Below are positions 1 to 64,000 of a DNA stretch of 64,000 nucleotides, one piece after another. The stretch spans positions 124,001 through 188,000 of the forward strand of contig JAIXQP010000050.1 of NCBI GenBank assembly GCA_027485675.1, written 5' to 3'. A model generated the notes under the pieces. That model made no database searches. It had not been told where the DNA came from and saw only the letters and a list, made by a program, of their open reading frames with translations. A program made the translations under genes and the position numbers. This stretch comes from Terriglobales bacterium (GTDB lineage: Bacteria > Acidobacteriota > Terriglobia > Bryobacterales > Bryobacteraceae). How positions within the stretch are numbered: the first letter of the stretch is position 1; every line of letters begins with the position of its first letter.

Positions 1-276
1 GCACATGTCGGCTTGGACCATCCGGTCGACGCCGAGCGTCTTGCCATACTCCAATCCCTCCCAGCCGAGGTCCAGCGGAAACATCGGCCAGCCATAGCGC
101 TCCTGCAAAGCCAGTGCAAAGTGGCCCGTGCCGGCGCCAATCTCGGCCACCCGGCGGAACTTTCGTTCGCGGGCCGTCTGGTCCAGCAGGCCAAACATGA
201 TCTGCCGCATGCCGCGATACCACCAGAAGGCGTTCTCCGCCTTGGCGATGTTGGCAAACTCGGCAGCGTTCATCAT
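1..276 (-). CDS. Class I SAM-dependent methyltransferase, 3' part cut by window edge
   Basis: Reading the minus strand from an ATG ATG pair at 276-271 gives 92 codons that run off the window. Residues about 43-52 read AEIGAGTGHF, the glycine-rich motif I that binds S-adenosylmethionine in class I methyltransferases, and an acidic residue follows in FPLDLGWEGL where the second strand normally carries the ribose-binding acid. The N-terminal stretch (ENAFWWYRGMR) is typical of small-molecule or lipid methyltransferases. The substrate cannot be told because the C-terminal two-thirds lies outside the window. It follows the preceding minus-strand gene by 40 bp and is probably cotranscribed with it. 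Confidence 0.75.
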   Translation of the reverse strand, partial: MMNAAEFANIAKAENAFWWYRGMRQIMFGLLDQTARERKFRRVAEIGAGTGHFALALQERYGWPMFPLDLGWEGLEYGKTLGVDRMVQADMC

Positions 277-316
277 GAGCGGGACCCTTTGGTATCGCAG
301 ATCGGCAAAGCCAGTG

Positions 317-1276
317 TCAAGCCGCCTTGTGCTCGAACTCGGCCTGCGCCTCTTCCATCGCATTCGTCAGCACGATCACCAACATCCGCATAATCGTCTC
401 CACATCGCCATGCGGAATGATCCGCCGCAGGCGCGCCTCCACCGTGGCGAAGGTCCGCTCCACGCTCCGCTCCACCTCGATGGCCACGAGACGGGGTTGC
501 CGCTCGGCTTTCGTACGGAACTTCGGCGTGGCCGCCACCAGCTTAACGAGTTGGGTGATGATGTCCTCTTCGGCTTTCAGAATCATCTGAAACCCCCGCT
601 GCGCTCGCCGCAGCCGGAGCAGAATCCGATTGGCGTTGCGCGCGTCAAAGAATCCCCGGCGGCTAGAATCGAGCTTCTCCGTGACCGGGCGAAGCGAACT
701 CAGGATCGGCCGGATGTTCCGGTCCACCCAGAAGAAGCAACGGGTCATCATCTCCGGATCGAGGATGTCGTGGCTCAACCGGTCCACATGCTCGCCCACG
801 ATCGGACGCGAAGCCCGCCACGCCAACATGCCCTGCGCCAGATCAAGATCTTCAAAGCGGTTGGGGCCGTCGAAGTAGAGCGACGGAATCCATTCCCGCA
901 TCGCGGTCTGCAAGGCCATCGAAACCCGGGGATAGACGGCGGTGTACCGGGCGCTGCGCTCGGAAGGAGCCACGGACCAGCCACCGCGGGGGCGCCATTC
1001 GCGCGGCTCCGGATCGCGTAACAGGCTGCCAGTCCGCGGACGGGCGTTGCAGGCCAGCGGCAGCGGCTGGTTGAACACTGCGTGATTCATCACTTGCAGA
1101 GCGACGTCCGCGGCCGAAGCGGGCGGCGGACCCATCGGGACATCGGCCATCGCACGGCCGCCAAGGATCGCGGGCGGGATGTCTCCCCATTGGGTGACAC
1201 CAAAGGAGGACGACGCCCCCGGCTGAGCATTGGGCAGGAAGAGCGGCTGCGAAGCGGTTAAGGAAATGAGATTCAT
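317..1276 (-). CDS. Hypothetical protein, helical Arg-rich C-terminal half
   Basis: About 319 residues, no family recognised. The N-terminal 130 residues are Pro/Ala-rich and low in predicted structure. The C-terminal half (from about residue 190) is made of charged amphipathic helices with many Arg and Glu, ending EEAQAEFEHKAA. There is no signal peptide or membrane segment. A GTG immediately precedes the chosen ATG, so the start could be three bases upstream. It lies downstream of fliD and the FliT-sized gene on the same strand but after a 178-bp gap, so membership in the flagellar unit is uncertain. The reading frame is long, uninterrupted and unopposed by any better candidate, which supports it being real. 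Confidence 0.6.
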   Translation of the reverse strand: MNLISLTASQPLFLPNAQPGASSSFGVTQWGDIPPAILGGRAMADVPMGPPPASAADVALQVMNHAVFNQPLPLACNARPRTGSLLRDPEPREWRPRGGWSVAPSERSARYTAVYPRVSMALQTAMREWIPSLYFDGPNRFEDLDLAQGMLAWRASRPIVGEHVDRLSHDILDPEMMTRCFFWVDRNIRPILSSLRPVTEKLDSSRRGFFDARNANRILLRLRRAQRGFQMILKAEEDIITQLVKLVAATPKFRTKAERQPRLVAIEVERSVERTFATVEARLRRIIPHGDVETIMRMLVIVLTNAMEEAQAEFEHKAA

Positions 1277-1454
1277 CACGCCCCGAATGTAGCAACCGGA
1301 ACCTCAATTCCGAACCATGGGTTCGTTTTCCGAGGCCCGGAGAACAAGTTTAAGTGCTTCCCTGACAATCGCTTGCAAGGAAAATTCACTTTTCTTGAAT
1401 GGGTTGTGAACGACTTTCGGCCACCGCGCCGTTTGGTACTGTTTGGGAAAGGTA

Positions 1455-1775
1455 CTAGGCGAGTAAACGGCCGCCCGTCGCGACGGGCTCTAACGAATCG
1501 GCCAACGTTTCGAGGAACTGCCGGTGAGATCCGGACTCGCCGATCTCGGTGGCGAGCAGCCGGCGGATATGACCGTATCGGTCCTGAAGAGCTCCGGTTG
1601 ATTCCCGCACCGTCTCGAGTGCCGCGTAGTGCTCGGCGGGAACCGGCGAAGCCCCCAGCAAGGCGACCAGTTCTCCGCGCCGGACAATCAACGGCACGGC
1701 CTCCAGTTCGGCACCCATGGGGAGGGCGCGTAACTGCTCGTCAAGCGCGGCAATCTGTGCGAACAAGCCGTCCAT
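1455..1775 (-). CDS. Small helical protein in FliT position, putative flagellar chaperone
   Basis: A 106-residue, Leu/Ala/Glu-rich, wholly helical protein that begins only 6 bp after the fliD stop on the same strand. FliT, the chaperone of the filament cap protein FliD, is about this size and is encoded directly downstream of fliD in many bacteria, so position and composition suggest a FliT-like role. No diagnostic motif is visible, FliT proteins diverge strongly, and the assignment is inference only. It may equally be another short export chaperone of the FlgN/FliT type. Confidence 0.5.
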   Translation of the reverse strand: MDGLFAQIAALDEQLRALPMGAELEAVPLIVRRGELVALLGASPVPAEHYAALETVRESTGALQDRYGHIRRLLATEIGESGSHRQFLETLADSLEPVATGGRLLA

Positions 1776-1781
1776 CTCCCG

Positions 1782-3140
1782 TTAGCCCTCGTTCTTGCCG
1801 AAGGTCACGAGTTGCAGGCTCTTCACGCTCGCCTCGACGATGTTTTTCTGCGAGTCCAGGCCACCCAGAATCGCATCCACGGCTTGCAACCGTTCGGCGG
1901 CCACCCGCTGCATCAATTCGAGGCGAGTGGTAAGGATCTCCACCTGTTCGGCCAACCGTTTATCCGTCGCGTCAATCCGTGCCGTCTCATTGGCGATCAG
2001 TCCCAGCACCGGGTCACTAATCTGGCTCACCTTCGACTGGAGCGCCCCGAACCCCGTACTCGACGTGCCGAAAAACTCAAAGGCGTTCTGCAGATCGCTC
2101 TCGCTCAGTCCATCGAATACCGTCCTGTCGAAACTGGCTTTCCCGTCTCTTCCGAACGTCACCCCCAGAGTAGGCAGGTTCTTGATGTTGCCGGTACCTT
2201 CATACCCGGACACCTGACGCAACAGGCCACTGGTCTCCCGCACAATCAAACTGCCGGTCAGCAAACCAGCCGCTGAACCGATCTGCGCATCCACCTGCTC
2301 CAGCGCCCCATTGTAAGCCGAAACAAAGCTCTCCAATCGCGTCGCCAGAGAACTCCGATTGCTCGAAAGCGTGAGGCTCACGGTCTCATCCACTGCCGTT
2401 GTCCCGGTTAGGGTGAACGTCACCCCGCTCACCACATCGTTCACCAGATTGCTGCTCTTGGAAACCGCCACACCGTTGATCTTGAAGTTCGCGTTGGAAC
2501 CGTTGTCCTTGGTCACCAACAGATCGGTCCCCGCTCCGGTGGGATCATCCACCAGCGTAATGGGCTTCTCCCCCGCCGTCGTCGCCGTCAGAGAGAGATA
2601 GTACGGCGTGGGCCCGGAACCGGTCGTCAAAATCGACGCCGTCACCCCGATCCCCAAATTGTTGATCTTGTCCCGCAAACCGGTCAACGTGTTCTCTTCC
2701 GTGTTCAGCGCGATGTCGTAGTTCGTCCCGCCGAATCCAAGCCGAACCGATCCCGTCGCCGAGATCGCGCCCGTCGTCGAAGCCGCGTACCCCGCCGACG
2801 TGGCCGAGGCCGAGCGCGCCAGCGAAGTGATCTCGGAAATCGTGTAAGTAGCCGGGGTCTTGGCCGTCACCGTCCCGATGGTTACCTTGGAACTGTTCGA
2901 TGAGGATCCACCCACCGCCCGCGACTGGCCAATATCCGCCAACCCCTTGATCGCCGTGTTCAGCCCCTCTACCGACGTCTGCAACCCAACCGCCAGCGCC
3001 CGCTGCTGCAGCAGGTCCGTCTGGTCCCGCTGTAAAGCGTTGATCGGTTGCGCGCCAATCGCCACCGTCCGTTCCAGGATCTTCTGGAAGTCCGCCGAAT
3101 AGCTGCTAATGCCCGAAAAACGGAGTGGTTCGATAGCCAT
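1782..3140 (-). CDS. fliD: Flagellar filament cap protein FliD (hook-associated protein 2)
   Basis: 452 residues. The N-terminal 100 residues (SYSADFQKILERTVAIGAQPINALQRDQTDLLQQ) match the FliD N-terminal domain with its heptad-rich start. The middle is Ser/Thr/Gly-rich with FliD-type beta segments (ENTLTGLRDKINNLGIGVTAS), and the last 100 residues form the coiled-coil C-terminal domain (ETARIDATDKRLAEQVEILTTR). FliD forms the cap at the distal end of the flagellum and promotes flagellin folding. The start ATG follows a sigma-28-like promoter (3174-3200). A strong Shine-Dalgarno is not at normal distance; AGGAG lies about 21 bases upstream. The cell is therefore expected to be flagellated, though no other flagellar gene is in the window. 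Confidence 0.92.
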   Translation of the reverse strand: MAIEPLRFSGISSYSADFQKILERTVAIGAQPINALQRDQTDLLQQRALAVGLQTSVEGLNTAIKGLADIGQSRAVGGSSSNSSKVTIGTVTAKTPATYTISEITSLARSASATSAGYAASTTGAISATGSVRLGFGGTNYDIALNTEENTLTGLRDKINNLGIGVTASILTTGSGPTPYYLSLTATTAGEKPITLVDDPTGAGTDLLVTKDNGSNANFKINGVAVSKSSNLVNDVVSGVTFTLTGTTAVDETVSLTLSSNRSSLATRLESFVSAYNGALEQVDAQIGSAAGLLTGSLIVRETSGLLRQVSGYEGTGNIKNLPTLGVTFGRDGKASFDRTVFDGLSESDLQNAFEFFGTSSTGFGALQSKVSQISDPVLGLIANETARIDATDKRLAEQVEILTTRLELMQRVAAERLQAVDAILGGLDSQKNIVEASVKSLQLVTFGKNEG

Positions 3141-3173
3141 GGTTGATCCCGGAATCCCGGTCTCCTAAGAGAA

Positions 3174-3200
3174 ATATCGACACTCTCCGCCGAGACTTGA
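3174..3200 (-). promoter_or_regulatory. Sigma-28 (FliA)-type promoter of fliD
   Basis: On the minus strand TCAAGTCT (3200-3193), an 11-bp spacer and GTCGATAT (3181-3174) match the FliA consensus TAAAGTTT-N11-GCCGATAA at 6 of 8 positions in each half, with exact spacing. Transcription would start near 3167, about 27 bases before the fliD ATG. Late flagellar genes such as fliD are classically sigma-28 dependent. Confidence 0.6.
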
Positions 3201-3269
3201 GGAAATGTTCCGCTCGGATGATTCCGTAGCCGTTTAGTGCCACAATGGCCAAAGGAGTGAACCTCAACT

Positions 3270-3587
3270 ATGAAAACGTATTTTTCGGTTCTCGCGTTGG
3301 CCGCCACCCTCGCCGCAGGCGCCTCGGCCGCAGATTGGAAAGGTTGGATTAGCGATTCCACCTGTGGCGCCGGCAATGCCGGCTCCGGCAAGGCCGAACG
3401 CGAGTGCGCTGACCGCTGCATTAAAAACGGCGCCGCCCCGGTCTTTGTGACCGAAAAGGAAAACAAGGTCTACCAAGTCTCCGACGCCGAATTAGCCAAG
3501 AAGCACATCGACGGCAAGGTCATGATCTCCGGCGAGCTGAAGGGTGACAAGATCATCATCGCCAAAATCGTGAATATTAAGGACTAG
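3270..3587 (+). CDS. Small secreted Cys-containing protein (DUF5818-like)
   Basis: 105 residues with a Sec signal peptide (about residues 1-20, cleavage after ASA). The mature part starts with ADWKGWISDSTCG, contains CADRCIKNGAAPVFV and ends with a small beta-rich region (KVYQVSDAELAKKHIDGKVMISGELKGDKI). This arrangement, a GWISDSxCG opening followed by paired cysteines and a K-V-Y segment, is recurrent in small secreted Acidobacteria proteins annotated as DUF5818; the label is from memory of the family pattern. Function unknown. An AAGGAG Shine-Dalgarno sits about 12 bases before the ATG. Confidence 0.7.
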   Translation: MKTYFSVLALAATLAAGASAADWKGWISDSTCGAGNAGSGKAERECADRCIKNGAAPVFVTEKENKVYQVSDAELAKKHIDGKVMISGELKGDKIIIAKIVNIKD

Positions 3588-3636
3588 CCGTACTTTTCCC
3601 CTGTAACTCTAACCGGATCCGTGCAATCTTAATCTC

Positions 3637-4329
3637 ATGATGACTGTACGAATTCTGTTAGCTTCGCTGGCCGTTTGCGGATTAAGTTTTGGGCAAGCGG
3701 CCTCCCCCCACGCCGACCGGTTGAACGAAGCGGCGGCCGTTCTTGACGAGATCATGGCCGTCAAGGACAAGGCGATCCCGCAGGATCTGCTCGATAAAGC
3801 CCATTGCGCCATCGTCGTGCCCGGGTTGAAGAAAGGAGCGTTCATCGTCGGCGGCCGCTTCGGCCGCGGCTTCGTCTCCTGCCGCCAGGCGGACGGCACC
3901 GGATGGAGCGCCCCCGGACCCGTGCGCGTCGAAGGTGGTTCCATCGGATTCCAGATCGGCGGCTCCGAGACTGACTTTGTCATGCTCGTCATGAACGCCC
4001 GCGGCGCCGAACGCCTCATCAAGAGCAGCAAGTTCTCCGTCGGCGGGGAAGCCTCCGCCGCCGCCGGACCCGTCGGCCGCACCAGCTCCGCCGAAACCGA
4101 CGCCTCCATGCGCGCCGAAATGTTGACGTACTCCCGCTCCCGGGGCGCCTTCGCCGGGGTTTCCCTGAAAGGCGGAACCATCCGCGGCGACAGCGAAGCC
4201 ATCGCCGATCTCTACGGTAATAAAAACATGAAGAACGAGCAGATCGTCTACGGCAAGACCCCCGCCCCGGCCGCGGCAGCCAAATTCCTGGCCGCCCTCA
4301 ACAAGTACTCCAGCCGCCTGTCCAAGTAA
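3637..4329 (+). CDS. Secreted SYLF/Ysc84-domain lipid-binding protein
   Basis: 230 residues with an N-terminal signal peptide (about 1-19, ending LSFGQA). The body is a full SYLF (Ysc84) domain: VLDEIMAVKDKAIPQDLLDKAHCAIVVPG leads in, followed by KKGAFIVGGRFGRG, GSIGFQIGGSETDFVMLVMN and the C-terminal KGGTIRGDSEAIADLYG block. The eukaryotic homologues bind phosphoinositides and membranes; the bacterial ones are exported and of unknown role. Two consecutive ATGs start the frame. It follows the small secreted gene by 49 bp and is followed by a strong terminator, so the two may form one unit. Confidence 0.85.
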   Translation: MMTVRILLASLAVCGLSFGQAASPHADRLNEAAAVLDEIMAVKDKAIPQDLLDKAHCAIVVPGLKKGAFIVGGRFGRGFVSCRQADGTGWSAPGPVRVEGGSIGFQIGGSETDFVMLVMNARGAERLIKSSKFSVGGEASAAAGPVGRTSSAETDASMRAEMLTYSRSRGAFAGVSLKGGTIRGDSEAIADLYGNKNMKNEQIVYGKTPAPAAAAKFLAALNKYSSRLSK

Positions 4330-4346
4330 ACTGGCTCATTTGCTCC

Positions 4347-4387
4347 ACTGCGCGCTGCCACTGCCCGGCAGCGCGCAGTTCCTTTTG
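4347..4387 (+). terminator. Rho-independent terminator after SYLF gene
   Basis: A perfect 13-bp stem, ACTGCGCGCTGCC (4347-4359) pairing with 4367-4379 across a 7-base loop, is followed by TCCTTTTGT. It lies 18 bp beyond the SYLF stop codon. Confidence 0.8.
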
Positions 4388-4460
4388 TGCCTGCTTATAT
4401 TTTTCAATAACTTACGGTTTGGCAAACGGTTTGCTCTAAAGAGGGCAGGAGAAGTCAGCC

Positions 4461-4754
4461 GTGAGGCAAGCCAGACTGGCAATCACAGAATCGGTCGCTC
4501 TTCCGTTGAGAGAGGGCTTCGGAAGTGTAGATTCGGTTTCGTGCTTTCGCCAACTGGACCAGTGTGAATCGCCCGAAGTACTTGTGGCGGAAATCGCCCG
4601 GGTATTGCGTCCCGGAGGGCTTCTCCTTTTGGCGGTCCCCAATCGTGACGTCGAAGCGCTCCTTCGACCTTGGTTCCAAGTGGAAATGCAGCAGGCGCTG
4701 AGCTCTCCTGATCAGCGCCTGCTGATTTGTACCCGCAACAAGAAATTATTCTGA
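4461..4754 (+). CDS. Truncated methyltransferase-like protein without SAM motif I
   Basis: 97 residues from a GTG start with a GGGCAGGAGA Shine-Dalgarno stretch about 10 bases upstream. Residues 22-60 resemble the central and post-motif region of class I methyltransferases: a DSVSCFRQLDQCESPEVLVAEIARV helix, then the hallmark LRPGGLLLLAVPN strand (motif III). A last strand (QRLLICTRN) closes the protein. The glycine-rich SAM-binding motif I and the first two strands are absent, and the upstream 130 bp do not encode them. It may be a decayed remnant or a mini-protein with a different job. The last 9 bp overlap the convergent helicase gene. Confidence 0.55.
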   Translation: MRQARLAITESVALPLREGFGSVDSVSCFRQLDQCESPEVLVAEIARVLRPGGLLLLAVPNRDVEALLRPWFQVEMQQALSSPDQRLLICTRNKKLF

Positions 4755-7094
4755 TCCTGCCTCTAACTCCGGCCCGCCTTCCAGCAGTGCCGCCGCTACC
4801 CGCAACGCGACCTCTTTCCCCTTCTCGCCCACTTCCCCCACCGGACCCACGCAACTCGGACATCCGCTCTCGCAAGGGCAAGCTCCTATCAAGTCCGCTG
4901 CCGTCTGCACCAGCCGCCTATGCTGCCGGAATAACGGCTCGCTGCCCCCAATCCCACCCGGATAGTTATCGTAGAGATACAGGTTCGGCTCCCACTCCCG
5001 CAGTCCGCCTGTCGTATCCTCCGTCAGTGTCACCGCCAAGTCCCGCGGATCGCACATCAGCAGCAACGCCCCCACCGCCCGCAGCGCATTGCCCAAACCC
5101 ACTAACCCATTCTGCTTCTCCGTCGGGGTGTACTCGGCGAAACGACCCAGAAACTCCGCCCCAAAGTGCAGCCAGAACGCCGTGGTATGCATCTCCTGCT
5201 CGGGCATCGAAAGGTTCCCGGCGCCGACGTTCTCAAGCGTATAGAACTTCACCTTCTTGAACCCGACAATCTGCCGGTTCACCCGCACCTCTCCCCACAC
5301 CGCCTGGCGCTCCTGCCCGAATTCGTTCAGGATCTTCACCTGCGTATAGTCGATCGCGTCCGTAAAATAGTCACACTCAACGGCCCGCACATACGCCTTC
5401 CGGCCGTCATAGTCGAACTTCTCCACCTGATACTGCCGGGCGTCATGCAGATAAATCGCCTTCTCGTGCAGCGTCGTCAACGCCGAAGGAAAATCCACCT
5501 CCGCAATCACCGTATTCTGCCGCGTCACATCAATCACGACAAAGTTATCGCTCGTCACCGCCCGCAAGGAAACCGCATCGGCCGGATAAGTGTCCGAGGT
5601 CCAGTGCCACGTCTCCCCCGAATGGTGCAACAAGCCCATCTCTTCGAGGAACCGGCATAACTCGCCCGTCTCGAGCGAACCAAACTTCTCGCCCTCCCGG
5701 ATCGGGAGCTCAAACGCCGCGCACTTCATGTGGCTGAGCAAAATCTCCAGATTGTTCGGATTAATGTGCGCCGACTCCGGCGGCCGCCCGAAAAAATACT
5801 CCGGATGCTCCACAATGTATTGGTCGAGCGGCGCGCTCGAAGCCACCAGGACCGCCATCGACAACCGTCCCCGCCGGCCCGCCCGGCCCGCCCGCTGCCA
5901 CGTCGACGCCACCGTGCCCGGATATCCCGCCATCACAATCGCGTCCAGCGAGCCAATGTCCACGCCCAGTTCGAGCGCGTTCGTCGCAATCACGCCCCGC
6001 ACCTCCCCGGACCGGATCTGCCGCTCAATCTCCCGCCGCTCCCGCGGCAGGTAACCACCCCGGTACCCGCTAATCTTCCCCCGCAACGCCGGCAGCTTCT
6101 CCGCCGCGTCCTTCAGGTACTTTGTCAAAACCTCCGTCGCCAGCCGGTTGTTGGTGAAAACCAGCGTCTGCTGCCCCCGGTCCAAAAACTCCAAGGCAAT
6201 CCGCCGCGACTCGTGCAGATAACTCCGGCGAATGCCCAGCTCCCGGTTCACCACCGGCGGGTTGTAGAACACAAAGTACTTCTCCGCCTGCGGCGCGCCG
6301 TTCTCATCCACCAGCGAAAACGGCACCTCCCCCAGCGCCTCGGCCAGCTCCCGCGGGTTGGCGATCGTCGCCGAGCAGCAGATAAACTGCGGCGTCGAAC
6401 CGTAAAACTCGCAGATCCGCCGCAGCCGCCGCAAAATGTTGCCCAGGTGCGATCCGTAAACGCCCCGGTAGTAATGGAGCTCGTCAATGACGAAGTACCG
6501 CAGGTTCTCGAACGCCTTGGCCCACTTGGTGTGGTGAGGCAAAATGCCGCTGTGCAGCATGTCCGGGTTCGTGAAGACCACGTTGGCCCGCTCCCGGATC
6601 GCCCGCCGGGCGTCGGAAGGCGTGTCCCCATCGTAGGTGAACGCCTTGATCGGCAGCTCCATCGCGTCCACGGTGCGTTGAAACTCCTGCAACTGGTCCT
6701 CGGCCAGCGCCTTGGTGGGGAACAGGTACATCGCCCGCGCCCCTGGCTCAAGCGCCAAACGGTTCAACACGGGCAGGTTGTAGCACAGCGTCTTGCCGGA
6801 TGCCGTCGGCGTCACCACCACCACGTTCCGGCCCGCCGCCACATGCGCAAACGCCTCGGCCTGATGCGAATACAGCTCCCGAATGCCCCGTTGCGCCAAG
6901 CCCTTCTGCAACTCGGGGGTCACCGCCTCCGGCAGCGGCGCCGTCACCGGCTCTTTGGCCGGCTGATGCTGGATCGAGCGGATCGGCGAATTCTCCGCCT
7001 CCATCCACTCCTGAAAACGAATCACCGCCCCGTCCAAGCCGGAGGGGCGGTTCAAAGAAGGGGTGGGATCAGGAAAGCCCAGGGTTAAATTCAT
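4746..7094 (-). CDS. DEAD/DEAH-box helicase with C-terminal Zn-binding domain (MrfA/YprA family)
   Basis: 782 residues. The helicase core shows Walker A TPTASGKT (about residue 97), a DELHYY Walker B box, CSATIANP motif III and the second RecA domain ending with GVDIGSLDAIVMAGYPG and WQRAGRAGRRG (motif VI). The C-terminal third is the DUF1998-type domain with four clustered cysteines (CPCESGCPSC) that bind zinc. This is the layout of Bacillus MrfA (YprA), which repairs mitomycin-type DNA damage with a partner exonuclease, and of yeast Hrq1. A DNA-repair 3'-5' helicase role is therefore likely. No MrfB-type exonuclease is nearby, though uvrA lies 0.7 kb away on the other strand. Confidence 0.88.
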   Translation of the reverse strand: MNLTLGFPDPTPSLNRPSGLDGAVIRFQEWMEAENSPIRSIQHQPAKEPVTAPLPEAVTPELQKGLAQRGIRELYSHQAEAFAHVAAGRNVVVVTPTASGKTLCYNLPVLNRLALEPGARAMYLFPTKALAEDQLQEFQRTVDAMELPIKAFTYDGDTPSDARRAIRERANVVFTNPDMLHSGILPHHTKWAKAFENLRYFVIDELHYYRGVYGSHLGNILRRLRRICEFYGSTPQFICCSATIANPRELAEALGEVPFSLVDENGAPQAEKYFVFYNPPVVNRELGIRRSYLHESRRIALEFLDRGQQTLVFTNNRLATEVLTKYLKDAAEKLPALRGKISGYRGGYLPRERREIERQIRSGEVRGVIATNALELGVDIGSLDAIVMAGYPGTVASTWQRAGRAGRRGRLSMAVLVASSAPLDQYIVEHPEYFFGRPPESAHINPNNLEILLSHMKCAAFELPIREGEKFGSLETGELCRFLEEMGLLHHSGETWHWTSDTYPADAVSLRAVTSDNFVVIDVTRQNTVIAEVDFPSALTTLHEKAIYLHDARQYQVEKFDYDGRKAYVRAVECDYFTDAIDYTQVKILNEFGQERQAVWGEVRVNRQIVGFKKVKFYTLENVGAGNLSMPEQEMHTTAFWLHFGAEFLGRFAEYTPTEKQNGLVGLGNALRAVGALLLMCDPRDLAVTLTEDTTGGLREWEPNLYLYDNYPGGIGGSEPLFRQHRRLVQTAADLIGACPCESGCPSCVGPVGEVGEKGKEVALRVAAALLEGGPELEAGSE

Positions 7095-7145
7095 ACGCCG
7101 CGGTTTCGCTTTAGTTTCGCCGAAACCGCAACGGGAAACAAGCCG

Positions 7146-7478
7146 CTACTTGCTGCGAATGAACTCGTAGCGCTCCAGCGTCGCCGCAATCGCATAAGGA
7201 CGCCGCGCCGTCGCCTGCTCGGAAGCCTGCATACCCTGGCTCCGAATCACCTTCCCCATGCACCGCAGCCGCACCGAGGCCCCGGAAAGCGCGCTCGGCA
7301 GCGTCACCAAATACTCAATCGGATCGCCCACCGGCATCTCCGCCTCTGACGTGAATAGCACCCCGCCAGAGCTCATGTTCCGCGTCTCGCCCGCGCGCGA
7401 GACGGGCTCGCTCCCGGTGCGTACCAGCTCTAAGGGCAACTGGATTTCGAATCTCTTGGTTTTCCGTTGTTCGCTCAC
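7146..7478 (-). CDS. PilZ-domain protein, probable cyclic-di-GMP receptor
   Basis: 110 residues forming a single PilZ domain. Both cyclic-di-GMP binding signatures are present: an RxxxR-type N-terminal motif (RKTKR, residues 5-9) and NMSSGGVLF, the (D/N)xSxxG motif. Stand-alone PilZ proteins transmit second-messenger levels to motility or surface-polysaccharide systems; the target is not identifiable here. The gene lies 51 bp upstream of the helicase on the same strand. Confidence 0.85.
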   Translation of the reverse strand: MSEQRKTKRFEIQLPLELVRTGSEPVSRAGETRNMSSGGVLFTSEAEMPVGDPIEYLVTLPSALSGASVRLRCMGKVIRSQGMQASEQATARRPYAIAATLERYEFIRSK

Positions 7479-7634
7479 GACAGTTTCAGACTAAGGCTAA
7501 TTGCCTAGAACGGTCAATAGACCGAGTCCCAAAGCCTTACTACTAAGGGTCCAGTACCCTCATAGGATTTGTCCTAGGCGGGCCCCGAAAATGCCGTCGC
7601 GGACCACGTTGGTACAATCAACTGAGGGTCCCTC

Positions 7635-7826
7635 TTGCGCGCAATCTTCCGCATCGCTTCCGGTATTGGCCTCGTCCTCGTCGGCGTCATCGGCGTCATC
7701 TTGCCGGTCATGCCGGGCTGGATCTTCCTGATTCCCGGCTTGGTGATCCTGGCTGACTACTTCCCACCGGTCCGCCGGCTGGTGGATTGGGCCAAGGCGA
7801 AGGTGGAGAGCGTTAAAAAATCATGA
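7635..7826 (+). CDS. Small membrane protein, first gene of uvrA operon
   Basis: 63 residues from a TTG start. Almost the whole chain is hydrophobic ([34 protein letters not shown]) with a central PVMPGW turn, resembling the PGPGW-type putative transmembrane proteins, and ends in a basic tail. It probably forms a helical hairpin in the inner membrane. Its stop codon overlaps the uvrA ATG by 4 bp (ATGA), implying translational coupling. No biochemical function is known. Confidence 0.65.
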
Positions 7827-10573
7827 TTGACCGCATCACCGTTCACGGGGCTCGGCAACACAACCTCCAAAACGTGAACGTCGAGATTCCTCGGAATACT
7901 CTGACGGTCATTACCGGACTTTCCGGGAGCGGCAAATCCTCCCTCGCCTTCGACACCATCTACGCCGAAGGCCAGCGGCGCTACGTCGAAACCCTTTCCC
8001 CCTACGCCCGCCAGTTCCTCGACCAGATGGAGCGCCCCGAAGTCGATTCCATCGACGGCCTCTCCCCCGCCATCTCCATCGAGCAGAAGACGACCAACCG
8101 CAGCCCCCGCTCCACCGTCGGTACCGTCACGGAGATCTATGACTATCTCCGGCTCCTCTATAGCTCCATCGGCGTCCCCCACTGCCCCACCTGCCACGTG
8201 CCCATCGCGGCGCAGTCCACCGCCCAGATCCTCGACCAGATCATGCAGCTCCGCACCGAAGAGCGCGTCATGATCCTCGCGCCCGTCGTCCGCGGCCGCA
8301 AAGGCGAGTACAAGAAGGAGCTCGAAAAGTACCTCCGCCAAGGCTTCGTCCGCGCCCGCATCGACGGGGAACTCCGGTCCCTTGACGAAGAGATCGCCCT
8401 CGATAAGCGCAAGAATCACTCCATCGAAGTCGTCGTGGACCGCCTCCTCGTCAAACCAGGGATCGAGAAACGTCTCGAAGCGTCGATCGAAACCGCCATG
8501 AAGCTCGCCGAAGGCCTCGTCATCGTGGCCATCGTCAACGGCGACGAGCGCATGTACTCAAAAAAGCTTGCCTGCCCCGACTGCGGCGTCAGCGTGCCCC
8601 TCCCGGAGCCGCGCAGCTTCTCGTTCAATAGCCCCTTCGGCGCCTGCCCGGCCTGCAATGGTCTCGGCTCCAAATGGAGCTTCGACCCGGACAAGGTCAT
8701 CCTCGATCCCGGCAAGCCCCTGCTCGAGGGCGGGTTGGGCGCCGCCTCCGGTACCAGCGTCATGAACCACCGGCTCGAAGAGGTGGCCAAGCGCCTGAAA
8801 ATCAATCTCGCCAAGCCCTTCGATCAACTGCCGGCCGCCACTCAGAACTTACTCCTCCGCGGCGGCGAACGCTTCCCCGGGATTCTCAAAATCCTCGACG
8901 GCATCTACGCCGACGCCGGGCCCGGTTACGCTGAGTTACTCATGCAGTATATGTCGCCCACCCTTTGCCGCGAGTGCAACGGGCTGCGGCTGAAACCGGC
9001 ATCGCTCGCCGTCCGGGTCAAGAACGTCTCCATCGCCGAACTCACCGCCATGCCCGTCACCCGGGCCCTCGAAGCCGCCCGGGCCTGGCAGTTTGGCGAA
9101 CGCGAAACCCTCATCGCCGGCCGAATCCGCGAAGAGATCGAAAACCGGCTCGAGTTCCTCCTCGCCGTCGGCCTCGACTACCTGAGCCTCCATCGCTCCG
9201 CCGCCACTCTCTCGGGCGGCGAGGCGCAACGCATTCGCCTCGCCACCCAAATCGGCTCCAAGCTCCGCGGCGTGCTCTATGTGCTCGACGAACCCTCCAT
9301 CGGGCTGCACCCGCGCGATAACGAACGTCTACTCGAAACCCTGTTTAAACTGAGAGACTTAGGCAATACGGTGCTCGTCGTCGAACACGACGAAGATACC
9401 ATCCGCCGGGCCGATTACGTCATCGACCTCGGCCCCGGCGCCGGCCGCCTCGGCGGCCACGTCGTCGCGGCCGGCACCGCCAAGCAGGTCGAGCGGAACA
9501 AAGCCTCCCTCACCGGCCAATACATGAGCGGCAAACGGACCATCCCCGTGCCCGCCGTGCGCCGCCCCGGCAGCGGGCAGAAGATCGTTATCGAAGGCGC
9601 CTGCGAGCACAATCTCAAGGACGTTACGCTCGAAATCCCCCTCGGCACCCTCACCGTCGTCACCGGCGTCAGCGGCTCCGGCAAGTCGACGCTGATCAAC
9701 GACATCCTCTATCGCGCCCTCGCCCGCGAAGTCTATGGCTCCCGCGCCGAACCCGGCCTGCACCGCGCCCTGCGCGGCGCCGAACTCATCGATAAAGTTA
9801 TTGAAATCGATCAATCCCCCATCGGCCGCACCCCTCGTTCTAACCCCGCCACTTACACCGGCTTATTCGCCCCCATCCGCGACTTATTCGCCATGTTACC
9901 GGATTCGCGCGAACGCGGTTACAAGCCGGGCCGCTTCAGCTTCAACGTCAAGGGCGGCCGCTGCGAAGCCTGCCAGGGCGACGGCCTCAAGCGCATCGAA
10001 ATGAACTTCCTGCCGGACGTCTACGTCACCTGCGACGTCTGCCGCGGCAAACGCTACAACGCCGAAACCCTGGCCGTGAAGTTCAAGGGCCACTCCATCG
10101 CCGACGTCCTCGCCGCCACCGTCGAAGAGGCGCTGCCGATCCTCGAAAACTTCCCCGCGATCTTCCAGAAACTCCAAACGCTCCACGATGTCGGCCTCGA
10201 TTACATCCACCTCGGCCAGTCTTCTACTACGCTCTCCGGCGGCGAAGCCCAACGGATCAAACTCGCTAAGGAGTTAAGCCGCAAACAGACCGGCAAGACG
10301 CTCTACATCCTCGACGAACCGACCACCGGCCTGCACTTTGAAGACGTCCGCCGCCTGCTCGACGTCCTCAACAAGCTTGTCGACCTCGGCAACACCGTCA
10401 TCATTATTGAGCACCATCTCGATATCATGAAGTCTGGGGATTGGATTGTGGATCTGGGTCCCGAGGGTGGAGAACGTGGCGGCACCATCGTCGCCGCCGG
10501 CACGCCGGAACAGATTCTGCGCAGCAAGAAAAGCCATACCGCCCGCGCGCTCGAAAAGATTCTGAAACCGTGA
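7823..10573 (+). CDS. uvrA: UvrABC excinuclease subunit A
   Basis: 916 residues, close to the usual 940. Two ABC ATPase modules are complete: Walker [10 protein letters not shown] (about residue 32) and GVSGSGKST (about 615), signature [12 protein letters not shown] (about 463) and [12 protein letters not shown] (about 803), each followed by a LDEP Walker B. Zinc-binding CxxC pairs lie near 250-280 (CPDCG, CPACNG) and 713-740 (CEACQG, CDVCRG). UvrA dimers find bulky DNA lesions and load UvrB in nucleotide excision repair. The gene overlaps its upstream and downstream neighbours by 4 bp each, so it sits in a tight operon with a membrane peptide and a CPBP protease. Confidence 0.97.
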
Positions 10574-11289
10574 TTCCCGCCCCCGAAACTGCCGCTCCGC
10601 CCCGCTCCCCGTTCTGGGGCTGGCTTGATGTCCTGCTGACGCTGGGCGCCATTCTGCCCGCCCTGGTGCTCTCGGGCGGCCTGGTCCTGGCTGGCCTCCT
10701 CGTCCTCGGCATCAAGCCGGAGCCGAAGCTCATCGCCATGCCTTCGCAGCTGCTGGGCTATGCCTTCTGGGTGGCCGCCGCCTGGTTCACCTTCCATCTC
10801 CGCCATAAACAGCCGTTCTGGGAGAGCCTCGGTTTCGGGCTGCCGCCGCAGTACTGGCGCTTTCTCGCCTACGGCCCCGCGCTCACGCTGTTTGTCGGCT
10901 TAGCCGGCTGGGTCCTCCAGGCCAAGGAGGTCAAGATGCCGCTCATTGACGAACTTCTCGCCGATCCCGTGCAGCGGGTGCTCTTCTTCCTCTTTGCCGT
11001 CACCTTTGGTCCGGTCTGCGAAGAACTCTTCTTCCGCGGGCTCGTCCTGCCCGTGGCCGTCCGCAGCTTTGGCCAGGTGGCGGCGCTGGTGGTCACCAGC
11101 GTGCCCTTTGCCCTGATCCACGGCCCGCAATACTCCTGGAGCTGGCAGCATCTGCTCCTGCTCACGGTGGCGGGCCTCGTCTTCGGCTGGGTCCGGTTGC
11201 AGTCAGGAACCGGAGCCGCTACCTTGACGCACTGTACCTATAACCTTGCTATGTTTGGAGGCCTTTTCCTGAATGGTCGAAACTATTGA
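10570..11289 (+). CDS. CPBP-family intramembrane metalloprotease (CAAX/bacteriocin-processing type)
   Basis: 239 residues with about six hydrophobic segments. The CPBP motifs are present: CEELFFRG (EExxxR type) in the predicted fifth helix region and [11 protein letters not shown] (His-containing motif), followed by the small [13 protein letters not shown] motif. These place metal-coordinating Glu and His residues inside the membrane. Family members process CAAX-like or bacteriocin substrates; the substrate here is unknown. A GTG at 10570 overlapping the uvrA stop (GTGA) is in frame and gives the expected N-terminus, so it is chosen over longer readings that run into uvrA. Confidence 0.82.
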
Positions 11290-12286
11290 ATGGACGGCGG
11301 AAGGGGTCGTGATGATCGACCAGACGCGCCTGCCCCGCGAAACGGTGTTTGTCACCTGCCGGAGCTACGGCGAAGTCGCGGATGCCATTAAGACGATGAT
11401 CATCCGCGGCGCACCCGCCATCGGCGTGGCCGCAGCCATGGGCGTCGCCATCGGCGTCGAACGGAGCGACGATGACTTCGAGCTCATCTGCTCCACCCTC
11501 GCCGCCACCCGGCCCACCGCCGTGAACCTCTTTTGGGGCATTGAACGCATGCGCCGGCTCCACGCCACTCTCGCCGGCCAGAGCCGCGAAGCCATCACCG
11601 CCGCGCTCATCGCCGAAGCCAAGCGCGTCAAGGACGAGGACGTCGCCATCTGCATGGCCATCGGCGCCCACGGCGCGGACCTGGTCCCGGACGGCAAGAC
11701 CGTCCTGACCCATTGCAACGCCGGCGCCCTCGCCACGGCCGGCTACGGCACCGCGCTCGGCGTCATCCGCGCCGCCGTGTCCGCCGGCAAAAAGATCGAC
11801 GTCTTTGCCGATGAAACCCGCCCGTTTCTCCAAGGCGCCCGGCTCACCGCCTGGGAGTTGCAGGAAGACGGCATTCCCACTACCCTCATCACCGACAATA
11901 TGGCCGGCCACTTTTTGAAGTCTGGCCGCATCGGCTGCGTGGTCGTCGGCGCGGACCGCATCGCCGGCAATGGCGACGTGGCCAACAAGATCGGCACCTA
12001 CAGCGTCGCCGTCCTCGCCAAGGAAAACGGAGTCCCGTTCTACGTTGCCGCGCCGATCTCGACGCTCGACCTCACCCTGACGAGCGGCGATCAGATTCCC
12101 ATCGAAGAGCGGTCGTCGAAAGAGGTGACCGAGGTCTACGGCGTACCCGTGGCCCCCGTCGGCATCGCCGTGCAGAATCCCGCCTTCGACGTCACCCCCA
12201 ACCGCTACGTCGCCGGCATCATCACCGAGAAGGGCGTGGCCTATCCGCCGTTCACGGAGTCGCTGGCCCGCCTGGCGAACAGCTAA
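11273..12286 (+). CDS. mtnA: S-methyl-5-thioribose-1-phosphate isomerase
   Basis: 337 residues of the eIF2B-like isomerase family. Visible family motifs are the N-terminal IEW...[18 protein letters not shown], the [18 protein letters not shown] segment containing the catalytic cysteine, and [21 protein letters not shown] with the catalytic aspartate. MtnA converts methylthioribose-1-phosphate to the ribulose isomer in the methionine salvage pathway. The start overlaps the CPBP gene by 17 bp, so it is the last gene of the 7635-12286 operon. No other salvage genes are in the window. Confidence 0.95.
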
Positions 12287-12291
12287 AAAAG

Positions 12292-12324
12292 AAAAAGGCC
12301 CTGAGCTTGCGCCCAGGGCCTTTT
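12292..12324. terminator. Bidirectional terminator between mtnA and groEL
   Basis: GGCCCTG (12297-12303) pairs with CAGGGCC (12314-12320) over a 10-base loop. The stem is flanked by an A-run on the left and TTTT on the right, so it can end transcription from both convergent operons. Confidence 0.85.
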
Positions 12325-12349
12325 CGGTTGCTTCCGCAGCCGGACTGGT

Positions 12350-14319
<1,970 letters not shown>

Positions 14320-14346
14320 TACTACCGGGTACTACCGACTCAATTA

Positions 14347-14373
14347 TTAGCACACTCCGCGCAGGAGTGACAA
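14347..14373 (-). promoter_or_regulatory. CIRCE operator (HrcA binding site) upstream of groES
   Basis: Minus-strand sequence TTGTCACTC, 9 bases, GTGTGCTAA matches the CIRCE consensus TTAGCACTC-N9-GAGTGCTAA at 15 of 18 positions with exact spacing. It spans the predicted transcription start, as expected for repression by HrcA. The gene for HrcA is not in the window. Confidence 0.8.
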
Positions 14374-14379
14374 GAGTTA

Positions 14380-14408
14380 TTTGTATCTTGTTGAAAAGAG
14401 GACATCAA
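14380..14408 (-). promoter_or_regulatory. Sigma-70-like promoter of groESL
   Basis: Minus strand TTGATG (14408-14403), a 17-bp spacer and TACAAA (14385-14380). The predicted start site falls inside the CIRCE operator, consistent with HrcA control. Confidence 0.55.
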
Positions 14409-14510
14409 TGAAAACATTAAGTGTTCTTGTGTCGTGCTCGCCAGTCGCAATCTGATATTTGCGGGCTCAAATTTACTTTATTGTCATAGAGTGATAGCCT
14501 AGCCTTCACC

Positions 14511-15824
14511 ATGGCCCATCTCGATCTCCACTCCCTCCGCCAGCACGTTGACACCGGCGCCGTCGAAACCGTCGTCGCCGGCTTCACCGACCACTACGGC
14601 CGTCTGATGGGCAAACGCTTCGACGCCGCCTACTTCCTCGACAGCGTCGCCAACCACGGCACCCACGCCTGCAACTACCTCCTCACGACCGACGCCGAAA
14701 TGCAACCCGTCCCCGGCTACCGCTTCGCCAACTGGGAACTCGGCTACGGCGACTTCCACCTCCTCCCCGACCTCGCCACCCTCCGCCTCACCACCTGGCA
14801 ACCCAAAACCGCCTTCGTCCACTGCGATGTCGACCATGTCGCCGTCGCCCCCCGCTCCATCCTGAAACAGCAGATCGCCGCCGCCGCCGCCCTCGGCTAT
14901 CACGCCATGGCCGCCTCCGAACTCGAATACTTCGCCTACCGGCAAACGTACCGCGCCGCCCACGAACAGGACTACCAGAAGCTTGAACCCCTCAGCTGGT
15001 ACCTCGAAGACTACAACCTGCTCCAGGGCAGCCGCGAAGAGTTCTACACCGCCGCCGTCCGCCGCCACCTCCGCCAGTCCGGCATCCCCGTCGAAAACTC
15101 GAAGGGCGAATGGGGCCTCGGCCAGCACGAAGTCAACGTCCGCTACAGCGACATCCTGACCATGGCCGATAACCACGTGCTCTTCAAGCAGTGCCTCAAG
15201 GAGATCGCCGAGCAGAGCGGCATCAGCGTCACCTTCATGGCCAAGCCCCACCACGGCCAAGCCGGCTCAAGTTGCCACCTGCACCTCAGCCTCAGCCAGT
15301 TCGCCGACGGCGACCCGGCCATCTTCCGCCACTTCCTCGGCGGCTGGATCGCCCACGCCCCTGAGTTCATGGTCTTCTACGCGCCCACCGTCAACTCCTA
15401 CAAGCGCTACGAAGACATGTCCTGGGCGCCCACCCGCCTCGCCTGGAGCAAGGACAACCGTACCGCCGGCTTCCGCGTCGTCGGCGAAGGCAAAAGCCTC
15501 CGCATCGAAAATCGCATCCCCGGCGCCGATGCCAACCCCTATCTCGCCTTCGCCGCCTCGCTCGCCTCCGGCATCGACGGCATAGTCAACAAAATCGAAC
15601 CGCCCGAAGAGTTCCGCGGCGACGTCTACTCCGCCCAGTCCCTGCCCCGCGTCCCCTACACCCTCGGCCAGGCCACCGATCTGTTTGCCGCGAGCGACTT
15701 CACCAAACGCGTCCTCGGCGCTGAAGTCGTCGAGCACTACGCTCATTTCTTCCGCACCGAGCAGAAATCGTACGATTTCGCCGTGACGGATTGGGAACGC
15801 CGCCGTTACTTTGAGAAGATTTAG
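14511..15824 (+). CDS. Glutamine-synthetase-family ligase, probable gamma-glutamyl-amine synthetase
   Basis: 437 residues with the full glutamine synthetase catalytic domain: ASELEYFAY (metal-binding Glu pair), GLGQHEVNV, AGSSCHLHLSL (binding-loop His), NSYKRY followed by SWAPTRLAWSKDNRTAGFRV, and RIENRIPGADANPYLAFAA. Length and surroundings fit the GlnA4/PuuA type, which attaches glutamate to an amine (polyamine or ethanolamine), better than assimilatory GlnA. An SDR 4 bp downstream and an overlapping aldehyde dehydrogenase gene could oxidise the glutamylated product, as in the GlnA4-SDR-ALDH clusters of actinobacteria. The amidohydrolase that usually completes that pathway is missing here. 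The exact amine is unknown. Confidence 0.8.
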   Translation: MAHLDLHSLRQHVDTGAVETVVAGFTDHYGRLMGKRFDAAYFLDSVANHGTHACNYLLTTDAEMQPVPGYRFANWELGYGDFHLLPDLATLRLTTWQPKTAFVHCDVDHVAVAPRSILKQQIAAAAALGYHAMAASELEYFAYRQTYRAAHEQDYQKLEPLSWYLEDYNLLQGSREEFYTAAVRRHLRQSGIPVENSKGEWGLGQHEVNVRYSDILTMADNHVLFKQCLKEIAEQSGISVTFMAKPHHGQAGSSCHLHLSLSQFADGDPAIFRHFLGGWIAHAPEFMVFYAPTVNSYKRYEDMSWAPTRLAWSKDNRTAGFRVVGEGKSLRIENRIPGADANPYLAFAASLASGIDGIVNKIEPPEEFRGDVYSAQSLPRVPYTLGQATDLFAASDFTKRVLGAEVVEHYAHFFRTEQKSYDFAVTDWERRRYFEKI

Positions 15825-15828
15825 TTCT

Positions 15829-16581
15829 ATGGATCGTTTGAAAGACCAAGTGGCGCTCATTACCGGCGCCGGTAGTGGCATCGGGAAAGAGACCGCGCAG
15901 CTCTTCCTCGCCGAAGGCGCGAAAGTCGTGGCCGTCGACCTGAACGGTGACGCCGCCGCCCAGATTCCCGGCGTTCACGCCGTCCAGGCCGATGTCTCTA
16001 AGGCCGCCGACTGCGAGCGCATGGTGCGCGAGGCCGAACAGACCTACGGCAAGCTGACCATCCTGTTCAACAACGCCGGCATCTCCCATGCCGACGACGA
16101 TGACGCCATCGCCACCACCGAAGACGTCTGGGACCTCACCTTCGCCGTGAACGTCAAAGGCGTCTTCCTCGGCTGCAAGTACGGCATCCCGGCCCTGCGC
16201 CGCGCCGGCGGCGGGTCCATCATCAACACGGCCTCCTTCGTCGCCATCCTCGGCGCCGCGACGCCCCAGTTGGCCTATACGGCCAGCAAAGGCGCCGTGC
16301 TTTCCATGTCGCGCGAACTCGCCGCCATCCACGCCCGCGAAAACATCCGCGTCAACGCCCTCTGCCCCGGCCCCCTCCAGACCGAGCTGCTCATGAAGTA
16401 CCTCAATACCGAGGAGAAGAAGCAGCGTCGCCTCGTCCACATCCCCATGGGCCGCTTCGGCCAGGCCGTGGAGATCGCCAAGGCCGCTCTCTATCTCGCC
16501 TCCGACGACTCCTCCTTCGTCACCGGCACCGAGTTCCTCGTTGACGGCGGCATCACCGCGGCCTATACGACGCCGTTATGA
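15829..16581 (+). CDS. Short-chain dehydrogenase/reductase
   Basis: 250 residues of the classical SDR family. TGAGSGIG (about 12-19) binds the nucleotide, the acid in VVAVDLNG suggests NAD preference, NNAG is present at about 79, and the catalytic set is Ser in NTASFVA, then Tyr and Lys in YTASK. The C-terminus (SSFVTGTEFLVDGG) is typical. The ATG at 15829, 4 bp after the ligase stop, is preferred to an in-frame TTG at 15811 because it gives the normal MDRLKDQVALITG start. Probably oxidises an alcohol intermediate in the same pathway as its neighbours. Confidence 0.88.
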   Translation: MDRLKDQVALITGAGSGIGKETAQLFLAEGAKVVAVDLNGDAAAQIPGVHAVQADVSKAADCERMVREAEQTYGKLTILFNNAGISHADDDDAIATTEDVWDLTFAVNVKGVFLGCKYGIPALRRAGGGSIINTASFVAILGAATPQLAYTASKGAVLSMSRELAAIHARENIRVNALCPGPLQTELLMKYLNTEEKKQRRLVHIPMGRFGQAVEIAKAALYLASDDSSFVTGTEFLVDGGITAAYTTPL

Positions 16582-17873
16582 TCCAGCGGACCATCTCTCC
16601 GGTGGACGGCTCGGTCTATGCCGAGCGCGAACTCTCGACCAACGTGGACGCCCTGCTCGCGCCGCCGCCGAAGCTATCTCTGGCCGAGCGCATCGCCCTC
16701 TGCGAAGCGCTCGTCGCCAAATTTGAAGCCGAAGCGGACGCGATCGGCGAAGAGCTGACCTGGCAGATGGGCCGCCCCATCCGCTATACGCCGAATGAGA
16801 TCCGCCGCGGGTTCGCCGAACGGGCCCGCTACATGATCTCGATCGCCGAACAGTGCCTGGCCGACATCCCGGCCCCCGCCGGGTTCATCCGGAAAGAGCC
16901 CGTGGGCGTGGTCTTCACCATCGCCCCCTGGAACTATCCCTACCTCTGCGCCGTGAACTCCATCGTCCCGGCCATCCTGGCTGGTAACGCCGTCCTGCTC
17001 AAGGCTTCGGCGCAGACCCCGCTGGTCGCCGAGCGCTTCGCCGCCGCCCTACCGCCGGAGGTCCTCCGCTACGCCCATCTCTCGCACGAAAGCGTTCTGA
17101 AGCTGGTAGGCGACCGCCGCATTGGCTTCGTTTCGTTCACCGGCTCCGTCGCCGGAGGCCGGCAGATTGAAGCTGCCGCCCGGGCGCCCCTCGCGCTCGA
17201 ACTCGGCGGCAAGGATCCGGCTTACGTCCGCGCCGATGCCGACATCGCCCACGCCGTCGAAAACCTCGTCGACGGGGCCATGTTCAACTCCGGCCAGTCC
17301 TGCTGCGGCGTCGAACGGATCTATGTCGATCGCGCTGTCTACGCGGAGTTCGTCGAACGCGCCGTCGCGCTGACGAACGACTACGTCCTGGGCAACCCCT
17401 TCGATAAGGCCACCACCCTCGGCCCCATGGTCCGGTCGGCCGCCGCGGATTTCGTCCGGGCGCAGGTTGCCGAAGCCGTGGCGCAGGGCGCCGTGGCCCA
17501 TATCCACATGCCCGACCCCGGCGGCGCCTATCTGCCCCCGCAGATCCTCACGAACGTCAACCACTCCATGCGGGTGATGACGGAGGAGACCTTCGGCCCG
17601 GTCGTCGGCATCATGCCCGTCGATTCCGAGGCCGAAGCGATCGGCCTGATGAACGATAGCGCCTACGGGCTCACCGCCAGCATCTGGACAACCGATCAAG
17701 CCGCCGCTCTCCGCATCGGCGCGCAGATCGACACCGGAACCGTCTATCACAACCGCTGCGACTATCTGGCTCCTTCGCTCGCCTGGACGGGCGTGAAGGA
17801 TTCGGGGCGCGGCACGGCCTTGAGCGTTCTTGGCTTCTCGCAATTCACCCGGCCCAAATCTTTCCTCCTATGA
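16578..17873 (+). CDS. NAD(P)-dependent aldehyde dehydrogenase
   Basis: 431 residues, slightly short for the family (about 450-490). The core is intact: FTIAPWNYPY near residue 115, the Rossmann segment FVSFTGSVAGGRQIE, the general base Glu in LELGGKDPAYV, the nucleophile in NSGQSCCGVERIYV and the late EETFGPVVGIM. It would oxidise an aldehyde made by the adjacent SDR to the acid. The ATG overlaps the SDR stop (ATGA), and its own stop overlaps the S9 peptidase start, so the four genes form a coupled operon. Confidence 0.9.
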   Translation: MIQRTISPVDGSVYAERELSTNVDALLAPPPKLSLAERIALCEALVAKFEAEADAIGEELTWQMGRPIRYTPNEIRRGFAERARYMISIAEQCLADIPAPAGFIRKEPVGVVFTIAPWNYPYLCAVNSIVPAILAGNAVLLKASAQTPLVAERFAAALPPEVLRYAHLSHESVLKLVGDRRIGFVSFTGSVAGGRQIEAAARAPLALELGGKDPAYVRADADIAHAVENLVDGAMFNSGQSCCGVERIYVDRAVYAEFVERAVALTNDYVLGNPFDKATTLGPMVRSAAADFVRAQVAEAVAQGAVAHIHMPDPGGAYLPPQILTNVNHSMRVMTEETFGPVVGIMPVDSEAEAIGLMNDSAYGLTASIWTTDQAAALRIGAQIDTGTVYHNRCDYLAPSLAWTGVKDSGRGTALSVLGFSQFTRPKSFLL

Positions 17874-19831
17874 TTCTTCCGCTGCTCGCCCTCGCCCTCT
17901 CCTCGGAGACCCTCCTCGATTGGCGCAATCCCAATCAGCCGCAGATCTCGCCGGACGGGCAGCGGATCGTCTATACGCTTGAGACGGCGGACCGGTTCAA
18001 TGACCGGTTCGAGAACACCCTTTGGATGGTCTCCGTCGATGGCAAGGACCACCGGCCGATCGGCGCGGGACGTCTCGCGCGCTGGTCGCCGGACGGCACG
18101 AAGCTCGCATATCTGAAACAGTCGCAGCTCTGGGTTCGCTGGATGGATACCGGGGTCGAGGCGCGGATTACGGATCTCGAGACCGCCCCCACCGCCATGA
18201 GCTGGTCGCCGGACGGGACGCAACTGGCGTTTCTGCGGCGCGTGGCCGGCACGCCGGAGTGGTCGATCAAGATGCCGAAGGCGCCGGAGGGCGCCAAGTG
18301 GGCGGAGCCGCCTTCGGTGGTCACCCGCCTGCGCTGGCGGGCGGACGGCATCGGCGGCGCGGGGCTGATTCCGAACGGGTTCACGCATCTGTTCGTCGTC
18401 CCGGTCACCGGCGGAGCGCCCCGGCGCATCTCTTCGGGAGATTTCAACCACGGCGGCGAACCGTCGTGGACGCCGGACGGCAAGTCCATCTACCTGCACG
18501 GCGCCCGCAGCGGCAACGCCGACCACGAACTGTACCCGGAAGACATCTGGGCGTTTGACGTTGCCACCGGCAAGGCGACCCAGGTCACCCGGGCGAACGG
18601 CCCGGAGCTGAATCCGCTGGTTTCGCCTGATGGCAAGCTGATCGCCTGGCTCGGCTACGCCGATAAGGGCAACGCCGCGCATACCACCGCTCTCTGGCTT
18701 GCCAACCCCGATGGCAGCAACGCCCGGCGCTTGGCGCAGGGCCTGGACCGCAATATCAGCACCCCCGTCTGGGGCGCGGACAGCAAAACCCTTTATGCCG
18801 TGGTGGAGGATGCCGGCACCTCTGCGGTCTATTCGTTCGGTCTCGATGGCAACTACAAGGCCCTCACCGACGGCAAGCTGCGCCTGGCCACCGCCTACGC
18901 CGCAGCCGAGCAGATGACCATGGCGCGGAACGGGCAAGTGGCCATCACCGGCTCGAGCCCCCAGCAGCCGAAGGAGGTGTTCACCTTCTCCGCCGCCGGC
19001 GGAGCGCTCAAGAAGCTCACCGATACCAACGGCAGCCTGCTGGCCGCCAACCCCATCGGCGCGGTGGAGGAGATTCGCTACAAGAGTTTTGACGGCCAAA
19101 TGATCCAGGGGTGGATCATCAAACCCCCCGGCTTCGATCCGGCGAAGAAGTATCCGCTGATTCTCGATATCCACGGCGGCCCCCATGCGATGTACGGCAT
19201 CGAGTTCAACCACCAGATGCAGATCTACGCCGCCCGGGGCTTCGTCGTGCTCTATACGAATCCTCGCGGCTCCACCGGCTACGGCGAAGAGTTCGCCAAC
19301 GTGATCCACGGCCGCTATCCCGGCGACGACTATCAGGACCTGATGGCCGGCGTGGATGCCGTGGTGGCCAAAGGCTACATCGATCCGAAGAAGCTCTGCG
19401 TCACCGGCGGCAGCGGCGGCGGCATCCTGACCGCATGGATCGTCACCCGCACGGACCGCTTTGCCGCGGCCGTGTCGCAGTATCCGGTCATCAACTGGTT
19501 CACCCAGACCGGTTCAGCCGATATCGGTCTGCTGATGACCCGCTGGATGAAGTCGATGCCCTGGGAGAACCCGAAACAGTACATCGACCACTCGCCGCTA
19601 TTCTTCGCCGACAAGGTGAAGACCCCGACGATGCTCATCACCGGCGAGGAGGATTGGCGCACCCCGATCGGGCAGACCGAGGAGTTCTATTTCGCGCTGA
19701 AGGCCCGGAAGATCGATACCGTCATGGTGCGGATCCCGCGCGAGCCGCACGGCATCCGGGGCGCCTTCCCGAGCCACCGCATCGCCAAGATCGAACACAT
19801 TCTCGGCTGGTTTGAAAGGTACGTGAAGTAG
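17870..19831 (+). CDS. S9-family prolyl-oligopeptidase-like peptidase
   Basis: 653 residues. A short hydrophobic N-terminus (MILPLLALAL) may be a signal peptide. Residues about 20-400 form a beta-propeller with repeated SPDG/TPDGK blades (WSPDGTKLAYL, WSPDGTQLAFL, WTPDGKSIYLHG, VSPDGKLIAWL). The C-terminal alpha/beta hydrolase carries HGGPHAMYG, the nucleophile in GGSGGG (Ser near 514), Asp in GEEDWRTP and His in REPHGI. This is the layout of acylaminoacyl or dipeptidyl peptidases that cleave short peptides. It overlaps the ALDH gene by 4 bp and ends exactly against a convergent gene with no intergenic base. Confidence 0.9.
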   Translation: MILPLLALALSSETLLDWRNPNQPQISPDGQRIVYTLETADRFNDRFENTLWMVSVDGKDHRPIGAGRLARWSPDGTKLAYLKQSQLWVRWMDTGVEARITDLETAPTAMSWSPDGTQLAFLRRVAGTPEWSIKMPKAPEGAKWAEPPSVVTRLRWRADGIGGAGLIPNGFTHLFVVPVTGGAPRRISSGDFNHGGEPSWTPDGKSIYLHGARSGNADHELYPEDIWAFDVATGKATQVTRANGPELNPLVSPDGKLIAWLGYADKGNAAHTTALWLANPDGSNARRLAQGLDRNISTPVWGADSKTLYAVVEDAGTSAVYSFGLDGNYKALTDGKLRLATAYAAAEQMTMARNGQVAITGSSPQQPKEVFTFSAAGGALKKLTDTNGSLLAANPIGAVEEIRYKSFDGQMIQGWIIKPPGFDPAKKYPLILDIHGGPHAMYGIEFNHQMQIYAARGFVVLYTNPRGSTGYGEEFANVIHGRYPGDDYQDLMAGVDAVVAKGYIDPKKLCVTGGSGGGILTAWIVTRTDRFAAAVSQYPVINWFTQTGSADIGLLMTRWMKSMPWENPKQYIDHSPLFFADKVKTPTMLITGEEDWRTPIGQTEEFYFALKARKIDTVMVRIPREPHGIRGAFPSHRIAKIEHILGWFERYVK

Positions 19832-20371
19832 CTACAGCTTGGGTTCCGTCCGGTCCCGCTTCAAGGCGCCTGCCACCTTCACGGCCGTCTTCGAGACGCT
19901 CTCGGCCGAAGAGTCCTTGGGGCGGCCGGTGGTCGACCAGATCACGTTCCCCGTGGCCCGCTGCACCAGGAAGATGTTGCCCCGGCCACGGCCCCACGAG
20001 CTGTTGCCAACACGCGCCGCGGTCACCGACTCGTTTTCCTTCATGTCGCCGATCGTGCGGGTCTGCGCCTTCTTCTTCTTATCCTTATCCTTTTCCTCTT
20101 CCTGCGGCGCCTCCACTTTCGGGGCCGGTTTCGGCGCGTACAGATCGGCCAGCTTCTTTTCAAACGCCTCGCCCACCCGATCGGTGAAAACGGCATCGGC
20201 CTTCAGCGGATCGGTCACCACCTGCACCACGCCGGACTTGGTGAGCTCGCTCGCCAGATACTGGTCGAGGCCATTGGTCATGGGGAGGAGGTAGACGGCC
20301 TTCACCTCGCGGACGGCCGGATCGGCGGCCCACAGGCTCATCGCGCAAAACAACACCGGGAGGAACTTCAT
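19832..20371 (-). CDS. Secreted hypothetical protein with acidic/Lys-rich linker
   Basis: 179 residues with a signal peptide (residues 1-15, ending SLWA). The mature N-terminal half (VREVKAVYLLPMTNGLDQYLASELTKSGVVQVVTDPLKADAVFTDRVG) resembles small periplasmic domains that recur in Acidobacteria hypothetical proteins. A low-complexity EEEKDKDKKKK linker sits near residues 90-101, and the C-terminal part (GNIFLVQRATGNVIWSTTGRPKD) is beta-rich. Function unknown. The start is 22 bp from a divergent glycosyltransferase start. Confidence 0.7.
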   Translation of the reverse strand: MKFLPVLFCAMSLWAADPAVREVKAVYLLPMTNGLDQYLASELTKSGVVQVVTDPLKADAVFTDRVGEAFEKKLADLYAPKPAPKVEAPQEEEKDKDKKKKAQTRTIGDMKENESVTAARVGNSSWGRGRGNIFLVQRATGNVIWSTTGRPKDSSAESVSKTAVKVAGALKRDRTEPKL

Positions 20372-20393
20372 GCCTTCATGATACCTTCAGAGT

Positions 20394-21065
20394 TTGTACA
20401 AAGGACTTCGGATCACGGTCATCATCCCTTGTCTCAATGAAGAGCAGGGAATTGAAAAGGTGTTGCGGCGCATGCCGGATTTTGTGGATGAGGTGATCGT
20501 CGTCGACAACAATTCGACGGACCGTACCGCCGACGTCGCCGAATCGCTCGGGGCGCGGGTGATTCGGGAGCACGTCCGCGGCTACGGGCGCGCCTACAAA
20601 AAAGGCTTTTCGGTGGCCACCGGCGATGTGATCATCACCCTCGACGGCGACCATAGCTACCCGCCCGATGCCATCTCCTACCTCCTCGAAGCCTTCCTCC
20701 ACCTCGAAGCCGACTTCCTGAACGCGAGCCGCTTCCCGGTGCGCGACCGGCAGGCGATGAGCTTCAAACACAAGTTCGGAAACTTCGTGCTCTCGGTGGC
20801 GATGAGCCTGCTCTACTTCCGCTGGGTGCGGGACTCGCAAAGTGGCATGTGGGTGTTCCGGCGGTCGATTCTCGACGGCATGAACCTGACTTCGGACGGC
20901 ATGGCCTTCAGCGAAGAGATCAAAATTGAAGCCTTGAAGCGTTCCGACGTCCGGTTTAACGAAATCTCCATTCAGTACTCCTCCCGGCTGGGCGAAATCA
21001 AGCTCAACCCCTGGCGCGACGGCTTCTACAACCTCTGGTTCCTGGTCAAGAAACGATTCTCGTGA
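20394..21065 (+). CDS. Family 2 glycosyltransferase (polyprenyl-phosphate sugar transferase type)
   Basis: 223 residues, a single GT-A domain without membrane helices. ITVIIPCLNEEQGIEKVL opens the fold, VIVVDNNSTDRTADVA follows, the metal-binding motif is LDGDHSYPPDAI and the acceptor region shows DSQSGMWVFRR. This fits DPM1/DpgS-like enzymes that transfer a nucleotide sugar to polyprenyl phosphate. An upstream in-frame stop at 20379 forces a TTG start at 20394, which lacks a good Shine-Dalgarno. It overlaps the next gene by 4 bp. Confidence 0.82.
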   Translation: MYKGLRITVIIPCLNEEQGIEKVLRRMPDFVDEVIVVDNNSTDRTADVAESLGARVIREHVRGYGRAYKKGFSVATGDVIITLDGDHSYPPDAISYLLEAFLHLEADFLNASRFPVRDRQAMSFKHKFGNFVLSVAMSLLYFRWVRDSQSGMWVFRRSILDGMNLTSDGMAFSEEIKIEALKRSDVRFNEISIQYSSRLGEIKLNPWRDGFYNLWFLVKKRFS

Positions 21066-21946
21066 GTGTCACCGCCATCATCCCCATGTGGAACCGGGCG
21101 GACCTGACCCGGCAATGCGTGGCGAGGCTACGGGAGCAGACCGTGCCCTTTGACCGGATTCTGGTGGTGGACGATGGGTCGGCGGAACCGTATGCGGGGC
21201 CGGACGTCATCCGGCTGCCGGAGAACCGCGGCTTTGCCGCGGCCGTCAACGCCGGCTGGCGGGCGGCGGCCACCACGCACATCGCCGTGATCAACAACGA
21301 TGTCCAATTGGCGCCAGAGTGGCTGGAGCGCCTGCTCGCCGCCGGGGGCTGGTTCGCCACCGGAAAACTCTACATGCCCAACGGCTTGCTGGACGGGACC
21401 TTCGACCTGGTAAGCCGGGGCGGCTTTGCCTGGCGCGCGGGGCACGGCAAGCCGGACGGCGGGCTTTGGGATGAGCCGCGGGAGATCGCCATGGCCTCCT
21501 TCACGGCCGTGCTCCTGCGCACCGAACTGCGCGATACAGTCGGCTATCTGGACGAATCGTTTGGCACCTACTACGAAGACGTCGAGTTTGGCGTCCGCTG
21601 CCGGCGGGCCGGTTTGCGCGGCCGCTACGTGCCTTCCGCGACGGGTGTGCATGCCGGCAGCGCCACGGCCGGCGCCTGGAGCGAGTTCATGGTCCGGCAA
21701 ATTTCGGCCAACCAGGCGCGGCTGGTGGCCAAACATTGGGGCAATCGACACAGTTGGGCGGTTGGCGTGGCCCAGTTTCTGTGGCGGCGGCTGGCCGCGC
21801 GCCGGGGCCAGCGGGCGGTTTTTCCGGTGTTCCCCGTGGAACAGTCGGGGCCGCTCGCCTGGGACGACGCGCTGATCGAGTCGCTGCAGCGGGAAACCGG
21901 CTTCGATACCTTCTGGCGCTGGTACTTTCGGCTGGTACGTCCATGA
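21062..21946 (+). CDS. Family 2 glycosyltransferase, rhamnosyltransferase-like
   Basis: 294 residues from a GTG that overlaps the upstream stop (GTGA). VTAIIPMWNRADLTRQCV, ILVVDDGSAEPYAG, NRGFAAAVNAGW and NNDVQLAPEWL are the usual GT2 nucleotide-sugar segments; GYLDESFGTYYEDVEFGVRCRRAG is the ED-containing acceptor/base motif of WcaA/rhamnosyltransferase relatives. Donor sugar cannot be told. Its stop overlaps the next glycosyltransferase ATG. Confidence 0.85.
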   Translation: MSVTAIIPMWNRADLTRQCVARLREQTVPFDRILVVDDGSAEPYAGPDVIRLPENRGFAAAVNAGWRAAATTHIAVINNDVQLAPEWLERLLAAGGWFATGKLYMPNGLLDGTFDLVSRGGFAWRAGHGKPDGGLWDEPREIAMASFTAVLLRTELRDTVGYLDESFGTYYEDVEFGVRCRRAGLRGRYVPSATGVHAGSATAGAWSEFMVRQISANQARLVAKHWGNRHSWAVGVAQFLWRRLAARRGQRAVFPVFPVEQSGPLAWDDALIESLQRETGFDTFWRWYFRLVRP

Positions 21947-22854
21947 GCCGGGCGACCGCTGTGATCGTCACCTACAACTCGGGGGCGCACCTGGCCGAGG
22001 CTGTGGCCTCCTGTCAACGGTTCGGGGTGCCGGTGGTGATTGTGGATAACGCCTCGACGGACGGGACGATCTTCCCCAATGGAGTCACAGTTTTACGAAA
22101 CGAAGCCAATCGGGGGTTCGCCGCGGCGGTGAATCAGGGGGTTCTGGCTCATGAAAATCCATTAACCTTGCTGTTGAATCCCGACGCCCGGCTGCTCACC
22201 GGGATCGAGCCGCTTTGTGACATCTGTGTTGCGAACCGACACACTGCCGCCGCCGGCGTGCTGGTGGAGGCGGACGGCAGGCCGCAGAAGGGGTTTAGTA
22301 TCAGGCGGTTGCCCACGCCGGCCGCGTTGGCATTTGAAGTGCTCGGGATTAATCAACTCTGGCCAGGGAATCCGGTCAACCGGAGGTATCGCTGTGCCGA
22401 GCTAGATCTCAACAGCAGGCAACGGGTGGAGCAGCCCGCGGGAGCCCTGTTTCTGTTTCGGCGGGATGATTGGGAGGAATTGGGCGGTTTTGATGAGCGG
22501 TTTTTTCCAGTCTGGTTTGAAGATGTCGACTTCGCCAAACGCCTGCTCGACCGGGGTGGAGCGATCGTACTGGAGCCGGCTGTCCGCGCCCATCACGTGG
22601 GGGGCCACTCGGTGGAAAAGCTTCCGGATTCAAACCGCATCCGATTCTGGTATGGTAGCCTGCTTAGGTACGTTGTTCACCATTTTGGGCCCTTTACCCG
22701 GCGGCTCGTTGCGGGATGCGTACTTCTCGGCTTGGCAGCAAGATGCATCTTGGGGATTTTCCTGCTGCGAGGCTGGCCGGTACTCGGCGCACATATCGAT
22801 TCCATCCGACTCGCTGCCCGTTGTGTAGTTCTTGGGAATCTTCAGAACCACTAG
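21943..22854 (+). CDS. Family 2 glycosyltransferase
   Basis: 303 residues. AVIVTYNSGAHLAEAV, VVIVDNASTDGT, NRGFAAAVNQGV and LLLNPDARLL mark the GT-A fold, with GGFDERFFPVWFEDVDFAKRLLDRGG as the catalytic ED region. A hydrophobic C-terminal stretch (LVAGCVLLGLAARCILGIFLL) may anchor it to the membrane. The ATG at 21943 overlaps the previous stop by 4 bp; a longer in-frame reading into the upstream gene is rejected. It is 9 bp before the next glycosyltransferase. Confidence 0.85.
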   Translation: MSRATAVIVTYNSGAHLAEAVASCQRFGVPVVIVDNASTDGTIFPNGVTVLRNEANRGFAAAVNQGVLAHENPLTLLLNPDARLLTGIEPLCDICVANRHTAAAGVLVEADGRPQKGFSIRRLPTPAALAFEVLGINQLWPGNPVNRRYRCAELDLNSRQRVEQPAGALFLFRRDDWEELGGFDERFFPVWFEDVDFAKRLLDRGGAIVLEPAVRAHHVGGHSVEKLPDSNRIRFWYGSLLRYVVHHFGPFTRRLVAGCVLLGLAARCILGIFLLRGWPVLGAHIDSIRLAARCVVLGNLQNH

Positions 22855-22863
22855 ACAATCTAC

Positions 22864-23916
22864 ATGGCTCAACCCGAACTGGTTTCCGTCACCATCGTCA
22901 CCTACAACAGCGGCCGATTCATTAAGCGTTGTCTCGAGTCTGTGCTGGCGCAGAAGTACCCGAGTCTCGAAGTGATTGTGGTGGATAACAACTCGACGGA
23001 CGGAACCGTTGACATTCTCGAGCAGTTCGACGACCGCTGCCGGGTTTTCTACAACGATGAAAATACGGGGTTTGCGGCCGCGCAAAACCAGGCGATCCAC
23101 CTCAGCCGGGGAGAATGGGTACTCACGCTGAACCCCGATGTGCTCCTGCTGCCCAACTTCATCGCGCAACTGGTGGAAGCCGGCTATCTCCATCCCCGCA
23201 TCGGCGCGGTGTGCGGCAAGCTGCTGACGATCAGTGCCACCTTTGACCTGCCGGAACGGCCGCGCGTGGATTCGACCGGGATCTATTTCACCCCCATGCT
23301 GCGGCACCTCGACCGGGGGAGCCAGGAAGTGGACAACGGCGAGTACTCGAACTTCGAGTACGTCTTCGGCGCCACCGCCGCCGCTGCCCTGTACCGCCGG
23401 GAGATGATTGACGACATCTCGATTGACGGCGAGTTCTTTGACGCCGACTTCTTCGTCTACCGGGAAGATGCCGACGTGGCGTGGCGTGCCCAACTGCTGG
23501 GCTGGCGGTGTCTGTACACCCCCAACCCGCGGGCGTACCACGTCCGCAACGTTCTGCCGGGCAATCGCCGGGCCTTACCCGCCGAAATCAACATGCACTC
23601 GGTGAAGAACCGGTTCCTGATGCGGATCAAGAACATGACGGCCGACCTCTACAAGCGGCACTGGTTCTGGATCACGGTGCGCGATGCGGTCGTCATCGCC
23701 TGCTGCTTCACCCGGGAGACCTCGTCGCTCAAAGCGTTTCCGGCCATTGTCAGCACCTGGAAGCGGGTTTGGGCAAAGCGGGAGATCATTATGCGGCGCC
23801 GCCGCGTGACGGATGAGTACATGGCCAGTTGGTTTCAAAAGGAGCCGACGGCTCGTCCGGCGCCCAAGCCGACGCCGGCACGGGTGCAATCGCGGCTCAA
23901 GACAGCCCGCGGATAG
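22864..23916 (+). CDS. Family 2 glycosyltransferase
   Basis: 350 residues. VSVTIVTYNSGRFIKRCLESVL, VIVVDNNSTDGT, NTGFAAAQNQAI and LTLNPDVLLLPNF are the GT-A motifs, and FFDADFFVYREDADVAWRAQLLG is the acceptor/base region. A Pro/Lys-rich tail (about residues 325-350) follows the domain. Likely adds another sugar to the same surface glycan as its neighbours; sugar specificity unknown. Confidence 0.86.
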   Translation: MAQPELVSVTIVTYNSGRFIKRCLESVLAQKYPSLEVIVVDNNSTDGTVDILEQFDDRCRVFYNDENTGFAAAQNQAIHLSRGEWVLTLNPDVLLLPNFIAQLVEAGYLHPRIGAVCGKLLTISATFDLPERPRVDSTGIYFTPMLRHLDRGSQEVDNGEYSNFEYVFGATAAAALYRREMIDDISIDGEFFDADFFVYREDADVAWRAQLLGWRCLYTPNPRAYHVRNVLPGNRRALPAEINMHSVKNRFLMRIKNMTADLYKRHWFWITVRDAVVIACCFTRETSSLKAFPAIVSTWKRVWAKREIIMRRRRVTDEYMASWFQKEPTARPAPKPTPARVQSRLKTARG

Positions 23917-23919
23917 CCA

Positions 23920-25008
23920 ATGCGCATTGCGATTGTTGGCACGCGCGGCGTTCCGGCCAACTACGGAGGGTTCGAGACGTTCGCCGAGGAGTTGGGGCGC
24001 CGTCTGGTGGAGCGGGGACACGAGGTGCTCGTCTACTGCCGGGAGCACCATCCGAGCAGCCACTTTTTAGGGATGCGGCTGTGCACCCTGCCGACCATCC
24101 GCCACAAGTACCTCGAAACCATCGTGCACACGGCGTTCTCGACGGCGCATCTGCTCACCCAGCGCCAGGACATCGCCCTCTATTGCAACGCCGCCAACGC
24201 AATTTTTGCCTGGATGCCGCGCCTCGCCGGAACCCGGGTGGCCCTGAACGTCGACGGGCTCGAACGGAAGCGGAAGAAGTGGAACTGGGCGGCGAAGGCG
24301 TGGTACCGGATGTCGGAGTGGCTGGCGACCTTCTGCCCGAACCGCGCCGTATCCGATGCGCTCGCCATTCGCGAGTATTACCGGGAGCAGTACCAAACGG
24401 AAACCACCTTCATCGCCTATGGCGCCGAGATGGGGAAGCTCACTACGCGGAAAGCGTTGGATCAACTGGGTTTGGAGCCGGAACGCTACTTCCTCTATGT
24501 CAGCCGCATGGAGCCCGAAAACAACGCCCTTCTCGTCCGCCAGGCCTTTGAACAGGTGGAGACGCCCCTGCGCCTCGCCCTGATTGGCGACGCGCCCTAC
24601 TCGGCTGACTACATCGCGGAGGTGCGGCAGACGCGTGACCCCCGCATCGTCATCCCCGGGGCGATCTACGGCAAGGGCTATAAGGAATTGGGTTCGTTCT
24701 GTTATGCGTATATTCACGCGACCGAAGTGGGCGGCACCCATCCGGCGCTGATTGAGGCGATGGGCCGGGGCGCCCTGGTGCTCTACCTCGATACCGAGGA
24801 GAACCGCGAGGTCGCCGGGGGCGTGGGGTTGCCGTTCACGGCGGCCAACCTGCCGGAGGTGCTCCGCCAGGTGCTGGCGCTGCCGGAGCCGGAGCGGGAG
24901 AGGCTGCGCGCCGCGGCCGTGAGCCGCGTGCAGGAGCGGTACAGTTGGGACGCAGTGACCGATGCGTATGTGAAGCTGTTTGAGGAGCTATGCACCGATC
25001 GTGGTTAG
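23920..25008 (+). CDS. Family 4 glycosyltransferase with DUF1972 N-terminal domain
   Basis: 362 residues. The N-terminus RIAIVGTRGVPANYGGFETFAEELGRRL is the DUF1972 signature found in beta-1,4-rhamnosyltransferases (WchF/WsaD-like). The C-terminal GT-B half has FLYVSRMEPENN, an IPGAIYGKGYKELG segment and HATEVGGTHPALIEAMGRG with the conserved Glu pair that holds the nucleotide sugar. It probably adds rhamnose or a similar sugar early in a polysaccharide repeat. It starts 3 bp after the GT2 gene and overlaps alr by 19 bp. Confidence 0.87.
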   Translation: MRIAIVGTRGVPANYGGFETFAEELGRRLVERGHEVLVYCREHHPSSHFLGMRLCTLPTIRHKYLETIVHTAFSTAHLLTQRQDIALYCNAANAIFAWMPRLAGTRVALNVDGLERKRKKWNWAAKAWYRMSEWLATFCPNRAVSDALAIREYYREQYQTETTFIAYGAEMGKLTTRKALDQLGLEPERYFLYVSRMEPENNALLVRQAFEQVETPLRLALIGDAPYSADYIAEVRQTRDPRIVIPGAIYGKGYKELGSFCYAYIHATEVGGTHPALIEAMGRGALVLYLDTEENREVAGGVGLPFTAANLPEVLRQVLALPEPERERLRAAAVSRVQERYSWDAVTDAYVKLFEELCTDRG

Positions 25009-26090
25009 AAGTCTCGCTCGGGTCGATCGCCGGTAACTTCCGGGCGGTCCGGGCGGTGGTAGGGCAGGAAGTGGCGGTGATGCCGGTGGTGAAGGCGGAT
25101 GCCTACCGCCACGGGGCCGTGGCGGTGGCGCGGTCCTTGGAACGGGCCGGGGCGCGGTGGCTGGCCGTGAGCAATGTGCAGGAGGGCGCGGCGCTGCGCG
25201 ACGCCGGAATCCAGACGCGGATTCTGGTGATGGCCGATTTTCTGCCCGGCAGCCGCGAGGCGTTCTTCGACTACCGGCTCACCCCCGCGCTGCACGACCT
25301 GGGGGAGATTGGCGAACTCGAACGCCTGGCCACCCGGCGGGGGCAGGCCGTGGCGTTTCACCTGAAGATCGACAGCGGCATGGGGCGGCTGGGGACGCGG
25401 TCCGAGGCGGCGGCGGTGGCCGAAGCGGTCGGCGGCTGCCAGACGGCGCAGTTTGAAGGTCTGATGACCCACTTCGCCTCCTCCTCCGACTATGGCTCGA
25501 GCCAAACGGACGAGCAGACGCGGTACTTCTTCGATCTCCTCACGGCGACCGGTCTGCGGCCGGCGTATGTGCACTTATCGAGCACGATTCCCATCGCCTA
25601 CGGCCGCCGCGAAGCTTGGGGCAACATGGTGCGCCCGGGCCACGCCATCTACGGCTATATCTCCCCGGCCAAGGGGCCGGCGCCGGACCGGGAGTTGGAC
25701 GTGACCCCGGCGCTAACCTGGAAGACCTGCGTGCTCGAAGTGAAAGATATTCCGGCGGGCGCCGCCGTGGGCTACGGCGCCATCTACCGGGCCACCAAAC
25801 CGATCCGGATTGCCGTGCTGGCGGCGGGCTACGCCGATGGCTACCCGCACCGGTTGTCGAACAAGGGGAAGGTGCTGGTGCAGGGGCGGGTCTGCCCGGT
25901 GATCGGCGCTGTTTCGATGGACGTGACCACCATCGACGTGACCGGGATTGCCGGGTTGAAGCCGGGCGATCCGGTGACGCTACTCGGCGGCGAAATCGAC
26001 GCGCAGCAGATTGCCCGGACGGCGGGAACCATCTCCTACGCCGTGCTGTGCGGCATCAGCTCCCGCGTGGCGCGGATGTTTGTCGATTAG
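24990..26090 (+). CDS. alr: Alanine racemase
   Basis: 366 residues, PLP-dependent fold III. The PLP lysine lies in MPVVKADAYRHGA (about residue 35), where most family members have Gly rather than Arg after Tyr. HLKIDSGMGRLG, GLMTHFASSS, VRPGHAIYGY and the catalytic-Tyr segment AVGYGAIY are present, as is CPVIGAVSMDVTTIDV. It makes D-alanine for peptidoglycan. It begins inside the 3' end of the glycosyltransferase gene, so it is translated from the glycan operon mRNA, and its stop overlaps the convergent M24 gene by 4 bp. Confidence 0.92.
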   Translation: MHRSWLEVSLGSIAGNFRAVRAVVGQEVAVMPVVKADAYRHGAVAVARSLERAGARWLAVSNVQEGAALRDAGIQTRILVMADFLPGSREAFFDYRLTPALHDLGEIGELERLATRRGQAVAFHLKIDSGMGRLGTRSEAAAVAEAVGGCQTAQFEGLMTHFASSSDYGSSQTDEQTRYFFDLLTATGLRPAYVHLSSTIPIAYGRREAWGNMVRPGHAIYGYISPAKGPAPDRELDVTPALTWKTCVLEVKDIPAGAAVGYGAIYRATKPIRIAVLAAGYADGYPHRLSNKGKVLVQGRVCPVIGAVSMDVTTIDVTGIAGLKPGDPVTLLGGEIDAQQIARTAGTISYAVLCGISSRVARMFVD

Positions 26091-27427
26091 CGGCGGACGC
26101 CAATCAGGACATTGGGTTCGAACAGATAGGGCGGCACCAGGCCGCACAGATCGCCGAGCGGGAGCACCTCCGGCGGCAGGACGAAACCCAGGGCTTCGGT
26201 CATAAACTCACGGCGCTGCTCGATGCGATTCCACACGCCGGGATACTGCGCGGCCACGGCGGCGCGCAGGGCCTCGTCGGCGAGGGCGTAGCTATCCTCC
26301 ATACGGACGGAGGAGAAGCGCGAAGACGAGGGGATGATGTCGGACTGAAGGATCATGCCGCTCGTGAGCGGTTCGGTCGAGCCAGCGTAGATCGGCGAGC
26401 CGGGCCATTCGTCGAAGTGGATCAGGTGGCCGGGGTTGAGAAAGATGCCGAACTGTTCGAAGGGCAGCAGCCGCTGGATGAGATCGAACAGTTCGCCGCC
26501 GGAGCGGCCGACGGTGAGGTGTTCGAACCAGGCGGCCATGGCGGCGACGTAGGGTCCGGCGAACTCGTCGACGTAGCCGGCGGGGGCGTCGTTCGCATCA
26601 AAGCCGAGCCAGCCGCAGCGGCAGCAGTTGCTGCCCCAGTAGCTGACGTTGGCGGAGAAGTACTCGCCGCGGCGGAGTTCGTTGCCGCTGGCGCTGGCGA
26701 GGCTGACGCGGGTGGGGCCGGTTTTGACGGTCCAGTGGCAGGCCATCGGGCGGCCGTTGTAGCCGCCTTGGGTGGCCACCTGATGGTCGGTTAGGCCCTC
26801 GCGCAGGCCGAAGAGCATGCGGCGCATGGCTTCGGCGGCGGCGACGTTCGCGCCTTCGAAATAGGCGATCTCCCAGGGGGAAGCTTGGGCGCGCAGGCGC
26901 GTGAAGGCGCGGGTGGCGTTCTCGACGGGGGCGAACTGGCGGAGCAGATCGATGAGATAGGACGGCAGATCGGACTGCGTGGGCTCGTCGTAGTCTTTCC
27001 AGCCGACGACGCCGAGCTTGGGGCTGTGCGCGAGGCCTTCGGCGGTGAAAATTTCGCGGAGCGTGCGGCCGTGGTTGCGGGGCTGGTCCATCAGGGAGAA
27101 CGGCGGATAGACTTCGCCGCGGAGGAGGCCGGCGGTATAGAGGGCGCTGATGCGGAGGTAGCCGATGCACTCGTTGCCGACGAGCAGGAGCGGCGTGCCT
27201 TCGGCGGGGAGGAGGAGGAGGGCTTCTTCAAAGCGGGGGTCGAAGCCGGTGGCCCAGAGGAGGTTGGCGTAGTGTTCGCGGTCGCCGTAGACGAGCAAGT
27301 GGGAGTAGCCGAGGGCGCGGGCGCGGGCGAGGCGGGGTTGCAGCTCGGTGGCGTCGGCCCAGGGGAGAGGTTCGGCGGGGCCGGTGTCGGGCCAGTCGGT
27401 TTCGAGGAGGGTGTGGGTCCAGGTCAT
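26087..27427 (-). CDS. M24 (creatinase/aminopeptidase P)-fold protein with degraded metal site
   Basis: 446 residues. An N-terminal creatinase-type domain (ARALGYSHLLVYGDREHYANLLWATGF) is followed by a pita-bread domain from about residue 190 (LRAQASPWEIAYFEGANVAAAEAM). Most catalytic ligands of M24 metallopeptidases are altered: the region of the first two Asp reads NVSYWGSNCCRCGWLGF, the usual Glu-Pro-Gly is SDIIP, and only NPGHLIH and RMEDSYAL resemble the His and last Glu. It is thus more likely a noncatalytic or non-peptidase member. The start overlaps the stop of a 140-aa partner gene (ATGA). Confidence 0.75.
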   Translation of the reverse strand: MTWTHTLLETDWPDTGPAEPLPWADATELQPRLARARALGYSHLLVYGDREHYANLLWATGFDPRFEEALLLLPAEGTPLLLVGNECIGYLRISALYTAGLLRGEVYPPFSLMDQPRNHGRTLREIFTAEGLAHSPKLGVVGWKDYDEPTQSDLPSYLIDLLRQFAPVENATRAFTRLRAQASPWEIAYFEGANVAAAEAMRRMLFGLREGLTDHQVATQGGYNGRPMACHWTVKTGPTRVSLASASGNELRRGEYFSANVSYWGSNCCRCGWLGFDANDAPAGYVDEFAGPYVAAMAAWFEHLTVGRSGGELFDLIQRLLPFEQFGIFLNPGHLIHFDEWPGSPIYAGSTEPLTSGMILQSDIIPSSSRFSSVRMEDSYALADEALRAAVAAQYPGVWNRIEQRREFMTEALGFVLPPEVLPLGDLCGLVPPYLFEPNVLIGVRR

Positions 27428-27846
27428 GGGCGATCGATGAGGTAGCCGCGGAGGAGAATGTGGGAGACGTTGAACTCGGGTTGGCTGTCCCAGATGATGG
27501 TGGCGGCTTCATCGACCACGAAACCAGTGGTGAGAGCCTCCGACGTGCCGCCGTAGCCGAATTCGTCCAGCAGAAGGGTGGACTGGTGGACCATCCGATT
27601 GTTGGTGCGGTCGTTCCGCAACGCGACCGACAGCCGTAGGGTGACGTTCTGGCGGGCCGGCTTTGGTGGGGCTTTGACCTGCCAGTCGACATCGGTGATG
27701 ACGAGATAGCGGCCGCTGGGTATCTGAAACGGGAACTGGGTGGTGGCGTCAGGAAAGTTGCGCTGCCAAATGCCGGTGGGCATCAGCGTACCGGCGCATT
27801 CGAGCACGACGTGGTCAGCCGGACTCACTCCTAAATGTGATGCCAT
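27424..27846 (-). CDS. Hypothetical beta-rich protein coupled to the M24-like gene
   Basis: 140 residues with no signal peptide or membrane segment. Predicted almost wholly beta (FQIPSGRYLVITDVDWQVKAP, NVTLRLSVALRN, FNVSHILLRGYLIDRP), suggesting a jelly-roll or Ig-like fold. No family recognised. The 4-bp overlap with the downstream M24-like gene suggests a functional pair. The start is 17 bp from the divergent Gfo/Idh/MocA gene, so both units share a very short promoter region. Confidence 0.6.
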   Translation of the reverse strand: MASHLGVSPADHVVLECAGTLMPTGIWQRNFPDATTQFPFQIPSGRYLVITDVDWQVKAPPKPARQNVTLRLSVALRNDRTNNRMVHQSTLLLDEFGYGGTSEALTTGFVVDEAATIIWDSQPEFNVSHILLRGYLIDRP

Positions 27847-27863
27847 GAAGAGACAATAGCACC

Positions 27864-28805
27864 ATGAGCAAAACCGTCAATTGGCTGGTGATCGGGGTGG
27901 GCGACATCACCCGCAAGCGGGTCCTGCCGGCGATCGAGGCGCATGAGCGGAGTACGCTGCGGGGGATTGTGACCCGCTCGCCCGAGAAAGCCTCACCCTA
28001 CGGCTGCAATGTCTACCCGGATCTCGAGGTGGCGCTGCGCGATAAAGAGATCCACGCGGTCTACGTAGGGACACCCGTGGCGCTGCATGCGCCGCAGACC
28101 GTCCTGGCCTTGCACGCCGGCCGGCACGTGCTTTGCGAAAAGCCGATGGCAATGAACTATCCCGAAGCGCGCGACATGGTGACCGCCGCCCGGGACACCG
28201 GGAACCTGTTTGGCGTGGCCTACTACCGGCGGCTCTACCCGAATCTGCAGCGGGCCAAGGCGCTGGTGGAAGCCGGGGCGATTGGACAGCCGGTGCTGTG
28301 CGAGGCCTCCTGCCATAGCTGGGTGCCGCCCGGCATTGAGCCGGACTACTGGCGCTTCGACCCGGAGCTGGCGGGGGGCGGGCCGCTCTACGACATCGCT
28401 TCGCACCGGATTGATGCGATGAACTTCCTGTTCGGCAACCCGGCGAAGGCGACCGGATTTCTCTCGAACGCGGTGCATCAGTACGCCGTGGAGGATAATG
28501 CCACGGTGCTCGTGGAGTATCCGAAGGGCGTGCGCGGGGTGGTGGATGTGCGGTGGCATAGCCAGGTGGACCGCGATGAGTTCCGCATCGTGGGCACCGA
28601 GGGCGCGATTGAACTGACGCCGCTCAACAGTGGACGGGTGGTCTGGCCCGGCGGGACGGAGGAGTTGCCGCCCCACGCGAACCTGCACTATCCCCTGATT
28701 GAGCATTTTGCGAACGCAATTCTGGACGGTATCCCCCTGATTTCGTCGGGAGAGACGGCCATGTGGACGGACTGGGTGACGGGAAAGGTTGTAATCCGGT
28801 TATGA
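27864..28805 (+). CDS. Gfo/Idh/MocA-family NAD(P)-dependent oxidoreductase
   Basis: 313 residues, a little short for the family. An N-terminal Rossmann domain (WLVIGVGDITRKRVLPAIE) leads to VYVGTPVALHAPQTVLAL and the family hallmark HVLCEKPMAMNYPEA containing the catalytic Lys. The C-terminal domain has GGGPLYDIASHRIDAMNFLFG with the conserved His. Members oxidise or reduce sugars and inositols; the substrate is unknown. It ends 40 bp before the 2-oxoglutarate dehydrogenase fusion gene. Confidence 0.87.
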   Translation: MSKTVNWLVIGVGDITRKRVLPAIEAHERSTLRGIVTRSPEKASPYGCNVYPDLEVALRDKEIHAVYVGTPVALHAPQTVLALHAGRHVLCEKPMAMNYPEARDMVTAARDTGNLFGVAYYRRLYPNLQRAKALVEAGAIGQPVLCEASCHSWVPPGIEPDYWRFDPELAGGGPLYDIASHRIDAMNFLFGNPAKATGFLSNAVHQYAVEDNATVLVEYPKGVRGVVDVRWHSQVDRDEFRIVGTEGAIELTPLNSGRVVWPGGTEELPPHANLHYPLIEHFANAILDGIPLISSGETAMWTDWVTGKVVIRL

Positions 28806-28845
28806 TAAAAGTTAATCGCCGCATCTGCGCCGCGTTAGCCTCTCC

Positions 28846-31800
28846 ATGCCGGAAAGTACAAAGATCGATGTGAATAGTTGGCTCGAAGAAGAGCTCTTTC
28901 AGCAGTACAAGAACAACCATACGTTCGTGGACGAAAGCTGGCAAAGCCAGTTTGCCGCGGAGAAAGGAAACGGGGCCGTCGCCGCTGCGCCACCGCCCCC
29001 GCCTCCGCCGCCTCCACCCCCGCCGCCACCTCCGCCTCCGCCAGCCCCGGCGGCCACGGGCGTGACGACGACCCAGACGCAGGCTGTCGAAACGAAGCCA
29101 GCTCCGAGTAAGGACGTCGATTCCTCCGAACAGCTAGTGCCCCTGCGGGGCGCCCCGGCGCGGCTCGCCGAGAACATGACCCTGTCGCTTTCGATTCCGA
29201 CGGCGACGAGCCAGCGGTCGATTCCGGTGAAGGTGATTGACGAGAACCGGCGGATCATCAATCAGCACCGGTCTCTGTTGGGTCATTCGAAGATCTCCTA
29301 TACGCACATCATCGGCTGGGCCATTGTGAAGGCCGTGCAGGCCAATCCGGCGATGAACTGCGCCTATGTGGAGCAGGGCAAGGATCTTTTCAAGATCGTT
29401 CGCGGCCACATCAATTTGGGACTGGCGATCGATCTGCCGTCCCGCGACGGCGGCCGGGCGCTCGTGGTGCCCAACATCAAGAACGCCGGTGCGATGACGT
29501 TCTCGCAGTACCTGAAGTCCTACGACGAACTCGTGCAGCGGGGCCGCAAGGGCAAACTGACCGTGGCGGATTTCGCGGGCACGTCGATTTCGCTGACGAA
29601 CCCCGGCACGGTGGGCACCGTGGGATCGATTCCCCGGTTGATGCCGGGCCAGGGCTGCATCATTGCGACGGGCGCCATCGACTTTCCGGCCGAATATCAG
29701 GGCGTAACCGAAGAGATGCGGGCGATGCTGGGCATCGGCAAGGTGATGATGGTCACCTGCACCTACGACCACCGCATTATTCAAGGCGCTGAGAGCGGCG
29801 CGTTCCTTGGCAAACTGCAGGGTCTGCTGCAGGGCGAGGATAACTTCTACAGCGAGATCTTCCACGATCTCCGCATGCCGCATCAGCCGGTGAAGTGGGA
29901 ACCGGACCGGACGGCAGTATCGCGTCCGGCGGGCGGCTTCCGGCAGGTGGAGATTGGCAAGGAGAGCTCGGTTCTCCAACTGATCAATGCCTACCGGATG
30001 CGCGGGCATTTGATTGCGGATCTCGATCCGCTCGGCTCGGAGATCCAATACCATCCGGAACTCGACCCGGCGCATTACGGCCTGACGATTTGGGACCTGG
30101 ACCGCGAATTCGTGACGGGTTCGCTGGGCACGGCCGTGGGCGAAGGCGCGCCGCACATCGTGGCGACGCTGCGCGAACTGCTCGAAAAGATGCGGCAGAC
30201 CTACTGCGGCAAGATCGGCTGCGAGTACATGTACATCCAGTCGCCGGAGCAGAAGACGTGGCTGCAGCAGCGCATGGAACCGAAGGCGAACAATTGGCCG
30301 CTGAACGAAGGCGACCGGGTGCGGGCGCTCGAACGGGTGCTCGAGTCGGAAGGCTTTGAGCAGTTCCTCGGCAATCGGTTCGTGGGCCACAAGCGGTTCT
30401 CGCTTGAAGGCGGCGAATCGACGGTGGCGATTCTCGATGAGATCGTGGTGCGGGCGGCGGACCACGCCGTGCACGAGATCGTGATCGGGATGGCGCACCG
30501 GGGCCGGTTGAACATTTTGACGAACATCATCGGCAAGAAGCCGGAGATGATTTTCAGTGAGTTTGACGGGAACCCGTACGAGGGTTCGATGCAGGGTTCG
30601 GGCGACGTGAAGTACCACTTGGGCGCGAGCGGCGTCCGTCGGGCTCCGTCGGGCCGGGAGATCGTGGTGAGCGTGGCGCCGAATCCGTCGCACCTCGAAG
30701 CGGTGAACCCGGTGGTCGAAGGCATTGTGCGGCCGAAGCAGGATCGGTTGGGCGACGTAAAGCGCGAGCGGGTGATTCCGCTGCTGATCCACGGCGACGC
30801 CGCGTTTATCGGCCAGGGCGTGGTGGCCGAAACGCTGAACATGTCGCAGCTCGAAGGCTACAAGACCGGCGGCACCATTCACGTGGTCATCAATAATCAG
30901 ATTGGATTCACGGCGCAGCCGGAGTCCTACCGCAGTTCGTTGTACGCGACGGACGTGGCGCGGATCGTGGACGCGCCGATTTTCCATGTGAACGGCGACG
31001 ATCCGGAGGCTTGTATCCGGGTGGCGCAGTTGGCGTTCGACTTCCGGCAGGCGTTCAAGAAAGACGTTGTGATCGACATGATCTGCTACCGGCGGCATGG
31101 CCACAACGAAGGCGACGAACCGAGCTATACGCAGCCGATCATGTACCGGAAGATCCGGCAGCAGCCTTCCGTCGCGACGCTGTTCGCCGAACGGCTGGTG
31201 CGGGAGAAAGTGATCACGGCCGACGAAGTGGACCGGATGAAGAAGGCCATCACGCAGCGCCTCTCCGAAGCCCAGGCCCGCAGCCAGGCCAACGCGCAGC
31301 AGTACGAGTTCCAGGAGTTGGCGATTGTCGATGAGTCCGACGTGCGGCGCGAGATCCCGCAGACGGCCGTCGACCGTGCCATTCTCGAACGCGTGATCTA
31401 CGGTTCAACGACCTTCCCGGAGGATTTCCAGGTCCATCCGAAGCTGAAGAGCTTCATCGACAAGCGCCTGCAGATTCTCGACGGCGGGTCCGTGGATTGG
31501 GCGGGGGCCGAGGCGCTCGCGTTTGGCACCTTGGTGCTCGAAGGGACGCCCGTCCGCTTGAGCGGCCAGGATTCGGGCCGCGGCACGTTTTCGCAACGGC
31601 ATCTGGTTTTCTCGGACGCCGAGACCGGCGAGCGCTATATACCGACGCAGCATCTGGCGCCGAACCAGGCCCGGATTGAGGTGTGGGATTCGTGCTTGAG
31701 CGAATATGCCGTGATGGGTTTTGAGTTCGGCTACTCGGTGGCCGACCCGCTCTGCCTCGTGCTGTGGGAAGCGCAGTTCGGCGACTTCGCCAACGGCGCG

Positions 31801-32586
31801 CAGATCATGATCGACCAGTTCATCACCTGTTCGCAGCAGAAGTGGGGCCAGCCGAGCGGCTTGGTGCTGCTGCTGCCGCACGGGCAGGAAGGTCAGGGTC
31901 CGGAGCACTCCTCGGCGCGTATCGAACGCTTCCTGACGTTGTGCGCCGAAGACAATATCCAGGTGGTTTACCCGACCACGGCGGCGCAGTACTTCCATGT
32001 GTTGCGCCGGCAGATGCACGGCGGCGATGACCGCCGCGGGATGCGGAAGCCGCTCGTGATCTTTACTCCCAAGGGCATGCTCCGGCTGCCGCGTGCGAGT
32101 TCGGCGCTCGCCGATCTGACGACCGGTGGCTTCTGCGAGATCATCGGCGATACCGCGCTGACCGAAGCGACCCGCGTGAAGCGCGTGATCCTGACGACGG
32201 GCAAGATCCACTACGAGTTGGCTGAGGCCCGCGAGAAGCAGGGCATCAACAACATCGCGCTCATCCGTCTCGAACAGCTGTATCCGTTCCCGACGGCGGA
32301 GCTGCAGGACGTGTTGGCGCGGTACCCGGTAACGGCGGAAGTCTGCTTTGTGCAGGAAGAGCCGCGGAACATGGGCGCGTGGCGGTTTGTGCGCGAGCAG
32401 GTGCAGCCGCTGCTCGACCCGAGCCGGCGGGCGCTGCGTTACATTGGCCGGGACGAATCGGCCAGCCCGGCGCCGGGTTCGTTGAAGCGGCATAACTTCG
32501 AGCAGGCGGACCTGGTGGAGGAGGCGATGGATGCCTCGTCGAAGCCGCAGCCGCGGACTCGTTTGGTGGCCCGCAAGAAGGGATAA
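28846..32586 (+). CDS. Fused 2-oxoglutarate dehydrogenase/decarboxylase (E2 core plus E1, Kgd type)
   Basis: 1246 residues. Residues 1-45 (WLEEELFQQYKNNHTFVDESWQSQF) are the E1 N-terminal helix region seen in Kgd/SucA. A run of 18 consecutive Pro codons (residues 49-66) forms a linker. Residues about 95-340 are an E2 acyltransferase core ending TYDHRIIQGAESG with the catalytic His, but no lipoyl domain is present. From about 365 the E1 follows: VLQLINAYRMRGHLIADLDPLG, GMAHRGRLNIL, the TPP segment IHGDAAFIGQG (about 648) and LLPHGQEGQGPEHSSARIERFL. It decarboxylates 2-oxoglutarate in the TCA cycle. This single-chain form is best known from mycobacteria. Confidence 0.92.
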   Translation: MPESTKIDVNSWLEEELFQQYKNNHTFVDESWQSQFAAEKGNGAVAAAPPPPPPPPPPPPPPPPPPAPAATGVTTTQTQAVETKPAPSKDVDSSEQLVPLRGAPARLAENMTLSLSIPTATSQRSIPVKVIDENRRIINQHRSLLGHSKISYTHIIGWAIVKAVQANPAMNCAYVEQGKDLFKIVRGHINLGLAIDLPSRDGGRALVVPNIKNAGAMTFSQYLKSYDELVQRGRKGKLTVADFAGTSISLTNPGTVGTVGSIPRLMPGQGCIIATGAIDFPAEYQGVTEEMRAMLGIGKVMMVTCTYDHRIIQGAESGAFLGKLQGLLQGEDNFYSEIFHDLRMPHQPVKWEPDRTAVSRPAGGFRQVEIGKESSVLQLINAYRMRGHLIADLDPLGSEIQYHPELDPAHYGLTIWDLDREFVTGSLGTAVGEGAPHIVATLRELLEKMRQTYCGKIGCEYMYIQSPEQKTWLQQRMEPKANNWPLNEGDRVRALERVLESEGFEQFLGNRFVGHKRFSLEGGESTVAILDEIVVRAADHAVHEIVIGMAHRGRLNILTNIIGKKPEMIFSEFDGNPYEGSMQGSGDVKYHLGASGVRRAPSGREIVVSVAPNPSHLEAVNPVVEGIVRPKQDRLGDVKRERVIPLLIHGDAAFIGQGVVAETLNMSQLEGYKTGGTIHVVINNQIGFTAQPESYRSSLYATDVARIVDAPIFHVNGDDPEACIRVAQLAFDFRQAFKKDVVIDMICYRRHGHNEGDEPSYTQPIMYRKIRQQPSVATLFAERLVREKVITADEVDRMKKAITQRLSEAQARSQANAQQYEFQELAIVDESDVRREIPQTAVDRAILERVIYGSTTFPEDFQVHPKLKSFIDKRLQILDGGSVDWAGAEALAFGTLVLEGTPVRLSGQDSGRGTFSQRHLVFSDAETGERYIPTQHLAPNQARIEVWDSCLSEYAVMGFEFGYSVADPLCLVLWEAQFGDFANGAQIMIDQFITCSQQKWGQPSGLVLLLPHGQEGQGPEHSSARIERFLTLCAEDNIQVVYPTTAAQYFHVLRRQMHGGDDRRGMRKPLVIFTPKGMLRLPRASSALADLTTGGFCEIIGDTALTEATRVKRVILTTGKIHYELAEAREKQGINNIALIRLEQLYPFPTAELQDVLARYPVTAEVCFVQEEPRNMGAWRFVREQVQPLLDPSRRALRYIGRDESASPAPGSLKRHNFEQADLVEEAMDASSKPQPRTRLVARKKG

Positions 32587-32600
32587 CGGAGTTCGCTGCG

Positions 32601-32631
32601 AGTCAGCGGGGCGCCCGGCGCCTCGCTGACT
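32601..32631 (+). terminator. Hairpin after the 2-oxoglutarate dehydrogenase gene
   Basis: AGTCAGCG (32601-32608) plus GGCGCC pairs with GGCGCC and CGCTGACT (32624-32631), a nearly perfect 15-bp inverted repeat with one G-U pair, starting 15 bp after the stop codon. No T-run follows, so a Rho-independent role is uncertain. The right arm is the beginning of the first 137-bp repeat unit. Confidence 0.5.
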
Positions 32632-33432
32632 GCATGCCGAAGCGGCCTTGCGATGGATCTCCGTGGCGAGTATCGGTGCCGTGCGCTCCGTAGCCGGGAG
32701 CCGCGCGACGGATGCCGGCAGGAACGCCGTATCCTCTCGTCCGACACCTCGCTGACTGCATGCCGAAGCTCTGCCGCGAAGGCCTTGCGCTGGATCTCCG
32801 TGGCGAGTATCGGTGCTGTGTGTTCCGTCGCCGGGTGCTGCGCGACGGGTGCCTGCAGGAACGCCGTACCCTCGCGCCCCGGCGCCTCGCTGACTGCATA
32901 CCGAAGCTCTGCCGCGAAGGCCTTGCGCTGGATCTCCGGGGCGAGTATCGGTGCTGTGCGTTTCGTAGCCGGGAGCCACGCGACGGCTGCCCGCTGGAAC
33001 GCCGTACCTTCGCGCCCGGCGCCGCGCTGACTGCATGCGGAAGCTCCGCCGCGAAGGCCTTGCGCTGGACCTCCGTGGCGCACATCGGTGCCGTGAGCTC
33101 CGTGGCCGGGAGTCGCGCGACGGATGCCGGCAGGAATGCCGTACCCTCTCGTCCGACACCTCGCTCATCGTATGCCGAAGGTCTGCCGCGAAGGCCTTGC
33201 GCCGGATCTCCGGGGCGAGTATCGGTGCTGTGCGTTTCGTAGCCGGGAGCCACGCGACGGCTGCCCGCTGGAACGCCGTACCTTCGCGCCCGGCACCTCG
33301 CTGACTGCATGCCGGAGCTCTACCGCGCAGGCCTTGCGCTGGGTCTCCGTTGCGAGTATCGGTGCTGTGCGTTCCGTCGCCGGGAGCCGCGCGACGGATG
33401 CCTGCAGGAACGCCGTACCCTCGCGCCGGGCG
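32621..33432. repeat. Six tandem ~137-bp units derived from the 3' end of the TPR gene
   Basis: Unit starts are 32621, 32747, 32885, 33022, 33159 and 33296, so lengths are 126, 138, 137, 137, 137 and 137 bp; a diverged seventh copy is the real gene end from 33433. Each unit begins CCTCGCTGACTGCATGCCG, matching the gene's stop-codon region (33433-33452), and continues with sequence matching about 33528-33645, which encodes GRDGTVFMQASVVRLP to HRKTFAAKV on the minus strand. The roughly 73 bp between these two parts of the gene is deleted in every unit. The TAG stop is TCA in the units, and 137 is not a multiple of three, so no frame is kept. Nothing else is seen in this 850-bp gap. Confidence 0.92.
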
Positions 33433-33438
33433 CCTCGC

Positions 33439-35343
33439 CTACTGAATGCCGAACATCTCTTTCAACTGCATGGCGTCGCCGGCGGTCGTCGAGCCGTCGA
33501 GGGAGTTGATGCCCGCCTGGGAAAGGTCCACTTTTGCCGCAAAAGTCTTGCGGTGGATCTCCTTGGCCAGCATCCGCGCCGTGAGCTTCATATCCGGGAG
33601 CCGCACGACCGATGCCTGCATGAACACCGTACCGTCGCGCCCGGACAGGCGGGCGGCCAGCCGGTTGCCGGCGGTGAAGACCGAGAGCGTGAAGCCGCGG
33701 CCGCGGTGGAAGCGGGGGCTCTTTTCGAGGAACGTCACCGTCTGCTTGGCCGCCTCACTCGCGTCCGGGGAGAAGGTGACGGGGACCGTCAGATCCAGGG
33801 TACGGAATAGGCCCGGGTTTCGTTCGAGGGCGTTCCGGTAGGCCGTCACCGAGGCTTCGCTCTGCCCAAGCCGCTCGTTGGCGTAGCCGATCAGGACCTC
33901 AACCCGGGTGCGGAGCAGGACCTCTTCCTGCGGCAGGGCGTTGCGGGCGGCCGTCAAGGCCGTGAGACCCTTGGCGTAGGCTCCTTGCGAGACCAAAGTC
34001 TCCCCGAGCGCTCCCTGCAGATACGGCTTTTCGCGCACGGCGTTCTTACCCGTTCGGGCCAGCAGCTTCTGGAGCTCCACTTCGGCAAGGCCGTCCCCGA
34101 CCGGAATGTGCAGGCCGGGCCGCATCCATTCGACGATGGGCGAATCCGGAGCGTAGGGACGGAGGATCCAGTTGAGACGGCTTTGAGGGACCAGCAGCGA
34201 GTTCAGGCGGCTGTTGGCTTCCCACAGCTCGCGCTCCACTTTGAGACGCTCCCAGAGCGCCAGCCCCCATTCGGGGATGGTGTTCCAGCTCATCTCTTCG
34301 CGGATCTGCTCCCGTTGCAGTTGGAGCGCCTCGCGATAGAGATAGAGCAGGCCGATCTCCGCCTGTTCGGCGTTGCCGCTGGTGACGCCGCGGCGGTCCG
34401 GCTTATTGCGGATCTTGCGCAGAATATTCAGCGCCTCGGTGTTGTAGCCGGCGGCCATCAGGATGATCGCCGTGGCCTGTTGGCCGTCGTTCCAGCGCTG
34501 TTGCTCGAGCGTGGGGTCGCTGCGCTTGTCCCAGGAGTGCATGTTGCGGAGGGCGCCCAACGCTTCGGCCAGCCGGCCTTGGCCGACGTAGAGAATAGCG
34601 AGTGACATCCACGGATTGGAGTTGCTCGACGGATGGAAATGCTTGGTCGCGTAAAGGGTATCGGCTTCGGCCTCCTGGAAACGGAGGAGTACGGTGGCGA
34701 CCTCGGCGCGATTGCGGACTAGCGTCGCAATGTTGACGCGATCACGCTCGGTGAGTTCGCTCTTGAGGATGGTGAACCAGCGGAACGCCTCTTCGTATTT
34801 GCCGAGGGTCATCTCAATGGAACCCAGGGTGTTCAGCGCGCCGCGGCGGACGTCGGGGTCCTTCGACTGCACATAATGGCGCATGAGCTTAAGCGCCTCT
34901 TCATGGCGGCCCAGTTTCATGAGCGCCCAGCCGGTACGCTCGCCCATGTCGATGCGGAAGAGTTCGTTGAACTCGGCGACGATCTTGAGCTGCTCGTCGT
35001 GCTTTTCGGTGAGTCCGGCGACCAGGAGCATTTCAAACAGCACGTTCGAGTGCAGCTCCGAGCGGTTGGCGTCGAAGCCGGTGAGCTCCTCTCGTTCGAC
35101 CAGGCTGCGCGCGCGGCCCAGATAGTAGCGGGCGAGCGGCAGGTTGGCCTCGCCGCGGTGCATGGCCACCCCCATCAGGTAGTTGCCCATGATGGAGTTC
35201 TTGTTCTCGCGGAGCGTCTGTTCGGCGATTTCGCGGATGCGGACGAAGCGCCCGCGGTCAATGAGATTGCGCGCGGAGGCCAGGTCGAGATCCTCGGCCA
35301 GAAGGGTGGCGAAGCTGAGGAGGAGCAGGACCAGGAGGCGCAT
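33439..35343 (-). CDS. Secreted tetratricopeptide-repeat protein
   Basis: 634 residues with a signal peptide (MRLLVLLLLSFATLLA). The rest is mainly helical hairpins of TPR type, for example ALMKLGRHEEALKLMRHYV, ALNTLGSIEMTLGKYEEAFRWFTIL, SLAILYVGQGRLAEALGALRNM and GETLVSQGAYAKGLTALTAARNAL, ending in a beta-rich domain (about 550-634). The ATG at 35343 overlaps the MoxR stop (TGATG) and gives the signal peptide; a longer upstream reading is rejected. It probably scaffolds the MoxR/DUF58/transglutaminase complex in the periplasm. Partial copies of its last codons form the tandem array just downstream. Confidence 0.85.
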   Translation of the reverse strand: MRLLVLLLLSFATLLAEDLDLASARNLIDRGRFVRIREIAEQTLRENKNSIMGNYLMGVAMHRGEANLPLARYYLGRARSLVEREELTGFDANRSELHSNVLFEMLLVAGLTEKHDEQLKIVAEFNELFRIDMGERTGWALMKLGRHEEALKLMRHYVQSKDPDVRRGALNTLGSIEMTLGKYEEAFRWFTILKSELTERDRVNIATLVRNRAEVATVLLRFQEAEADTLYATKHFHPSSNSNPWMSLAILYVGQGRLAEALGALRNMHSWDKRSDPTLEQQRWNDGQQATAIILMAAGYNTEALNILRKIRNKPDRRGVTSGNAEQAEIGLLYLYREALQLQREQIREEMSWNTIPEWGLALWERLKVERELWEANSRLNSLLVPQSRLNWILRPYAPDSPIVEWMRPGLHIPVGDGLAEVELQKLLARTGKNAVREKPYLQGALGETLVSQGAYAKGLTALTAARNALPQEEVLLRTRVEVLIGYANERLGQSEASVTAYRNALERNPGLFRTLDLTVPVTFSPDASEAAKQTVTFLEKSPRFHRGRGFTLSVFTAGNRLAARLSGRDGTVFMQASVVRLPDMKLTARMLAKEIHRKTFAAKVDLSQAGINSLDGSTTAGDAMQLKEMFGIQ

Positions 35344-36395
35344 CAGTTGACGGGACCCGCCGGGAAATTGTCGGTGGAGGGCGGCGGAACCGGCGACTGG
35401 CCGGCCAGCGTCATGCGGGTGAGCTGCTCGAGCGGCTCGGCCAGGCACTCGTGGACCACCTTCTTCATGTCGCCGGCGCCGGGGGCAATCACCAGCCGGT
35501 GGCCGAAGACGTAGGGGGCCAGGTAATGGATGTCCTGCGGAGAGACGTAGTCGCGTCCGGCCAGCATCGCCATCGATTGCAGGGCGGGGATCATCAGCAC
35601 GAGGCTCCGGGTGCTGAGGCCCTGCAGGACCTTCTTATGCGAGCGCAGGTTGCGCGCCGTATCCACCAGGCAATGGTTGATCAGCGGGTGGACGTAGACG
35701 TACTGCTCGATCAACTGCCGGGCCACGATCACCTCATCGCGGCTGACGAGCCGGTCGGCCGGCGCCGAGCGGCGTTCGCGGCGGGTATTGAGAACCTCCA
35801 CTTCCGACTCGCGGTCGATGTAGTCCATGTTGATCTTGAACAGGAAGCGGTCGAGCTGCGCGACGGGAAGCGGATAGGTGCCGGCGAGGTCGCGCGGGTT
35901 CTGCGTGGCGATGACGAAGAAGAGCTGATCGAGCGGGTAGGTGACGTTGTCGACGGTCACCTGCTTTTCAGCCATCGATTCGAGCATGGCGGACTGCACC
36001 TTCGGCGAGGTGCGGTTGATTTCGTCAGCCAGCAGGACGTGGGCAAAGATGGGGCCCGGGCGGAATTCGAAGCGGCCGGTGGGCGGGTCGAAGATGCTGA
36101 CGCCGGTGATGTCGCTCGGCAGCAGATCGGGCGTGAACTGGACGCGCCGGAAGGCGGCGATGTGGTTGCCGCTCGCGTCGGTGATGGACTCGCCGAGGGC
36201 CTTGGCGAGAGTGGTTTTGCCGGAGCCGGGATAGTCCTCGAGCAGGACGTGACCGTCGGCAAACAGCGCGGTCAGAATGAGGTTGATCACCTCGTCGCGG
36301 CCCTTGATCGCGGCGCGGAGCCGGCTGCCGAGCACCCGGGCGACTTCAGCGGCCGGCGTCAAGGGATGAGGGGCGGGATTAGTTGAGGGATCCAT
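35343..36395 (-). CDS. MoxR-family AAA+ ATPase
   Basis: 350 residues. Walker A is EDYPGSGKTTLAKAL (about residue 53), Walker B LLADEINRTSPKVQSAMLE, sensor 1 FFVIATQNPRDLAGTYPLPVAQLDRFLF, and the C-terminal lid domain has YVSPQDIHYLAPYVFGHRL. MoxR ATPases remodel or activate protein complexes, often with metal-binding or von Willebrand partners. The gene is 3 bp after the transglutaminase gene and overlaps the TPR gene by 1 bp, the standard MoxR-DUF58-transglutaminase neighbourhood. Confidence 0.93.
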   Translation of the reverse strand: MDPSTNPAPHPLTPAAEVARVLGSRLRAAIKGRDEVINLILTALFADGHVLLEDYPGSGKTTLAKALGESITDASGNHIAAFRRVQFTPDLLPSDITGVSIFDPPTGRFEFRPGPIFAHVLLADEINRTSPKVQSAMLESMAEKQVTVDNVTYPLDQLFFVIATQNPRDLAGTYPLPVAQLDRFLFKINMDYIDRESEVEVLNTRRERRSAPADRLVSRDEVIVARQLIEQYVYVHPLINHCLVDTARNLRSHKKVLQGLSTRSLVLMIPALQSMAMLAGRDYVSPQDIHYLAPYVFGHRLVIAPGAGDMKKVVHECLAEPLEQLTRMTLAGQSPVPPPSTDNFPAGPVN

Positions 36396-36398
36396 GTT

Positions 36399-38606
36399 TT
36401 AAGAGACTTTCCACCACGAGAGGGGGTGCAGGACGCCGAGCACCCGGCGCCACCATTGAATGCTTTGGCCGGCTTGGCGGGCGACGGCCGCCGAGAGAGC
36501 CAGATACTTTTCGCGACCCACCGAGGGGACCTTCGCGCCGAGCGCGGCCTGCATGTGCAGGTTGGTCAGGTCGACCATCTCCGGCGCCTGCGGGGCAATC
36601 CGTTTGGCAAAGGCTTCGCGAGAGGTGCCGTAGTCGCGATAGAAGCCGAGGTCGGCGAGCGAATCGAGCGTGGCCCGGTAGGAGGCGACGGGCAGCCGCG
36701 CCGGGCTACAGAAGCGCGGTTCCAGGCGGCGCCAGAGCTTCATCAAATAGAGAGCCAGCAGGGTGAACAGGATCACCGGGACCATCGCCTTGCTGAGGCC
36801 TTGCAACGCCTCGGCGAGCGCCTTACGCAGGTCGCCATCGCCGGCGGGCGGGTTCTCTTCCTTGGGCGACCCCGGCGTTTGCCGGGCCATTTCGCCCAGC
36901 ATGCGCTGCAGGTCCTGGTCGACTTTTTCTTCCTGCGGCGGGGTGACGACTTTCTCAGGCGTAATGTCGAGCACCACCCAGCCGAGGTCGCGGACGTACA
37001 CCTCCGGCCAGGCGTGGGCGTCGCCGTTGCGGATCAGAATTGTGGAGCCGTCTCCCCGCTGCCGGGCGCCTACCGCATAGCCAACGCTGACCCGGGCCGG
37101 TACGCCGAGCGTGCGGAAGAGGTAAACGGCGGAATGGGCCAAGTGCACGCAGTACCCGTTGCGATCGCCGAACAGGAAGCTGGCGACGGGGTCAGCGTCT
37201 TCGTCCACCTGCGGCACGTTGAGGTTATAGGTCGTGTTCTTGTCCATCCAGAACTTGATGGCCAGCGCCTGGGCGATGGGAATACCCCGCAGATGGGCCG
37301 GCAGCAGTTGCTTGGCCTGCTCGGCGATCTCGCGGTAGCGGCCATCTTCGGGAACCTCGGTGTAGTGATGCCACATTTCGGGGCTCCACTTCTCCGAACC
37401 CAGCGAACGGTTGAGGAGCGTCCCGAAATCGGCATCGAGAACGATGGATTCCACTTTATAGGCCCGTTCAAAGCGCTTGGCGTCGGGGTTTGGCGCCGGT
37501 TCGAGCTTGGCGACATCGATCAGACCAAAGGGCTTCGAGTGCGGCGTCATCAGGGCGACGGTGGTCCGCAGGCGGTGCGCGATCCGCTCGCGGCCTCCGG
37601 GGGCCACGTCGGCGCGGTCGCGGAGCGGCACTTCAATCGGTTCGGCGGGAAACGGCATCCCGACATCGGTGTCGAGCTTGCCCGAAGCGTCGCGGACCAA
37701 ACGGCGGCCGTTGTAATTGCTCAGCGTGTCCTGGCGGAAATAGAAGGTTCCGTACGGCGGCTGGTAGTCGTCGTGCAGACTCACCACGGCGACGGGGAAG
37801 CTCTTGCGCCCTTCGCCGCTCGACGGGTTCGGGTCCTGGTTCTGATTCTGATCCTGATCCTGCTGCTGCTCGCCTTTGCCGCCCTGGCCGCCGTGATGTT
37901 GCTGCTGCTTATCCTTCTCGTTGCCGCCGGTGCCGCCGGCGAAGGCGGAAAGCTGCCGCAGTTTTCCATCCGGCAGGAACAGGAACAGCGCCACGATCAT
38001 CGCGATCAGCAACGCCGGATCAAGTAGGGTCCGCTTAGCCGAACTCCGGCTCAGCATCCAAACGACCAGCAAAATCCCGAGCAGAGCCCCGGCGCCGAGG
38101 AAGAACGGCATGGGGTCGTAGTTCCGTTCGAGCAGCCAGTCGGTGAGGAAGAACGGCCGGTGAATGGAGCCGTCGCGGTGCGCGGCGAGAATACTCGAGA
38201 AGATGCCGACGAGCGAGGCGGCCTCAATCGTCAGGAACATCGAATAGCGTCGGGCGGAGAGCAAGACGGGGGCAAGCCAGCAGAGCACGCCCATGAACCA
38301 GTTTTCGGCTTCCGTGATGCCGTACACCATCTCGCTGCCGAGCAAACCCACAATGCTGCTATTGCCGCGCAGAAACAGGCTGACGCCAACCGTCAACCCC
38401 ATGGTGGCAGCGGCCACCAGCCAGATCCGGCTCAGCCGGATGGGAAGCGCCTCCAACTTGCCCGCCAGCACAAACGCCGCGGCCACGCCCAGCAGCGCGA
38501 ACAGCAGGCCCACGCCGGACGTATATCCCGCCGCGAGCAACCCCACCGCGGTCATCCAGATGACTACGCCCGGGAGCTTCCACCAGATCGAATTGCGCGA
38601 CGTCAT
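36399..38606 (-). CDS. Membrane transglutaminase-like protein (TgpA/DUF3488 type)
   Basis: 735 residues. About six N-terminal transmembrane segments (residues 8-215) precede a low-complexity Gln/Asp/Asn linker (about 225-265), a periplasmic transglutaminase-like domain and a final membrane segment (VILFTLLALYLMKLW) with a cytoplasmic tail. The catalytic triad is Cys in GYCVHLAHSAVYLFRTLG, His in DAHAWPEVYV and Asp in WVVLDITP. Homologues such as TgpA are essential in Pseudomonas and may crosslink or cleave envelope proteins. Coding overlaps with DUF58 upstream are nil; both genes abut. Confidence 0.88.
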   Translation of the reverse strand: MTSRNSIWWKLPGVVIWMTAVGLLAAGYTSGVGLLFALLGVAAAFVLAGKLEALPIRLSRIWLVAAATMGLTVGVSLFLRGNSSIVGLLGSEMVYGITEAENWFMGVLCWLAPVLLSARRYSMFLTIEAASLVGIFSSILAAHRDGSIHRPFFLTDWLLERNYDPMPFFLGAGALLGILLVVWMLSRSSAKRTLLDPALLIAMIVALFLFLPDGKLRQLSAFAGGTGGNEKDKQQQHHGGQGGKGEQQQDQDQNQNQDPNPSSGEGRKSFPVAVVSLHDDYQPPYGTFYFRQDTLSNYNGRRLVRDASGKLDTDVGMPFPAEPIEVPLRDRADVAPGGRERIAHRLRTTVALMTPHSKPFGLIDVAKLEPAPNPDAKRFERAYKVESIVLDADFGTLLNRSLGSEKWSPEMWHHYTEVPEDGRYREIAEQAKQLLPAHLRGIPIAQALAIKFWMDKNTTYNLNVPQVDEDADPVASFLFGDRNGYCVHLAHSAVYLFRTLGVPARVSVGYAVGARQRGDGSTILIRNGDAHAWPEVYVRDLGWVVLDITPEKVVTPPQEEKVDQDLQRMLGEMARQTPGSPKEENPPAGDGDLRKALAEALQGLSKAMVPVILFTLLALYLMKLWRRLEPRFCSPARLPVASYRATLDSLADLGFYRDYGTSREAFAKRIAPQAPEMVDLTNLHMQAALGAKVPSVGREKYLALSAAVARQAGQSIQWWRRVLGVLHPLSWWKVS

Positions 38607-39956
38607 TTAGCCCCTACCTCCGAGGATATCCTGGAATAGATGGCCGGTCCGCCGCTCCGCCACGCCCGCCGTCGCCGCCAGCCCCGCGGAGCCGGTGGCC
38701 AGCAGCCGCAACTCCTCGAGAGTGTACTCCTCATCCGCCGTGGGCTTGAGAAACCATTTCGTCAGCCGCTCCTTCCACGCCGGGGCAGCCTCTTCTTCCG
38801 GCTGCACGGCTTCGACGCCGGTCAGAATCTGCATCCGCATAATCCCCGTGCCGGTCACCTGCGTAGCGGCGTGCGCCCACGCTTCCGCGTCCGGCGGCAG
38901 CAGCAGAATGCAGAATTGGTACCCTTCGTTTTCCATTTTGGAAAGGAACGCGCCTAAATTGCCATCCCGTTCGACGGTGTGGGCCTCGCCGCTACGGGCG
39001 AGAATCTCGAGCGCCTCTTCTTTCTCCGTGGCGTGCCGGTCGACGCCATCGGCGGCGAAGCACCAGTCATCGCCGAGCAGGTTGCGCTCAATCGCAATGC
39101 GGGCGACGGCGGCCGTCGAGTCGTCATTCGGGCTGGCGACGAGATACGCGCACCCCTTCCGCCGCTCGGCCACGCTGCGTTCCGGCGTACGGACCATCAT
39201 CCGGTTCGTCCGCGCATAAACCTTCCACAGCACCATCCGTAAGGGGTCGCCGGGGGCGTACTGCCGCATCTCGACCCTGTCGCCGCGCGGTTCGGCGTAG
39301 ACGTCCGAAAGGTCGTCCCCATCGGCCATCCCGGCCGGCGGCGGCATCTGCGCCAGCATCCCGCGCTCGGGCAGAACGCGCAGACTGACGGTCTCCGTTC
39401 GCCGCCAGGCGATCTCCGACAGGCCAAACAGATCGCGTACGGCGAAGCGCCGAACCACCCGTTCCACGATGCAACGCCGCTCTGGCGCGGCTAACTCGAC
39501 GAACTCGCCGCGTTGCCGCTCCAGAGTGATGGCGGCCGCGGTCTCGCCGTTCCCGTCGTCCACCCACTGCCATTGCGCGATCGTGAACGGAATCCAGCGG
39601 GGGTAACGGACACGGAAACCGGTCGGCTGGGGCGTCTTCGTCTCGAGGTCGAGCAGGCCGGGGGTCCGGGCCTTCTTGGAACTCCACGACAGGAACGCCG
39701 CGCCCAGAAACGTGCACAGCAACAACGAACCGACCACCAGGATCCCGGCCAGCCCCGCCACCAGCAATACCAGGTCCAAATGCAGAACCCCTTGAAACCA
39801 GACCGCCAGGGCAAACAAAATGAGGAAGGCGACGCCCGTCCGCGTTAACGGAAACGCGCCGTGGATGGGCCGCATCCACGGGAGAAAGAAGCGACGCCAA
39901 ATTTTTGCCGCGCCCTTTCGTAAACTGGGCCAAAATTTGGTCAGCCAACGACTCAT
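38607..39956 (-). CDS. DUF58-domain membrane protein
   Basis: 449 residues. Two hydrophobic segments near the N-terminus (VAFLILFALAVWFQGVL and LVLLVAGLAGILVVGSLLL) are followed by a beta domain and the DUF58 hallmark RVEMRQYAPGDPLRMVLWKVYARTNRMMVRT. DUF58 proteins have a von Willebrand-A-like fold and act with MoxR ATPases. The ATG at 39956 (MSRWLTKFWP) is chosen over an in-frame TTG 24 bases upstream. Its stop abuts the transglutaminase ATG, so it is the first gene of the four-gene minus-strand unit, divergent from the sulfatase. Confidence 0.87.
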   Translation of the reverse strand: MSRWLTKFWPSLRKGAAKIWRRFFLPWMRPIHGAFPLTRTGVAFLILFALAVWFQGVLHLDLVLLVAGLAGILVVGSLLLCTFLGAAFLSWSSKKARTPGLLDLETKTPQPTGFRVRYPRWIPFTIAQWQWVDDGNGETAAAITLERQRGEFVELAAPERRCIVERVVRRFAVRDLFGLSEIAWRRTETVSLRVLPERGMLAQMPPPAGMADGDDLSDVYAEPRGDRVEMRQYAPGDPLRMVLWKVYARTNRMMVRTPERSVAERRKGCAYLVASPNDDSTAAVARIAIERNLLGDDWCFAADGVDRHATEKEEALEILARSGEAHTVERDGNLGAFLSKMENEGYQFCILLLPPDAEAWAHAATQVTGTGIMRMQILTGVEAVQPEEEAAPAWKERLTKWFLKPTADEEYTLEELRLLATGSAGLAATAGVAERRTGHLFQDILGGRG

Positions 39957-39998
39957 GTAATGATTCTGACGTATGATCAAGGCTTTCTGGTGCCGTAA

Positions 39999-41414
39999 AT
40001 GACGAATGTTTCTCGCCGCACGTTCCTTTCAAGCATTTTAGCCGCCAAACTCGCAGCGGCCCCCGCCAAGCGCAGCGTGGTTCTGCTCTACGTCGACGAT
40101 ATCGGCTGGCGGGACTTCGGCTGCACCGGCCACCCCTACCATGAGACCCCGCACATCGACGCGTTGGCCAAAGACGGCCTGCGGTTCACCCAGGCCTACG
40201 CCGCCTGCCCGGTCTGCTCTCCCTCCCGCGCCGCGCTGATGACCGGCAAGTACCCGGCCCGTCTCCAATTGACCGATTGGATTCCCGGCCGCAAACAGTG
40301 GCCCACGGCCAAGGTTTTGACGCCGGCGTTCGAGCAGCAACTGCCGCTGGCGGAAACCACCATCGCGGAGATCCTGAAACCGGCCGGCTACAAAACGGCC
40401 AGCGTCGGCAAATGGCATCTCGGCGGCGCCGGCTTCGGTCCGGAACAGCAGGGATTCGAGCTGAACGTCGCCGGCACCGACAAGGGTTCGCCGCCCGGCT
40501 ACTTCGGGCCGTTCGACCTGCCGAATCTGAAGGGGGGAACGAAGGACGACCTGTTGACCGCCGCCCTCACGACGGAAGCGGAAAAGTTTCTCGAATCGGC
40601 CAAAGGCAGCCCCTTCTTCCTCTATTTCCCGCATTTCGCCGTGCACACCCCGTTGCAGGCGCCCGCGGCGCTCATCGAAAAATACAAAAAGAAGATCGAG
40701 TTCATGGGGCTCCCCGGCAACCCGGTCTACGCCGCCATGATGGAAACCCTCGACGACTCCGTCGGCCGGCTGCGGAAGAAGTTGCAGGAGTTGGGCCGGG
40801 CCGAAGACACCGTCTTTCTGTTGACCGGCGACAACGGCGGTCTGCGCTTTGAGGGTAAAGCGAAGGCCCCGGTGACGGACAACGCGCCGGCCCGCAACGG
40901 CAAGGGGCATCTGTACGAAGGCGGCATCCGCGTACCGTTTCTGGCCGCCGGGCCGGGCGTCGCCAAGGGCGTAAACGCGACGCCAATCAGCAGCGTGGAC
41001 TTCCTGCCGACGATTTGCGAACTGGCCGGCCTGCCTGTGCCGAAGGGCATCGATGGCGTCAGCCTGGCGCCGGCTTTCAACCAGCAGCCGTTGAAGCCGC
41101 GGCCGCTGTTCTGGCACTATCCGCACTACTCGAACCAGGGTGGCGCGCCGGGCGGCGCGGTCCGCGATGGCGATTGGAAGCTGATCGAATTCTATGAGGA
41201 CAACCGGCTGGAGTTGTATAACCTGGCGCGGGATCCCGGCGAAAAGCGGAATCTGTTGAATCAGCACGGCGACGTGGCCGAGAAGCTGAAGCAGGCGCTC
41301 GGCAAGTGGCGGAAACAGGTCAAGGCCGCGATGCCGAAGCCGAACCCCGGCTATGTGCCGGGGCAGGCGGATCAGGGTCTCACGGGCGCCGAGGCGCCGA
41401 CCCCTCCGGTTTAG
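39999..41414 (+). CDS. Tat-exported type I sulfatase (arylsulfatase family)
   Basis: 471 residues. The N-terminus MTNVSRRTFLSSILAAKLAAA is a Tat-type signal. VVLLYVDDIGWRDFGCTG supplies calcium-binding Asp residues, CSPSRAALMTGKYPARL contains the CxPxR formylglycine motif (Cys73), SVGKWHLGG and LLTGDNGG complete the active site. Formylglycine-generating enzyme is needed for maturation. Substrate is probably a sulfated polysaccharide or aryl sulfate. The stop overlaps that of a convergent TauE/SafE-family exporter by 3 bp. Confidence 0.93.
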   Translation: MTNVSRRTFLSSILAAKLAAAPAKRSVVLLYVDDIGWRDFGCTGHPYHETPHIDALAKDGLRFTQAYAACPVCSPSRAALMTGKYPARLQLTDWIPGRKQWPTAKVLTPAFEQQLPLAETTIAEILKPAGYKTASVGKWHLGGAGFGPEQQGFELNVAGTDKGSPPGYFGPFDLPNLKGGTKDDLLTAALTTEAEKFLESAKGSPFFLYFPHFAVHTPLQAPAALIEKYKKKIEFMGLPGNPVYAAMMETLDDSVGRLRKKLQELGRAEDTVFLLTGDNGGLRFEGKAKAPVTDNAPARNGKGHLYEGGIRVPFLAAGPGVAKGVNATPISSVDFLPTICELAGLPVPKGIDGVSLAPAFNQQPLKPRPLFWHYPHYSNQGGAPGGAVRDGDWKLIEFYEDNRLELYNLARDPGEKRNLLNQHGDVAEKLKQALGKWRKQVKAAMPKPNPGYVPGQADQGLTGAEAPTPPV

Positions 41415-42157
41415 CGCCCGGAGGGCAGAAAGAGCAGAATCGTCGCCAGGAAGGCGAGTACGATCACGGCAGTGAGGAACACCTTCTCCGGGATGCGGGA
41501 GATCAGCTTGCGGCCCACCATGGCGCCGGCCAGCGTCGGAAATACCAGAACGGCGTCAAACAGCAACCCCTGCTGGCTGAACAGCCCGTGCATCGAGTAG
41601 ACCGGCACCTTGCTCAGATTGACGAAGAAGAAAAACCAGGCGCCGGTGGCGACGAACTCCTCCCGCGGCAGCCGCCGGGAGAGCAGGTAAATGTTCATGA
41701 TTGGCCCGGCGGCGTTGGCCACCATCGTCGCAAAGCCGGCCGCGGAGCCGAAGAATCCGGAAAACCACCAGCCGGTGGGCGGAGCGCCGGTGGCGAAACG
41801 AAGCCGCCACAGGAAGAGCAGCAGCATCGACAGGGTAATGGTGCCCACCAGCGGCCGGATCACCGCGTCGGGATAGACGAGCACAGCGGCGCCCGCGGCC
41901 ATGCCGGCCATTACCCAGGGCAGCAGCGAAAACAGCGCGTTGGCCGCGGCCTGCTTGCGATAGGTGATGACGGCGTAGCAATCGGCCACGATCAGCAGCG
42001 GCAGCAGCCAAGCGGCGGAGAGGCGCGCGTCATCGACCGTGAACACGAACAGCGGCACCGCGAGAATCCCCAATCCGGGAACGCCGGTCTTGGCGACGCC
42101 GATCGAGAAGGCGCAGGCGGCGCCAAGGAGCCATTTCCAAAGAGGGAGGTCGGGCAC
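41411..42157 (-). CDS. TauE/SafE-family membrane anion exporter
   Basis: 248 residues with about eight hydrophobic helices. The two inverted TauE/SafE repeats are visible: GVAKTGVPGLGILAVPLFVF in the first half and SAAGFATMVANAAGPIMNIYLLSRRLPREEFVATGAWFFF in the second. Family members export sulfite, sulfoacetate or related organosulfur anions. Its convergent partner is a sulfatase, which suggests but does not prove a sulfur link. It begins 15 bp after the selenocysteine tRNA on the same strand. Confidence 0.87.
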   Translation of the reverse strand: MPDLPLWKWLLGAACAFSIGVAKTGVPGLGILAVPLFVFTVDDARLSAAWLLPLLIVADCYAVITYRKQAAANALFSLLPWVMAGMAAGAAVLVYPDAVIRPLVGTITLSMLLLFLWRLRFATGAPPTGWWFSGFFGSAAGFATMVANAAGPIMNIYLLSRRLPREEFVATGAWFFFFVNLSKVPVYSMHGLFSQQGLLFDAVLVFPTLAGAMVGRKLISRIPEKVFLTAVIVLAFLATILLFLPSGR

Positions 42158-42172
42158 AGAAGGGTAAGACGA

Positions 42173-42267
42173 TGGCGGAAGCCAGTGGGAGTCGAACCCA
42201 CCGCGCCGCTAACGCGACGCACACTGGTTTTGAAGACCAGGCCCAGCACCGGCCAAGCGTGGCTTCC
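42173..42267 (-). tRNA. selC: tRNA-Sec (anticodon UCA), CCA encoded
   Basis: The minus strand folds as a canonical bacterial selenocysteine tRNA of 95 nt including CCA. The acceptor stem has 8 bp (GGAAGCCA with TGGCTTCC), the T stem has 5 bp (GTGGG with CCCAC around TTCGACT), the D stem is extended, the anticodon arm is CTGGT-CTTCAAA-ACCAG with UCA, and there is a long GC-rich variable arm. Discriminator G is followed by genomic CCA. The 5' end is 4 bp after the stop codon of the HD-hydrolase gene and the 3' end is 15 bp before tauE/safE, so it is probably processed from a shared transcript. Confidence 0.96.
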
Positions 42268-42271
42268 GCAA

Positions 42272-42835
42272 CTAAACCGTACCCTGCAATCCTAACAACT
42301 CTGCCCGGTCGCGCATCGCGCCGATGCAGAATTCGATGTGGGCATCGAGGTCCACGCCGAGTTCGGCAGCGCCGTTGACCACGTCGTCCCGGTTCACGGC
42401 GCGGGCGAAGGCTTTGTCTTTGAGCTTTTTCCGGACGGACTTGACGTCGACTTCGTGGATGCTGCGGCTGGGTTTGACGTAGGAGCAGGCGGTGAGGAAG
42501 CCGGCGAGTTCATCGCAGGCGAACAGGGTCTTCTCCATGAGGGACTCGCGTTTGACGCCGGTAAAGTCGGCGTGGGAGAGAATGGCGCGGCGAATTTCGG
42601 CCGAAACGCCGCGGGCTTCGAGGATGGGTTCGCCCTTGGTGGGGTGGTCCGGCAGGGTGGGGTGGACCTCCCAATCGAAATCGTGGAGCAGGCCGGTGAT
42701 GGCGAAGGCCTCTTCGTCGCCCCCGTGTTGGCGGGCGTAGGCCACCATGCAGGCCTCGACGGCGAGCATATGCTTCCGCAGTCCGTCGGACTGCACAAAT
42801 TCACAAACAATCTTCCAGGCTTCGTCTCTTGTCAC
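42272..42835 (-). CDS. HD-domain phosphohydrolase
   Basis: 187 residues. The HD signature is visible as RKHMLAVEACMVAYARQHG, then GLLHDFDWEVHP with adjacent His-Asp metal ligands, and HADFTG further on. This resembles the small HDIG-type hydrolases annotated as phosphohydrolases of unknown substrate. Its promoter region overlaps the divergent tRNA-Ala promoter. The tRNA-Sec gene starts 4 bp after its TAG stop. Confidence 0.82.
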   Translation of the reverse strand: MTRDEAWKIVCEFVQSDGLRKHMLAVEACMVAYARQHGGDEEAFAITGLLHDFDWEVHPTLPDHPTKGEPILEARGVSAEIRRAILSHADFTGVKRESLMEKTLFACDELAGFLTACSYVKPSRSIHEVDVKSVRKKLKDKAFARAVNRDDVVNGAAELGVDLDAHIEFCIGAMRDRAELLGLQGTV

Positions 42836-42857
42836 AAGGCTCCTCTGATGCTATTCT
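42829..42857 (+). promoter_or_regulatory. Sigma-70-type promoter of tRNA-Ala
   Basis: TTGTCA (42829-42834), a 17-bp spacer and TATTCT (42852-42857) lie 19 bp before the tRNA 5' end, with a G-rich discriminator between. The -35 box overlaps the start of the divergent HD gene. Confidence 0.65.
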
Positions 42858-42876
42858 AAAGGGGTTGTCCAAGAGC

Positions 42877-42952
42877 GGGCCTGTGGCGCAGTTGGGAGCG
42901 CGCTTCCATGGCATGGAAGAGGTCAAGGGTTCGAATCCCTTCAGGTCCACCA
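42877..42952 (+). tRNA. tRNA-Ala (anticodon GGC), CCA encoded
   Basis: A 76-nt cloverleaf: acceptor GGGCCTG with CAGGTCC, D arm GCGCAGTTGGGAGCGC, anticodon arm CTTCC-ATGGCAT-GGAAG with GGC, and T arm AAGGG-TTCGAAT-CCCTT. Genomic A73-CCA follows. No other gene is seen in the following 180 bp before the TonB-receptor gene. Confidence 0.97.
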
Positions 42953-43133
42953 ATTCGATTCGCAGCGAGAACGACTACGAATCGCGGGCAAACGGTGGCG
43001 AGATCGTCTAGAAAGACTTTCGGTGCGTTTGGCGCCTTCTCCGAGTTGATCGATCTTTGGATTTACCGAAAAATCACGCTGTTGGAACCGGATATTTTTG
43101 CGCTAGCGAGAAGCTGGAACGAATACCTCTATC

Positions 43134-46010
43134 ATGCGTATTCCCTTCGCTCTAGCAATCCTCACATTCCTGCCCTCGCCCGGGCTGTTCGCCCAGGGCC
43201 AAGCTCTTGACGGTGTCCTCGAGGGTCAGATTCGCAGCCAAGACCGCAAACCCATCGGCGGAGTCGAAGTCCGGGCCTTCTCTCCGGCCACCGGATACGA
43301 CCGTACGACCACCACCGACGCCGCCGGCAACTTCCGCATGGTGCTCATGCCGCCGAGCCGCTACAACCTGGTCGTCGAAATCGCCGGCTTCGCTAAAACC
43401 ACCCGGGAAAACATCGAACTCAAAGCGGGTCTGGTCGTCACTTCCGACATTGAACTGGTCCCCGCCTCGGTCTCCACCTCCGTCACCGTAACGGAAGCGG
43501 TCCCGGTGGTCGAAACCGGCCGCACCGTGGTTTCGAACACCTACGACGAAAAGACCGTGCGCAGTCTGCCGACGATCGGGCGCTCCATTCTCGACTTCTT
43601 CGTGATGCAACCCGGCGTCAATGCCCGTCCGCTTTCTACGGGCGGCTCCGGCACGGGTACGCCCACCACCACCTATGGCGGACTCGGCCTGCGGCAGATG
43701 AACGTCGACGGCGTTACGAACCAGTTACAGGGTGGCGCGCGGAACATCGTCATCAGCCAGGAGGCGGTAGCCGAGTTCCAGACCGTCACGACCTTCTCCG
43801 CCGAGTTTGGCCGCGTCGGCGGCGGCATCCAGAACGCCTTCACCCGCTCCGGCGGAAACGCCCTGCATGGCTCCGGCTACTTGTTTACGCGTCAGAAATT
43901 TCTCTCCGCCAAACCGTTTCTCCTTGCCCCCACGGCTCCCAAGCCGGAATTCAGCCGCTACAACTACGGCGGCACCGCCTCCGGCGCGCTCAAGAAAGAC
44001 AAGATCTTCTTCTTCGGTTCCTATGAACGCTGGCAGCAGGATCTTCCCGGCGTCCTCACGATTACCCCGGCCAACGCCGCCGCGCTGCAGATTCCGGCCA
44101 CGAGCATCGGAGCCATCACGCAGACCTTCCGCGCGCACACCGTCACGGCCCGCGTCGATGCTCTGCTCGGCTCGAAGAATCGCCTGTCGGCCCGGTTCAA
44201 TTACTATTTCGACCGCGAATCGCCGCTCGGCAATGGCTTGGTCAGCTTTGAGACCCTCGCCCGGTTCGACGAAGATCCGTTTGGCTTCACTGTGCAGAAC
44301 GTCACTCTGCTCAATTCGAGTTTCGTGAACGAGATTCGTTTTCTCTACGGCCAGCGCGGCATCTCGAACGGGGTCACGAACGAACAGGCGCCGAACATCA
44401 ATGTCAGCGGCATCGGCTCGTTCAATGGCAACTCAAACGGCACCCGGGTCACCCGCGAGCGTGGCGTCCAGATCATCGACAATCTCACCTGGACCACCGG
44501 CCGCCACTCGGTGAAATTCGGATTCGACATCCTCCCGGTCTGGTTCCGGGAGCGCACCACGAACGTGAACGGCTCATACACCTTTGGCGGGCTGAACGCC
44601 GTTGCGGGGGTTCGCGGCGCAGTCACGGCACTGGATCAGTTCCTGTTCACCCAAAGCCGCACCATCGATCCCGCCACCGGTCGGCCTTACAGCTACTCCC
44701 GCTTCACGCAGAGCCTGGGCCAGGAGTTCTTCGAGGCCCCGGTTCTGAACGCCGGCTTCTTCGTGCAGGACGACATCCGCTTGACCTCCAAGCTGAAGTT
44801 GAACCTGGGCGCTCGATACGATGTGTTCGTCCGGCCGGAAGGCAACTTGAATCCCGATCTGCCGGCCACGGGAGTCATTCCGCAGGATTACAACAATCTC
44901 GCGCCCCGCGTCGGCCTCGCCTATGACCCTGCCGGCAATGGCAAAACCGTTCTGCGGGCGGGTTACGGCATCTACTACAACACGGTCGTCGCCCAGACCT
45001 TCAACACCTTCCTGCGCGGCAACGGTCGAGCGATCACTAACATCAACGTTACCCCCACCGATCCCGGCGCTCCGGTCTTCAATCGGGAGTCCGCCCCCCG
45101 GCCCACGGGCGTCGCCGGCGCTCTCAGCGACGTCCGGATCTTCGATCCAAACTTCCGCGACCTGTTCACCCACAACCTGTTCGTGACCTTCGAACGCGAA
45201 TTGCTCCGCGATTTCGCGGTTACCGCCACCTGGCAGGGGACCTATGGCCGCAATCTGCCCTATTCGCTGACCGATAACCTGCCCACCGCGGGCACGCTGC
45301 CCGATGGCCGTCCCCGTTACACCACCGCCGGCCGGCCGGACCCTCGCTACGGCAACATCTTCCGGTCGGTCTCGGAGGGGTATCAGAACTATAACGGCCT
45401 GGTCCTGATGGCGACCAAACGCTACAGCAAGGGCCTCTCGATGCAGTTCGCCTATCACACCTCGAAGGTGGAGGGAGTCGCCTTCGCCAACGACTTCACC
45501 GGCTTCGGCATCTTCACCTCGCCTTCCGATCCCCGGTCGGCCGCCCAAGACAAGGGGCCCGGTGATTTCGACATGCGCCACCGCATCACATTTACGGGCG
45601 TCTGGGAGCCTCGCTGGAAGAGTCTCACCGGCCCGGCCAATGCTTTGTTCAACGGCTGGAATCTGTCGACGCGGGTCATCGGCCAGACCGGTTTCGCCTT
45701 CAACGCCACCACCGGCCGGGACGAGAACGGCGATACGATTTTCAACGACCGGCCGGCCAACCTCGGCTACAACGCCTTCAAAGAACCCGAGTATGCGACC
45801 GTCGATTTCCGTCTGGCCCGCAATGTCCGGTTCCGGGAGAACAACAACATTGAGCTGATGGCGGAGGTCTTCAATGCCGCCAACCGTCTCAATCCCACGA
45901 ACATTAATCGGGTGTTCGGCTTCAACGCCACGCCCAACGCCAACTTCCGCACGGTGACGGCGGCCGAAAACGCCCGCCAGTTCCAGTTGGCGATCCGCTA
46001 CTCCTTCTAA
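43134..46010 (+). CDS. TonB-dependent receptor, Oar-like with carboxypeptidase-regulatory domain
   Basis: 958 residues. A signal peptide (1-20, ending LFAQ) is followed by a carboxypeptidase-regulatory-like beta sandwich (about 28-110: LEGQIRSQDRKPIGGVEVRAF, GNFRMVLMPPSRYNLVVEIAGF). A plug-like segment (QPGVNARPL, LRQMNVDGVTNQLQGG, EFGRVGGGIQNAFTRSGGNALHGSGY) and a large beta-barrel follow, ending in the terminal aromatic signature LAIRYSF. Such Oar/SusC-like proteins are abundant in Acidobacteria and import or bind polymers or oligomers. No partner SusD or regulator is adjacent, so the ligand is unknown. Confidence 0.92.
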   Translation: MRIPFALAILTFLPSPGLFAQGQALDGVLEGQIRSQDRKPIGGVEVRAFSPATGYDRTTTTDAAGNFRMVLMPPSRYNLVVEIAGFAKTTRENIELKAGLVVTSDIELVPASVSTSVTVTEAVPVVETGRTVVSNTYDEKTVRSLPTIGRSILDFFVMQPGVNARPLSTGGSGTGTPTTTYGGLGLRQMNVDGVTNQLQGGARNIVISQEAVAEFQTVTTFSAEFGRVGGGIQNAFTRSGGNALHGSGYLFTRQKFLSAKPFLLAPTAPKPEFSRYNYGGTASGALKKDKIFFFGSYERWQQDLPGVLTITPANAAALQIPATSIGAITQTFRAHTVTARVDALLGSKNRLSARFNYYFDRESPLGNGLVSFETLARFDEDPFGFTVQNVTLLNSSFVNEIRFLYGQRGISNGVTNEQAPNINVSGIGSFNGNSNGTRVTRERGVQIIDNLTWTTGRHSVKFGFDILPVWFRERTTNVNGSYTFGGLNAVAGVRGAVTALDQFLFTQSRTIDPATGRPYSYSRFTQSLGQEFFEAPVLNAGFFVQDDIRLTSKLKLNLGARYDVFVRPEGNLNPDLPATGVIPQDYNNLAPRVGLAYDPAGNGKTVLRAGYGIYYNTVVAQTFNTFLRGNGRAITNINVTPTDPGAPVFNRESAPRPTGVAGALSDVRIFDPNFRDLFTHNLFVTFERELLRDFAVTATWQGTYGRNLPYSLTDNLPTAGTLPDGRPRYTTAGRPDPRYGNIFRSVSEGYQNYNGLVLMATKRYSKGLSMQFAYHTSKVEGVAFANDFTGFGIFTSPSDPRSAAQDKGPGDFDMRHRITFTGVWEPRWKSLTGPANALFNGWNLSTRVIGQTGFAFNATTGRDENGDTIFNDRPANLGYNAFKEPEYATVDFRLARNVRFRENNNIELMAEVFNAANRLNPTNINRVFGFNATPNANFRTVTAAENARQFQLAIRYSF

Positions 46011-46022
46011 CCGGATGGCTCA

Positions 46023-46066
46023 GCGTAAGGGATGCCGGGCAGTCCGCGGCCCCGCATTCCTTACGC
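46023..46066. terminator. Hairpin between TonB receptor and glycosyltransferase
   Basis: GCGTAAGGGATGC (46023-46035) pairs with 46054-46066 as a 13-bp stem with one G-U pair and an 18-base loop. It lies 13 bp after the receptor stop and overlaps the convergent gene's stop codon. No long T-run is present. Confidence 0.55.
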
Positions 46067-47101
46067 TCCATCGCTGAGCGCTCCCGCCAGAACCTCCTGG
46101 TAGCTCGCCGCCACCCGCTCCAAGCTATTCTCCCGCCGCACCCGCTCCCGCACCACCAACCCGTAATCCCGCGTCCGCGCCGGCTGCTCCGCCAGCGCTC
46201 GCATCGTCGCAAGCAACGCCTCCTCCTCCCCCAACCCCACCGGCACCGCCAACCCATCCCCATCACTCGTCAATACCGGCTTCCCAATCCCCATCATCCG
46301 CAGCGCGATCCCCGACGTCTCCCCACTCGCCGGATACCGCAAATTCACCACCACATCCACCGCCGAACCCACCAGCCAGAACTCCGCCTCGCTCATGTGC
46401 CCCACCCGGATCAGCCCCTCCCAATCCAGCGCCCGCGCCAGATCCGTCGACCCGATCTCCCCCGCCAACACCAGCGCCGCGTCCACCCCCTCGCGGCGCA
46501 ACCGCCGGAACGTCCGCACCACCGCCATCACCCGCTTTGACTCCCGCAAATACCCCATCACCCCGAACAGCATCGTCGACGGCTTCAGCCCCCGCTCCGC
46601 CCGCCACCGCTCCACCTGCCACCCGTCCGGCAACGCCGGCGGCTTGAAGTAATGCGGAATCACCCGCGCCTTCTCGCCCACCCGCCGCGCCGCCTCCGCA
46701 TTGTGGACAATCACCACCCGCGAACGCTCCACCAACCGCCGCAGCATCCCATAGCGGAAGTACCGCGGATCCGTCGCCGAACGCGACCGGTCCCGCCACA
46801 ACTCCCGGGCCAACTCCCGCGCCCACTCGCCGTAGTTGTAGACAAACTCCTCCACATACTCAGCCTCAACCATCGACCCCAGGAAGAAATGGTGCAGCAC
46901 CGCATCGTGCAGCACCACCACGCCGGGCTCCCGCACCGCTCGCGCGTAAATCTCCCGGTGCAGTTGGTTGTTCCCGATGTGATAGAGGTTCACATCGCCC
47001 GGCGCATTCACCCGCGCCGGCAGCAGCGGCAACAGATCCGCCGCATAATCCGCCACCCCGGACTTCGCCGGCGGCAGCGGCGCGAAATAGCCAACCGTCA
47101 C
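46061..47101 (-). CDS. Family 4 glycosyltransferase
   Basis: 346 residues from a GTG that overlaps the yggS stop (GTGA). N-terminal VGYFAPLPPAKSGVADYAADLLPLL is typical of GT4 enzymes acting on nucleotide sugars, and the C-terminal half shows FGVMGYLRESKRV, ALVLAGEIG, IRVGHMSEAEFW and RYPASGETSGIALRMMGIGKPVLTSD with the conserved Glu. Donor and acceptor are unknown. It stands away from the 20-25 kb glycan cluster. Confidence 0.83.
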   Translation of the reverse strand: MTVGYFAPLPPAKSGVADYAADLLPLLPARVNAPGDVNLYHIGNNQLHREIYARAVREPGVVVLHDAVLHHFFLGSMVEAEYVEEFVYNYGEWARELARELWRDRSRSATDPRYFRYGMLRRLVERSRVVIVHNAEAARRVGEKARVIPHYFKPPALPDGWQVERWRAERGLKPSTMLFGVMGYLRESKRVMAVVRTFRRLRREGVDAALVLAGEIGSTDLARALDWEGLIRVGHMSEAEFWLVGSAVDVVVNLRYPASGETSGIALRMMGIGKPVLTSDGDGLAVPVGLGEEEALLATMRALAEQPARTRDYGLVVRERVRRENSLERVAASYQEVLAGALSDGA

Positions 47102-47766
47102 GGCTTCTTCCGGCGCCCAAACAGCGCCGTGCCCACCCGCACAATGGTCGATCCTTCCTGAATCGCCACCTCGAGATCGTTCGACATCCCCATCGAAAGC
47201 CGCGGCAATCCATGCGCCGCCGCCAGCTCCCGCAGCCGGGCGAAGTAGGGCCGCGACTTCTCGGCGTCTTCATCCCACGGCGGCATGGTCATCAAGCCAG
47301 TCAGCCGCAGGTTCGCGCAGGAGCGGATCGCCTCCACTAAAGCGGGAAGCTCCGCCGGGTCGCAGCCATGCTTGGCGTCCTCTTCGGAGAGCTTCACTTC
47401 AATCATCACTTCCATCGGCTTGCCGCCCTCGTCCAGGCGCCGGGCCAGCTTCGCGGAATCCACCGTCTGCACGACGTCGAACAGTTCAGCCGCTTTCTTG
47501 GACTTGTTCGACTGCAGATGCCCGATCAAATGAAACCGCGCGCCGGGCAGCTCCGGCAGCAGCGGCCGCTTGCCTTCGAACTCCTGCACGTAGTTCTCCC
47601 CGAACTCGCGCATGCCCAATGCGTAGGCCTCTTCGATGACGGTCGCCGGAAACACCTTCGTCACCGCCAGCAGCAGCACGTCGCTTTCGCTCCGCCCCGC
47701 CTTGGCGCAGGCCGCGGCGATTCGCGCCCGCACCGCTTCCCATCGATCTTGCAGTGTATCCGTCAT
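47098..47766 (-). CDS. PLP homeostasis protein YggS/PROSC family
   Basis: 222 residues. The PLP lysine is in LLLAVTKVFPATVIEEAYALG, followed by FGENYVQEF, FHLIGHLQSNKSK and the C-terminal LSMGMSNDLEVAIQEGSTIVRVGTALFG. These are the standard YggS/YlmE motifs. The protein binds pyridoxal phosphate without known catalysis and keeps B6 and amino-acid pools in balance. The ATG at 47766 (MTDTLQDRW) is chosen; the reading frame continues upstream but into the divergent gene's coding region. Confidence 0.93.
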   Translation of the reverse strand: MTDTLQDRWEAVRARIAAACAKAGRSESDVLLLAVTKVFPATVIEEAYALGMREFGENYVQEFEGKRPLLPELPGARFHLIGHLQSNKSKKAAELFDVVQTVDSAKLARRLDEGGKPMEVMIEVKLSEEDAKHGCDPAELPALVEAIRSCANLRLTGLMTMPPWDEDAEKSRPYFARLRELAAAHGLPRLSMGMSNDLEVAIQEGSTIVRVGTALFGRRKKP

Positions 47767-47826
47767 CCCTACCAAAAATCCGCCCGTAACTGAGAGTTTA
47801 CGCGACTTCACTGAACTTATCGAAGT

Positions 47827-49317
47827 ATGCCGAAATCCAGACGTCCGGCCGCGCCGGTTGCCGCTGAACTTCTGGAAGAGGCCGTCCGCACCTTCGCCGG
47901 GCGCTGCCGCCGGCCCGTGGTGCAGGAGGCGGGCGAAGAGGCGTTCCCGCTGCTGCCGGACCGGCATGAGTTCGGGCGCAGCGCGGGCAAGCTGCTTCTT
48001 TCGGCGTGGGACGAGGTGCGGAACTGGAACCGCCGCGTCGTCGGCGTGGCGGACCATCAAGCCGGCCGCCTCACCCTTGTGATCGAAAAGTTCGGGGGCC
48101 GTCAGGGCGAGGCCTGGCTCTATGATGCGGATCGCCCCGAGGCCCTGCAGTGGGACCGGCGCGGCGGCCGCAGGATCGTCCGCGAGCAGTTCCGGCGCAT
48201 GCTGCTGCGGAGCTTCACCGGCTGGGAGATCGAAGAGCTCAGCACGGAGCAGGATCTGGAACACACGCTCTCCGCCAACTATCCCCGCGCCCTCATCCGG
48301 CAGGGCAAGCGAGCCTGGGCGGCGATTCTCGCGCCTCCGGAAGCGCCCCACGCGCTCTCGTTCGGGCTCATCTGGCTCGACTATGTCCGCCGCCGGTTCC
48401 AGCCCAAGCTCACCGTCGAAGGTCTCGCGCTCTACCTGCCGGCGCAGGAGACGCAAGCCATCGCGCTTCGGCTCCGCTGGCTCGATCCGGCGAAGGCCTT
48501 GTTTCAACTCTTCGCCTATTCGCCCAACGGCGAAACCGCGCTGCTCGATCTGGCCGACTGCGGCAACCTGCACACCACGCTTGACCGTTGCCAGCACTCC
48601 ATCCTGGCGCTGCCGGACTGGGTGGCGCAACTCGCGGCCTGGCCCCATGTCGAGCGTGTCTCGCTGGCCGGTGGCGCGGCCAGTTTTCGCATCCTGGGCC
48701 TGGAGTTTGCCCGCTGGCGCGATGGGGAGTTGCGGGGCGGCTTTGAAGACCGGCGCCTGCTTCATCCCCGCGACCTGCCGGAGCTGCGGGCGGTGGCCGC
48801 GGAGCTGGCGAACCTCCGGCAGGAACGGGGCAGCCTGCTCGAACGGCGCTCTCCGGAGGCGTGGCTCGAAATGCGGGTCCGGGAGTCGCTCTCGACCCTC
48901 GACGCGCGCCTCTGCCCGGAGCCGGTCTACGGTCAGGTGCCCGCGATGGCGGGCGTTGACCGCGGCATCGCCGACCTGTTGGCGATTGAGCGATCCGGCC
49001 GGCTGGCGGTGCTCGAAATCAAGGCCTCCGAGGACGTTCATCTGCCGCTGCAGGCGCTCGATTATTGGATGCGGGTGGCTTGGCACGTCGAAGCTGGCGA
49101 CTTCACTGCTTGTGGCTATTTCCCCGGGCACACGGTGGCCAACGCCCGCCCCCGGCTCCTGCTCATTGCCCCGGCTCTCGAATTCCATCCGACCACGGAA
49201 ACCATTCTCGGGTTCTTCTCATCTGTAGTACCAGTGGAGCGCCTCGGGGTCGGGTTAGAATGGCGCCAGGAACTCCGGCTGCTGTTCCGGCTTCACGGAG
49301 CAGCGCGCCCTGCCTAA
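47827..49317 (+). CDS. Hypothetical protein with PD-(D/E)XK-nuclease-like C-terminus
   Basis: 496 residues, no known family recognised. No signal or membrane segments. The C-terminal part (about 380-430) has the spacing of a PD-(D/E)XK core: Asp in RGIADLLAIERSG, then LAVLEIKASEDVHLPLQALDYWMRV, where E-x-K follows on the next strand and a helix with Gln-Ala-Leu-Asp-Tyr comes after it, as in many nucleases of this superfamily. The N-terminal 350 residues are Trp/Arg-rich with a beta-rich middle. A nucleic-acid role is inferred from the motif only. The gene begins a plus-strand unit with a DUF697-like gene 8 bp later. Confidence 0.65.
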   Translation: MPKSRRPAAPVAAELLEEAVRTFAGRCRRPVVQEAGEEAFPLLPDRHEFGRSAGKLLLSAWDEVRNWNRRVVGVADHQAGRLTLVIEKFGGRQGEAWLYDADRPEALQWDRRGGRRIVREQFRRMLLRSFTGWEIEELSTEQDLEHTLSANYPRALIRQGKRAWAAILAPPEAPHALSFGLIWLDYVRRRFQPKLTVEGLALYLPAQETQAIALRLRWLDPAKALFQLFAYSPNGETALLDLADCGNLHTTLDRCQHSILALPDWVAQLAAWPHVERVSLAGGAASFRILGLEFARWRDGELRGGFEDRRLLHPRDLPELRAVAAELANLRQERGSLLERRSPEAWLEMRVRESLSTLDARLCPEPVYGQVPAMAGVDRGIADLLAIERSGRLAVLEIKASEDVHLPLQALDYWMRVAWHVEAGDFTACGYFPGHTVANARPRLLLIAPALEFHPTTETILGFFSSVVPVERLGVGLEWRQELRLLFRLHGAARPA

Positions 49318-49325
49318 GCAACCTG

Positions 49326-50207
49326 ATGATCACCTCTTTTTTGACCACTGTCGCTAAGTCAATTCGCACTCTCAACCCCGCGGATGCGCGGAGGATGGCC
49401 GAGCGGGAAGTGAACATCGGCTTGACCGCCCTGACGGAGGACGGGCTCAATCGGATGTGGGATTTCCTCGCGCCGGAGCGTCTCTCCGAACGCAAGAAGG
49501 ACGAGTTGGTGCGGCTCGTGCACCCGATGGGCCCGCGCTTGCCCGGAATGCCCGAACCGCCCGCGCATGTCGATATCGAACTGTGGGAAGAAGGGCTTTC
49601 CAAGCCCGCCCGCGCGTTCACCTTCTACAAGCGAGATCCGGAACGGACCGTCCGCGAGATCATCGAAAAACACGAGGAACTGGGCTTGCCGCTCGCGCGG
49701 CAGTTCGTCGTCTTCCGGAAAGCGGTGTCCGAAAAGATCGTCAACACCATCAGCCAGGAGAATGCTCTCTTCTCCGTAGCCACGTCCTTGCCGAACATCG
49801 TGCCGAACGTCCTCGCGCTGCCGTTTGCCGTGGGTGAGTTCGCCAGCGATACCGCCTTCCTCACCGCGAACCAACTCCGCATGGCCTTCCTGCTGGCCGG
49901 CGCCAACGACCGGCCCATCGGCTACCGCGAACAGAAGGCCCAAGTGGCCTCCGTCATCGCCGGAGCTTTCGGCTGGCGCTCGCTTGCCCGTCAGTTGATC
50001 AGCAAAATGCCGTTCGGCGCCGGCGTCGTCAGCAAGGCGACGGTGGCCTATGCCGGCACCTGGATCGTCGGCCAGGGCCTGCAAAAACTCTACGGCATCG
50101 GCGGGCAGCTTTCGCGTGCCGAACGCGAGCGCTTGTACGATGAGGGCCTCGCCAAGGGCAAGGCGGTTGTCTCCACGCTCCTCCACCGGTTCAAGAAAAC
50201 CGCATAA
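49326..50207 (+). CDS. DUF697/YcjF-like membrane-associated protein
   Basis: 293 residues. The N-terminal 150 residues are charged and helical. The C-terminal part has a SLPNIVPNVLALPFAVGEFASDTAFLTANQLRMAFLLAG segment, GYREQKAQVASVIAGAFGWRSLARQLISKMPFGAGVVSKATVAYAGTWIVG, which resembles DUF697 proteins that often go with small GTPases. No GTPase is adjacent. The ATG at 49326 is selected because it follows the previous stop by 8 bp; a longer in-frame reading from within the previous gene is rejected. Confidence 0.7.
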   Translation: MITSFLTTVAKSIRTLNPADARRMAEREVNIGLTALTEDGLNRMWDFLAPERLSERKKDELVRLVHPMGPRLPGMPEPPAHVDIELWEEGLSKPARAFTFYKRDPERTVREIIEKHEELGLPLARQFVVFRKAVSEKIVNTISQENALFSVATSLPNIVPNVLALPFAVGEFASDTAFLTANQLRMAFLLAGANDRPIGYREQKAQVASVIAGAFGWRSLARQLISKMPFGAGVVSKATVAYAGTWIVGQGLQKLYGIGGQLSRAERERLYDEGLAKGKAVVSTLLHRFKKTA

Positions 50208-50214
50208 TAGTCGA

Positions 50215-50625
50215 GTGGTCACCGTTGAAATCTTTGAAGACCTGCAGTGTCCGGACTGCACCCGCTTGCAGCGCATGCTCGAAGAGAAGATCCTCCCCGC
50301 GGTCGGGGAGGAGGTGGAATTTGTCCGGCGGGACTTTCCGTTAACCAAGCATCCCGAGGCGCTGAGCCTGGCCGCCGAAGCGCAACATCTGCGTGCTACC
50401 GAAGGCCGCACCGCGGAGTGGGAGTGGCGCCGGAAGTGCCTCCGTTCGATTGGCCTCGTCCATGCGCCGGTCGCGGAGCGGGATCATGCCGGGGTCGATG
50501 CGGACCTCGCCGAAGCCCACGCCCGCGGCGTCGCCAAGACCCCTACCGTATTCGTCGGCAACCATGTCCTCATCGAACGCTTCACCGCCGAAGAGTTGAT
50601 CGCCGCCATTCAAGACTCGCAATGA
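50215..50625 (+). CDS. Thioredoxin-fold (DsbA/DsbD-like) protein with CPDC motif
   Basis: 136 residues from a GTG start 7 bp after the previous stop. [21 protein letters not shown] places a CxxC active site after the first strand and before a helix, and [12 protein letters not shown] has the cis-Pro that faces the active site. This is the DsbA-like thioredoxin fold used for disulfide exchange, but there is no signal peptide, so it is cytosolic or noncanonical. No good Shine-Dalgarno is seen. The stop overlaps the SDR start. Confidence 0.78.
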
Positions 50626-51359
50626 ACAAACCCGTCGCCCTCATCACTGGCGCCAGCCGCGGCATTGGCCGTGGCATCGCGCTCGAACTCGCGAAGACCC
50701 ACTCTCTGGTCGCGACCTATCGCGGCCGCCTGGACGCCGCCGAAAGCCTCCGCGCCGAAACCGGAGCCGAGATTATCCAAGCCGATATCGGCAGCGCCGA
50801 GGACCGCGCCCGCCTGCTCGCCTTCACCCGCGAAAAGTTTGGGCGCCTGGACCTGCTCGTCAACAACGCCGGCATGGCGCCGCGCGTGCGCCAGGATATG
50901 CTGGCGGCCACCGAAGAGAGCTTCGACGAACTCATCAATACGAACCTGAAAGGCCCGCACTTCCTCACCCAGGCCGCCGCCAACTGGATGGCCGAGCAGG
51001 GCGACGGCCGCATCGTGTTCATCACCTCGATTTCCGCCTACACGGCTTCCGTCAACCGCGCCGACTACTGCATCTCGAAGGCCGGACTGGCCATGTCCGT
51101 CTCGCTCTACGCCAACCGTTTGGCCGCGATGGGCATCAAGGTGTTCGAGATCCGGCCCGGCATCATCCGCACGGATATGATCTCGGCCGTTGAGTCCGTC
51201 TACGAGGAAAAGATCGCCAATGGGTTGCTGCCGCAGCGCCGCATGGGGGAGACGTCCGACATCGCCAAGGCCGTGCGCGGCATCGCCGATGGCCTGCTCG
51301 ACTACTCCACCGGCCAGGTGCTCAACGTCGATGGCGGCTTCCACCTGCGCAGTCTTTAG
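50622..51359 (+). CDS. Short-chain dehydrogenase (3-oxoacyl-ACP-reductase-like)
   Basis: 245 residues. TGASRGIG (10-17) binds NAD(P), NNAGMAP is the structural motif, and the triad is Ser in ITSISAY, with Tyr and Lys in YCISK. The C-terminus [16 protein letters not shown] is standard. TYRGR after the second strand, with Arg, suggests NADPH. Substrate unknown. The ATG at 50622 overlaps the previous stop by 4 bp; its own stop overlaps the convergent beta-lactamase-fold gene. Confidence 0.88.
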
Positions 51360-52168
51360 CGCACGCCCTTGGCCGTCTTTTCGCGAGCCAGTTTCTCCCG
51401 GTAGGTCTTCTCGGCGGCCACAATGGTCGCCGTGTAGCCCGCGGGATCTGCAAACGAGCCCTTGGCATGTTTCGCGGCCAGATCGTACTGGGAGCCATGT
51501 CCGGCCACCCAGATTTTCGGCTGCAGCTGCTTCAGTTTGACGAAGGTCGCCTCGTAGTCCTCGACGATGTTCGGGTACAGCTTGTTGCCGATCAGCGGCA
51601 CCACTACCGACGGGACGTTCACAATCAGCACGCCGTTCAACAGGTAGCCGGCGGCGCCGCGTGTGTGGCCGGGCATCGAGATCACCCGTAACTGAGTGCC
51701 GCCTAGTTCGACGACATCGCCATCTTTCAGCCTCCGGTCGACCTTCACCGGCTTGAAGCTGAAGTCCTGGTCCGCGAACGCCACCGCGAGCGGATCGCTC
51801 TTGCCGCCGTCTTCGAGGTAGGCGGCGTCGCCTTCGGTGGCGTAAACCTTAGCGCCGGAGAGCTTCTTGATTTCCGAGAAGGCGGCGACATGGTCGTAGT
51901 GGGCCTGCATGGTCAGCAGGATCTTGACGTCTTTCAGGTTGAAACCCAGTTTCTTCGCGCTGGCCTGCATCAGCGGCATGGAATCCTTGAGGCCCGTGTT
52001 GATCAGGATGTGCCCTTTCGGCGTCGTGATCAGGTAGCAGGCCAGATCCTTCGTGCCGATGTAGTGCAGGTTGCCGTCGATCGTGTGGGCCGGAAACGGG
52101 GCGCTCCAGTCGGGGTTCTGGGCCGTGAGCCAACCGGCGGCGAGGAGGGTAGCGAGGAAAAGGCGCAT
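51356..52168 (-). CDS. Subclass-B3-like metallo-beta-lactamase-fold hydrolase, Gln variant
   Basis: 270 residues with a signal peptide ([17 protein letters not shown]). The fold is that of B3 enzymes: [27 protein letters not shown], metal site [27 protein letters not shown] and AGHGSQYD for the third histidine. The usual first His of HxHxDH is Gln (QAHYDH), as in the GOB-type Gln variants. It may be a carbapenemase or another secreted hydrolase; sequence alone cannot decide. Start at 52168 gives the signal peptide; a longer reading overlaps the divergent MFS gene. Confidence 0.85.
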
Positions 52169-52190
52169 AAGCAGACCGTAGGCTATATGG

Positions 52191-52196
52191 TATAAA
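52191..52196 (+). promoter_or_regulatory. Candidate -10 box of the MFS operon, near-leaderless
   Basis: TATAAA lies only 8 bp before the MFS ATG, within GGCTATATGGTATAAAAGTC. The -35 (TAAGCA, 17 bp upstream) is weak. No Shine-Dalgarno precedes the ATG, so a leaderless transcript is plausible. Confidence 0.35.
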
Positions 52197-52204
52197 AGTC
52201 GTTC

Positions 52205-53488
52205 ATGGAAACGCGCGCGAGTTCGAGCTTTTATGGCTGGTGGATCTCCATCGCTGCCTTCTTCACGTTCGGTCTGGCAGTCGGCATCCCGTATTACGGC
52301 ATGCCCTTTTACTACGACTATTACGAGAAGACGTTCGGGTGGGCGCGCACGGACATTACCCTCGGCTTCCCCATTGCCGCGACGTTGACCCTTTGGGTTG
52401 GTCCCGTTTTCATGCACCGGTTCAGTCCGCGCAAACTCATGATTGTCGGCACCGGCCTCACCGCGCTGTCGTTTATCGGCTTCGGCACCATGGGTAGCAA
52501 TGTGTATGTGTACTGGGGTTACTGGCTCCTGTACATGGTCGGCTACCTGTTCTCTGGTCCCATTCCGCACCAGGTGATCATCTCGCAGTGGTTCAAGAAG
52601 AACCGCGGCAAGGCCATGGCCGCTACCTATCTCGGGGTTGGGATCTTTGGCGCCATCTCGGCCAAGTTCATCGCCAAACCGCTCGTCACCGCCTTTGGCT
52701 TCCAGACGGCGCTTGTCATCACCGGCTTCATTCTGTTGTTGGTTTGGCCCATCGCCGGCTTCATCATGAAAGATAAGCCCTCCGAGATGGGGCAGACGCC
52801 GGACGGTGAGCCCGTCACGGCCAGCGATGCGCCCGCGCCCTCACGCACCTTCGGCGAACTGCTGCGCTCCCGTTCGTTCTGGCTCCTCATGATTGGCAGT
52901 TTATGCTCCATCGGGTCGATTGGCTCCATCAATCAACACATGAAGTTCGTCTTCAAGGAACAGGGTTTCGCCGACCAGGCGACGCTCGACGCCCTCTTTG
53001 CCGACGCGCTCTTCTACATCATGATCTCCTCCACCGCCGGCCGCATCGTCATGGGCGTGCTGGCGGATAAGTTCTCGAAGAAGTGGGTGATGGTGGCCAC
53101 CTACATGCTCGTTGCCGCGACCATTCCGCTGCTCCTGCTCGCCACCCCGGAAAACCCGATGTATGTCTACCTCTTCGCCATCCTCTTCGGCTTTGGCATG
53201 GGCGCGGACTACATGCTGATCCCCTTGATGGCCGCCGAACAGTTCGGCGTCAATACCCTGGCCCGCGCCATGGCGATCATCCTGCCGGCCGACACCATCG
53301 GCCAGACCTGGTTCCCGGCTCTGGTCTCCCAGATTCGCGCGGGCGATACGAGCTACGGCCCGGCGCTCAACACCGTATTTGTGCTCGCCTTCATCGGCGC
53401 GGTAGCCATCCTCCTACTGCCCAAGCACGCCTTTACCGATGCGACAGTTCCACTACAAGAATCTAAGTCAGCTCCAGCAGGACGCTGA
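52205..53488 (+). CDS. MFS transporter (oxalate/formate antiporter-like)
   Basis: 427 residues, about 12 transmembrane helices. N-terminal SSFYGWWISIAAFFTFGLAVGIPYYGMPFYYDYYEKTFGW and a central cytoplasmic loop (MKDKPSEMGQTPDGEPVTASDAPAPSRTFGELLRSRSFWLLMI) are typical of the monocarboxylate/oxalate-formate subfamily. It should move an organic acid across the inner membrane. The next gene, an old-yellow-enzyme homologue, overlaps its last 50 bp, so they are coupled. Confidence 0.88.
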   Translation: METRASSSFYGWWISIAAFFTFGLAVGIPYYGMPFYYDYYEKTFGWARTDITLGFPIAATLTLWVGPVFMHRFSPRKLMIVGTGLTALSFIGFGTMGSNVYVYWGYWLLYMVGYLFSGPIPHQVIISQWFKKNRGKAMAATYLGVGIFGAISAKFIAKPLVTAFGFQTALVITGFILLLVWPIAGFIMKDKPSEMGQTPDGEPVTASDAPAPSRTFGELLRSRSFWLLMIGSLCSIGSIGSINQHMKFVFKEQGFADQATLDALFADALFYIMISSTAGRIVMGVLADKFSKKWVMVATYMLVAATIPLLLLATPENPMYVYLFAILFGFGMGADYMLIPLMAAEQFGVNTLARAMAIILPADTIGQTWFPALVSQIRAGDTSYGPALNTVFVLAFIGAVAILLLPKHAFTDATVPLQESKSAPAGR

Positions 53489-54863
53489 CACCCGCACCCA
53501 GTTCGTCCGCTTCGAGTCCGATAAAGAAGCTGTAAAATCCATCCTCGGCCGGAAGGTGCGGGTGAGCGATGCCGTCACCCTCGGCAACGCCATGGCCATC
53601 CATCCCATGGAGGGCTGTGATTCCACGCTCGATGGCAATCCCGATGAGCTCACCTGGCGGCGATATGAACGCTTTGCCCTCGGCGGCGCCAAGCTCATCT
53701 GGTTCGAGGCCACGGCCATCCGCCAGGACGGCCGCGCCAACGCGCGCCAGCTCTGGATCCACGAAGGCAACGTCGATGAGTACGCCCGGCTCTACGCCCG
53801 GATGATGCAGCTCCACCAGGACAAGTTCGGGACTACGGACGACCTGCTCATTCCGATTCAGCTCACCCACTCCGGCCGCTACTCCTATCCAAAGCGGATC
53901 ATCTTCTACCACAACCCGCTGATCGACCAGAAGACCGCCACCCCGGCCGACTACCCGGTGTTTTCGGACGAAGAGATGGAGGCGCTGGAGGATCAATACA
54001 TCGCCGCCGCCCGTCTGGCGTGGCGGGCCGGGTTCCGCGCCGTGGACCTGAAAGTTACCCACGGCTACCTGCTCGCGGAGATGCTCGGCGCCCGGGCCGG
54101 CCGCGACGGCCGCTACGCCGGTTCGCTTGAAAATCGCACGCGGTTCCTCCGCAATGTGCTCGCCAAGCTCCGCGCCGAGTTCGGCCCGGCGTTGACCATC
54201 TGCATGCGCCTCGGCTGCTTCGATAGCGTGCCGTATACGCGGAATCCCGAAACAGGCATTGGCGAGCCCCTGCCCTATCCGACGCCCTACCCCTGGGGTT
54301 GGGGTGTCAACGAAGCCGACCCGCTCACCGAAGAGTTGAACGAAGTCAAGACCGCCATCGGCTGGTTCAAAGAGTGGGGCGTCCAACTCCTGAACGTCTC
54401 GATCGGCTGCCCCTACTACAACCCCCACGTGGGCCGGCCCTTTGAGAAACCCGACGACGGGAACTATGAGGAGCCGGAGCATCCGCTTGAAGGGGTCGAT
54501 CGCCACTTCCGCATCGCCGGCGAACTGCAGCGGGCGCACCCCGATCTGCCGATGGTCGGCACGGGCTATAGCTGGCTCCAGATCTACGCTCTCAACGCCG
54601 CGGCGCACAACATCGCCGCCGGCAATATTCAAATTTTCGGGATGGGCCGCAACGCGCTCGCCTACCCCGATTTCGCCGTGGACGCGCTGACCAAGGGAGA
54701 GATGGAAGAGATCCGCGTCTGCAAGACGCTCACCTACTGCACCTTCCTCATGCGTCAGAAGAACCACCCGCTGGGCCAGTTTCCCAGCGGCTGTCCGCCA
54801 TTCGACAAGCTGGTTTACGGGCCCATCATGAAGGAAGCCCGGGCTAGCGTGCGCAAAGGATAA
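53439..54863 (+). CDS. Old yellow enzyme/2,4-dienoyl-CoA-reductase-like flavin oxidoreductase
   Basis: 474 residues. The FMN barrel shows GNAMAIHPMEG near the N-terminus, LIPIQLTHSGRYS, DLKVTHGYLLAEML, the GSLENRTRFLRNVL motif typical of the 2,4-dienoyl-CoA reductase group, and MVGTGYSWLQ followed by GMGRNALAYPDF for phosphate binding. Three Cys near the end (CKTLTYC, then SGCPPFDK) could hold an iron-sulfur cluster but a fourth ligand is not obvious. The start is inside the MFS gene (50-bp overlap). Reduces an alkene or similar acceptor; substrate unknown. Confidence 0.85.
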   Translation: MRQFHYKNLSQLQQDADTRTQFVRFESDKEAVKSILGRKVRVSDAVTLGNAMAIHPMEGCDSTLDGNPDELTWRRYERFALGGAKLIWFEATAIRQDGRANARQLWIHEGNVDEYARLYARMMQLHQDKFGTTDDLLIPIQLTHSGRYSYPKRIIFYHNPLIDQKTATPADYPVFSDEEMEALEDQYIAAARLAWRAGFRAVDLKVTHGYLLAEMLGARAGRDGRYAGSLENRTRFLRNVLAKLRAEFGPALTICMRLGCFDSVPYTRNPETGIGEPLPYPTPYPWGWGVNEADPLTEELNEVKTAIGWFKEWGVQLLNVSIGCPYYNPHVGRPFEKPDDGNYEEPEHPLEGVDRHFRIAGELQRAHPDLPMVGTGYSWLQIYALNAAAHNIAAGNIQIFGMGRNALAYPDFAVDALTKGEMEEIRVCKTLTYCTFLMRQKNHPLGQFPSGCPPFDKLVYGPIMKEARASVRKG

Positions 54864-54865
54864 CC

Positions 54866-56533
54866 ATGCACCGCCGTGAAGCTCTGAAGACTGTCGCCCT
54901 GGCGGCAGCCACTACCCGTCTGTCCGCCGCCGCCGCGCCGCCGCGCCTGCCCCAAGCGATGATCGACGCCCACGATAAAGGCGTCGACGAACTCATCGCC
55001 AAGCAGGAACTCACCCCCGGCCATCGCCACCGCGGGAATGTCCGCAGCTCCGATAGCCTCTTCTGGGGCGGCACCCCGGGCGGCATTCTCAGCACCCTGT
55101 CGACCGCTTACCTGCATCCGCAGTCCCGGCATTACCGCAAGCCGCTTCTGCTCGAACGGATGAAGCTCGCCGCTGAGTGCTTTAGCCGGATTCAGACGCC
55201 CGATGGCAATTGGAACCTGCCGATCACCAACTTCAACTCGCCCCCCGATACGTCCTTCATCATCCAAGGCATGGGCCAGACGCTCCTCAACGCTCGCCAG
55301 TACGGCTTCCCGGAACTGGAGCCGATGGTGGAGCCCGCCGTCAAAAAGGCCGGGGAAGCGCTGATCCGCGGCGGCATGCATACCCCGAACCATCGCTGGG
55401 TAGCGTGTTCGGCCCTGGCGCTGTTGCACCAGCTCTACCCGGACCCCCGCTATCTGAAGCGCATCGACCAGTGGCTGGCCGAGTCCATCGATATCGATGC
55501 CGAAGGCCAGTACACCGAACGCAGCTCCATCGGCTACAACGGCATCTGCAACCGCGCGCTCACCATCTGCGCGCACTACCTGAACCGCCCCGAACTGCTG
55601 AACCCCGTTCGCCAGAACCTGCAGGCGATGCTCTACCTCCTCCACGCCGATGGCGAGGTCGTCACCGAGATCTCCCGCCGGCAGGATCTCAACCAACGCG
55701 GCACGATGTACAACTCCTGGCTCGGTATCGCCTATCTGGCCTGGAAAGACCGCGACGGGCAGATGGCCGCTCTCGCCCGCTCCGTGCAGGCGCAGGGCGC
55801 GGGAGTGGCCGCCTTCCTGAACTACCCGCAGCTGCTCGATCCCGAACTGCCGCCCTCGAAGCCCCTCCCGGACAACTACGAGAAGCTGATGCCGATTACC
55901 GGCATCGCGCGCGTCCGCCGTGGCAAGCTGTCGGTCTCCATCCTCCGCGGACGCGACCGCTTCTTCACGTTCCGCTACGGCAGCGCCGTCGTCACGGCGG
56001 TTCGCTTCTCGAGCGCCTTCTTCGGCAAGGGGCAGTTCGTCGCCGAAACCATGGAGAAGAAAAACGGCGCCTACGTCCTCACCCAGCGGCTGAAAGCCGG
56101 CTACTATCAACCCTTCGACCCGCCTCGTCAGGTCACCACCGAAACCTACGACGATACGCGGGAGGAGCGCCGCCAGACGGAGGTCTGTCACCTCGAGTCC
56201 GTCGCCGAACTCACCGAGACCCCCAAAGGCTTCCGGCTCCGCCTCCGCGCCACCGGAACGGACGAGATCCCGCTGACCGTGGAGATCAATCTCCGCGAGG
56301 GCGGCGTCCTCACCGGCGCTGAAAAGCATCCCACCTTCGCCGATTCGTGGGTGCTGCGCCAGGGCCATGCGACCTATTCGCTTGGCCAGGACAAGATCCG
56401 GATCGGACCCGGCAGCGCCCCGCATACTTATCTCGAAGTGCGCGGGGCGTTGCCGAAGCTATCCGGTACTTGTCTGTTTCTCACCGCGATCACGCCGGTC
56501 GATCAGGTGATTGAGTTGGAACGGTTGAGTTAG
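54866..56533 (+). CDS. Tat-exported alpha/alpha-toroid protein, putative polysaccharide lyase
   Basis: 555 residues. A twin-arginine signal is present (HRREALKTVALAAATTRLS). Residues about 30-320 form helical hairpins of an (alpha/alpha) toroid (HYRKPLLLERMKLAAECFSRI, NHRWVACSALALLHQLYPD, RSSIGYNGICNRALTICAHYL, with His, Tyr and Asn that could be catalytic). The C-terminal half is a beta sandwich (RDRFFTFRYGSAVVTAVRFSSAFFGKG). This is the layout of heparinase/alginate-lyase-type enzymes, but no family signature was matched with certainty. It starts 2 bp after the flavin oxidoreductase gene, as the third gene of the MFS operon. Confidence 0.65.
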   Translation: MHRREALKTVALAAATTRLSAAAAPPRLPQAMIDAHDKGVDELIAKQELTPGHRHRGNVRSSDSLFWGGTPGGILSTLSTAYLHPQSRHYRKPLLLERMKLAAECFSRIQTPDGNWNLPITNFNSPPDTSFIIQGMGQTLLNARQYGFPELEPMVEPAVKKAGEALIRGGMHTPNHRWVACSALALLHQLYPDPRYLKRIDQWLAESIDIDAEGQYTERSSIGYNGICNRALTICAHYLNRPELLNPVRQNLQAMLYLLHADGEVVTEISRRQDLNQRGTMYNSWLGIAYLAWKDRDGQMAALARSVQAQGAGVAAFLNYPQLLDPELPPSKPLPDNYEKLMPITGIARVRRGKLSVSILRGRDRFFTFRYGSAVVTAVRFSSAFFGKGQFVAETMEKKNGAYVLTQRLKAGYYQPFDPPRQVTTETYDDTREERRQTEVCHLESVAELTETPKGFRLRLRATGTDEIPLTVEINLREGGVLTGAEKHPTFADSWVLRQGHATYSLGQDKIRIGPGSAPHTYLEVRGALPKLSGTCLFLTAITPVDQVIELERLS

Positions 56534-56549
56534 TGGAAGGTGGGCAGTC

Positions 56550-59500
56550 CTATTGGACCACCCACGCCCCCATGGCATGCCAGCCGCTGTTGCCGCCGGC
56601 CCCGGTCTGGACGCCACCGTAGATGATCTTCCGCCCGTTGAACGGGGTCTTGAAGGTCAGCCTGATGGTGAGCGTCAGGGTATTGCCGGAGAACGAGCGG
56701 GACGAACCCACCGATTCCACGCGGCACTGCGAGTTTTCGAGCGTACCCCCGCCCGTCAGGCTCATCGCGGTGGCTTGGTTGCCGTCTCCGTTATCCGGCA
56801 CCAGCAACAACAGATTGCCCGAGACGAAGTGCGGTACATAACAGGCGCCGGCTCCATCGAGTGCGTTGTTGATCAGGATCTGCGTGGCTAGCAGATTACC
56901 CGCCGACGTGGCATCCCGGTAAACGACGCTCAACGTCGCGCTGTTCCCAGCTCCGGAGTTGGGCGTCAGGCTGACCACCATCGGGTTCGCCGCCGGGGTG
57001 GTGCCCACGGCGTAGGTCCCCATCGGCTGCCAGCCGGAGTTGTTCTGCACGCTATCGCGCGCCGCCATGTAGATCACCTTCCGGCCGGAGAAGTTCGTCG
57101 CATTGAACTGGATCACCAGCGTCAACGTCAACGTGTTTCCGCTTACCGAGGCCGACGAGCCCGTGCCGAGAATCGTGCACTGGCTGTTCGCAGTCGATCC
57201 CGATCCGTTCAGCGCCAACGCGGTCAGATTGTCGCCCGCATCGTTCACCAGGAAGAGCGAGTTGCTGGGCCGGTCGTAGGCAATGTAGCAAGCGCCCGCG
57301 CCGTTCAGGAAGTTGTTGATCAACACGTTCACCACGCCCAAATCGGCGGCGCCGTCCGGGTCGGAGAACGAGAAGGTGAACGTCTGTTGCGTGCCCGAGG
57401 TGGAAATCGGGCTCAATGCCGTCACCGTGGGGGTCTGCGAAGGCGCCGTGAGCGTGTACTTGGTCAGGAACGCAATGAAGCCGCCGGGCTGCGCCGACTG
57501 GAATGCATTCACGGTGGGGAAGGCCGGCCCCGCCGTCACCCCCGTCACATAGAGAGAGCCTCCCGTGCCTGCGAAGATGCCGTAGCCGAGGTCGGCGGCG
57601 GTGCCGCCCAGATAGGTGGAGAAGTCGAGGGCGTTACCCGCCGGTTTCAGCTTCATGATGAACGCTTCTTGCTCCCCGCGCACCGTGGTCTGCAAGGAAT
57701 CCAATTGCGGAATATCCGTCGACAGGGTGTTGCCCACCAGCGCCAATCCGCCCGTGCTGTCCACGCCGATGTCGAAAATGAAATCGTCGCCCGAGCCGCC
57801 AATGTAGGTGGAATACACCAAACTGTTGCCGGCCGGCGAGAGCTTCATCACGAAACCGTCCTGGAAGTTACCGCCGCCGGGGGGCGCCGAATACGACCGC
57901 AACGGAGTCTGCACCGGCAGGTCCGGCGACTTCGTTGTGCCGCCCACATAGAGCGCGCCGGTGCTGTCCACCGCCACCGCATCGATCTGGTCGTACTGGT
58001 TGCCACCGAGGTGGGTGTAGTAAAGCAGGGCCGTGCCGGTCAGGTTGAGTTTGCCGGCAATGCCGTCGTCATTCCGGTTCTGCACCAGCCCGGGAGGGGC
58101 GCTGATGGCCGGAAGAATCTGGCGGCCGGTCCGGTTGTCGCCGGCAAAGTAGATGCCGGTGGCGTCGGAAGTCAGGTCGGACACGACGACGTCGCCGAGC
58201 TGGGTGACCCACTCGAGCGCGTTGCCAGCGGGCCGGACCTTGGCGATCAGGGAGCGGGCCGCCGCGGCGTTCAAAATCAGGGGCGCCGGCAGGGTGTTGA
58301 GGGTGCCCGCCAAGTAAGTGGCAAAGTAGACACTGCCATCTGCGGCCAGGCTGAGCGAGGCCGGCAGGGTGCCATCGGTGGCGCCATAGTAGGTCGAGTA
58401 GACAATGTCATTGCCCGCCGGGGTGAACTTCGTCAGTGTTGTGTCGCCCGAGAGCGGATTCGTCGTTGCTCTCACACTCTGAATCGCGTTCCGAACCGGG
58501 AAGTCGGTCGACTGGGTGCTGCCGAGGACATAGGCCGCCCCCGTGCTGTCCACGGCGAGACCGTAGGGCGTATCCTCGCCCCCGCCGCCCAGGTACGTCG
58601 CATACAACAACGCCGTTCCGGCGGCATTGAATTTCGCCAGGAAGTTCTCGCCCAAAGCCTGCCCCGTCCGGAACGGGGTTACAAACGGAAACGCCGCCGA
58701 ATAGCTCTGGCCCAGCAGGTATACGTTGCCCGCCGAATCAGCCACTACGGAGCGGCCTGAGGTCGGCTGCGTGCCCACGAACGTCGAGTAAACCATCACC
58801 GCCGGGTCGATCACCAGCGGCTTCGAGCGGTCGTAGCGGGCGAGTTCGAACCGCGCGCCGGCGTTCGGCCGCAAGGAGTACCGCGCCTCAATCTTCACCT
58901 GCTTGCCGTCCACCATCTGGTAGACATAGGGACGCTGCTGCACCACCTGCCCAAAGGCCGTGTCCAGCACCAGGTTCCCCGCTTTGTCCACGTTCATCGA
59001 CCGGGCGCCGTTCCAGGCAACCTCCAAGGTCGAAGGGTCCACGCCGGGCGCCACCACCAGGTCGTACTCCAGCTTCCGGTCCTTCCCGTACCACACCAGG
59101 TCCACGCCCGGTTGGATCTGCTTCGCCGTCACGGACTCATAAGCGGGTACGTTGCGCCGCCACGCCGACGGATCGTTCCCCCGGAAATAGTTCGATACCC
59201 CGGGCAACGGCTTGCCCTGTTCCCAGCCCTTGGGCAGTTGCGAACCGCGCACCGTCATGCGGAGCGTCGTATAGTCCATGCCGTCTTTCGGTTCCCGTCC
59301 GCGCGCCTTGTACAGCACCATCACCGTTTCCGTATCGGTCAGGTACATCTCATAACCATTGGCCCGCGCGACGTACCGCACTTCCGGTGCAAACTGTCCC
59401 CGGTTCTCTTCAAATCGATGGGGCAGGTCCCCCAAAGTCGTCTGTGCCGCCCGCACCACATCCGGCGCCGTAATGGCCTTGCCGTCCAATCCGGCGCTCT

Positions 59501-59588
59501 TCAGGGTTCTGTTGGTCGGCGCTGCGTTCGCAGTCGCGATAAATGTAAGCGCCAACGCGCCTATCGAAAGTCTCACCGAAACCGGCAT
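56550..59588 (-). CDS. Secreted SBBP-repeat protein with two C-terminal Cys-containing domains
   Basis: 1012 residues with a signal peptide (1-22, ending ANA). An N-terminal domain (FEENRGQFAPEVRYVAR... DLVWYGKDRKLEYDLVV) is the kind that precedes SBBP propellers (DUF7948-like). From about 290 to 720, SBBP beta-propeller blades repeat with motifs such as LLYATYLGGGGEDTPYGLAVDSTGAAYVLGSTQSTDFP and LVYSTYIGGSGDDF. Two tandem ~135-residue domains close the protein, each with ILINNxLxGAGACY, a SQC segment and SGWxxMG. These proteins are exported and of unknown function. The GGAGG Shine-Dalgarno directly follows a terminator-like hairpin. Confidence 0.88.
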   Translation of the reverse strand: MPVSVRLSIGALALTFIATANAAPTNRTLKSAGLDGKAITAPDVVRAAQTTLGDLPHRFEENRGQFAPEVRYVARANGYEMYLTDTETVMVLYKARGREPKDGMDYTTLRMTVRGSQLPKGWEQGKPLPGVSNYFRGNDPSAWRRNVPAYESVTAKQIQPGVDLVWYGKDRKLEYDLVVAPGVDPSTLEVAWNGARSMNVDKAGNLVLDTAFGQVVQQRPYVYQMVDGKQVKIEARYSLRPNAGARFELARYDRSKPLVIDPAVMVYSTFVGTQPTSGRSVVADSAGNVYLLGQSYSAAFPFVTPFRTGQALGENFLAKFNAAGTALLYATYLGGGGEDTPYGLAVDSTGAAYVLGSTQSTDFPVRNAIQSVRATTNPLSGDTTLTKFTPAGNDIVYSTYYGATDGTLPASLSLAADGSVYFATYLAGTLNTLPAPLILNAAAARSLIAKVRPAGNALEWVTQLGDVVVSDLTSDATGIYFAGDNRTGRQILPAISAPPGLVQNRNDDGIAGKLNLTGTALLYYTHLGGNQYDQIDAVAVDSTGALYVGGTTKSPDLPVQTPLRSYSAPPGGGNFQDGFVMKLSPAGNSLVYSTYIGGSGDDFIFDIGVDSTGGLALVGNTLSTDIPQLDSLQTTVRGEQEAFIMKLKPAGNALDFSTYLGGTAADLGYGIFAGTGGSLYVTGVTAGPAFPTVNAFQSAQPGGFIAFLTKYTLTAPSQTPTVTALSPISTSGTQQTFTFSFSDPDGAADLGVVNVLINNFLNGAGACYIAYDRPSNSLFLVNDAGDNLTALALNGSGSTANSQCTILGTGSSASVSGNTLTLTLVIQFNATNFSGRKVIYMAARDSVQNNSGWQPMGTYAVGTTPAANPMVVSLTPNSGAGNSATLSVVYRDATSAGNLLATQILINNALDGAGACYVPHFVSGNLLLLVPDNGDGNQATAMSLTGGGTLENSQCRVESVGSSRSFSGNTLTLTIRLTFKTPFNGRKIIYGGVQTGAGGNSGWHAMGAWVVQ

Positions 59589-59933
59589 GCTCTCGTTCCT
59601 CCGAAAAAAAACTCCCCAATCCTTGGGAGCTCAGGATATCATGCGGGGTTCTTCTCGTTCCGCAGTACTTAAGTTGGGCGGAGCCCACAGTACCCCCCTG
59701 TCCCTTCTTTCGGGGTATAGGAACAGGGTTCCGGATCGGTGTATCTGGACGGGGTCAGTTGATCATCACTAATGATATCAGTGGGTTATGGGATCCATAG
59801 GGCAGCGGGCATTGGTCCAGGCCGCGAGGCGAGGGCCGGCCTGGCGTTCGCTGCGATAAGAAATCGAACGCTAAATTGCCAAAGGTAACTCGGTCCGAAT
59901 TCTTTCCGAATCCGGCCCGCCAAGGGAACATCC
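59589..59933. other. 345-bp leader/intergenic region of the SBBP gene with RNA hairpins
   Basis: No gene is seen. On the minus strand (upstream of the SBBP gene) an outer stem CCCTGT (59728-59723) with ACAGGG (59701-59696) encloses an inner CCC/GGG pair and a GAAAG-containing loop. Further downstream is the hairpin plus T-run listed separately. The START-like gene ends at 59934 on the same strand. Confidence 0.5.
59604..59629 (-). terminator. Terminator-like hairpin plus T8 immediately before the SBBP ribosome site
   Basis: Minus strand CTCCCAA-GGA-TTGGGGAG (59629-59612; 7 pairs with one bulged G) is followed by eight T (59611-59604) and then CGGAGG, the ribosome-binding site. This could terminate the upstream START-like transcript or act as an attenuator of the SBBP gene. 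Confidence 0.6.
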
Positions 59934-60548
59934 TTACCGCAGTGCCTTGACGGTGGCGGAGAGCATTGCCGCCAACGACTCCTGGGGCATCTCCCGCAAC
60001 AGAGGCTTCACCGCCCAACCCAACCCCATCGGCACGTCGCGGGATAACGAGACCGACCGGCACTGCAGCCGCACCCCGCCCGGCTCCGGGGTGATCGCCC
60101 AATAAGCGTTCAAACGCCAAAGAAAACCGTTGTCCCCGCCGTCCGCCTCGACCACCTTCGTACTGCGGGAGGCTACGCGCCACCACCCGTCGCCCACCGC
60201 CCGATACTCCACCTCGTACTCCGTATTCAGAATCACGGTCAGAATTTTCTTCCGCTTCAGTTGTAGCGCGGCTCGGAACCGGTTGCCGTCCTTCGAGAGC
60301 AGTTGGGACGCCGTGACCTCCGGGTAGATCTCCCGATAGCGGTCGTAGTTTTGCAGCACCGCGATCACCTGTTCCGGCGTCCGGTCCGGCACGAAGGCTT
60401 CGGCCGACCAGTCGTGAATCAGACCGCCCTTCACCTCGATCGTCGCCCCGGCCGTCATCACCGGCTGCGCCTCCGCCCGTTTCACATAGGCGTCAAATTC
60501 GTTAGCCGCCGACCACGGCATGGCGAACAACAACAAGAAAGAAAACAT
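59934..60548 (-). CDS. Secreted START/polyketide-cyclase-like (SRPBCC) lipid-binding protein
   Basis: 204 residues with a short signal peptide (MFSFLLLFAMPWSAA). The body (IHDWSAEAFVPDRTPEQVIAVLQNYDRYREIYPEVTASQLLSKDGNRFRAALQLKRK, then WWRVASRSTKVVEADGG and GLGWAVKPLLREMPQESLAAMLSATVKAL) is a START-like helix-grip fold that binds hydrophobic ligands. Ligand unknown. The ATG at 60548 overlaps the dehydrogenase stop by 1 bp (TGATG), so the two genes form a unit. Confidence 0.78.
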   Translation of the reverse strand: MFSFLLLFAMPWSAANEFDAYVKRAEAQPVMTAGATIEVKGGLIHDWSAEAFVPDRTPEQVIAVLQNYDRYREIYPEVTASQLLSKDGNRFRAALQLKRKKILTVILNTEYEVEYRAVGDGWWRVASRSTKVVEADGGDNGFLWRLNAYWAITPEPGGVRLQCRSVSLSRDVPMGLGWAVKPLLREMPQESLAAMLSATVKALR

Positions 60549-61474
60549 CAATTCACCACGTTTTTAGCAGCACCCACGGCAAACGCTGCCACGTTTCCCG
60601 CCGCAATCTCCATCAGACGGCCCCGCGCCTCCCGCGTCGCCCAAGCAATGTGCGGCGTCACGATGCAGTTCTTGGCCGTAAAGAGCGGCGAGCCTTCAGC
60701 CGGTGGCTCAACGCTCAGAACATCAACGCCTGCACCGGCGATCGTCCCGGCGTTCAGCGCATCCGCAAGTGCCTGCTCCACCACCAGCGGTCCGCGGGAT
60801 GTGTTGAGTAGGAATGCTGAAGGCTTCATACGCTGGAGTTGGGATGCACCAATCATTCCCCGCGTTTCCGGAAACAGCGGGCAATGCAGGCTCACCACGT
60901 CGCTCTCGGCTAGGAGCCCGTCCAAAGCCACGCCCTGCGACCGGCTGTGCACCACCACGCGCATGCCCAGCGCCTCCGCAATCCGGGCCGTCTGCGCCCC
61001 AATCCGTCCGAAACCGACGCAGCCGAACGTCTTTCCGGCCAACTCCACCTGCGGAGTTCGCCAAAAACTCCAGTCCGCGCTTGTGGTCCAGGCGCCGCTT
61101 CGCACCGCGCCGCTGTGCGCCCCCACGTGATGACAAAGCTCAAGCAGCAGGGCAATCGTCAACTGCGCCACGGAGTCGGTGCCGTACGCCGGTACATTGG
61201 TCACCAGGATTCCCCTCTCCCGCGCCGCCACCGTGTCGACCACGTTGTAGCCCGTCGCCAGAACCCCGACGTATCGGAGGTGCGGCAGCGCCGCCAGGGT
61301 TTCCCGGGTCAACGGCGTCTTGTTCGTCAGGATCACCTCCGCCTGCCCGGCGCGCTCCAGGATCTCCTCCGCCGGAGTGCGATCATAGACCGTCACGGCG
61401 CCTTGCCGCTCCAGCGGCTCCCAGGAAAGGTCTCCCGGATTGAGACAGTAACCATCCAGCACAACGATTTTCAT
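60548..61474 (-). CDS. D-2-hydroxyacid dehydrogenase (NAD)
   Basis: 308 residues. The nucleotide fold has CVGFGRIGAQTARIAEALGM (about 145-165) and the catalytic residues are Arg in NTSRGPLV, Glu in VEPPAEGSPL and His in TPHIAWAT. The N-terminal VILTNKTPLTRETLAALPHLRYVGVLATGYNVVD is typical of glycerate or lactate dehydrogenases. It interconverts a 2-hydroxyacid and its 2-oxo acid. ATG at 61474 is chosen because AGGAG lies 7 bases upstream; an in-frame GTG at 61492 precedes it. Confidence 0.92.
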   Translation of the reverse strand: MKIVVLDGYCLNPGDLSWEPLERQGAVTVYDRTPAEEILERAGQAEVILTNKTPLTRETLAALPHLRYVGVLATGYNVVDTVAARERGILVTNVPAYGTDSVAQLTIALLLELCHHVGAHSGAVRSGAWTTSADWSFWRTPQVELAGKTFGCVGFGRIGAQTARIAEALGMRVVVHSRSQGVALDGLLAESDVVSLHCPLFPETRGMIGASQLQRMKPSAFLLNTSRGPLVVEQALADALNAGTIAGAGVDVLSVEPPAEGSPLFTAKNCIVTPHIAWATREARGRLMEIAAGNVAAFAVGAAKNVVN

Positions 61475-61566
61475 TCGAACGCTCCTATTCACTCTTCATC
61501 CCGGTTTTCTCCCACTCTACTGCTGCAAAATTGTAGGAGGCCGATTGCCTGTGGTACAACTCAAAC

Positions 61567-61827
61567 ATGGCATACGTAATCGCTGAACCCTGTGTGGGCA
61601 CCAAGGACACGGCTTGTGTGGATGCTTGCCCAGTAGACTGCATTCATCCGAAAAAGGACGATGCACGGTTTGAAGAGGTCGAGATCTTGAACATCGACCC
61701 CGTCGAGTGTATCGACTGTGGCGCCTGCGTCCCTGTATGCCCCGTTTCCGCGATCTTCGCCCTCGACGATCTGCCCGAAAAGTGGAACGACTTCACCCAG
61801 AAGAACGCCGCTTACTTCGGCCGCTAG
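61567..61827 (+). CDS. 7Fe-type (3Fe-4S/4Fe-4S) ferredoxin
   Basis: 86 residues. The N-terminal EPCVGTKDTACVDACPVDCIHP has the C-x7-C-x3-C pattern of 7Fe ferredoxins, followed by the second cluster CIDCGACVPVCPVSAI. It carries low-potential electrons. The last nine bases and stop are repeated in each downstream 230-bp unit. A -10-like TACAAC lies 6 bp before the ATG and no ribosome site is at normal distance. Confidence 0.93.
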   Translation: MAYVIAEPCVGTKDTACVDACPVDCIHPKKDDARFEEVEILNIDPVECIDCGACVPVCPVSAIFALDDLPEKWNDFTQKNAAYFGR

Positions 61828-61868
61828 TCGCGCCCCTCTGCTTTCTCGAAAGCCGGATCGGTCGAAGC

Positions 61869-62046
61869 CTAAACCGCTTCGGCGATCCGGCTTCCCATTT
61901 CCGTTCTCGTGAGCGTTCCGCCCATGTCCACGGTGCGCGCCGTCGGGTCGGCAAAAACCGTACTCACCGCGCGGCGAATCATCTCCGCTCCGCGCCGGGT
62001 CTCCGTATGGTCCAGCCAATCGAGCAGCAGGGCCGCAGAGAGAATC
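61869..62046 (-). pseudogene. IPMDH-like 3' fragment, copy 1
   Basis: Minus-strand frame encodes about 59 codons equal to the last residues of the 62329-63375 gene ([27 protein letters not shown]-type reading to SRIAEAV and TAG) with a few substitutions. It lacks the rest of the gene and any start signal. Confidence 0.85.
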
Positions 62047-62098
62047 TCGGCCGCTAGTAGCTACCTTTTGCTTTCTCGAAAGCCGGATCTGTCGAAGC

Positions 62099-62276
62099 CT
62101 AAACCGCTTCGGCGATCCGGCTTCCCATTTCCGTTGTCGTGAGCGCTCCGCCCATGTCCACGGTGCGCGCCGTCGGGTCGCCAAAAACCGTACTCACCGC
62201 GCGGCGAATCATCTCCGCCCCGCGCCGGGTCTCCGGATGGTCCAGCCAGTCGAGCAGCAGGGCCGCAGAGAGAATC
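62099..62276 (-). pseudogene. IPMDH-like 3' fragment, copy 2
   Basis: Same fragment as copy 1, 230 bp to the right and intermediate in position between it and the gene. The reading frame and TAG stop are kept; a change gives VFGDPTAR instead of VFADPTAR. Confidence 0.85.
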
Positions 62277-62328
62277 TCGGCCGCTAGTCTCTACCCGTTG
62301 CTTTCTCGAAAGCCGGATCTGTCGAAGC

Positions 62329-63375
62329 CTATACCGCTTCGGCGATCCGGCTTCCCATTTCCGTCGTCGTGAGCGCTCCGCCCATGTCCACGGTTCGCGC
62401 CGTCGGGTCGGCAAAAACCGTACTCACCGCGCGGCGAATCATCTCCGCCCCGCGCCGGGTCTCCGGATGGTCCAGCCAGTCAAGCATCAGGGCCACGGAC
62501 AGAATCGTGGCCACGGGGTTCGCGATTCCCTTTCCGGCGATGTCCGGCGCCGAGCCATGGGACGGCTGGAACACCGCATGCGTATCGCCAATGTCGGCCG
62601 ACGGCGCCATGCCCATGCCGCCCACTAAAGCCGCCGCCAGATCCGAGAGAATATCGCCGAACATATTCTCGGTCACCAGAACGTCGAAGCTCTCCGGCCG
62701 CTGCACCAGATAGAGCGCGCAGGCATCCACGTAGACGCGCTCAGTGGCAATATCGGGAAACTCGGCGGCGATCTGGTCGAAAATGCTCCGGAAATAGGCC
62801 ATCGACGGCAAGACGTTGGCCTTATCCACCAGCGTGACCTTCTTCCGCCGCCCCGCGGCAAGGTGAAACGCCGACCGGATCACCCGCTCCGCGCCGCTGC
62901 GGGTAATCCGCAACTCATCGGTCACCTGGTCCGCCTGCAGCGAGTACGGAACCAGACGCGATACGAACAGTCCCTCGGTGGATTCCCGGACCAGCGCAAA
63001 GTCGATCGCCGTCTTGCCCTTCAACGGAGTATCGTTCGGATGGTAGAGCACAATCGGCCGCAGGCCGCAGTACAGGCCGAGTTTTTCGCGGATATCGATC
63101 TGCGGCGCCATCTCCCGCCCATCCGCCCAGCGGATGTTCGGCAGGCCCATCGCGCCCAGGAGAATCGTCGAATACTTGGCGATCTCCGTAAACGTGGCCT
63201 CCGGCAAAGGGTCCCCGCTGCGCAGATACTCGCCGGCCCCCACGAGAAACTCGGCGGTCGAAAACGTCACCCCTTCCAGCTTCGCTTCCGCGGCCCGGAG
63301 GACCTTCAAACCCTCGGCTACGACATCCGGACCAATCCCATCACCCGGCAGCACCGCGATTGCAAAATTCGGCAT
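62329..63375 (-). CDS. Isopropylmalate/isocitrate-dehydrogenase-family enzyme
   Basis: 348 residues. [20 protein letters not shown] opens the fold, [11 protein letters not shown] and [14 protein letters not shown] bind substrate, [12 protein letters not shown] and [31 protein letters not shown]-like ([15 protein letters not shown]) hold metal and NAD. [16 protein letters not shown] replaces the usual [13 protein letters not shown] with [12 protein letters not shown], so a 3-isopropylmalate, tartrate or homoisocitrate role is not decided. No leucine genes are adjacent. The last 178 bp of the gene are duplicated twice downstream of its stop. Confidence 0.88.
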   Translation of the reverse strand: [348 protein letters not shown]

Positions 63376-63421
63376 AAGTTCCGTTCATGATAGCAACCTC
63401 GCCCGAACCCGCAGTCGCCAC

Positions 63422-63472
63422 AAAAAAAGAGACCGGTCCAGCCAGCAACATACCTGTTGCTGGCCAGTCCGG
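63422..63472 (-). terminator. Rho-independent terminator after the response regulator
   Basis: Minus strand forms a 17-bp stem with three mismatches, including the perfect GCCAGCAAC (63464-63456) with GTTGCTGGC arms and a 6-base loop, followed by TCTC and seven T (63428-63422). It lies about 45 bp beyond the regulator stop. Confidence 0.8.
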
Positions 63473-63517
63473 CCAAGAAGACCCGTTTGGGCGTCAGAAG
63501 AAACTGGGGGAATCCCG

Positions 63518-64000
63518 CTAGACGAGATTCGGAATCTTGATGATCTTTTTCTGGATGGCGTACTGGACCAGTTGTGCTTTGTTGTGAATGTCCAGTTTCC
63601 GCATCAGGTTGAACTTGTGCGCTTCCACCGTCTTGACGCTAAGGTTCAGGTCGCAGGCGATTTCCTTCACCGATTGACCCTCCGCCAGCATCTTCAGCAC
63701 CTCGCGTTCCCGCGTCGTCAAGGTCGCAAACCGCGGAAGCCGGTTGGCGGACTTGATGCGCGACCGGAAGTCGTCCACTAATTGGGAGAGCATCCGGGGG
63801 CTCAGGTAGCTGCCACCACGAATCACATCGCGGATCGCCGCCACTAACTGCTGCGCCGGACTATCTTTCAGCACGTAGCCGCCCGCGCCCACTTCCATGC
63901 CTTCGACGAGGTAGTCCTCGTCGTCGTACATCGTGAGAAACAGAATCTTCGTCTCAGGGCGATTCTTCTTGATCTGCCGCGTTGCCTCGAAGCTGCTGAG
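63518..64000 (-). CDS. NarL/FixJ-type response regulator, 5' end outside window
   Basis: At least 160 codons; the frame is open to the window end. The visible part of the receiver (ETKILFLTMYDDEDYLVEGMEVGAGGYVLKDS) contains the conserved Thr and Lys; the phosphorylatable Asp lies outside. The C-terminal LuxR-type helix-turn-helix is complete (LTTREREVLKMLAEGQSVKEIACDLNLSVKTVEAHKFNLMRKL). It is a two-component transcription regulator; the sensor kinase is not seen. A strong terminator follows. Confidence 0.9.
   Translation of the reverse strand, partial: LSSFEATRQIKKNRPETKILFLTMYDDEDYLVEGMEVGAGGYVLKDSPAQQLVAAIRDVIRGGSYLSPRMLSQLVDDFRSRIKSANRLPRFATLTTREREVLKMLAEGQSVKEIACDLNLSVKTVEAHKFNLMRKLDIHNKAQLVQYAIQKKIIKIPNLV

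Follow-up and report, generated by a model that had tools for sequence, protein, structure and literature searches.

Bacterial minisatellites and variable-number tandem repeats (VNTRs), which are attributed to slippage and unequal exchange, are among the nearest described relatives of the array presented here, with which they share head-to-tail units (ca. 137 bp in this case), a patchwork of similarity among units and short repeats at the presumed breakpoints. What differs is that here the source of the unit can be named, i.e., the 3' end of the neighbouring gene, and that the locus is known here from one genome per species. The tandem repeats of Borgs also include independently arising arrays, but their units are perfect and A-enriched in the available part of that report (PMC9879509), whereas the units described here differ from one another by 8-22% over their length and have a G+C content of 70%. 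According to the accessible portion of the source (PMC1525189), REP palindromes are frequent between convergent genes, where they can insert without damage to a gene or a regulatory signal. REPs are dispersed; in contrast, the array unit sits at one place in its own 6.59-Mb genome, no other copy being found with 40 of 42 candidate places scored, and a REP or other dispersed repeat family was rejected on this ground. The locus also compares well with microhomology-type partial tandem gene duplications: its units match one adjacent gene end in direct orientation, of the seven relatives read that have this gene order, six carry no copies in the gap (39-46 nt long in four of them), and short direct repeats (CCGGGCGC and AAAG) lie at the inferred ends.

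The array is of an ordinary kind: part of a gene was duplicated in tandem and expanded into a minisatellite, and its history is unusually easy to read. Since the locus retains traces of each inferred step (copy-free gaps in relatives, breakpoint repeats, a shared deletion, a matched hairpin change and patchwork exchange), it provides a clear worked example of a bacterial minisatellite born from a gene end. What is new lies at the genomic scale, in that gene-tail copies appear to be in excess at the convergent junctions of the family, and if this excess holds in whole genomes one could test directly whether local duplication rates are raised by convergent transcription or 3' hairpins. Among the literature matches listed, no paper describes gene-tail arrays at bacterial convergent junctions, which is weak evidence of novelty as most subscription journals lay outside the scope of the search.

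Anatomy of the array and its parental gene

The window, i.e., the whole stretch of 64,000 nucleotides that was analysed, spans positions 124001-188000 of contig 9 of a draft genome (hereafter G000), and two of its genes face each other across the array (Table 1). The 2-oxoglutarate dehydrogenase-type protein is 1246 aa long, carries a long proline run near its N-terminus and presumably resembles the actinobacterial Kgd fusions. The facing gene, which encodes a TPR protein, had matches in 18 of the 61 genomes searched (its own included), all of them among the 19 genomes of the genus, and the eight named records retrieved with the TPR protein are from metagenome-assembled Acidobacteria, including Bryobacteraceae and Candidatus Sulfopaludibacter. 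Over its full length, the protein is 95% identical to those of the two nearest relatives.

Tandem Repeats Finder reported the array at 32644-33453 (period 137, 5.9 copies, 84% matches, score 1163), and a repeat-family search recovered a single 110-nt family made up of six array copies and a block of the TPR gene, in which identity to the reference copy is 81-99% for the other array copies and 78% for the gene. With the TPR tail as query, blastn matched all six units (77-80% identity, E 1e-22 to 6e-20). Each unit continues after the parental block with a short piece resembling the stop-codon region, and an internal stretch is absent from all six, measuring 72 nt if counted between the AAAG repeats; the difference in period (214 minus 137) puts it at about 77 nt. 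Compared with the other units, the outermost one falls short by 11-12 nt. The first-pass annotation had described six units of 126-138 bp at 32621-33432, each joining the stop-codon region to a block at about 33528-33645 of the TPR gene and lacking ca. 73 bp in between. Alignment bore out the number of units, their sizes (126, 138 and four times 137 bp), their homology to the TPR tail in direct orientation and the shared loss, and moved the limits to 32618-33429.

Similarity among the units does not follow their order. Units 3 and 5 (32910-33019 and 33184-33293) are 99% alike over 110 nt, unit 4 is 81% like unit 3, and a tree of the units grouped 3 with 5 (0.99), 1 with 4 (0.85) and 2 with 6 (0.76), a pattern that looks like patchwork exchange rather than the doubling of one block.

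Table 1 Features of the two arrays and their surroundings, in coordinates of the window
Feature	Position	Strand	Basis or remarks
2-oxoglutarate dehydrogenase-type gene (acyltransferase and E1 fused), convergent neighbour	28846-32586	+	ORF; Pfam 2-oxoacid_dh, E1_dh, Transket_pyr, OxoGdeHyase_C
Hairpin GTCAGCG-a-GGCGCC-g-GGCGCC-c-CGCTGAC (29-nt inverted repeat) next to dehydrogenase stop	32602-32630	-	Fold and letters
CCGGGCGC in hairpin apex beside dehydrogenase stop, inferred other end of founding duplication	32611-32618	-	Sequence
Array of six head-to-tail units derived from TPR tail	32618-33429	-	Tandem Repeats Finder, repeat-family search, blastn, alignment
Unit 1	32618-32743	-	126 bp, outermost
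Unit 2	32744-32881	-	138 bp
Unit 3	32882-33018	-	137 bp
Unit 4	33019-33155	-	137 bp; start set by register, pattern match at 33020
Unit 5	33156-33292	-	137 bp
Unit 6	33293-33429	-	137 bp; next register start 33430
TPR protein gene (634 aa), parent of array units	33439-35343	-	Translation; Pfam TPR families; stop TAG 33439-33441
AAAG, inferred other end of internal deletion, 72 nt apart	33459-33462	-	Sequence
AAAG, inferred end of shared internal deletion	33531-33534	-	Sequence
Parental block in TPR gene, present in all units (about 100-110 nt matched per unit)	33535-33644	-	Repeat family, blastn
CCGGGCGC (8 nt) in TPR gene, inferred end of founding duplication	33637-33644	-	Sequence
Ferredoxin-type gene (86 aa), convergent	61567-61827	+	Pfam Fer4 families
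Second array, 230 bp x 3, 94% matches	61817-62506	-	Tandem Repeats Finder; source comparison; Pfam

Relatives, breakpoints and a proposed order of events

The whole gap between the TPR and dehydrogenase genes was read in seven relatives, with lengths taken between the last aligned codons; the comparison leaves out G011, whose contig ends too soon, and nine more distant relatives with no dehydrogenase end in the flanks. The gap is 46 nt long in G017 and 39-42 nt in G015, G009 and G006, and TPR copies were detected neither in these four nor in G001 and G012, i.e., the array is without a counterpart in six of the seven. No TPR-tail copies were seen in the two relatives that are closest, at 95% protein identity. 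Enlarged gaps without a detected TPR copy are seen in G012 (426 nt, L009 3955-4380) and G001 (151 nt, L002 4015-4165). The seventh relative, G016, has a gap of 350 nt (L004 7855-8201) with degenerate TPR-tail copies of its own, one still ending in the TPR stop.

A tree based on the shared block unites all six units in a single clade (1.00), the sister of which is the TPR gene of their own genome (0.94); a tree that included the better G016 copy left the position of that copy without resolution. Four of the five bases private to the G000 gene among eight TPR genes are common to the unit consensus, and as G001 (3/6) and G016 (1/6) also share private bases with it, single sites are noisy. The copies of G016 retain the last coding part that is absent from the units of G000, and it is on structure and the unit tree that their likely independence from the array rests. 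Because six relatives have gaps without copies, the unit clade is sister to its own gene and bases are shared with it, we conclude that one founder unit most probably arose on the lineage of G000. The idea that a single shortened copy was made first and amplified later is supported by the one clade of units and by their single shared internal deletion, the parental ends of which carry the AAAG direct repeat.

The repeats at the breakpoints suggest a mechanism, read from the end product, in which the CCGGGCGC pair would mark the founding duplication and the AAAG pair the deletion. CCGGGCGC is present also at two unit boundaries, and the 8-nt repeat is GC-rich and may be partly coincidental. One copy lies in the hairpin at the far end of the array, the fold of which (32595-32640) reaches -29 kcal/mol with a z of -3.5, and the gene-side array boundary has -6.2 kcal/mol and a z of +1.3; only this hairpin and the G017 spacer (z -2.7) stood out among the pieces folded. 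A scan for T-tailed terminators found none and the far-end hairpin has no T run, so it may be called terminator-like by position and fold only.

At the position of the gene's TAG stop codon, TCA is found in five of the six units and TGA in the one at 33156, a change that the first-pass annotation had given simply as TCA. The TCA form, GTCAGCG, pairs perfectly with CGCTGAC, which the gene's GTAGGCG would not, and G017 has at the same site a perfect stem of different letters (GTAAGCG/CGCTTAC). Stem repairs of this sort are made by template switching at quasi-palindromes, by which an imperfect inverted repeat becomes more perfect (PMC7202029, in the part of the article available). The likeness to the TCA change is evident, but here the event is read from its end product, and the change from TAG to TCA could equally be due to template switching or to compensatory substitution.

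We consider it very likely that the array consists of non-coding DNA in decay, the remnant of a small tandem duplication at the convergent junction. Such a history would begin with ca. 210 nt of TPR 3' end and spacer being tandemly duplicated between the two 8-nt repeats by slippage or template switching, in the lineage of G000 and after its split from the nearest sampled relatives. The copy adjacent to the hairpin would then have lost about 72-77 nt near the two AAAG repeats, and its stop position would have become TCA, making the hairpin stem perfect (by quasi-palindrome template switching or a compensatory change). This shortened founder would have grown into six units by unequal exchange, followed by patchwork exchange among the units. 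Both genes have stayed whole, since each keeps one intact copy when a duplication spans two facing 3' ends. As the gene-side hairpin would have been lost and the surviving one lies at the far end, the TPR mRNA would today be expected to carry a 3' UTR of roughly 0.8 kb.

Coding or RNA role and competing explanations

A translated repeat extension was rejected, given that the TPR stop is intact and the unit length of 137 is not a multiple of three, in keeping with the initial view that the array is no simple gene extension. Frames, stops, codon positions and decay simulations gave no convincing sign of coding either, their yield being a slight shortage of stops on both strands and a low number of changes at codon position 1, and a coding function was set aside. 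Differences from the unit consensus amount to 14/210, 19/210 and 22/216 at parental codon positions 1, 2 and 3, and those from the parent gene to 26/208, 55/207 and 65/213, so that changes at position 2 nearly equal those at position 3, which speaks against coding constraint; in the TPR genes of the five relatives counted most changes are at position 3 (e.g., 1, 3 and 16 in G001). The low count at position 1 does not fit neutral decay as neatly. Stops are rarer than in Markov shuffles, both in the TPR sense (3 vs 12.2, P 0.0015) and on the other strand (9 vs 19.0, P 0.0075), and their scarcity on both strands looks compositional. The unit consensus is stop-free on the TPR-sense strand, and in neutral-decay simulations that start from it 5.5-6.6 stops are expected where 2 are seen (P 0.04-0.09), with 15-17 expected and 9 seen on the other strand. 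This residue is not fully absorbed by the neutral reading and leaves room for weak selection. A structured RNA was rejected as well: two unit bodies fold in the ordinary way compared with shuffles (z +0.2 and +0.3), and Rfam has no match to the array up to E 0.1. A promoter scan found nothing. Judged from its letters, the array is probably decaying non-coding DNA that makes up a probable long TPR 3' UTR, and probably it is harmless debris.

That the array is instead a selected regulatory 3' UTR, or an insulator between the two genes, would agree with its position in the likely TPR 3' UTR, with the far-end stem being perfect though its letters differ from those of G017, and with the somewhat scarce stops; we regard this as improbable, however, in view of the ordinary folding, the empty Rfam search, the absence of such an array from six of the seven relatives read and differences of up to 22% among its units. 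Silent-cassette variation systems, e.g., pilS and vls, offer another comparison, in which the units would recombine into the TPR gene and vary its C-terminus. Truncated homologous copies do lie directly downstream of an intact gene, and the four bases found only in the gene and the unit consensus could in principle be traces of conversion, although common descent explains them. Yet the TPR protein is nearly the same along its whole length in the two nearest relatives, and the units retain little of the last coding part and no longer keep the frame, making such a role extremely unlikely. An artefact of assembly might be suspected in a metagenome-assembled draft genome of 54 contigs, but errors of assembly tend to merge near-identical copies, not to create divergent ones. 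The units differ enough from one another (8-22%) that they should anchor separately, and the array lies in the interior of a 259,620-base contig, so we hold this to be very unlikely. Decaying non-coding DNA from a junction duplication is the explanation that we carry forward.

Gene-end copies in convergent gaps

A second array in the window (Table 1) appears similar in anatomy to the one derived from the TPR tail. It derives from an isopropylmalate dehydrogenase-type gene (Pfam Iso_dh), joining the 3' end of that gene to the spacer that reaches the stop of the ferredoxin-type gene, the spacer ends being possibly off by a few bases, and its extra copies retain the dehydrogenase stop codon. By eye, the joint shows a repeat of only about 3 nt, and the tail of the isopropylmalate dehydrogenase-type gene is single in the six relatives compared. 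The hairpin of the copy on the ferredoxin side folds at -24.1 kcal/mol (z -2.9), and the gene-side piece at -14 (z -0.7).

Gene-end copies were surveyed in 1.131 Mb of G000, window included, by comparing all gaps between called genes that measured 60 nt or more to the adjacent gene ends; the stretches were picked by contig and are non-random (two scraps of less than 5 kb were left out), genes were called by a home-made codon-usage caller, and the sample is small and length-biased. Of the 267 gaps compared, 11 carry a copy of an adjacent gene end, and a control with other gene ends gave 0 matches in 534 gaps. The caller missed the 86-aa ferredoxin-type gene, so that the gap 61475-62328, called tandem, was reassigned to convergent by hand post hoc. 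After reassignment, copies are present in 6/32 convergent vs 5/235 other gaps (Fisher p 0.0006, also with 5/236), without it in 5/31 vs 6/236 (p 0.004), and with the two arrays of the window removed in 4/30 convergent gaps (p 0.011). Counted per gene pair the numbers are 6/130 convergent vs 5/710 other (p 0.003), and per base pair six of the eleven copy-bearing gaps are convergent against a convergent share of 14.7% (p 0.002).

For the samples of four genomes of the family taken together (G000, G016, G017 and G025), copies occur in 9/62 convergent vs 6/451 other gaps (Fisher p 9e-6), in 7/60 convergent gaps without the two arrays of the window (p 2e-4), and in 7/62 vs 1/452 if only copies starting less than 120 nt from the stop are counted, a restriction made post hoc. 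Among convergent gaps, G016 has copies in 2/10 (one weak and non-terminal) and G025 in 1/13, and none were found in G017 (0/7), the order-level relative G040 (0/17) or 200 kb of E. coli K-12 (0/14). Controls with other gene ends gave one match in 132 gaps of G016 and none in G017, G025, G040 and E. coli; at the eight TPR loci of relatives, which are mutually homologous, they gave 4 in 24. Some matches are non-terminal (C7 96633, 66%, 228 nt inside the gene; C9 14342, more than 500 nt inside; and one of 49 nt in C6 of G016), and three matches in G000 and one in G016, two of these weak, are copies of 5' ends. Two G000 gaps, at C9 34588-35132 and C7 149792-150023 (stretch coordinates), hold copies of the 3' ends of both neighbours, which is the pattern expected from a tandem duplication spanning the junction; the genes flanking the former have no Pfam match. 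Gene-end copying may be unusually common in the convergent gaps of the Bryobacteraceae-family genomes sampled.

One could go further and postulate that convergent junctions are mutational hot spots in this family, where 3'-end hairpins, colliding RNA polymerases or both stall replication and lead to microhomology tandem duplications, and that some duplicated gene tails then amplify into arrays and become new long 3' UTRs. We offer the two parts jointly and tentatively, as a possibility about which we remain doubtful. The counts from the four genomes and the clean control in G000 point this way, as do the tail copies of G016 at the same TPR/dehydrogenase junction and the inferred breakpoint inside the hairpin. 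However, a duplication across facing 3' ends damages neither gene and duplicates no promoter, and for this reason better survival is to be expected; survivorship alone predicts an excess in the same direction, an argument that matches the one for REP insertion in the available part of PMC1525189. Moreover, duplication itself lengthens a gap and so helps it past the 60-nt limit, the class of one gap was changed by hand, and G017 showed no copies. A hot spot would add a cause to the preferred explanation, i.e., decaying DNA from a small duplication, and excludes nothing in it.

Intergenic arrays were also counted with Tandem Repeats Finder at a period of at least 30. None were seen in the samples of G017, G016 and G040, five in G000 (two called convergent, one divergent and two tandem, including that at the ferredoxin-type gene), three in G025, two of them convergent and not derived from gene ends, and one, convergent, in E. 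coli. The two in convergent gaps of G025, at L172 107459-107633 (91 bp x 1.9) and L176 180324-180929 (92 bp x 6.6), have no match to a neighbouring gene end, and the E. coli K-12 array, 98 bp x 2.9 in the fre/fadA gap (L190 27320-27609), has no adjacent gene-end match. Contig 7 of G000 also carries, at 96425-116632 (L133-L134), an ORF of ca. 20 kb on the + strand that is followed by a convergent cytochrome P450 gene.
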